From IMG/VR virus record IMGVR_UViG_3300010885_012453, positions 1 through 29,419 of that record: a stretch of DNA of 29,419 nucleotides. One strand, written 5' to 3'. The notes under the pieces were generated by a model. The model had not been told where the DNA came from and searched no databases. It saw only the letters and a list, made by a program, of their open reading frames with translations. Shown piece by piece: positions 1 to 29,419 of the stretch (positions within the stretch are counted from its first letter, which is position 1; every line of letters starts with the position of its first letter). The position numbers and the translations under genes are program-made. Source of the stretch: a virus.

Positions 1-970
1 CTGATTGAGCAAGCGGTATCCATTCTGGTCGTATAGCAGGATCAGTAGATAATAGCAATGCATTGTAAGAGTTTGGTCCTGCTGGCCAGCCATCGCCTTC
101 ATAGCTGTCTGCCGCAAATGCCGCGTTCAACTGTTCTCTACTATTATCATATGCGAGTTCTAAACCTTGCAACACACCGATATCGCCAACTGCTACAGTT
201 GCCGAGTCTGGCAATGTTAGCGTACCATCTGCGCCAAACGTCCAACCGTGAGCAGTAGGAGTAGGACCACTGTAGGTATATATTTGAATATCTTTGTCAA
301 CAGCACCGTCTATGATAAATGCATCTGTTCCGTCAGCGGTGGCAATTGTGGTGCCTTGTGGGAATGTTAACGCACCATCATTATTAAAATGCCAAAGTTT
401 CTGATCTGTATTATATTTTGTACCAATCCAAGCACCGTCGCCGTCCACCCACATCCATGAATCTTCATCTTTACCTACTGGGCCTGCTGTAATACCAGCA
501 TAGTTACCTGCTACAGATTTTAATGTAGCACCGTTGATTGTACTTTGATCTGGCAATACAATAACTCCACCATCGGTAACTTCTAGCACAAAGTGATTGT
601 TAAGTGCTAGGTTAGCGGGTCTATTGTACAGTTTGCTGGTAGTTATCTTTCCAGCATCTAATGTGTCGGTAAAGCCACGGCCAAAGTCTGTTACAGATAA
701 TCCGCCGCCTGTTCCACCAGTTACTGTAGCCCAACTTAATACTGTACCATTAGTGGTAAGATATTTTCCAGCTTGACCAGTTTGTGCGGGTAATGCTGTA
801 CCGCCTCCTGTTCCTGGCTCAAAGTAGTCTAACTGGCCCCAGTTGCTAGTTCCGTCACCAAGTTTAAATTTACCAGTGTCCCATTCAACACCTATTTCGC
901 CTTGACTTAGAACTATGGTATTAGTCCAGTTACCTGCTGTATCTCTTCTTAGTTGTATTTTATTTGCCAT
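1..970 (-). CDS. Partial tail fibre with Mtd-N-like N-terminus (3' end outside window)
   Basis: I read this gene from the reverse strand. It starts at the ATG at 970-968 and stays open to the window edge, giving 323 codons with no stop. The N-terminus (MANKIQLRRDTAGNW..., then QGEIGVEWDTGKFKLGDG) is the LRRDTAxNW...GEIGVExDTGKFKxGDG signature found at the start of many phage fibres and of the Mtd N-terminal domain, which attaches the fibre to the virion. A glycine-rich hinge follows near residues 64-70 and 88-94. After that come repeated short beta-type units ending in DGALTFPQGT and DGTLTLPDSA, typical of trimeric fibre shafts. The start overlaps the upstream gene's stop as TAATG, and a GGTGGAG ribosome site lies seven bases before it. 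The two genes are therefore probably translationally coupled. Receptor specificity would be set by the missing C-terminus. Confidence 0.85.
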   Translation of the reverse strand, partial: MANKIQLRRDTAGNWTNTIVLSQGEIGVEWDTGKFKLGDGTSNWGQLDYFEPGTGGGTALPAQTGQAGKYLTTNGTVLSWATVTGGTGGGLSVTDFGRGFTDTLDAGKITTSKLYNRPANLALNNHFVLEVTDGGVIVLPDQSTINGATLKSVAGNYAGITAGPVGKDEDSWMWVDGDGAWIGTKYNTDQKLWHFNNDGALTFPQGTTIATADGTDAFIIDGAVDKDIQIYTYSGPTPTAHGWTFGADGTLTLPDSATVAVGDIGVLQGLELAYDNSREQLNAAFAADSYEGDGWPAGPNSYNALLLSTDPAIRPEWIPLAQS

Positions 971-1731
971 TAATATGCTCCACCGCCGTTAATATTTAAG
1001 TTTGCTGTATAGACTGAAGTGGCTGCTCCACCGTCTATATGTCCGTATCCACCGTCTAATAATCCTGTTGAATCTGTTAGTTGACTAACATCAGTTGGTA
1101 CTGTTGGTGCGTTAATCAAGTCGTCATAGTCACCGCTAAACAACGTGGGCTTATGTACTAGATCGTTGTAACTGCCACTGAATAAACTAGGTCTGTTAGT
1201 TAACGATAGATAGCTGCCGTTAAACAGAGTAGGCTTGTTAGTTAAGTCAGTCCAGCTTCCTGAGAATGTACTAAAGCCAGCATCGTTGGTCAGCTGACTT
1301 GTATGTGTTGGTATTGTAGGTTTATGGGTTAAATGTCTATAGTCGCCAGTAAATGCCACTTCTGCAAATGTTGGTTTGTTAAGTATTTGACTAGAACCTG
1401 AGTTAGCCAACCAGTCTGCTTGTACAGGATCACCGTTGGGTGTAGCAACTACGTCTCCGTTGACTGTTACTGCACCCTGTACGTTAACTGATAGCAGTTT
1501 ATCACCAATGTGTACACCTTCGGGGCTTAGCCATAAGGCGTGCCATACGCGATCAACACCACCTAAGTCATGTGCTCCGCTAGTAGCAGGTCTAATATTA
1601 GTGCCAACATTAAGCAGATCGAGCCCTACATAAAGCTCGCTAAAGTTATCGTTTATTTTGCCAAAAGCAACTCGTACAGTATCGCCGTTATTACCGTTAG
1701 GAGTGCCTATATTAATCAGTTGTTTTGCCAT
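970..1731 (-). CDS. Tail fibre protein with GSYxDLxxKPTLF repeats
   Basis: This 253-residue protein opens with NIGTPNGNNGDTVRVAFGKI followed by NDNFSELY. That is the GxxxNDGTGDTLRxAFxKxNDNFxELY attachment motif seen in many T4-like phage fibre and structural proteins. Residues 129-212 hold five copies of a 13-residue unit close to GSYxDLxNKPTLF, a repeat common in phage fibre shafts. The C-terminus carries two IDGG/INGG elements (HIDGGAATSVYTA, NINGGGAY), also typical of fibre ends. It is probably a shaft or connector in the fibre system, made together with the overlapping downstream fibre. Its promoter probably lies in the 57-bp divergent spacer. The exact position in the virion cannot be read from the sequence. 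Confidence 0.8.
   Translation of the reverse strand: MAKQLINIGTPNGNNGDTVRVAFGKINDNFSELYVGLDLLNVGTNIRPATSGAHDLGGVDRVWHALWLSPEGVHIGDKLLSVNVQGAVTVNGDVVATPNGDPVQADWLANSGSSQILNKPTFAEVAFTGDYRHLTHKPTIPTHTSQLTNDAGFSTFSGSWTDLTNKPTLFNGSYLSLTNRPSLFSGSYNDLVHKPTLFSGDYDDLINAPTVPTDVSQLTDSTGLLDGGYGHIDGGAATSVYTANLNINGGGAY
1096..1347 (-). repeat. Five tandem 13-residue fibre repeats
   Basis: This segment encodes successive units GDYRHLTHKPTIP, GSWTDLTNKPTLF, GSYLSLTNRPSLF, GSYNDLVHKPTLF and GDYDDLINAPTVP. Spacing between units varies, and a SQLTNDAGF-type linker occurs after the first and last. The repeats are visible at protein level and diverged at DNA level, so this is an old fibre shaft repeat, not a recent expansion. 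Confidence 0.85.
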
Positions 1732-1788
1732 ATTGTCTGTAGCCCCATGCTCGTTACTAGTATTTACCGTAACGATAAATATATTACT
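1732..1788. promoter_or_regulatory. Divergent promoter region with T4-late-like elements
   Basis: This 57-bp gap separates the minus-strand fibre pair from the plus-strand neck operon. On the minus strand it reads GGTAAATACTAGT at 1768-1756, close to the T4 late promoter consensus TATAAATACTATT. A start about seven bases downstream of the 8-mer would leave a leader of roughly 23 bases before the ATG at 1731. On the plus strand GATAAATA lies at 1774-1781, matching the NATAAATA form described for T4-like cyanophages. However, it sits only eight bases before the ATG at 1789, so any transcript from it would be nearly leaderless. The assignment rests on motif resemblance only. Confidence 0.45.
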
Positions 1789-3363
1789 ATGCCAAGACTA
1801 AGCCTTTACCGTCCAGAAAAAAGCAAAGATTACAAGTTCTTTGACCGCACTATCTATGAAATGTTTCAAGTGGGCGGTGTAGAAGTACATGTACACAAGT
1901 ACATTGGGCCTGTAGATCCTACAGATCCATCAAAAGCACTTGGGGAAACAACTATTCAAGATGTGTTATTTTTAGAAAATCGCGATCGCAAATACGATCT
2001 AGACATCTATACACTTCGCGGACACTATCAAACACAAGACATTGACTTCAACCTAAGTCAGTTTGGCTTATTTTTAACCAATGACACAGTGTTCATGACT
2101 GTGCATATTAACAACTCAGTAGATCTACTGGGGCGTAAGATCATGCCCGGTGACGTATTTGAGTTGCCTAATCTACGTGAAGAATACATTCCTGATATTA
2201 ATAATCTACGTAACTTTGCGGCTGCGATTAAAAAGTATTATGTAGTAGAAGAAATCAATCGTGCGGCAGAGGGATTTAGTGCCACTTGGTATCCACACTT
2301 ATATCGTATCAAACTAAAACCCATTACAGCAAGTCAAGAATATGCAGATATTCTTAACCAACCAGCAAACACTGACACCTATGCAGGTGCATTTGATCCA
2401 ACTAAAACTTATTATCCAGGACAAACTGTTACATATAATGGACAAAACTATACAGTGATTAACGCTGTAGGTCCTGCCGGTACGCAGTTAACACCCCCTA
2501 ATCCTGCGGCTTGGGCACCGGATACTGGAAATACACTCAGCGATCTAATGAGCACTTACAACATATCATTAGAAGTTAATGCGGCTGTCATTGCAGAAGC
2601 AGAAAACGATGCACCACTAAGCGGATATGAAACCAGTCAGTACTATACACTAGCAGTAGATCCCTTAACTGGCCGTAGTTTATTAAACACAGTTGACGAC
2701 ACCATTGACAATATTGCTGACATTGATGGTCGTGCTAGTGATATTAATGCTCCTCCTATTAGAGATGGCTACAAAGGTTACCTATTAGAAGACGGTTCTC
2801 CGCCTAACGGTCCTTTAGCCAGTGATGCACAGTTTGGATTTGGTATACAGTTTCCATTTGGTCCTGTTAGAGGCGACACATTCCTGCGTACAGACTACTT
2901 GCCCAATAGACTATTCTTATGGGACGGAAGTCGTTGGGTCAAACAGGAAGACAATGTCCGCATGACAATGACTAATACTGACACACGTCAGACTCTCAAG
3001 ACCAGCTTCATCAACAATACTGCTGTTAGTGGCATTGACAAAGCAGGTTGGGATACTCTCGTCGTTGGCAAGCCGTTTGATACGTCAAGTATCACTACAG
3101 TATTCACAGTTAATCCCAGTAATGTTGTCATTGTTACTAGCTTGGATTACAATGCCAACTTTAGAGTCGAGGCATGGTTAAACGAATCTAGTCAAGCACA
3201 ACTTGTTACCAATCAGAACGTTGGCGGAAAGTTTGGATTTACCATCCCCGAAACAGCAGTAGCGGGCACAAGAATACGTTATACAGTATTTGCCAAGTCT
3301 GTTGAACAACGTCAAGCAGTCAGCAAAGCACTGAGAAAACTTAAACCCGAGGCGGATCTATAA
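1789..3363 (+). CDS. 14: gp14-like neck protein (T4 type), enlarged
   Basis: The protein begins MPRLSLYRPEKSKDYKFFDR and continues with FLENRDRKYD, RGHYQTQDIDFNLSQFG and EINRAAEGFSATWYPHLYR. These motifs match the neck protein family of T4-like cyanophages annotated as gp14, which forms the head-tail collar. I chose the ATG at 1789 because the family starts at MPRLSLYRP. The frame is open further upstream, but that part lies antisense to a fibre gene and has no family features. At 524 residues it is longer than the roughly 270-300 I recall for relatives. Residues about 197-242 look like an inserted carbohydrate-binding-type module (YYPGQTVTYNGQNYTV...W). Residues about 367-390 hold the usual RTDYLPNRLFLWDGSRWVK segment. 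About 100 extra residues follow residue 417. The stop overlaps the next start as TAATG. A gp13-type assignment is less likely. Confidence 0.8.
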   Translation: MPRLSLYRPEKSKDYKFFDRTIYEMFQVGGVEVHVHKYIGPVDPTDPSKALGETTIQDVLFLENRDRKYDLDIYTLRGHYQTQDIDFNLSQFGLFLTNDTVFMTVHINNSVDLLGRKIMPGDVFELPNLREEYIPDINNLRNFAAAIKKYYVVEEINRAAEGFSATWYPHLYRIKLKPITASQEYADILNQPANTDTYAGAFDPTKTYYPGQTVTYNGQNYTVINAVGPAGTQLTPPNPAAWAPDTGNTLSDLMSTYNISLEVNAAVIAEAENDAPLSGYETSQYYTLAVDPLTGRSLLNTVDDTIDNIADIDGRASDINAPPIRDGYKGYLLEDGSPPNGPLASDAQFGFGIQFPFGPVRGDTFLRTDYLPNRLFLWDGSRWVKQEDNVRMTMTNTDTRQTLKTSFINNTAVSGIDKAGWDTLVVGKPFDTSSITTVFTVNPSNVVIVTSLDYNANFRVEAWLNESSQAQLVTNQNVGGKFGFTIPETAVAGTRIRYTVFAKSVEQRQAVSKALRKLKPEADL

Positions 3364-4709
3364 TGGAATGGTTTTATGATGGTCAGATTCGACGCTATGT
3401 CGGTCAACTAATCCGCATGTTAAGCGGCTACAAATACCAAGACGGCACTGGTAAACAGATTGTTGTGCCTGTACTATACGGAGATATGAGTCGTCAAGTT
3501 GCTAGTATACTAAATTCCAACAGTGAAAACAAACTGCCAAGTGCGCCACGTATTGCTGTTTATATCAGTAACGTACAATTGGATCGTAGTCGACTAGCCG
3601 ATGCCACACATATTAGTAAAGTACATATTCGTGAACGTGAAAAAGTCTATGATAACACCGGAGCATTTTTAGGCTACAATCAAAATCAAGGCAGTGGATA
3701 TACTGTAGAACGACTAATGCCCACGCCCTACAAGTTAACAGTTAAAGCTGACATATGGTCAACTAACACAGATCAAAAACTACAGATCATGGAACAGATT
3801 ATGATGATGTTTAATCCCAGTCTTGAACTACAGACTACAGATAACTTTGTAGATTGGACTAGCCTAAGTGTTGTTGAACTAACTGACATCACTTTTACTA
3901 GCAGGCAAGTTCCACAGGGTACAGAAAGCGAAATAGATATTGGTACGCTAACATTAGAAACTCCCATCTGGATCAGTGCTCCTAGCAAGGTCAAACGTCT
4001 TGGTGTTATTCATGATATTGTAATGAACATACACGATAACGAATATACATTTGAAACACAAGAGACTGTTACAATTGGCGGGTTTAATATATTTGTGTTC
4101 AATGAAGGTGGCAATTACTACGCAGAATTACTAGACCCCAGCGCAATTATAGAAGCACTACCGGACATTGGCGATACGCTATGGAAAAAACACGGTAATG
4201 ACTTAGACTGGCGCTTGTTATTAGATCAGTACACTAACTTTAAGGCAGGATCTAGTCAGTTATTTCTAACACAGCCTAACGGCAACGAAGTTATAGGCAC
4301 CGTAGCACTTAATCCGGTAAATGAAACTAGATTAAGTATTACATTTGACAAGGATACCTACAATACTAATACAGTTATTGCAGGTCCTGCACGTAATAGT
4401 AATAATTGGGGTACAGTGGATGCCATTGTTAATCCTGAAACTTACAATCCAGGAACACCTTTAGAAGGTCAACGTGTGTTATTGTTAAATGATATACCTG
4501 AAAATACATCGGCATGGAATGCCTTTACAGCACCTGCTAATAGTATTGTAGAATTTGACGGCGCTGTATGGACTAAACTAGTGCCACCCGAAGGCATTGT
4601 CTATACTACAAACATTCGCACTGGCGTACAATACAAGTACGAAGACGGTGAGTGGACTCGTGCATTTGAGGGTGACTATTCAAAAGGATCCTGGCGCCTA
4701 GTAATCTAA
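3363..4709 (+). CDS. 15: gp15-like tail completion and sheath stabiliser protein
   Basis: Residues 1-218 resemble gp15 of T4-like phages: DGQIRRYVGQLIRML near the start, then PVLYGDMSRQVASIL, NSENKLPSAPRIAVY, TVERLMPTPYKLTV, DNFVDWTSLS and ETPIWISAPSKVKRLG. In T4, gp15 caps the finished tail, stabilises the sheath and contacts the neck. The C-terminal half, about 230 residues, is an extension with LLDQYTNFKAG and later LLLNDIP...FDGAVWTKL, TGVQYKYEDGEW and YSKGSWRLVI. Extensions of this type occur in marine T4-like relatives. The gene overlaps the gp14-like stop by one base and has a GAGG ribosome site in the end of that gene, so the two are coupled. Neck-tail joining is thus encoded as one unit. 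Confidence 0.85.
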   Translation: MEWFYDGQIRRYVGQLIRMLSGYKYQDGTGKQIVVPVLYGDMSRQVASILNSNSENKLPSAPRIAVYISNVQLDRSRLADATHISKVHIREREKVYDNTGAFLGYNQNQGSGYTVERLMPTPYKLTVKADIWSTNTDQKLQIMEQIMMMFNPSLELQTTDNFVDWTSLSVVELTDITFTSRQVPQGTESEIDIGTLTLETPIWISAPSKVKRLGVIHDIVMNIHDNEYTFETQETVTIGGFNIFVFNEGGNYYAELLDPSAIIEALPDIGDTLWKKHGNDLDWRLLLDQYTNFKAGSSQLFLTQPNGNEVIGTVALNPVNETRLSITFDKDTYNTNTVIAGPARNSNNWGTVDAIVNPETYNPGTPLEGQRVLLLNDIPENTSAWNAFTAPANSIVEFDGAVWTKLVPPEGIVYTTNIRTGVQYKYEDGEWTRAFEGDYSKGSWRLVI

Positions 4710-4722
4710 AATAAGTACATAC

Positions 4723-5157
4723 ATGAAAGAACAGATTGTATGCAGTGGCGCCTTATTTTACGCTAAATCAACTCGACGTTTTCTACTGCTACAAAAAGCA
4801 GAAGGTAAACACGCAGGTACATGGGGTCTAGTTGGCGGTACTAATATAGAAGGTGAGTCAGCGTGGCAAGGACTGCAACGAGAAATAGTTGAAGAGATAG
4901 GTCTTATGCCCACTATTCTTAAAACAATTCCTCTTGAGACATTTGTAAGTAACGATACTGTATTCAACTTTCACACTTATCTATGTGTTATTGACTTGGA
5001 GTTTGTGCCAGTATTAAGCAACGAACATGCAGGTTGGGCATGGGCAACTATAGACCATGCTCCTAAGCCTCTACATCAAGGACTACGTAATAGTTTCAGC
5101 AGTAAGATCATTCGTACTAAACTGCAAACTGTATTCGACTTAATTGAATTAATATGA
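4723..5157 (+). CDS. Nudix hydrolase
   Basis: A complete Nudix box is present: G39-x5-E45-x7-R53-E-I-V-E-E-I-G-L61, matching GX5EX7REUXEEXGU. The glutamates of REIVEE would bind the metal ions needed to hydrolyse a nucleoside diphosphate linked to another group X. At 144 residues it is a single-domain enzyme. The GTWGLVGG segment before the box is also usual. The substrate cannot be read from the sequence: dNTP-like compounds, NAD-type molecules or capped RNA 5' ends are all possible in this family. It lies 13 bases after the gp15-like gene and shares an ATGA overlap with the following oxygenase, so it is probably expressed with late structural genes. That is an odd place for a nucleotide enzyme. 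Confidence 0.9.
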   Translation: MKEQIVCSGALFYAKSTRRFLLLQKAEGKHAGTWGLVGGTNIEGESAWQGLQREIVEEIGLMPTILKTIPLETFVSNDTVFNFHTYLCVIDLEFVPVLSNEHAGWAWATIDHAPKPLHQGLRNSFSSKIIRTKLQTVFDLIELI

Positions 5158-5810
5158 TAAAAACATTTGCTAGTCCTCCTAAAAACAACTACTTTGCGCC
5201 CGAGTGGCGCTTTGATTTTTATGAAACTAATTTAAATAATCCACAGTTAGTAGAAGAAATTAGACAGCTTATACTAGTTAAAGAACAAGAAATTATTAAT
5301 GCAAATCCAATAGTAACACACGACGGTGGCACAGGGCTAGGAGCTGATAGTTTAACTGCTAGATTTCCGTTCTTTAATATTTTTAACTGGACTGAAGAGC
5401 CCATTGTCAAGTTCCAAGACTACGTTAAAGAACAATACTGTAATTTTTTAAAAGAAATCAATGTTGAACAGCAACCTGTTTATATTGGATGCTGGGCAAA
5501 TGTCATGCGTTTTGGACAGCGTATTCAGCCTCACTGGCATAGTTGTTTTGCTGACAGTTACATAGGCGGGCATTTTGTTGTTGCTACAGAACGTACATCA
5601 ACGCTGTATCAGAATCCACATAATCCCAACGAACAATTTATATTTGAAAATAACCCAGGAAGTTTAACATTCTTCCCCAGTTATCTAATGCACTGGACCA
5701 CTGAGTACCTTGGTGATCAAGAGCGTATTACTATTGCGTTTGATATTGTTACAGAAAACTACATAAAAAAATTCCCTGAACATGCAGGGAATTATATTAA
5801 ATTTGATTAA
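5154..5810 (+). CDS. 2OG-Fe(II) oxygenase (2OG-FeII_Oxy_5-like)
   Basis: The 218-residue protein fits the phage and bacterial 2OG-Fe(II) oxygenase family with the core HxH...FPSxLxH...R. Here I see H127-W-H129, then GSLTFFPSYLMH with H180, and R191 in ERITIAFDI. The histidines would hold iron and the arginine would bind 2-oxoglutarate. A SYIGGHFVV strand after the first motif corresponds to the SGVYYV strand of the family. Such enzymes hydroxylate proteins or small molecules, and the substrate here is unknown. The start overlaps the Nudix stop by four bases (ATGA). The 3' end meets a convergent gene and contains a terminator hairpin inside its last codons. Confidence 0.8.
   Translation: MIKTFASPPKNNYFAPEWRFDFYETNLNNPQLVEEIRQLILVKEQEIINANPIVTHDGGTGLGADSLTARFPFFNIFNWTEEPIVKFQDYVKEQYCNFLKEINVEQQPVYIGCWANVMRFGQRIQPHWHSCFADSYIGGHFVVATERTSTLYQNPHNPNEQFIFENNPGSLTFFPSYLMHWTTEYLGDQERITIAFDIVTENYIKKFPEHAGNYIKFD
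5765..5793 (-). terminator. Hairpin terminator between convergent genes
   Basis: Arms AATTCCCTG (5770-5778) and CAGGGAATT (5785-5793) form a perfect 9-bp stem with a 6-base loop. Read on the minus strand, the hairpin is followed by a run of U from 5769 down to 5765 and lies 14 bases after the stop of the minus-strand oxygenase at 5807. That is the form of an intrinsic terminator. On the plus strand the same hairpin falls in the last codons of the opposing oxygenase and is followed by an A/T-rich but mixed tail, so it may work there only weakly. Confidence 0.75.
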
Positions 5811-6475
5811 CTGTGCGTTGCCCGCAACATTAACTCAGTCAACATATCTCGCTCACCTAATGACATTACTGGCACGGCGTTCATAGCCAGACTCCATCGT
5901 GTTTCGTCATTTTGATTTTCTGGAACACTATGTCCTAGATAGCTTGGAAATATTACTAGATCTCCAGTTTCTACTTGAACATCAATCCAGTCGTAGGCAT
6001 AAAAGTTCTTGCTAGCAGAATCAGAATCAATAGACGGTTCCATATAATATGTATTATTACCAACTGGTTTAAATTTATGAAATCTAATCATTCCGTAATT
6101 CTGCGGAAGGTCCATATAAAATACCGCAGACACGATTGAATTAGGATGTGCATGAAGATGTGTACCTTCGTTTTTTCTATTTTGATTAACCCAGCTTTGT
6201 GTCAACTGCGCCGGGTAAGAGTAAGACAATACGTCTTTCATATATTCAGAAATTTTAGATTCAAGATATACTCTAAGTTCTAAAACACCTGGCATTTCTA
6301 AACAATAACTATTAGATGATTTTAAATGTGTCGGATAATGTCCGCCGTTAGTTGGCACCATGTCTAATGTCTTTAAAACTTCTATTGCCTGACTAAAGTC
6401 TTGTCCCTTTAATAGAATTTTAACTACTGGGATTGGGAACAATCCCATAATATCTTCTGGTTTTATAAATTGCAT
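5807..6475 (-). CDS. 2OG-Fe(II) oxygenase (2OG-FeII_Oxy_5-like), second copy
   Basis: This 222-residue protein carries the same family core as the plus-strand oxygenase but is clearly diverged from it. Visible elements are H106-L-H108-A-H110-PNS, the strand IVSAVFYMDLP, then GDLVIFPSYLGHSVPENQ with H182, and R193 in ETRWSLAMNAV. Iron would be held by the early and late histidines, and R193 should bind the 2-oxoglutarate carboxylate. The start codon overlaps the upstream gene's stop as TAATG and is preceded by GGAGAG, a good ribosome site. The TAA stop shares the TTAA at 5807-5810 with the opposing gene. The two enzymes probably act on different substrates, since their central regions differ, but this is inferred. 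Confidence 0.85.
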   Translation of the reverse strand: MQFIKPEDIMGLFPIPVVKILLKGQDFSQAIEVLKTLDMVPTNGGHYPTHLKSSNSYCLEMPGVLELRVYLESKISEYMKDVLSYSYPAQLTQSWVNQNRKNEGTHLHAHPNSIVSAVFYMDLPQNYGMIRFHKFKPVGNNTYYMEPSIDSDSASKNFYAYDWIDVQVETGDLVIFPSYLGHSVPENQNDETRWSLAMNAVPVMSLGERDMLTELMLRATHS

Positions 6476-7188
6476 TATTTTCTCTCCAATACTGATCTTG
6501 ATCGTCTGTATAAATTTTCAAACGTCCAATTAAATCTTTCCACATGTTTTTTATAAATGTGTTCGTTCATTTCTTCAATCGTTAGTTCTATTTCTACATC
6601 TTCTGTTGGTATTAAATGTAGCATAGGTGTACCTGCTTCTATTTTAATTTCACTTGCTTGATTGTTTGTTACTGGTGGTAAAAACATCTGTAAATGACTA
6701 CCGTGTTGATATTTAAATTCCAACATACCCGGAGCAATAATATATTCTCCTGGATTTTCTTGATGCCATGTTGGTGCTATTGCTACAAAAGGTACTGGTC
6801 TATCTGCTACAATAAACCACGGACTTAGTATCTTAAGATGTGTCCATCCTGGAAAAGCCCCGGTCCATTGATCCGGATTATGAGTTTCATGTGTCCGTAC
6901 ATTTGCAGGACACTTTACGCCCTTAACTGCACCACTTTCTAAGCGTTCGATAACATGATCATACCACATGGGTATAGTTATGCCGGCAGTAAATAGATGC
7001 TGTAGTCCTGGACACATCTTTGTAGTAGGCATTCTAGTAGGTGCACCAACGTCTTTGTAAGGTGCCATTTCTTTAAACCACTTGGGCTGTAGTTTTTTAG
7101 AATGTTCTATTGGAAAGTAATCAACTAAGTGCGGATTAAGAGGATAACATCTTAGCTGTAATTTATTATTTTTGCGTTTGAAAAGCAA
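6475..7188 (-). CDS. Conserved phage protein of unknown function (possible cupin-like fold)
   Basis: I recognise a pattern seen in uncharacterised proteins of marine T4-like phages: P-x-W-F near residues 35-38 (QPKWFKEMAP), then TTKMCPGLQHLFTAGITIPMW with C59 and W75. A second region, TWHQENPGEYIIAPGMLEF and a later GTPMLHLIP, could belong to a cupin-type beta barrel, though I cannot prove this. It may fall in or near DUF6065; I am not certain of that name. The start is TTG at 7188, preceded by AAGGAAA at a suitable distance, and it overlaps the upstream oxygenase by 23 bases. The gene lies between two 2OG oxygenases in the same direction, so a shared pathway is plausible. I assign no function. 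Confidence 0.6.
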   Translation of the reverse strand: MLFKRKNNKLQLRCYPLNPHLVDYFPIEHSKKLQPKWFKEMAPYKDVGAPTRMPTTKMCPGLQHLFTAGITIPMWYDHVIERLESGAVKGVKCPANVRTHETHNPDQWTGAFPGWTHLKILSPWFIVADRPVPFVAIAPTWHQENPGEYIIAPGMLEFKYQHGSHLQMFLPPVTNNQASEIKIEAGTPMLHLIPTEDVEIELTIEEMNEHIYKKHVERFNWTFENLYRRSRSVLERK

Positions 7189-7801
7189 CGTTGTTTCCTT
7201 TAAAATAGTTAAACCAGCCGGTAATAATATATTTGTCTTCAGTCATAGCAGGAATGCCTCTATGAGTGTATGTCCAGTCTGCTGGAAATATTGTTGTTAG
7301 TCCTTTGACGGGCTTTATTTTTAGTTCTTGGTGATAAAACTCTGTTTCTCCGTCTTGTTCTACGTCATTTAAGTATGTCATAAAAACAAGATGTCTAGAC
7401 ACAATAGGATACTCTACCCCGTGTCTTTCACAGTGCCATTCTTTGTAGCCGCCACCCGGGCCGTAGTGTTGAATGTTAACACCATCTACTACACTCCATG
7501 CGGCTTGACTATTACATCTAGGAAATAATTTTACATATTCATCAACTACTTCTTGCAGTAATACTAGATAATCTAAAAAAACATCGTCTTTATCTGTTGG
7601 CCAAAATACTATATCTGTTGAGTCTTTAACATGTGTGCGTACTGTTTCGACACCGTCACCACTCATAATTTTTCCAATTTCTTTTCTATCAGACTTTTTA
7701 TAAAATTCGATTAATCGGTCACAGATTGTAGTGTCCGTTAGAGTCCAAGAACGGATAAAATTTTCATTTTTAAGAGTCAATGGAAAAGGAGTAGGAGTCA
7801 T
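7166..7801 (-). CDS. Prolyl-4-hydroxylase-like 2OG-Fe(II) oxygenase
   Basis: The 211-residue sequence has the P4H-like core of cyanophage 2OG oxygenases: GYKEWHCERHG with H123 and E125, RHLVFMTYLNDV, GETEFYHQELKIKPVKG, then IFPADWTYTHRG with H180 and K190 in KYIITGWF. The iron triad would be H123, E125 and H180, an HxE variant of the common HxD, and K190 would bind 2-oxoglutarate. Substrates could be prolines in proteins or other molecules, and nothing in the sequence decides. The ATG at 7801 lies at the edge of a strong inverted repeat that also contains the only good ribosome site, AAGGAG. Translation may therefore be controlled by RNA folding. A TTG-start gene overlaps its 3' end. Confidence 0.85.
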   Translation of the reverse strand: MTPTPFPLTLKNENFIRSWTLTDTTICDRLIEFYKKSDRKEIGKIMSGDGVETVRTHVKDSTDIVFWPTDKDDVFLDYLVLLQEVVDEYVKLFPRCNSQAAWSVVDGVNIQHYGPGGGYKEWHCERHGVEYPIVSRHLVFMTYLNDVEQDGETEFYHQELKIKPVKGLTTIFPADWTYTHRGIPAMTEDKYIITGWFNYFKGNNVAFQTQK

Positions 7802-7831
7802 ATAAATTACTTATGTTGACTCGTACTCCTT
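7786..7831 (-). promoter_or_regulatory. Inverted repeat over the start of the oxygenase gene
   Basis: In the minus-strand mRNA, AAGGAGTACGAGTCA (7831-7817) can pair with TGACTCCTACTCCTT (7800-7786), giving 14 of 15 pairs around one C-C mismatch and a 16-base loop. The 5' arm contains AAGGAG, the best ribosome binding site nearby. The 3' arm begins at the second base of the ATG start codon and covers codons 1-5. Folding would hide the AAGGAG, so this looks like a translational control hairpin. I cannot tell what would open it. Confidence 0.6.
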
Positions 7832-7846
7832 AATGAGTGATTGTGA

Positions 7847-8050
7847 CTAACTAGCTTTCCATTTGCCTATAGGACATTCTTTTGGTTTGTATATTGCTAT
7901 GGTTGAAACAGCACAAAAACATTTACCGCACAACATTTTTTTAAGTATTACAAACTCACAATTTTTGCAAGTTTCTTTTCTTGTTTGGTAAACTTCTTTA
8001 GTTGTAAAAATATCTGTGCCAAAAATTTTATCAAACGTTGATTCATCCAT
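7847..8050 (-). CDS. Small cysteine-rich, probable zinc-binding protein
   Basis: The 67-residue protein has six cysteines in a zinc-ribbon-like layout: C28-K-N-C31, C41-G-K-C44-F-C46 and C59-P-I-G-K-W. The CxxC...CGKCxC...CPxGKW pattern recurs in small proteins of T4-like marine phages, where the cysteines should bind one or two zinc ions. No enzyme motif or membrane segment is visible. It starts two bases after the stop of the 57-residue gene and lies 45 bases before the hairpin-controlled oxygenase. A role in binding a partner protein or nucleic acid is possible but not shown. Confidence 0.75.
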   Translation of the reverse strand: MDESTFDKIFGTDIFTTKEVYQTRKETCKNCEFVILKKMLCGKCFCAVSTIAIYKPKECPIGKWKAS

Positions 8051-8052
8051 GC

Positions 8053-8226
8053 TTACTGTCCTTGATTAGGGCCGCTAGGATCTCCAGGTGTATGATCTGC
8101 ATGAACGACAATGGGATTTCCTTGATTGTCAATGGTTCCTTCGGGTAGTTGTACTTGTTGCTCTGGAGGATTTTCATGTGTTGGCTTTTCTGAACCCATT
8201 CCTAAATTTATATTTTCAGTTGTCAT
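8053..8226 (-). CDS. 57-residue hydrophilic protein of unknown function
   Basis: Reading the minus strand from ATG at 8226 gives MTTENINLGMGSEKPTHENP, then PEQQVQLPEG and a C-terminus rich in Pro, Gly, Asp and Gln ending GDPSGPNQGQ before TAA. It exactly fills the gap between the fibre stop (8228) and the zinc-protein start (8050), with one- and two-base spacing, which supports it as a real gene. The composition suggests a disordered peptide. I do not recognise it. A role as a small accessory to the fibre or to the zinc protein would be a guess. Confidence 0.5.
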   Translation of the reverse strand: MTTENINLGMGSEKPTHENPPEQQVQLPEGTIDNQGNPIVVHADHTPGDPSGPNQGQ

Positions 8227-8227
8227 A

Positions 8228-11050
8228 TTATCTTACCCATGTTGAATAACCCTGGCAGTCGGCAGCACTATCGTATGCATCGTACCAACCTTCAAACGTA
8301 CCTTCTGATGATCCGTGTCCTAAATAGCAACCAGTTGTTGGATCACCGCTTGAGCCTTGTACCCCTGCTCCACCAATTGTACATTGGTTTGCGTTAGAAG
8401 TATAGCCACCATTCAATCTATCAACTTTATTAGAATCTAACGAATACCAAGCGGCGTTAGTTGATACTGCCCAAGAACCAACATAACCGTTTGTGTATAT
8501 TACTCGAGGAACGTTAGTACCGGACATGAAGACAAACTGTCTATTACGGACTTCGCTCAATCTACTAGAACCAGTTGCTGTTAGTCCCCAACGAGCCTTG
8601 ACTGTATTGCCTAAATTGTCAGGCCAACGATATGTATTATTTGTAGATCCGCGACCCCATGCCCATACACGTACTTCAGAGAATGGCAAGTTGTTGATAA
8701 TACCGCCAATAATATAGTCACCGTTTGGATCAATGCCTACTGTGCCCACTAGAGCATTACCGTTGGCAGTTTGACTTATACTTGGTCTGTCTAATTCGTA
8801 TTGCTGATTTTGTCTGCTAGTTCCGCTTGGAATAGTTGTGTCTCTAGCGTCATTTGATGACACTAACATCCAACCCCCTCCGTCGTAGTCCATGTCGCAA
8901 TAAATTTGCTGTGTACTTGTTCCGTCTGTGATCCAGTATAGGCCGCTCTGTGCTGTTGGGTCGTATGCTTTAATCTGTGCCGCTGATCTAGCAGGATTTG
9001 TCTGGCTATTTCCAATAGTTACATCTCTGCTCAAGTAACGAACTACCACAATGCCACCACCACCGTCGCCGGTCTGATAACCGCCACCGTTGTATGATCC
9101 AGCGCCACCACCACCACCGGTTCCGTGAGTTCCATGGCCGCCTGCTCTAAAGTTGTAAGAGTTTCCACCACCGCCTTGACCGCCTAGGCCAGCAACTTGT
9201 CCGCTACCGCAACATGCACCACCACCGCCTGCACCAAAGTATCTAGTTTCACCGGTAATACCTGTTGCTTTACCGCCACCGCCTGTAGATGATCCTACTC
9301 CACTTGTACCAAATCCGTCTACTCCACGTTCGGCAGCTCCGCCTCCGCCTCCACCACCCCATGAGGGGCCGCTGGCGTTTGCAGTACCACCGTCATTGCC
9401 GCCAGCGTACATTAGGTTAGCATTGCCAAAGTTAGAGTTAAATGGTGCTCCGTATTGACGGCCTTGTCCGCCAGGTGCCGCGCTATTACCCCATGCGCCA
9501 CCGCCGCCAGAACCGCCTGGTAAACCATTGTTACGGTTTTGTCCGCCGCCTGCGCCACCGCCGCCATAACCCACTACAATGCTTGTAGAATTTGAGTTGG
9601 CGAATTGTGAATGTGTACCTGTACGACCTAAAAAACTATTATCACCACCGCCATCTGATCCAACAGTTCCGCCTAATGCTCCTTGACCTACTGTAATGGT
9701 ATATGTGTTGCCTGCAACTACTGAGTGTACACGGTCAGCTACTCCGCCACCTCCGCCGCCACCAGCAGAGCAGTTAGATGAGCTTGTTCCACCCGAACCG
9801 CCGCCACCTACTACTAGTAGTCTAACATCACCTGTATGTTGCGGGTAAAAATAATGTGTACCAGGACTTTGCCAAATATGTACAACATCAGAACCTACTT
9901 GTTTAATCTCTGCACCAGTGCTCCATCCAACCATTGATTTGTCAATGTTTCTCCAAACAGCACCATCAAAATATTCTGTAACTTGGAAGTCAGTATTATA
10001 ACGCATAAATCCACGATCACACCAACGAATTAATACATAACCGTTGCCACCGTGTCCGCCAATACGTCCTTGGTGAGTAGAACCACCGCCTCCTCCACCA
10101 GTACATTCGCCGCCTTGGCCGCCTGAATACCAATGGTCTGTTTTTGTAACACTTAAGAATGGTTGATTAAATCCACCGTCCATGCCTATACTAATGCCGC
10201 GTTGAGCGCCATAGCTACCTTGACCTACGGTTGTAGCTGTACCTGAACCGTTAGTCCATGGGTTAGTACTTTGATCTGTGTCAGGGCCACCTCCGCCAGA
10301 AGCGCCACCACCACCGCCACCGGCTCCTCCGTTGCCAGAGTTGCCGTTAACATAGCATCCGCCTCCTCCGCCTCCACCCCAGTAGTATGCTCCAAAGTTT
10401 GGAATGTTTATGCCGGGTCCGCCGTTTCCGCCAGGTGATGAAGATGCAGGAGGCGCACCGCCTGCTCCGCCTGCTCCGCCACCGCCACCGCCTGGATAGT
10501 TTCCACCGCCGCCAGCGGCACCACCTGCAGATCCATATCTTGCAGTTCCGCCTGTTCCTGATGTTGCGGCACCACCGGCGTTGCCGCCAACTGATCCATA
10601 GCCGCCACCACCACCACCACTTCCGCCTGAAGCGGCTGCAACGTTATTTGCACCTGCTCCACCACCACCGCCACCGTTGGCAGTGATAGTTGAAAAACCT
10701 GCTCCGCTAAATGAACTGTTGCCGCCAGAAATACCTGCAATACCTGCTTGTGTTCCGTTGGTAATATTTCTTCCGCCTGATCCTACTACTACTGTATAAC
10801 CAGTTCCGGGGCTAACTGTTGCGGCAGTTTGATATACAACACCACCAGCTCCGCCACCACCACCTAAGTTGCTTCCGCCAGCTCCACCACCTGCAACTAC
10901 TAGTATGTCAACGCTTGTAACACCTGCTGGGCAAGTCCAAGTATAAGATCCTGGAGTTGAATATATTGCCGTTGGACGTTGAGCAGTAGTACCTGCTGGT
11001 ATAGACACAGTATCGGTATTGTTAAATTTTACATTTTTTAAAATTGCCAT
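8228..11050 (-). CDS. Glycine-rich tail fibre with fibrinogen-like C-terminal head
   Basis: This 940-residue protein starts with a short variable tip, then YSTPGSYTWTCPAGVTSVDI leading into LVVAGGG, the opening of the phage Gly_rich_2-type domain, followed by about 250 residues dominated by Gly, Ser and Ala. A collar (FMRYNTDFQVTEYFDGAVWR, near residue 350) is followed by a second glycine-rich stretch from about residue 407. From about residue 680 the character changes: SGLYWITDG, then YCDMDYDGGGWMLV at about 718-731, as in the first part of animal fibrinogen-related domains. Several cysteines and a WYDAYDSAADCQGYSTWVR end follow. Such heads bind sugars or acetyl groups in animals, so receptor binding is the likely role. 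The fibrinogen match is convincing only over the first roughly 50 residues of the head. Confidence 0.8.
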   Translation of the reverse strand: MAILKNVKFNNTDTVSIPAGTTAQRPTAIYSTPGSYTWTCPAGVTSVDILVVAGGGAGGSNLGGGGGAGGVVYQTAATVSPGTGYTVVVGSGGRNITNGTQAGIAGISGGNSSFSGAGFSTITANGGGGGGAGANNVAAASGGSGGGGGGYGSVGGNAGGAATSGTGGTARYGSAGGAAGGGGNYPGGGGGGAGGAGGAPPASSSPGGNGGPGINIPNFGAYYWGGGGGGGCYVNGNSGNGGAGGGGGGASGGGGPDTDQSTNPWTNGSGTATTVGQGSYGAQRGISIGMDGGFNQPFLSVTKTDHWYSGGQGGECTGGGGGGSTHQGRIGGHGGNGYVLIRWCDRGFMRYNTDFQVTEYFDGAVWRNIDKSMVGWSTGAEIKQVGSDVVHIWQSPGTHYFYPQHTGDVRLLVVGGGGSGGTSSSNCSAGGGGGGGVADRVHSVVAGNTYTITVGQGALGGTVGSDGGGDNSFLGRTGTHSQFANSNSTSIVVGYGGGGAGGGQNRNNGLPGGSGGGGAWGNSAAPGGQGRQYGAPFNSNFGNANLMYAGGNDGGTANASGPSWGGGGGGGAAERGVDGFGTSGVGSSTGGGGKATGITGETRYFGAGGGGACCGSGQVAGLGGQGGGGNSYNFRAGGHGTHGTGGGGGAGSYNGGGYQTGDGGGGIVVVRYLSRDVTIGNSQTNPARSAAQIKAYDPTAQSGLYWITDGTSTQQIYCDMDYDGGGWMLVSSNDARDTTIPSGTSRQNQQYELDRPSISQTANGNALVGTVGIDPNGDYIIGGIINNLPFSEVRVWAWGRGSTNNTYRWPDNLGNTVKARWGLTATGSSRLSEVRNRQFVFMSGTNVPRVIYTNGYVGSWAVSTNAAWYSLDSNKVDRLNGGYTSNANQCTIGGAGVQGSSGDPTTGCYLGHGSSEGTFEGWYDAYDSAADCQGYSTWVR
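10778..11050 (-). repeat. Shared fibre N-terminal module, copy 1
   Basis: This codes residues 1-91 of the fibrinogen-headed fibre. The pattern is MAxL...LPxGTxxQ...TPGxYTWxxPAGVTS...LVVxGGGxGG, then GGxVY...VxPGxxYTVxVGxGG. The same pattern starts two other fibres at 12987-13265 and 15382-15657. I take it to be the virion attachment end plus the first part of the glycine-rich shaft. Confidence 0.75.
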
Positions 11051-11058
11051 AGTTTATC

Positions 11059-11337
11059 TCAGTCGTTTAATATTTCGTCAAGTCTTTCGATTGGAATAGG
11101 AGCACCCATACCGATTATATATCTTTTTTCGTGATTGTGAAATGTAATTTCATCTGTAAAAATTTCTTCATCAATGCAGGCAAATTCATAATTTGTTTTT
11201 GCATTGGCATAATCTGTAAATGTAGTTAAAAAATAGTCTTCACAATACTCGTGATGTTTAGCTCTAAGTACTAGTACGCGATATTCTTCAGCTGTTAACC
11301 ACTCTATAGACTCTGTTGTTGTTGTAAACTCTTGCAT
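11059..11337 (-). CDS. Small acidic protein between two fibre genes
   Basis: The 92-residue protein is acidic and rich in aromatic residues: SIEWLTAEEYRVLVLRAKHH at about 10-29, then YCEDYFLTTFTDYANAKTNY and a C-terminal IGMGAPIPIERLDEILND. No membrane segment, signal peptide or enzyme motif is visible. Its ATG overlaps the stop of the ALK/LTK-like fibre as TAATG, so it is translated right after that fibre. Small genes placed directly after a fibre are often fibre chaperones in phages, which is the best inference here, although I do not recognise a known chaperone family. Confidence 0.6.
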   Translation of the reverse strand: MQEFTTTTESIEWLTAEEYRVLVLRAKHHEYCEDYFLTTFTDYANAKTNYEFACIDEEIFTDEITFHNHEKRYIIGMGAPIPIERLDEILND

Positions 11338-13265
11338 TATCTAATCCTTTGAATAGTTACATAACCCATATTACCTGCAGAACCTGTTTTTCCGTTCCAG
11401 TTAATACCACCAAGATTTTCTTGATTTAAGCCGTTGTTATAGCTTCCGCCACCACAGCCTCCGTGCGTGTTAGTATATTGAATACGTGTTCCGCCACCAT
11501 TAAATCCACCACCACCGCCTCCGGAAATAAAGCAGTCGCCGTGACCACCACCTCCGCCTGCTCCACCAAATCCGCCGTACGAGTTAGCATTGTTTGAGTT
11601 TCCGCCTAGGCCTGGTGTAGTGTCTAAGTAACACCAACCGCCACTAGTGCTAGACCATGTTGGATTGGTTGCTCCGCCTCCGGCAAAGAAGCCGCCGCCT
11701 GGGTTTCCTGCTGAACCGCTTTTGCTACGTGATCCGTAATTCCCGCCAGTGCCAGCATCGCCGCCGTCGCCTGATACGGCACTTCTTCCGCTGTTGGCAT
11801 TTTTACCGTCAGCACCTTCTTGATTAGTTTTAAATCTTGATCCAATCACACTGTTATAAGTGTTACTTGCACCACCGCCACCGGCTCCAATAACTAAAAT
11901 ACTGTCTACTGTATCGTATGGTTGTTGTAGCACATAAGTTGCACCACCTCCACCGCTATCACAGTCAGTTGTGTGATTGCCACCACTAGAGCCTACGACA
12001 CATTTGATAACTTGCCCAGCAAGTAATCTAAAATCGCCAATTGCGGCTGCACCCCCGCCACCGCGACGTGATGAATTACATCCACCTTGTGCGCCATATG
12101 CACCAATACGATACCATCCTGTATATGGAATTGTCACATACTGTGCGCCTAAATTCATTACCACACGGCCACTTAGATCTCCAGAGTATGCATTAATAAT
12201 TGAACTCGGTGCTAGTCTACTTGGACTTGCTAGTTGTGCTGTAATCGTTCCATTAAATGGTTGAAAACTATTCCATTCATAACCATCCCAAATTTCAATA
12301 TCGCCTAGGTCAGTGTTAAAACGCATTAATCCTAATGGAGAATCGCTTGTTAGCAGTGTACTTATTACAACAATTCCGCTTCCGCCCCAACCACCATTTC
12401 TTGTGTTGCTTGGACTATAGTAGGTAGTTGAACCCCCATACCCACCAGCACCACCACCACCGCCAGTGCCTGGTGTACCATTCTGTCCGCAGTAGTCAAT
12501 TTCAGGTCCACCTCCACGGCCGCCACCGCCACGACCACCGGCTCCGCCTGTTCCGCCTGATTGTACTGAGCCACCGCCACCGCCAGCATACCATGTTGTC
12601 ACACCAGTAATAGAATTTGCTACTCCTACTCCTCCTGCGCCTGCAACAGTAGCACCTGACCCGGCAGTTCCTGCTCCGCCTGCACCGCCACCGCCACCAC
12701 CTGGATAGTTGGTTCCGTAAGTTCCGCTAGCACCGCCAGCATTTCCTTGACCAGTAGTACCCACTCCGCCTGCTGGCACACTAGGATGACGTGCTCCGCC
12801 ACCTGAGCCAACAGTTCCGTTGCCGCTACCTGGCAATACATCTGCTGTTCCTCGTGTTCCTGCATAGGAATTTCCCTGGCCGCCATTGCCGCCACCGTAT
12901 GCTGTTATCGAAGAAAATACACTATTACCGCCAGACAATGCTGGAAGACTGCCATCAGCTTGTCCGGTTGCGCCTCTGCCTCCTGCGCCCACAGTAACAG
13001 TATAACTATTACCTGGTGTTACTGCAAATGAACTGTTGTAAACTAAGCCACCAGCACCTCCGCCACCTGCTGAGTTGTAGTTTGAACCTCCACCGCCACC
13101 ACCTACTACTAATACCTGTACAGTGGTAACACCTGCGGGTGCCACCCATGTGTAAGTGCCAGGAGTTCTATAAGCAAATATAGGACGTTGGGCACTAGTA
13201 CCAATTGGTAGTTGAATACCGTTGGCTACTGCGTTTGTTATCGACGATGTTGTTAACTGTGCCAT
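11337..13265 (-). CDS. Glycine-rich tail fibre with ALK/LTK-like glycine-rich head
   Basis: The 642-residue protein begins with the module shared with its neighbours (TPGTYTWVAPAGVTTVQVLV) and a Gly-rich shaft to about residue 300. The collar GLMRFNTDLGDIEIWDGYEW lies near 310-330. The C-terminal half differs from the first: VTIPYTGWYRIGAYGAQGG near residue 375, then GGGGATYVLQ, ILVIGAGGGGA, GGGFFAGGG, GGFGGAGGGGGHGDCFISGG and GGGFNGGG, ending GGGSYNNG. The order TGxYRIxAYGAxGG, GGGGxTYV, LLVIAGGGGG, GGFGGGGG, GGGGxYxGG is that of the glycine-rich domain of the ALK/LTK receptor kinases. In animals this fold of packed polyglycine helices binds cytokines. Here it is likely a stable receptor-binding tip. 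The domain match is from memory of the pattern. Confidence 0.8.
   Translation of the reverse strand: MAQLTTSSITNAVANGIQLPIGTSAQRPIFAYRTPGTYTWVAPAGVTTVQVLVVGGGGGGSNYNSAGGGGAGGLVYNSSFAVTPGNSYTVTVGAGGRGATGQADGSLPALSGGNSVFSSITAYGGGNGGQGNSYAGTRGTADVLPGSGNGTVGSGGGARHPSVPAGGVGTTGQGNAGGASGTYGTNYPGGGGGGAGGAGTAGSGATVAGAGGVGVANSITGVTTWYAGGGGGSVQSGGTGGAGGRGGGGRGGGPEIDYCGQNGTPGTGGGGGAGGYGGSTTYYSPSNTRNGGWGGSGIVVISTLLTSDSPLGLMRFNTDLGDIEIWDGYEWNSFQPFNGTITAQLASPSRLAPSSIINAYSGDLSGRVVMNLGAQYVTIPYTGWYRIGAYGAQGGCNSSRRGGGGAAAIGDFRLLAGQVIKCVVGSSGGNHTTDCDSGGGGATYVLQQPYDTVDSILVIGAGGGGASNTYNSVIGSRFKTNQEGADGKNANSGRSAVSGDGGDAGTGGNYGSRSKSGSAGNPGGGFFAGGGATNPTWSSTSGGWCYLDTTPGLGGNSNNANSYGGFGGAGGGGGHGDCFISGGGGGGFNGGGTRIQYTNTHGGCGGGSYNNGLNQENLGGINWNGKTGSAGNMGYVTIQRIR
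12987..13265 (-). repeat. Shared fibre N-terminal module, copy 2
   Basis: This codes residues 1-93 of the ALK/LTK-like fibre: LPIGTSAQRP, TPGTYTWVAPAGVTT, LVVGGGGGG, then VTPGNSYTVTVGAGG. It aligns over its whole length with the starts of the flanking fibres. The first 15 residues vary, and the PGxYTW block onward is strongly kept. Confidence 0.75.
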
Positions 13266-13275
13266 ATTTTATCTC

Positions 13276-15657
13276 TTATCTTCTAACTGGAAATCTGTGT
13301 TGCGTTGCTTCGTAGTTTTGAGTAACTTCAGCATCACTTAGGGCTCGATCATAAATTTGAATCATATAGTATGTGTTGTTTGCAGGATATTGATTATCCC
13401 AACCAGAGCCGCCGCCGCGCTCACCAAACTTGGTATAATAACCTGTTTGGTTAGCTAGAGTTGAGTTGCCGCTGTATGCATAATTTTGAATTAATCTACC
13501 ATCCATGTATGTTCTGACGTTGTTGCCGTCCCAGGTAAATGTAAAATGGTAGATGGTACCAGCAGTTGAACTAAATCCAATGTTTTGCCAGAACCAACTT
13601 GTGTTTGATGTCCACACAGCAAAGTTAAAATTACCGTCATTAAAGTGAGCAAACTCGTAGGTATTTTCTTTGTTGACCAGTTGACTTTGACTGCTATTAT
13701 AACCGTTAAATCTATACCAGATAGTTACTGTGACATAGTCGGATGGTTGGATAGTATTAATTCTAATAGCATGACCGTTAACCAACATGCCGCCGTAGTC
13801 AATGCCGTTTGATGCGCCGTTATATGTTGGACTGTTTAACAGCGTACCGTTAAAGATACTTAATCCAGTATTAGACCAGTAGCTTGGATTGCGTACAGGG
13901 TTGTAAACTGGTGATATGTCGTTAACAAAGTTTGTAGCACCGCAATATGATGTTGGATTACCAAAGTCATACATGGTTATTAAGTTTTGCGTAACAATGC
14001 CTAACTGAAACTGTTCAAGGTTAAAACGTTGGCTGTGTGCGTTAAAGTTTTGTTGAATTTCTTGTGGATTCAATGCTCGCTTGTACACACGCACAGCACC
14101 AATTTTCTTAGCAACATTTTCAGATCCTGTACCATTACCAATGTTGCATATTTGTGCAGTGAAGTTATTAGTAAAGCCAGCCTTTTGACCAATGTATAAA
14201 CCGTTGATGTAGCAGTATGCTTGTCCTTGTACTCTGGTTAGCACAATATGATTCCAATAAGTATTGGCCGCATTCCAACCGTTGGTACTGGCATAGGTTG
14301 TAAATCCTGGACTGTAGAAATAAATTTCGTTGTTGTTTGAGTTAATTTTTAAACAATTTGTATTTTGGTCAGGAAAAGCCATCACGTGAGTGTATGCACT
14401 GTAACTGGTATTCTGACAATATACCCATGCTTCCCATGTGAAGTCTTGTGTACCAAACGCAAAATCTTGAGTTGATGGTACTTGAGCTTGGCCTAGACTG
14501 CCGGTAAACTGAATACATCCACCTGCAACTGAGTCATACGCAATACTGCCACTTAAGGTAGCATGATTGCCGCGCCCACTTAAATCGTACCAAGTTGATT
14601 TATCTTGATTACTATAACTTAGCGGATCTCCTGCATCTAAATGCAATACTAAACCGCGTGTTACAACGTTTTCAGTATCCCTACTTTTTACAGAGCGCCA
14701 TTCTCTTGCTTGTGGATCATAGTTTTCTATTTGACCGCCAATACCTTTATTACTATTGAAGCGTGTTATTCCCGCAGGGTTTGCGCTGTTATCTTTATTG
14801 TTTGCACTAATAATTACAATGCCACTGCCGCCATTACCTGCGCCGGCAATTTGTGCTTGTCCTGCACCGCCACCACCACCACCTGTACCAGGTTGGCCGT
14901 CTTGTGCTCTGGTATCGCGGCACGATCCGTTACCGCCACCGCCATTTCCACCTGCTCCTGGCAAGTAGCCAATGTATGTACCACCACCTCCACCACCGCC
15001 GTAAAAATTTGATATACCGCCGATAGTAATTTGAATTCCTACTCCGCCAGCCCCGCCAACAGACCCTGCATTAAGTGATGCGTTTGGTGCATCGCCACCT
15101 ACTGCGCCTGCGCCACCACCACCTGCTCCGCCGCCATTGCCAGAGTCATTTGATGCGTTTCCGCCACGATTACCGTAGACTGTGGCGCCACTAAATGCTG
15201 ATTGATTACTTGTGCCGTAGCTTGTTCTATTGATTTTAGCGGCACCGCCGCCTGATCCACCGTTACCGGCTGCGCCAGAGCTGTTACTTGCGCCACCTCC
15301 GCCGCCATTGGCAGTCAAACTATCAAATACACTGTTGCCACCGGTGCTTGCTGTGTTTGCATTGTTTGTAGATTTTGCTCCGCCGTTGCCAACTGTAACT
15401 GTATAGCTGTTTCCAGGAGTTACAGCATATGTGGGATGATAAACTACTCCACCACCACCGCCACCTGCGCCAAAGTCGTTGCCACCTCCGCCGCCACCTG
15501 CTACTACAAGTACAGCAATGCTAGTCACGCCTGCTGGCGCAACCCATGTATAAGAACCTGGACTATTAAAAACTTGCAGATTTTTTTGGTTATCTGTTCC
15601 TGTCGGAAGTTTTAAAAATCCGGTGTCGTTAACTGTTAACCCAGATAAACGTGCCAT
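13276..15657 (-). CDS. Glycine-rich tail fibre with two LamG-like lectin domains
   Basis: The 793-residue protein has the shared start (NSPGSYTWVAPAGVTSIAVL), a Gly-rich shaft to about residue 295 and a collar (GITRFNSNKG...EWRSVK). Two concanavalin/LamG_3-type domains follow. The first, about 335-545, opens GLVLHLDAGDPLSY, then WYDLSGRGNHATL, FTWEAWVY, YWNHIVLTR and KKIGAVRVYKRALNPQEI. The second, about 556-790, has LITMYDFGNPTSY, VTVTIWYRF, FTFTWDGNNVRTYMDGRL and YMIQIYDRALSDAEV. The strand order and the DGRL/INGL turns are typical of LamG jelly rolls, which usually bind sugars. The gene runs directly after the S74 fibre (TAAATG). It is the third fibre of a set with a common start and a different head. 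Confidence 0.85.
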   Translation of the reverse strand: MARLSGLTVNDTGFLKLPTGTDNQKNLQVFNSPGSYTWVAPAGVTSIAVLVVAGGGGGGNDFGAGGGGGGVVYHPTYAVTPGNSYTVTVGNGGAKSTNNANTASTGGNSVFDSLTANGGGGGASNSSGAAGNGGSGGGAAKINRTSYGTSNQSAFSGATVYGNRGGNASNDSGNGGGAGGGGAGAVGGDAPNASLNAGSVGGAGGVGIQITIGGISNFYGGGGGGGTYIGYLPGAGGNGGGGNGSCRDTRAQDGQPGTGGGGGGAGQAQIAGAGNGGSGIVIISANNKDNSANPAGITRFNSNKGIGGQIENYDPQAREWRSVKSRDTENVVTRGLVLHLDAGDPLSYSNQDKSTWYDLSGRGNHATLSGSIAYDSVAGGCIQFTGSLGQAQVPSTQDFAFGTQDFTWEAWVYCQNTSYSAYTHVMAFPDQNTNCLKINSNNNEIYFYSPGFTTYASTNGWNAANTYWNHIVLTRVQGQAYCYINGLYIGQKAGFTNNFTAQICNIGNGTGSENVAKKIGAVRVYKRALNPQEIQQNFNAHSQRFNLEQFQLGIVTQNLITMYDFGNPTSYCGATNFVNDISPVYNPVRNPSYWSNTGLSIFNGTLLNSPTYNGASNGIDYGGMLVNGHAIRINTIQPSDYVTVTIWYRFNGYNSSQSQLVNKENTYEFAHFNDGNFNFAVWTSNTSWFWQNIGFSSTAGTIYHFTFTWDGNNVRTYMDGRLIQNYAYSGNSTLANQTGYYTKFGERGGGSGWDNQYPANNTYYMIQIYDRALSDAEVTQNYEATQHRFPVRR
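15382..15657 (-). repeat. Shared fibre N-terminal module, copy 3
   Basis: This codes residues 1-92 of the double-LamG fibre: LPTGTDNQK, SPGSYTWVAPAGVTS, LVVAGGGGGG, then VTPGNSYTVTVGNGG. The last part is almost the same as copy 2 (VTPGNSYTVTVGAGG), so these two copies look closest to each other. Confidence 0.75.
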
Positions 15658-16791
15658 TTATTTTCCGCCTTTTAATTCATTGATCTCGTCTTTTAATGTT
15701 TTGATCGCTTCAATTAGATAAGCACTCAATTTAGTATAGTTGATACCTTCAGGCTTGCCGTCTTTATCGCAAGTAACTAAGTTAGGTAAAACATTAACGA
15801 CATCTTCAGCAATTAATCCTGCTTCATTTTTTCTACTACCGTCTCGACGATCGTATGTTACGCCAACTAGACTCATAATTGCATCTAGCGCACCACTAAT
15901 TGGATTTACATTTTCTTTTAATGCAATACTAGAACTTTCTGTTAATCCTGTTACAGTCAATGTACCTGTTGCCGCATTAAATGTAAATTTAGTTGCTGTT
16001 GTTTTACCAGAAGTCAAACTACCAGTTGCTCCTGTTGACATTACAGGATATAATGTAGTTGTTGCTGTGTCGTCAGCTAATGATGCGCCTGCCGCCGCCC
16101 AACTTAATGTGCCGCTGCCGTTGCTTACTAAGGCATATCCACTGCTTGCCGCATCTGCACTTGGTAATGTATAAACTACTGATCCTGCTGTCGCAGGTGC
16201 CGCAAATGTCACGCTACCGCTAGTAGATCCTCTGATAGCCAATCTATTATAAATGTTAAATGCACTACCGCTATTTTGAGAACCAGCATTGATTGTTGTT
16301 GCCGCGCCGCCAATGTTAACAGTAGTAGCACTAGTGTTAAAAACTGCGGCAGTACTACTTGCACTATTAGTTGCAATAGTTGGAGCACTATTATTAAGGT
16401 TAATAGTAGGAGTAGCACCTGATAGTGTTACATCACTACTGAATGCGCCAGTTGTAGCTGTTATAGGGCCACCGCCTGCACCTAAAGTTACCCAGTTTGT
16501 ACCATCACTGTATAGTGTAATAGTTGTTCCTGTTGACAATGTTTGACTAGTTGTTCCACTTCCGCCCGGTCCTACAAATGTTCCACCACCGCTAGTACTA
16601 AAAGTTAAAGTGATAGTTCCGCTGGCTGCGTTATAAAACGTTTGATTTAGACCAGCAAACAGAACAGGATCTCCAATAGTTACAGTATATGTTGTACCTG
16701 TAAGTTTTGTAAATGCACCAGATCCCGGAGATGTAAAGGCTGCGGTTGCGGACGCAGTTGCTGATGATATTACCGTATTATAACGTGCCAT
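15658..16791 (-). CDS. Tail fibre with C-terminal S74 intramolecular chaperone
   Basis: This 377-residue fibre has a Thr/Ser/Ala/Gly-rich shaft with GSGTLSWAAAG and GTLTVTGLT type units. It ends in a peptidase S74 (endosialidase-type) chaperone of about 90 residues: SSIALKEN, AIMSLVGVTYDRRDG, GLIAEDVVNVLPNLV, INYTKLSAYLIEAIKTLKDE. The self-cleavage pair is visible as S287 and K292, in the position of the family's S-D-I-R-L-K. The chaperone would fold the fibre trimer, then cut itself off, leaving a mature fibre of about 286 residues. The ribosome site is AGAGAG a few bases before the ATG. The lack of an obvious head domain suggests that the shaft itself, or another protein, contacts the host. 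Confidence 0.9.
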   Translation of the reverse strand: MARYNTVISSATASATAAFTSPGSGAFTKLTGTTYTVTIGDPVLFAGLNQTFYNAASGTITLTFSTSGGGTFVGPGGSGTTSQTLSTGTTITLYSDGTNWVTLGAGGGPITATTGAFSSDVTLSGATPTINLNNSAPTIATNSASSTAAVFNTSATTVNIGGAATTINAGSQNSGSAFNIYNRLAIRGSTSGSVTFAAPATAGSVVYTLPSADAASSGYALVSNGSGTLSWAAAGASLADDTATTTLYPVMSTGATGSLTSGKTTATKFTFNAATGTLTVTGLTESSSIALKENVNPISGALDAIMSLVGVTYDRRDGSRKNEAGLIAEDVVNVLPNLVTCDKDGKPEGINYTKLSAYLIEAIKTLKDEINELKGGK

Positions 16792-16811
16792 ATTATTATC
16801 TCTCTTTTATA

Positions 16812-17165
16812 TTATACTGTTGATGTTTCGATGCCGTAAATATTAACGTTTACGTTAGCAGTTGAAGCATATACGGTAATGTATTTTGCACCACTAGTGC
16901 TACTTAAAACTAAACCTGTTCTTTCAAATACACCTTTTGGTGCAACTACTGTGTCATACTCAATAGCTTCGCTAGGTACTAATGAACCAGTAGGAGAACC
17001 TGCGGTTCCCAAGCTAGTGCCTACGTACAGACGAATAGTTGCCGCTGATGTGCCTGTATTTGTAAAACTAACGTTACATACTGTGTATGTAGTCGATGGT
17101 ACCATATAGGCTGTAGTAGCAGTTGTTGCTCCTGGTGTACCAGTGTATAAAATTCCTGTTGCCAT
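16812..17165 (-). CDS. Small beta-rich structural protein of the fibre cluster
   Basis: The 117-residue sequence is rich in Thr, Val and Ser with alternating hydrophobic residues: YMVPSTTYTVCNVSFTNTG, ATIRLYVG, LVPSEAIEYDTVVAPKGVF and AKYITVYAST. That suggests a single beta-sandwich. Short proteins of this type are common beside fibre genes in T4-like cyanophages, where they are listed as structural or hypothetical proteins. A GGAGAA ribosome site lies shortly before the ATG. Its place between the giant adhesin and the S74 fibre suggests a virion or fibre accessory part. The exact role is unknown. Confidence 0.65.
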   Translation of the reverse strand: MATGILYTGTPGATTATTAYMVPSTTYTVCNVSFTNTGTSAATIRLYVGTSLGTAGSPTGSLVPSEAIEYDTVVAPKGVFERTGLVLSSTSGAKYITVYASTANVNVNIYGIETSTV

Positions 17166-17189
17166 TTTTGTTTCTCCAAATTTTTATGT

Positions 17190-18120
17190 TTATCTTTGTC
17201 CGAAATATACTAAAGCAACTGGTGCTCCATCTATCCCGCCTGTGAACAGCATCTTACTACTTACGTAGATTTGTGCATTGTTAGTATTACTTATCGTATT
17301 TCCAGCAATGTATATCTGTCCTGAAGTTATTGTATTTACGTTCAGCGAACTCTGACCGCCACCAATTTGTGCTGTAATAAACGCTTTAATAGCCTTTTGT
17401 GTAGGTACTACACCGTCGCTGTTAGCTGTAAAGTACGGATCTGTTGAGAACTGATAAATCGTTGCTGAACCAACTCCCAAACTAACTGATCCAAGTGTCA
17501 AACTCTGTAGTCCTGACAAGTTAAACGCACTAGCGTTCAATGTAGCAGTACCAGTTGACTGTTGTACTCCGAACAAGTTACCAACGTTAAAGTTACCGTC
17601 TTGGTCGGTACTTGTAAAGAACACTCGTCCACCGCCCACAAACAACTGCTGGTTAGCCGATACTGCCTTAGTAGCATCAACATATGGATAGTTAGTTGCT
17701 GAGAATCCACCAGTACCAATGTACAAGAAGTCATGTCCAGTTAAACGAACGTTACTATATGACAAGTTTGTTGTGATTAAGTCATTGTGTGACGGAGCAG
17801 TTAGTGTTGTTAATCCCGGATTAATCTGGAATGTTGCACTGTAGTTACCTGCAATACCCGTCACGTTTGTTACGCTAACTAGTTTATACCAACGACTTGT
17901 TCCAAGAATACTGCTGAACACTACGTTACACCCTGGTGTTGGTATTTGATATAGTCCACTTACGTTGACATATGTACCTACTTGATACAAATCAGCATAA
18001 CCGTCGCCTGCGTAACTTGCTGTAGCAGTTGTGTTAGCAGTACCACGATGAGCAAAACTTGGATTACCTAGTGCTCCGTTACCAGTACGTGCGGCTAACG
18101 GTGCTGTGTTAACCTTGTTA
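17190..18120 (-). repeat. C-terminal fibre domain, copy A (end of giant adhesin)
   Basis: This codes roughly the last 310 residues: NGALGNPSFAHRGT, GDGYADLYQVG, LTGHDFLYIGTGGFSATNYP, VFFTSTDQDGNFNVGNLFGV, FNLSGLQSLTLG and VVPTQKAIKAFITAQI. It aligns from end to end with the C-terminus of the gene at 27311, although the two share only part of their residues. Confidence 0.8.
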
Positions 18121-21100
18121 GGGTCAGTTTGTGTGATAATTGGACCTGCATTATATGTCATGCCTGTCGGTGTTGATGCAGTTAGAGCAAATACTGATCC
18201 ACCTGATGTAGTAGATATCTGGATTGTACCAGCTAGTCCACTTGTACTTGTTGGTGTGCCTTTGACAAAGTAGTATGTTCCTGCAACAATACCGCCACTA
18301 TTTGTGCCGTTAAACACAATTGGTTGATTTGCTGTCAAGTTTGTGATATCATCAACAGTGATAGTACCAGTGCTTGTTGCACTTGTTGATACAATGTTTC
18401 CACGTGGGAAGCCACTGCCTGGCTCAATCATTCTGATTTCACTAACTTGGTTATTAACTACCTTAGCACGACCTTGTGGTCTTGCACCAGTTGCAATCTT
18501 AGTAGCAATCTTACCACTAGTGTTAGATACTGCTACCCATGTAGGTACACGACCTAATGTAGCATTTACAGGGTTACCAAATGCTAGACCTAACCATGAG
18601 CTAGAGCTTGATGCAGTTTGTCTAGTCCAATCAATACCGTCTGGGCTAGTTGCAAATACAGTTCCTGAAGATATTGCAACAAATAAGCCTTGGCCATATC
18701 TGATCTTAGTCCAAGTATTTGATGAACTTAATATGCTAGTTGATGTGCCACCGCATGTTGGTGCTTGGGTCCATGTATTGTTTGTTGCATAAGATGGTGT
18801 TGTTGTCCAGTTTTTTGTTTGCCAGTTAGTAGTATAGTAAACAGTACCGTCACTAGCCAATGCTACAAAACGTCCGTTACCGTATGCTAGGCCTGCCCAA
18901 GTCTTGCTTGGTAGTGTTGCTCCTGCATACCACGCTGTTGGATTTGCTGCCATGAATGAACTTACTGTTCCTCCAATAGCACAGAATACGCCTGCGCCGT
19001 AGGCAACGTTAGTATATCCTGATGAGTTTGCTGTAATATTACTTGACTGATCTGACCATGTACCTGTTGGGCTACCGCTCAATGATACTGCTGAAGCCGA
19101 ACTTGTTCCGCCTACAGCAATGTATAAGTTATTACCGTATGCTAGGCTGTTAAGATTAGTCTTGCCAGTTGTTCCGCCAGTAGCTGACCATGTTGATCCT
19201 TGATCTGAACTGTATGCTGCCGAAGCGGTAGCTGTTGAAATAGCTACAAAAGCCGCATTTGGATCAGTCACAGTTACCGTAGGAGTTGTAGTATAACCAT
19301 AGCCTGTTTGTGATATTGTATAGCTTGTTACACCGTAACCTGCGGCATTGGTATTTGTATTTGCACCGGCTACTGCTAGTGTTCCTACATAAGTTAATGC
19401 TACGCCAAATGTTCCGCTTGCGCCTGTGCCACTTGCACCATAACCAGATTTACCATAAATTGCATTTGTAAATGTTGGTTTAGTAGAGCTAAAGTTTCCG
19501 CTGCCGCCTGCTAGGTAGTAGTTGGTCACGTTCGGTGATACTGTTGTGTCAACTGCTGAGTAGTATGAACCGCTGGTTGCCGCGCCACCTGAACTCCAGC
19601 CTGTAGCAGTTACTGGTGCCGCAATAGTTACTATAGGACTAGCATAATATCCACTACCCCATGTTGTAGCAGTAATACTTGACAAGCTACTTGTTACCGC
19701 AGTAACAGTAACAGTTTCGCTTGCATAACCGCTACCAGTAATTATCATATCTACTGCTTGAATTTGACCGTTTAGAACACGAGCTGTTGCTGTTGCTCCT
19801 GCAGAACCCGAAGCGCCAACAATTACAATAGTTGGCGGTGTTAGATAGTTATATCCGCCGTTCACTACTGTAATGCTGATAATCTGTCCTTGTACGTTAG
19901 TGCCAGTAGCGCCAACTACTGCTGTTAGCACTGCGCCAGAACCGCCAACACCACCTACGACTGCCGTAGCTGTTGCGTTCTGTCCGCCACCATATACAAC
20001 ATTTCCCCACTTAGAGCTTGCATCTGTTGGTAATGCGCCGCCTGCGGCCCATGTTGTACCGTCTGTTGTTGTTGCAGTTGATGCTACACCGGTAGCATTT
20101 GATGTAGCAACAAACTTACCTTGACCATATGCTAGCCCTGCCCAAGTTGTAGTTACTGCCGCAGTCATTGTAATGCCGGTGCTAGTAAAGCCAGGTGCTG
20201 TGTATGACAATGCTGGTTCAATAATATATGCTGATGTTGCATCTAATAATGACACAACTGTATCACCTGGAACAACATGGTCCCATCCTGCTTCATATAC
20301 CGGAACTGCAATTGTACCTGTCAGTGATGTACTTGCCAAGTTTTGGCTTACGCTAACTGTCCAAGTTGAGCCTGCACCACTTCCGCTGATGTTAGCAACA
20401 ACGAATGTATTAGGTAATACTGATCCACCTGTTAGCAACATACCTGGATAGATTGTACCAGAAGTCAATGTTCCCACTGTTAGTGTTGTTCCAACAATAA
20501 TTGAAGCCGCTGTTACTGCTGGAGTTGCACTTGTAGCATTCAGTGAAATGTTAGTACCAGCGGCAGCATTTGCAGCCGAAGTAGATAGTCTAAATGTTGT
20601 AGCAGTAAAACTAGTTGTACTTACATAATAAACTGTACCAGTACTTAGACCAGCAACTGCCGCGCCTAAGTATATTGGCATTCCAACATACATAGTTGCT
20701 GTGCTAGCCACTGTGAATACTGTGGTATTATTTGTTGTGATAGTTAGTATTGCAAAGTTTGGACGTACTATGTTAGCAAGTTTGTTGCTTTGTGCATAGC
20801 CAATAATATTTGCAAACTGACCGACACCAGTACCGCCAATAAGTTGGATTCTCATGCCAACATAAGCAGAACTTAGTTGAATATCACTGTTAGCAATAGT
20901 TATAGTTCCAACTGTACCAGTCTGTGCAACGTTACTTGCTGTTAGGTAGTTGCTACCACCAATACCGCGTCCGTTGTTTAAGTCAACTAGTCGTGTTTCA
21001 AATACTGCTGAATCACGGAACTCATCTTGTATTGCAACAATATTATATCCTGCACCGCTAACTGTTGGTAGTGCGTTTGTATATGCATTACCGGCGTTTT

Positions 21101-24100
21101 GATATTCTAAGCGAAGAATCTCATCTGTGCCGTCAGTTACTACGTTTGTGATGTATGCTGGGTTAGCACGGTTATTCAAACGACCATAGATTGGAGTTTC
21201 GTAACTGTCAATGCCTTCAGCAATAACACCATATGTACCATATGAGCTGTTACCGTTTGTAGCACGGATACGTCCGCCGTATTCTGCTAGGTAACCTGCG
21301 TATGAGTAGTATGCGAACACAGAAACAAGTTCTGTTAATGCACCGCTACCAGTACACCAGCAACCAATACCGTCACTGATAATAGTTGTGTAGTCGTTAG
21401 CAACGATAGATTTGTTACCACCGCTGTGTAATGCCGCATCAATTTTTAGACCTGAACAACCAGAACCGAACAATGTTAAGTTCTGTGGGTATGGTGATCG
21501 ATTGCTAATCCATACTGCGCTGTCATTTGGTCCAAATCCTGCGTCAAGACTTGAATATGCGCCTGCTGTTGGTCTGCGAGTACCAAGTGCATTAGGCAAT
21601 GTCATTGCGCCAGTTAAACCGTTTAATGTCATGTTTCTTAAACCAGTACCGTTACGTAAGTGGAATAAGTCATTTGCTGTTGCACCGCCTTGTGCTGACA
21701 AGTATACTTGTGCAGAGCGTGTTGATTTGTAGTTACCTGTTAATCCCAAATCGTATATTAGACCGTCTATGTGATATGTTGCGTCACGAACAGCCTTGTC
21801 AGTAAGGATATAATAACTGACAGTCATTGATCCTGAGCCACCGTTTAGTGTCTTAGTAGACTGTGTACCAGTTCCAGGTGCTGTTATTGTAAGAGTCAAT
21901 GTTGAAGTAGATGGAGTTGTTAGTACCCAATATACTGTTCCTGCAACAATATTTCCGTCAAACATAGTTCCGCTGAACACTACTGGATCGCCAACTGTTA
22001 AGTTGTGTGCGCCGGAGCAGGTAACTGTTCCGTTAGTTGCTGTAGTTGTTACAGTACCAGTGTATTGTGATAGAACATATGCAACTGCTTCATTAGCCAA
22101 GAATGATTTGTTAGCACGGATAATCTCTGCACCTTGGATAGTAGCCAATGTGTTGTTGTAACCAGTGGCCATACTGTATGATCCAGTTGGATTATTCCAA
22201 GGTTGAATAGTACCGTTGGTATTTTTATCATTAATGCCTTGGTTAATTGGCATGCCTGCTGTGCAAGTAGCTGTCAAACTGCCAACAGTATTAGTGATTG
22301 CAAATGCTGTACCACTCTTATATGATTCAGTAACTGTGATTGTTGTTCCTGCGGCTGGATATGTTCCAGCAGTTACAGAGTTAATCCAATACTGTGCGCC
22401 ATTTACTAGTCCGCCTGCGGCATTAAAGTTTGCAGTTAAGGTTAAACCAGTTGCATTTGTTAATGTTAGTGCTGTTCCGTTCAATGTTGCGGCAATAGTA
22501 ATTGCACTTGCACTTGCTGTTTTAACATAATAAACTTGATTAGATACAATAGTTGACTGTGTTCCGGTTGCTTGTGGAGTAAATCCAGTAAACCAAACTG
22601 GCTGTCCAACAACTACGCCTAGTGAGCTTACAGTTGCTCCAAGTGTAATGCTACTACTTGAAATAGTAGTTGCGGTTGTTGTAATATTTGCAGGTAATCC
22701 TGTGAATACGATTGGCATATTTACTAGCATGCCAGCATTGCTTGCAACTGTTATCAAGTTTGTGCTTGTAGTTACTGTTGTTACAGGAACAGTTGTTCCT
22801 GATGCCGTAATATCTGTTGTTAGTCCAAGTCCACCGTAGATACCGTAAACAACACCTGTCATTGCACCGTTTGCTGTACTAGTGATAGCAAATACTGATC
22901 CAAGATATGTCTGGCTAACTGTAAACTGTGTTGAACTTAGAACTTGTTTGATATAATAAGTACCAGCAGTTAGGTTACCAATAGTTGTTCCTGTGATAGT
23001 AATAACTAGGCCTGGAACAAATCCACTGGTTGTACCTGCTGTAAGAATATTATTGTATGTGGTTCCGTTCAATACTACGCTAGTAGTTACGCTAGTAATA
23101 GAAGTAGTTGTTGAGGCAGCTGATTGATTGTAGTTTAACAACCATGTTGTACCGCTACCTGAAATAATACTTGTTCCAGCGGCAATACCTGTACCTGCTA
23201 GTTGCATACCCACTGCAATAGTTCCTGTTACTGCGCTGTTAACTACTAGTTGTGTACCAGTAATAGTGCCGTTGAATGTTGCTGTTACAGTAGGTTGACC
23301 ATAAATCTGTGCAACCATTTCGTCAATAACAGTTCTAGTCTGTACAACTGAGCCGTTTGCCGCAAGTAGTTTAACACGCTCGCCGATAAATCCTAATGAT
23401 CCGTATGTTGAGTCTGCAAGACTACTATGTAATGTAGCTACTGACGGAACTAGTCTGTTGTATGAACGACCGCATTGAATACTTTGGAAGTTGCCGCCAA
23501 ACAATACGTCATAGGCTAATGCGCTAACCACATATCCTGCATCACGATTTGTTAGTGGCAGGATAGGGCTTTCATTTTGATAGAAACGTGTCACCCAGGC
23601 CTGTGCATCATTTGCCGCTTCACTTGCGCGAGCTTGTATTGCATCATATGATGCTTTGTTTGATGTTGTTGCTAGGGCGTATGCTCCGGATGTTACTGGA
23701 GTAATAACCAATGTAGAACCAGTAGCTGTAGCTGTTTGGCTCACGCTGATAGTCCAGCTTGTTCCAGATCCTGCTGTGATATAAGTGCCTGCGGCAATAG
23801 TTCCGCCTGTAACAATTTGTCCAATTTTAATTGTACCTGTTACGCTACTAACTGTTAGTGTTGTTCCGCTTGTTGTTCCGGTGAATGTGGCCGCTGATGA
23901 GTCCGCAACACCATTGTTGATCCAGTATAAAATATCAGCTACGCGAGCCTGTGCAAATGCAGCCGCTGCCGCTGATCCTGCTGTACCTGTTGTGTATTGT
24001 GTTGTTGTGTTTCCGGCACTCTCTGTGACATTGGCCTTGGTAATAACTTGACCAATAACTGTTGATAGTCTAGCTAGCGAGTTTTGTACACCTTTTAAAT

Positions 24101-27100
24101 ATGGTGCAACTAGCTGTGCTGTATTCAAACTGTAGTATGAGCTACCAGTGATTACTGATTGAGTGTTGCTACCATAAGTTAAGTCATAGCAGATTGCGTC
24201 AAGCATGAATCCTAGATCGCGTTTTGTTTCTGCTTTATAAGTTTCGCTGTAGTTAGTCCACTGTTCAGAACCAGTTAGATTTGTGTCAGTGTTTAAGAAA
24301 GCAACGATTTCATCTTTAATGTACTGATAGTTTGCTTGAATCAATGTTACTGCATCGCCGTAGTTGGCTAGATATGATGAGTTATATCCAGTAACTGTTG
24401 GCATACTGATAGCTGGTTGATACGCTAGTCCGTTAGGATAGTTTGGATTGGTTGGGCCAGTAATAACTGTGCCTGCACTAAACATATCTTGAATAAGTTT
24501 AGTGTTGTTAACTACAAGATTAACAGCTGACAAGTTTCCTGTATCACCTGCGGGCAATGATTTTACCTGTGTTGCGGTGTTAGGGAATGTTGTTCCAGAT
24601 GTTGTAGGAGTTATAGTAGTGTTAGATACCAAGTCAGCTAGCACTGATTGAATACGCAACAGTGCGGCAGATGTTTTTGGTCTGTCATTGTTCAAATATG
24701 TTTGTGGTTTTGCCACTTGAACAATAGTACTACGTAGTTCGTCTCCAACAATCGCTGTATCCACAGGCACTACGATAGGACCATATTCGTTATATGTTCC
24801 AGTCTTTAAGTAGACTGTTGTATGTGGACGAGCTTCTTGAGGAATCTGTGAATATGTTCCTGCTGTTAGTGCGCCAGTAATGATACTTAACAATCCCTGC
24901 GCTGTTGTTAGAGCACCTGTTTCAACTGAGCTGGCAGTAACAGTGGTTGTATTTTGAATAGCCTTAGTACTAATACCATTTAGTGTTTGGTAGTTGGCTG
25001 CTGGAGCAGAGTTAGCCATCACTGCTGGGAATAGTGTGTCTTTTAAGTATGAAAGACTGCCTGCAAATACAGGAGCCTGTTGAGTAGTACCGGTACTAGT
25101 GAAACTTGTTAGTGTTCTGAAGTACGCTTTTGTAGCTGTTTCAGTATACAAGTTTCCACCGTGTGTTAAATCAAATACGATTCCGTCAATAACTGTACCT
25201 GTATCGCGTTCAGCTTTACTTTGTGTATAGTTAAATCTTGCAACTGATGCAGTATTACTACTAGGAGTTATTGCACGAGTCAGGCCGCTTTGATAAACTT
25301 CGCTGATTGTAAATGTTGTACTTGTTGGGAATGTGTTTACATAGTAAACTGTTCCGGCAGTTACGCCGCCTGTTGCGGCTGTAAAAGTAATAGGCATTCC
25401 ATAATACATATTAGCAGTAGTTACTTGACTGCTAGTGCTCGAACCGCCAACAACAAAAGTATTTCCGCTTGCGCTTGTACCTGTAACATTAAATGAATAG
25501 TTGACTTGAATAAAGTTATTAACTTCTTTCATCATGAACTGTTTGTTCACTGTCAATGCTAAGCCAGCATTGCTATTTAAATAACCGTCTTCAACTTGTT
25601 TACAAGCGTATAGTAAACTTGACCATGGCTTATCTAGTGTTAGACCTTGTCCGTTACCTGATACGTCACTGCCTGATGGCGCTACGTATACAATATTTTG
25701 TAGTTCGCCGTAGTATTTCCAAGCAGGTTGATCACCGTCCACACGCAACACTTGTCCGTCTGTACCAATTGGTAGTCTTACTGGGCCATTAGCCCCGTAG
25801 TAAACCATGTCACCTTGTGTAGTTAGCGCACCGCTATCTGCACCGCTTGCTAAAATATTCCAATATGTTCCGGTATCACTTAACGGATCGTTTACACCTG
25901 TAGATCCAATGTGAGCACTGATACAAATGTAGCTACTATTGCCGTAGTATACAGTATCACCGATAACATAAGTGATGCCAGTTTTCCATGTTGCCGCATA
26001 ACCTGTTAATACGCTAACGGTACCAATTGGGCCTGTTCCGCCACCACCAGTAATAGTTTCTACTTTAACAACTAGATCGTTGCTTGGGCTTGCGCCGCCT
26101 AGCGCACTACCTAAAACTTTTAGTGTGTCATTAACTGTATAACCTGTTCCTGCTGTGCCGCCAATTACTGCTGAATAAGCAGTACCTGTACGAGTTACTG
26201 TAAATGTTGGACTTCCGGAACCAGTTGCTGTTACATTAGTACTAGCAACGTTTGTATATGTTGTGTTAGGAGCAGTAGCCCAGCGCATACCAGAACTTAG
26301 TTTGCTCCAGTTGGCGCCCGGAGGAGCCGATGCCGAGTTGTCTGCTGTTGCAATATAAGTGTAACCGCCTACATTTACGACATTACCAATCTTGTAGCTT
26401 GTACCAGTATCCCATTCTCCTGAATATACTAGACCCGATGTGAATACTTTCCAATATGCTGTTTGTGTACTTGGTGTCTTTGGGCTACCCGATGTGCTAT
26501 TTTGTATAGCGGTATATGTATATCCGCCGTAAGTTACAACGTCACCAACTTGATAGTCGTTAGCTGAGTTCCATGATCCTTCGAACTGGAAACCGTTAAC
26601 AAATACGCTAAAGTTTCCTGTATCAATACTTGTACCAGTTGATGTGTGGTATGTGGTACAGATCCATAAATCTGCGCCAAACTTGACCACATCATTTTGT
26701 TTGTAACGAACAGAGCTACCACTCCAATCGCCGAGATATGTAATACCTTGGTTGAATACGTCCCACTTTGAAATGTCGTTTTCTAAGCCAGAGGCCGCGG
26801 TTGAAGCAGAGGTATGTTGAGTCTTACAAACATACGTACTTCCGCCGTAGTAAACTAAATCACGAACTTTATATCGTGTGCTTGTAGCCCATGCGCCAAG
26901 CCATTTAAATCCTGCAGAAAACAAGTCCCACTTGCTTTGGTCGTCTTCTAAATATGTTTGGCTAGTATGTGCTGTTTTACAAACGTATACTGTGCCGCCC
27001 CATAGGACAATATCACCTAAGTTATAATAGGTAGTAGCGGCCCATGTATTGCGCCAAGTTGTGCCATCTGCAATAAGATTCCACTTGGTTAATAACGGGT

Positions 27101-27263
27101 TAGCATTTGTGTCAGTGACAAATGCTGATGACGAAGTATGACTTATTACACAAATGTAAGTTTTTCCGCCATTTGTAACAACGTCGTCAACAACATATCC
27201 ACGACTCGCTGTCCATGTACCTTGGTACACAAACTTAATTCTACCTAATTTAAATTCTGCCAT
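17190..27263 (-). CDS. Giant modular tail adhesin, 3357 residues
   Basis: The gene takes a third of the window. Residues 1-325 are six CBM5/12-like modules, and a seventh lies near 424-472 (see the repeat entry). Then come TQGDMVYYGANGPVRLPIGT (about 481-500), VYVAPSGSD...LTLDKPWSS (523-548) and TVYLKTGTYNEYGPIVVP (about 815-835), a start like phage pectate-lyase-type beta helices. The motif RDxGxxxDAxxYDLxxGxN recurs near 687, 1013, 1237 and 1825. Between these lie AGTxYYV/FTIS units (E1-FCCH-like) and SGSGTxW units. From about 2374 to 2890 there are propeller-like WAGLAYGNGRFVA units, and from about 3050 a C-terminal domain shared with the next gene. The whole fits a long host-contacting fibre. 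AGAGGA before the ATG is a good ribosome site. Confidence 0.85.
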   Translation of the reverse strand: MAEFKLGRIKFVYQGTWTASRGYVVDDVVTNGGKTYICVISHTSSSAFVTDTNANPLLTKWNLIADGTTWRNTWAATTYYNLGDIVLWGGTVYVCKTAHTSQTYLEDDQSKWDLFSAGFKWLGAWATSTRYKVRDLVYYGGSTYVCKTQHTSASTAASGLENDISKWDVFNQGITYLGDWSGSSVRYKQNDVVKFGADLWICTTYHTSTGTSIDTGNFSVFVNGFQFEGSWNSANDYQVGDVVTYGGYTYTAIQNSTSGSPKTPSTQTAYWKVFTSGLVYSGEWDTGTSYKIGNVVNVGGYTYIATADNSASAPPGANWSKLSSGMRWATAPNTTYTNVASTNVTATGSGSPTFTVTRTGTAYSAVIGGTAGTGYTVNDTLKVLGSALGGASPSNDLVVKVETITGGGGTGPIGTVSVLTGYAATWKTGITYVIGDTVYYGNSSYICISAHIGSTGVNDPLSDTGTYWNILASGADSGALTTQGDMVYYGANGPVRLPIGTDGQVLRVDGDQPAWKYYGELQNIVYVAPSGSDVSGNGQGLTLDKPWSSLLYACKQVEDGYLNSNAGLALTVNKQFMMKEVNNFIQVNYSFNVTGTSASGNTFVVGGSSTSSQVTTANMYYGMPITFTAATGGVTAGTVYYVNTFPTSTTFTISEVYQSGLTRAITPSSNTASVARFNYTQSKAERDTGTVIDGIVFDLTHGGNLYTETATKAYFRTLTSFTSTGTTQQAPVFAGSLSYLKDTLFPAVMANSAPAANYQTLNGISTKAIQNTTTVTASSVETGALTTAQGLLSIITGALTAGTYSQIPQEARPHTTVYLKTGTYNEYGPIVVPVDTAIVGDELRSTIVQVAKPQTYLNNDRPKTSAALLRIQSVLADLVSNTTITPTTSGTTFPNTATQVKSLPAGDTGNLSAVNLVVNNTKLIQDMFSAGTVITGPTNPNYPNGLAYQPAISMPTVTGYNSSYLANYGDAVTLIQANYQYIKDEIVAFLNTDTNLTGSEQWTNYSETYKAETKRDLGFMLDAICYDLTYGSNTQSVITGSSYYSLNTAQLVAPYLKGVQNSLARLSTVIGQVITKANVTESAGNTTTQYTTGTAGSAAAAAFAQARVADILYWINNGVADSSAATFTGTTSGTTLTVSSVTGTIKIGQIVTGGTIAAGTYITAGSGTSWTISVSQTATATGSTLVITPVTSGAYALATTSNKASYDAIQARASEAANDAQAWVTRFYQNESPILPLTNRDAGYVVSALAYDVLFGGNFQSIQCGRSYNRLVPSVATLHSSLADSTYGSLGFIGERVKLLAANGSVVQTRTVIDEMVAQIYGQPTVTATFNGTITGTQLVVNSAVTGTIAVGMQLAGTGIAAGTSIISGSGTTWLLNYNQSAASTTTSITSVTTSVVLNGTTYNNILTAGTTSGFVPGLVITITGTTIGNLTAGTYYIKQVLSSTQFTVSQTYLGSVFAITSTANGAMTGVVYGIYGGLGLTTDITASGTTVPVTTVTTSTNLITVASNAGMLVNMPIVFTGLPANITTTATTISSSSITLGATVSSLGVVVGQPVWFTGFTPQATGTQSTIVSNQVYYVKTASASAITIAATLNGTALTLTNATGLTLTANFNAAGGLVNGAQYWINSVTAGTYPAAGTTITVTESYKSGTAFAITNTVGSLTATCTAGMPINQGINDKNTNGTIQPWNNPTGSYSMATGYNNTLATIQGAEIIRANKSFLANEAVAYVLSQYTGTVTTTATNGTVTCSGAHNLTVGDPVVFSGTMFDGNIVAGTVYWVLTTPSTSTLTLTITAPGTGTQSTKTLNGGSGSMTVSYYILTDKAVRDATYHIDGLIYDLGLTGNYKSTRSAQVYLSAQGGATANDLFHLRNGTGLRNMTLNGLTGAMTLPNALGTRRPTAGAYSSLDAGFGPNDSAVWISNRSPYPQNLTLFGSGCSGLKIDAALHSGGNKSIVANDYTTIISDGIGCWCTGSGALTELVSVFAYYSYAGYLAEYGGRIRATNGNSSYGTYGVIAEGIDSYETPIYGRLNNRANPAYITNVVTDGTDEILRLEYQNAGNAYTNALPTVSGAGYNIVAIQDEFRDSAVFETRLVDLNNGRGIGGSNYLTASNVAQTGTVGTITIANSDIQLSSAYVGMRIQLIGGTGVGQFANIIGYAQSNKLANIVRPNFAILTITTNNTTVFTVASTATMYVGMPIYLGAAVAGLSTGTVYYVSTTSFTATTFRLSTSAANAAAGTNISLNATSATPAVTAASIIVGTTLTVGTLTSGTIYPGMLLTGGSVLPNTFVVANISGSGAGSTWTVSVSQNLASTSLTGTIAVPVYEAGWDHVVPGDTVVSLLDATSAYIIEPALSYTAPGFTSTGITMTAAVTTTWAGLAYGQGKFVATSNATGVASTATTTDGTTWAAGGALPTDASSKWGNVVYGGGQNATATAVVGGVGGSGAVLTAVVGATGTNVQGQIISITVVNGGYNYLTPPTIVIVGASGSAGATATARVLNGQIQAVDMIITGSGYASETVTVTAVTSSLSSITATTWGSGYYASPIVTIAAPVTATGWSSGGAATSGSYYSAVDTTVSPNVTNYYLAGGSGNFSSTKPTFTNAIYGKSGYGASGTGASGTFGVALTYVGTLAVAGANTNTNAAGYGVTSYTISQTGYGYTTTPTVTVTDPNAAFVAISTATASAAYSSDQGSTWSATGGTTGKTNLNSLAYGNNLYIAVGGTSSASAVSLSGSPTGTWSDQSSNITANSSGYTNVAYGAGVFCAIGGTVSSFMAANPTAWYAGATLPSKTWAGLAYGNGRFVALASDGTVYYTTNWQTKNWTTTPSYATNNTWTQAPTCGGTSTSILSSSNTWTKIRYGQGLFVAISSGTVFATSPDGIDWTRQTASSSSSWLGLAFGNPVNATLGRVPTWVAVSNTSGKIATKIATGARPQGRAKVVNNQVSEIRMIEPGSGFPRGNIVSTSATSTGTITVDDITNLTANQPIVFNGTNSGGIVAGTYYFVKGTPTSTSGLAGTIQISTTSGGSVFALTASTPTGMTYNAGPIITQTDPNKVNTAPLAARTGNGALGNPSFAHRGTANTTATASYAGDGYADLYQVGTYVNVSGLYQIPTPGCNVVFSSILGTSRWYKLVSVTNVTGIAGNYSATFQINPGLTTLTAPSHNDLITTNLSYSNVRLTGHDFLYIGTGGFSATNYPYVDATKAVSANQQLFVGGGRVFFTSTDQDGNFNVGNLFGVQQSTGTATLNASAFNLSGLQSLTLGSVSLGVGSATIYQFSTDPYFTANSDGVVPTQKAIKAFITAQIGGGQSSLNVNTITSGQIYIAGNTISNTNNAQIYVSSKMLFTGGIDGAPVALVYFGQR
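26290..27240 (-). repeat. Six tandem CBM5/12-like modules of the giant adhesin
   Basis: Each unit of about 50 residues follows the pattern W...YxxGDxVxYGGxxYxCxxxHTS...W. Examples are TTYYNLGDIVLWGGTVYVCK, TRYKVRDLVYYGGSTYVCK and NDYQVGDVVTYGGYTYTAI. They resemble the small carbohydrate-binding modules of chitinases (CBM5/12). The units are diverged in sequence, so the array is old and stable. Confidence 0.75.
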
Positions 27264-27310
27264 TTTATATCATCCTCTGATAGTATTTATCTTTGTTGTA
27301 TTTCTTAGGT
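27264..27310 (-). promoter_or_regulatory. Late-promoter-like element and ribosome site before the giant adhesin
   Basis: The minus strand reads GATAAATACTATC at 27291-27279, matching the T4 late consensus TATAAATACTATT at 11 of 13 bases and the cyanophage form NATAAATA in its first eight. AGAGGA at 27278-27273 is the ribosome site, nine bases before the ATG. A start seven bases after the 8-mer would give a leader of about 14 bases. The element probably lets the giant gene and the genes after it be transcribed independently of the gene before it. Confidence 0.5.
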
Positions 27311-28270
27311 TTACAATCCGCGCTTTGTTGCGCTTCTCATAAACATATCCAATGCTGCCATACTGCCATCTACGCCCTTGCCGTTAATATATACTTTATT
27401 AGCCATCTTAATAGCTGATCCAACTAGACCGTTAGATACTGTTGATTTAATAAAGTTTGGTGCACCAATGCTTACTGTACCTGCAATAAAGTTACCGGTA
27501 TAGGTATTTGCACCACCCTGGCTCAAACGTCCTGTTAGATAAGATTTGACTGCTCGCTGTGTTGGAACTATTGCGTCCGAGTTGGCTGCAAAAGTATTGT
27601 CTGTACTAAACTGAGTAATAACAACACTTGAGCTACCGACTGCTATACCGCCTAGGCTTAGGGTTTCTAGTCCGCTTAGTCCAAACTGTGTTGCATTTAA
27701 AGTAACTGTACCAGTTGCCTGTTGTACCCCAAACAATCCGCCAACGCTAAAGTTTCCGTTTTCGTCTGTACTAGTATAGAAAACGTGTCCCTGGTTTGTC
27801 TCAACTGCCTGTTGATTAATCTTAGCAGTTGTAATGTCAGTGTATGGATAATTAGCTGTGGCCCTATTGCCTGTTCCTACTAGTAGGAAGTCATGGTTGG
27901 TTACACGACACTGACTATATAGTTGTCTTAACTCTACTGCTGTTCCGTGATTAGGACTTCTTGCTGTAGTCATCTCCGGCGATATCTGTATTGTCGCTTC
28001 AATAAACGGTGCAGTAGTTCCAAAAACAGCACTTGCACTTGTTACTTTATATATTTGGCTACTGCCAGCAATAGATAAGTTACTTCCGACTAGAGGAACA
28101 GATTGTAGATTTTTAACGATCAAGTTTAATCCTGTTTGGAAAGTATCTGCATATCCGTTTCCTGTAATTGTTACCACAGTTGATGTAGTATTATATCCGG
28201 TTCCTCTATTAATAAATGTTGGGTTAGCTAGAGCCCCATTTCCAACACGAGGTGTTATTGATGCTGTAAC
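27311..28270 (-). repeat. C-terminal fibre domain, copy B
   Basis: This codes roughly the last 320 residues: NGALANPTFINRGT, GNGYADTFQTG, VTNHDFLLVGTGNRATANYP, VFYTSTDENGNFSVGGLFGV, FGLSGLETLSLG and IVPTQRAVKSYLTGRL. These are the same blocks, in the same order, as the end of the giant adhesin at 17190-18120. Confidence 0.8.
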
Positions 28271-29419
28271 TGAAACATTATAGTCTGAGAAGGTAACTGA
28301 TGGAGAGGATGTATAGTTTGATCCAGGTTCCCACAATGATACCGCAGTTATAACTCCGGAGTCAATGGATGGTCTTCCTTGTGCTCTGGCGCCTTCGCTG
28401 ATTACAGTGACATTGCCTGAAGAACTACCATCTCCGGTTAGTGTTGCAAATAAACCAATATTTGATGTACTATAACCAAATACCATTGCGCTAATACTGC
28501 CGTAGGTCAATGTTCGAGTTTTCCAATATATGCCGTGTTCTGATGAGTAAGCATCAGTTCCGTTAGCGTTTACTGCGACAAACACACCTTGACCGTAGGC
28601 TAAGTTTGTTGCCGACATATAAGTTGCAGATTGTGTCCAGTTAACTCCGTCAAAACTGATTGCTGATCGTAATCCTCTACCTGATTGTATTGCTACAAAC
28701 TTATTATTACCAAACGCTACGTCTGTATATGCCGGACCACCTACTGCAAATGACAATCCAGTTGTGCTACCTGCACCTGTTGTTATAGGATTTGTACCTT
28801 GGATTGCATTGATATATGTTGCCGCTAATGTAAATGATGATTTACCGTTAGTTTCACTTATGTAATATGTACCGTTAGTGACGGTTCCGTCGCCTGTTAA
28901 CGGCCCACTAACTACAACACTTTGTCCAACTACTAGTTGAGTTGCAGTTGTTGTGGTACAAGTAAACTGTCCAGCACTACCAATAATAGTTACACCTGAC
29001 AATATAACGTTACTTGTAGGTAGTGTAGAAGAGTTCCAAGTTATTCCATCTGGGCTCCATGCCGTTTGTCCGTTATTATTAACTGCAACAAATATACCTG
29101 AACCGTAAGTTAATGCTACCCAAGATCCGATAGTACTTGTAATTGCTGTACTTGCATCAGTATTATTCAAGTGCATTAATAATGTTGTATTTGCATCTGA
29201 AACAAATTCTTGTAGAGTAGGAGTAAATGTAGTTGTGTACCTACTTACTCCACGGCTAACTCTTACTTCATCAATATAACCTGTAGCAAGTGTTGCACCG
29301 GTAAATGATGCTCCAATTACTATTGGGCGAGTTGCATAGGTGTTAGCATCTGTATAAGTTGTAGGAGTTAGTGTTCCGTTAACAAACAGTCTAGTTGTTC
29401 CACTTGCACGTGATACAGC
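27311..29419 (-). CDS. Large tail adhesin, 5' end outside window (LamG, propeller-like, shared C-terminus)
   Basis: The frame is open from 29419 to the stop at 27311, giving 702 residues. An internal ATG at 29176 is not the true start, because a clear LamG_3-type end precedes it: GTTRLFVNGTLTPTTYTDAN, then YIDEVRVSRGVSRYTTTF and LLMHLNNTD, the usual exit of one LamG unit into another. Next come propeller-like units (GSWVALTYGSGIFVAVNNNG, AYTDVAFGNNKFVAIQSG, ATNLAYGQGVFVAVNANG) with one AGT/NGTYYISET-type insert. The last 320 residues match the end of the giant adhesin. It is therefore a paralogue of that adhesin, or a fibre sharing its assembly end. The stop is 47 bases before the next start. 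Confidence 0.85.
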   Translation of the reverse strand, partial: AVSRASGTTRLFVNGTLTPTTYTDANTYATRPIVIGASFTGATLATGYIDEVRVSRGVSRYTTTFTPTLQEFVSDANTTLLMHLNNTDASTAITSTIGSWVALTYGSGIFVAVNNNGQTAWSPDGITWNSSTLPTSNVILSGVTIIGSAGQFTCTTTTATQLVVGQSVVVSGPLTGDGTVTNGTYYISETNGKSSFTLAATYINAIQGTNPITTGAGSTTGLSFAVGGPAYTDVAFGNNKFVAIQSGRGLRSAISFDGVNWTQSATYMSATNLAYGQGVFVAVNANGTDAYSSEHGIYWKTRTLTYGSISAMVFGYSTSNIGLFATLTGDGSSSGNVTVISEGARAQGRPSIDSGVITAVSLWEPGSNYTSSPSVTFSDYNVSVTASITPRVGNGALANPTFINRGTGYNTTSTVVTITGNGYADTFQTGLNLIVKNLQSVPLVGSNLSIAGSSQIYKVTSASAVFGTTAPFIEATIQISPEMTTARSPNHGTAVELRQLYSQCRVTNHDFLLVGTGNRATANYPYTDITTAKINQQAVETNQGHVFYTSTDENGNFSVGGLFGVQQATGTVTLNATQFGLSGLETLSLGGIAVGSSSVVITQFSTDNTFAANSDAIVPTQRAVKSYLTGRLSQGGANTYTGNFIAGTVSIGAPNFIKSTVSNGLVGSAIKMANKVYINGKGVDGSMAALDMFMRSATKRGL

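Follow-up and report, generated by a model that had tools for sequence, protein, structure and literature searches.

In phages of the T4 type, some late genes lying on long early transcripts are silenced by a helix that covers the translation start, and the late transcripts begin inside this same helix (PMC3014915; PMC2988022). In the case of T4 gene e such a helix cuts synthesis 100-fold (PMC3014915). Since start-blocking hairpins have long been described in this group of phages, the control considered here, which the original prediction supposed to be undescribed for a phage oxygenase, is new only as regards the gene carrying the hairpin, namely a 2OG-Fe(II) oxygenase. If functional, the hairpin would show that translational silencing in the T4 style reaches beyond lysis, recombination, and homing genes and includes an auxiliary oxygenase of an uncultured phage, and it would suggest that the timing of oxygenase synthesis matters.

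Genomic setting of the oxygenase gene

Marine phages very commonly encode oxygenases of the 2OG-Fe(II) family. The window analyzed here, a 29.4-kb stretch (29,419 nt) of an uncultured virus, encodes neck and tail genes of the T4 type, and the nearest counterparts of its gp15-like tail-sheath stabilizer come from jumbo phages, among them Sinorhizobium phage Phosso and Agrobacterium phage Atu_ph07, at 31-33% identity. On the minus strand, tail-fibre-like genes are followed by genes for a 57-aa protein, for a 67-aa Cys-rich (zinc) protein (7847-8050; phrog_13558, E 5.5e-10; weakly DUF6171-like, with PF19668 at 25.2 bits under the cut-off of 27), and for a prolyl 4-hydroxylase-like 2OG-Fe(II) oxygenase of 211 aa (7166-7801; PF13640, E 1.9e-10; phrog_61, E 5e-43), the ATG of which lies 45 nt from the end of the Cys-rich gene. 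The upstream codirected genes are separated by small gaps, and no terminator was scored between them and the oxygenase, longer transcripts from upstream being only predicted. Further downstream follow a protein with no assigned function, a second 2OG oxygenase, and a plain intrinsic terminator (5793-5770, minus strand) located directly after the gene ending at 5807, the third of this run; this terminator served as the yardstick for terminators. Altogether, three distinct 2OG-Fe(II) oxygenase genes lie within 2.7 kb of the window (5154-7801); the two on the minus strand and the single one on the plus strand converge at 5807-5810.

The ATG at 7801 is very probably the true start of the first minus-strand oxygenase, since its homologues within the subfamily begin 10-13 residues before a conserved Phe-Ile and here this distance is 14. 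The alternative TTG at 7780 was rejected, as it has no SD-like bases ahead of it and would give a product shorter than the subfamily N-terminus.

An inverted repeat over the translation start

The predicted 15-bp inverted repeat with one mismatch is indeed present at this start, 14 of 15 positions being complementary with a single C/C mismatch. Its left (5′) arm, AAGGAGTACGAGTCA (7831-7817, minus strand), includes AAGGAG; the 16-nt loop, ACATAAGTAATTTATA (7816-7801), carries UAAG (7813-7810), the octamer CATAAGTA (7815-7808), and the A of the ATG; the right (3′) arm, TGACTCCTACTCCTT (7800-7786), comprises the UG of the start codon, codons 2-5, and the first base of codon 6. Codons 2-5 specify TPTP by means of ACTCCT repeated twice in tandem (ACTCCTACTCCT). 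Thus, the ATG was rightly placed at the loop edge as far as its unpaired A is concerned, whereas the UG sits in the stem, and of the paired coding bases attributed to codons 1-5, codon 1 contributes this UG only. The idea that the hairpin hides both the ribosome site and the start holds for the start codon; the ribosome site is doubtful, because the 24 nt between the end of AAGGAG and the ATG exceed the spacing of an ordinary Shine-Dalgarno sequence. The sole SD-like bases at normal spacing are the weak UAAG of the loop, and other genes of the phage mostly have GGA, GAG, or AAGG 6-12 nt before the start. An identical UAAGUA occurs at the same place before the NUDIX gene starting at 4723, so that ATAAGTA precedes by 12-13 nt both this start (4711-4717, plus strand) and that of the oxygenase (7814-7808, minus strand); it may represent either a weak SD (UAAG) common to both genes or a variant form of promoter.

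The predicted folding energy of the hairpin RNA at 37 C is between -18.2 and -18.7 kcal/mol; at 20 C it reaches about -25 kcal/mol. The folding envisaged for the minus-strand RNA of 7860-7760 came out as stable (-21.4 kcal/mol, z -3.0), with none of 200 shuffles equaling it, and, for the start region from -45 to +25, none of the window's 17 gene starts is as extreme as that of the oxygenase (-19.5, z -5.7). The UG of the AUG is paired with a probability above 0.93 (-18.7 kcal/mol, 37 C). To open the segment from -15 to +12 would take 14.3 kcal/mol at 37 C, the highest value among 16 genes of the window, and 18.2 at 20 C, while for RNAs beginning at 7816 or later the start is predicted to be unstructured.

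This hairpin is the sole inverted repeat of such quality in the window. Dinucleotide shuffles of the whole window gave on average 0.19 equally good repeats, with at least one in 9% of shuffles, and 339 kb of fetched phage DNA with 346 starts contained two; only the hairpin described here overlaps a start. Strong folding at a start is in itself no great rarity, values at or below -19.5 being found for 9 of the 346 fetched starts, several of them in GC-richer DNA. For a chance repeat landing on a start, which the original prediction regarded as unlikely, the probability is by rough estimate below 1%, but the site was picked after the fact.

Proposed repression of T4 type and competing explanations

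The most likely function, proposed tentatively, is repression of the T4 kind, with the hairpin folding in the cell and acting in cis on oxygenase initiation from read-through mRNA. The message would extend from the tail-fibre and zinc-protein genes upstream into the oxygenase, and its upstream arm would pair with the UG of the AUG and with codons 2-5, so that initiation is repressed. Derepression, on which the model is weaker, might be achieved in RNAs missing the left arm due to a transcript start in or after 7831-7817 or to processing there, or alternatively by ribosomes re-initiating from upstream.

As a positive control, 63 starts were folded in a 31-kb stretch of T4. Three genes with reported start hairpins came near the top, namely segB (-19.4, z -6.4), 49 (-16.4), and e (-14.9), and the oxygenase falls in a similar range; the capacity to block the start is therefore well supported energetically, as a potential. 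Opening cost is slightly lower for the oxygenase (14.3 vs 16.8-19.3 for the T4 genes reported as hairpin-blocked). The start-fold measure is not specific, since T4 regB, nrdC.8, 1, and rI score high as well, in the absence of such a report. A stable hairpin over the translation start is what the locus shares with T4 e, soc, 49, I-TevI, and segB and with Aeh1 mobE; it also belongs to a T4-related myovirus, the gene is preceded by codirected ones, and the start-region energy falls in the same range. It differs in that the start and early codons are paired, that the 5′ arm offers no clear late promoter, and that the gene encodes an oxygenase. The SD lies in the 3′ part of the structure in T4 segB, 49, and e, whereas here AAGGAG belongs to the far 5′ arm.

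The other half of the T4 mechanism, a late promoter removing the left arm, is not convincing. Boxes of the GATAAAYA type, likely to be T4-type late promoters of this phage, were found 19-29 nt before structural genes at 27291-27284 and 17194-17187 (minus strand) and at 1774-1781 (plus strand, ahead of a likely true start at about 1793), with GATAAACA as the sequence at 17194 and GATAAATA at the other two. Exact ATAAATA occurs only twice in the window, each time before a structural gene. No good late promoter was revealed in the left arm and loop, where CATAAGTA matches the GATAAAYA-type boxes of the phage at no more than 6 of 8 positions.

The most serious rival states that the hairpin is a non-functional by-product of tandem duplication of ACTCCT, or of arm copying by template switching, in one lineage, perhaps dampening expression without regulating it. 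We consider this rather unlikely, though it has to be taken seriously, as no evidence points to selection acting on the stem. The two extra N-terminal residues would fit a tandem duplication that also lengthened the right arm, the repeat being probably lineage-specific: ACTCCTACTCCT yields TPTP, and homologues such as L040 (MTPHEIN...) and L010 (MKEFSLP...) start 2-4 residues later. The frequency of equally good repeats in shuffled windows also speaks for a by-product, and so does confinement of the hairpin to one near-identical pair of contigs. Against it stand the placement of the hairpin exactly on the start and the cost of opening, which ought to impair expression severely unless some bypass existed.

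As to this confinement, only one public viral contig has the region, with a single difference in 6,633 bases, at 4206, outside the hairpin. No such hairpin was detected at the starts of about 60-80 homologous oxygenase loci (36-55% identity for the aligned ones). Searches of viral contigs with the zinc protein, the next gene, and the arm pattern gave nothing beyond the near-identical contig; no relative with the hairpin or its neighbors came from a search of host genomes, and none from a DNA search of phage records. Since no relative shows it, the hairpin is a trait of one lineage and says little about the oxygenase family. The structures of T4 genes 25 and e are likewise absent from more distant T4-type phages (PMC3014915), so that failure to find the hairpin in distant relatives argues only weakly in either direction.

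Considerably less probable is that the hairpin terminates or attenuates transcription between the two cistrons, or shields the 3′ end of the upstream mRNA, and overlaps the next start by happenstance. The stem is followed by CCTTTTCC and lies 15-16 nt past the upstream stop codon, and just before the oxygenase start a plain terminator is present in homologous locus L026 and hairpins in L042 and L071. The hairpin shares with the L026-type terminators its location in the gap ahead of the oxygenase, but departs from them in its poor T tail (merely 2-4 T after the stem, TTTTCC), in its long loop, and in the right arm lying within the coding sequence. Its d'Aubenton-type score lies between -20 and -3, compared with +18 to +31 for the yardstick terminator (5793-5770), and it is absent from the terminator scan, which, however, allows loops only up to 8 nt against 16 here.

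A timing switch, by which the oxygenase would stay silent on read-through mRNA and be translated from a late transcript starting at about 7802 from the CATAAGTA box, is improbable; this box is only weakly like a T4 late promoter (6/8 to GATAAATA) and would yield a nearly leaderless mRNA. It is very improbable that AAGGAG is the real ribosome site of a split Shine-Dalgarno arrangement, with folding of the spacer bringing the ATG near. The sequence is strong, and its 24-nt spacing falls between those of T4 genes 38 (22) and 25 (27) (PMC3014915), whose SD-like sequences are strong too and stand 20-odd nt ahead of the ATG; the helper structure must, however, leave AAGGAG and AUG free, whereas here both are contained in the structure instead of flanking it. 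By itself the spacer does not fold stably (0 kcal/mol at 37 C; about -0.3 at 20 C), and 19.1 kcal/mol at 37 C (24.3 at 20 C) would be needed to release AAGGAG and AUG from the long stem. Equally remote is a DNA-level operator for a regulator binding GAGTCA/TGACTC, suggested by the palindromic arms, as the window has no second copy except weak matches with 3 mismatches and no recognised promoter is nearby.

Three of the modes of control listed in the original prediction fared poorly. Temperature is an unlikely signal because predicted pairing responds flatly to it, the unpaired fraction of AAGGAG being 0.02-0.08 and AUG pairing nearly constant from 4 to 65 C; an RNA thermometer was thus rejected. 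Control by a small ligand found no support, the Rfam search of the window giving 0 matches above the gathering score, that is, no known riboswitch or RNA family. Opening by the ribosome finishing the zinc-protein gene is unlikely as well: the stop codon (7849-7847) lies 15-16 nt before the stem, and with standard footprint sizes a terminating ribosome would halt a few bases short of it.

tRNA genes and hairpins at related loci

The oxygenase comes straight after a tRNA gene in many relatives (L011, L012, and L065; judging by sequence, also L016, L032, L039, and L061), the tRNA being annotated for L012 and tRNA-like 3′ ends occurring in the others. It looks as if the two had been gained together, or as if tRNA sites served as insertion points. 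The tRNA-Leu in L011, L012, and, by sequence, L065 has the 3′ end CTCCCTACTCCCA or alike, which recalls the right arm. The possibility of a decayed tRNA was rejected and the likeness judged a coincidence, since ARAGORN finds no tRNA in the window, the element is too short, and no T arm is possible.

Two other loci carry an SD or SD-like sequence within a hairpin close to a start. In the oxygenase homologue L042 (1450-1500), CCCCCCTC-TTT-GGAGGGGG stands just before the ATG, with an SD-like GGAGG within the hairpin. In Sinorhizobium phage Phosso (L095, 15395-15430), the gene after the gp15 homologue has its AAGGAG SD inside a strong hairpin immediately before the ATG, TTAAGGATTCCTGGCAAAGGAGTCCTTAATG, making it a cleaner candidate for control of the T4 type.
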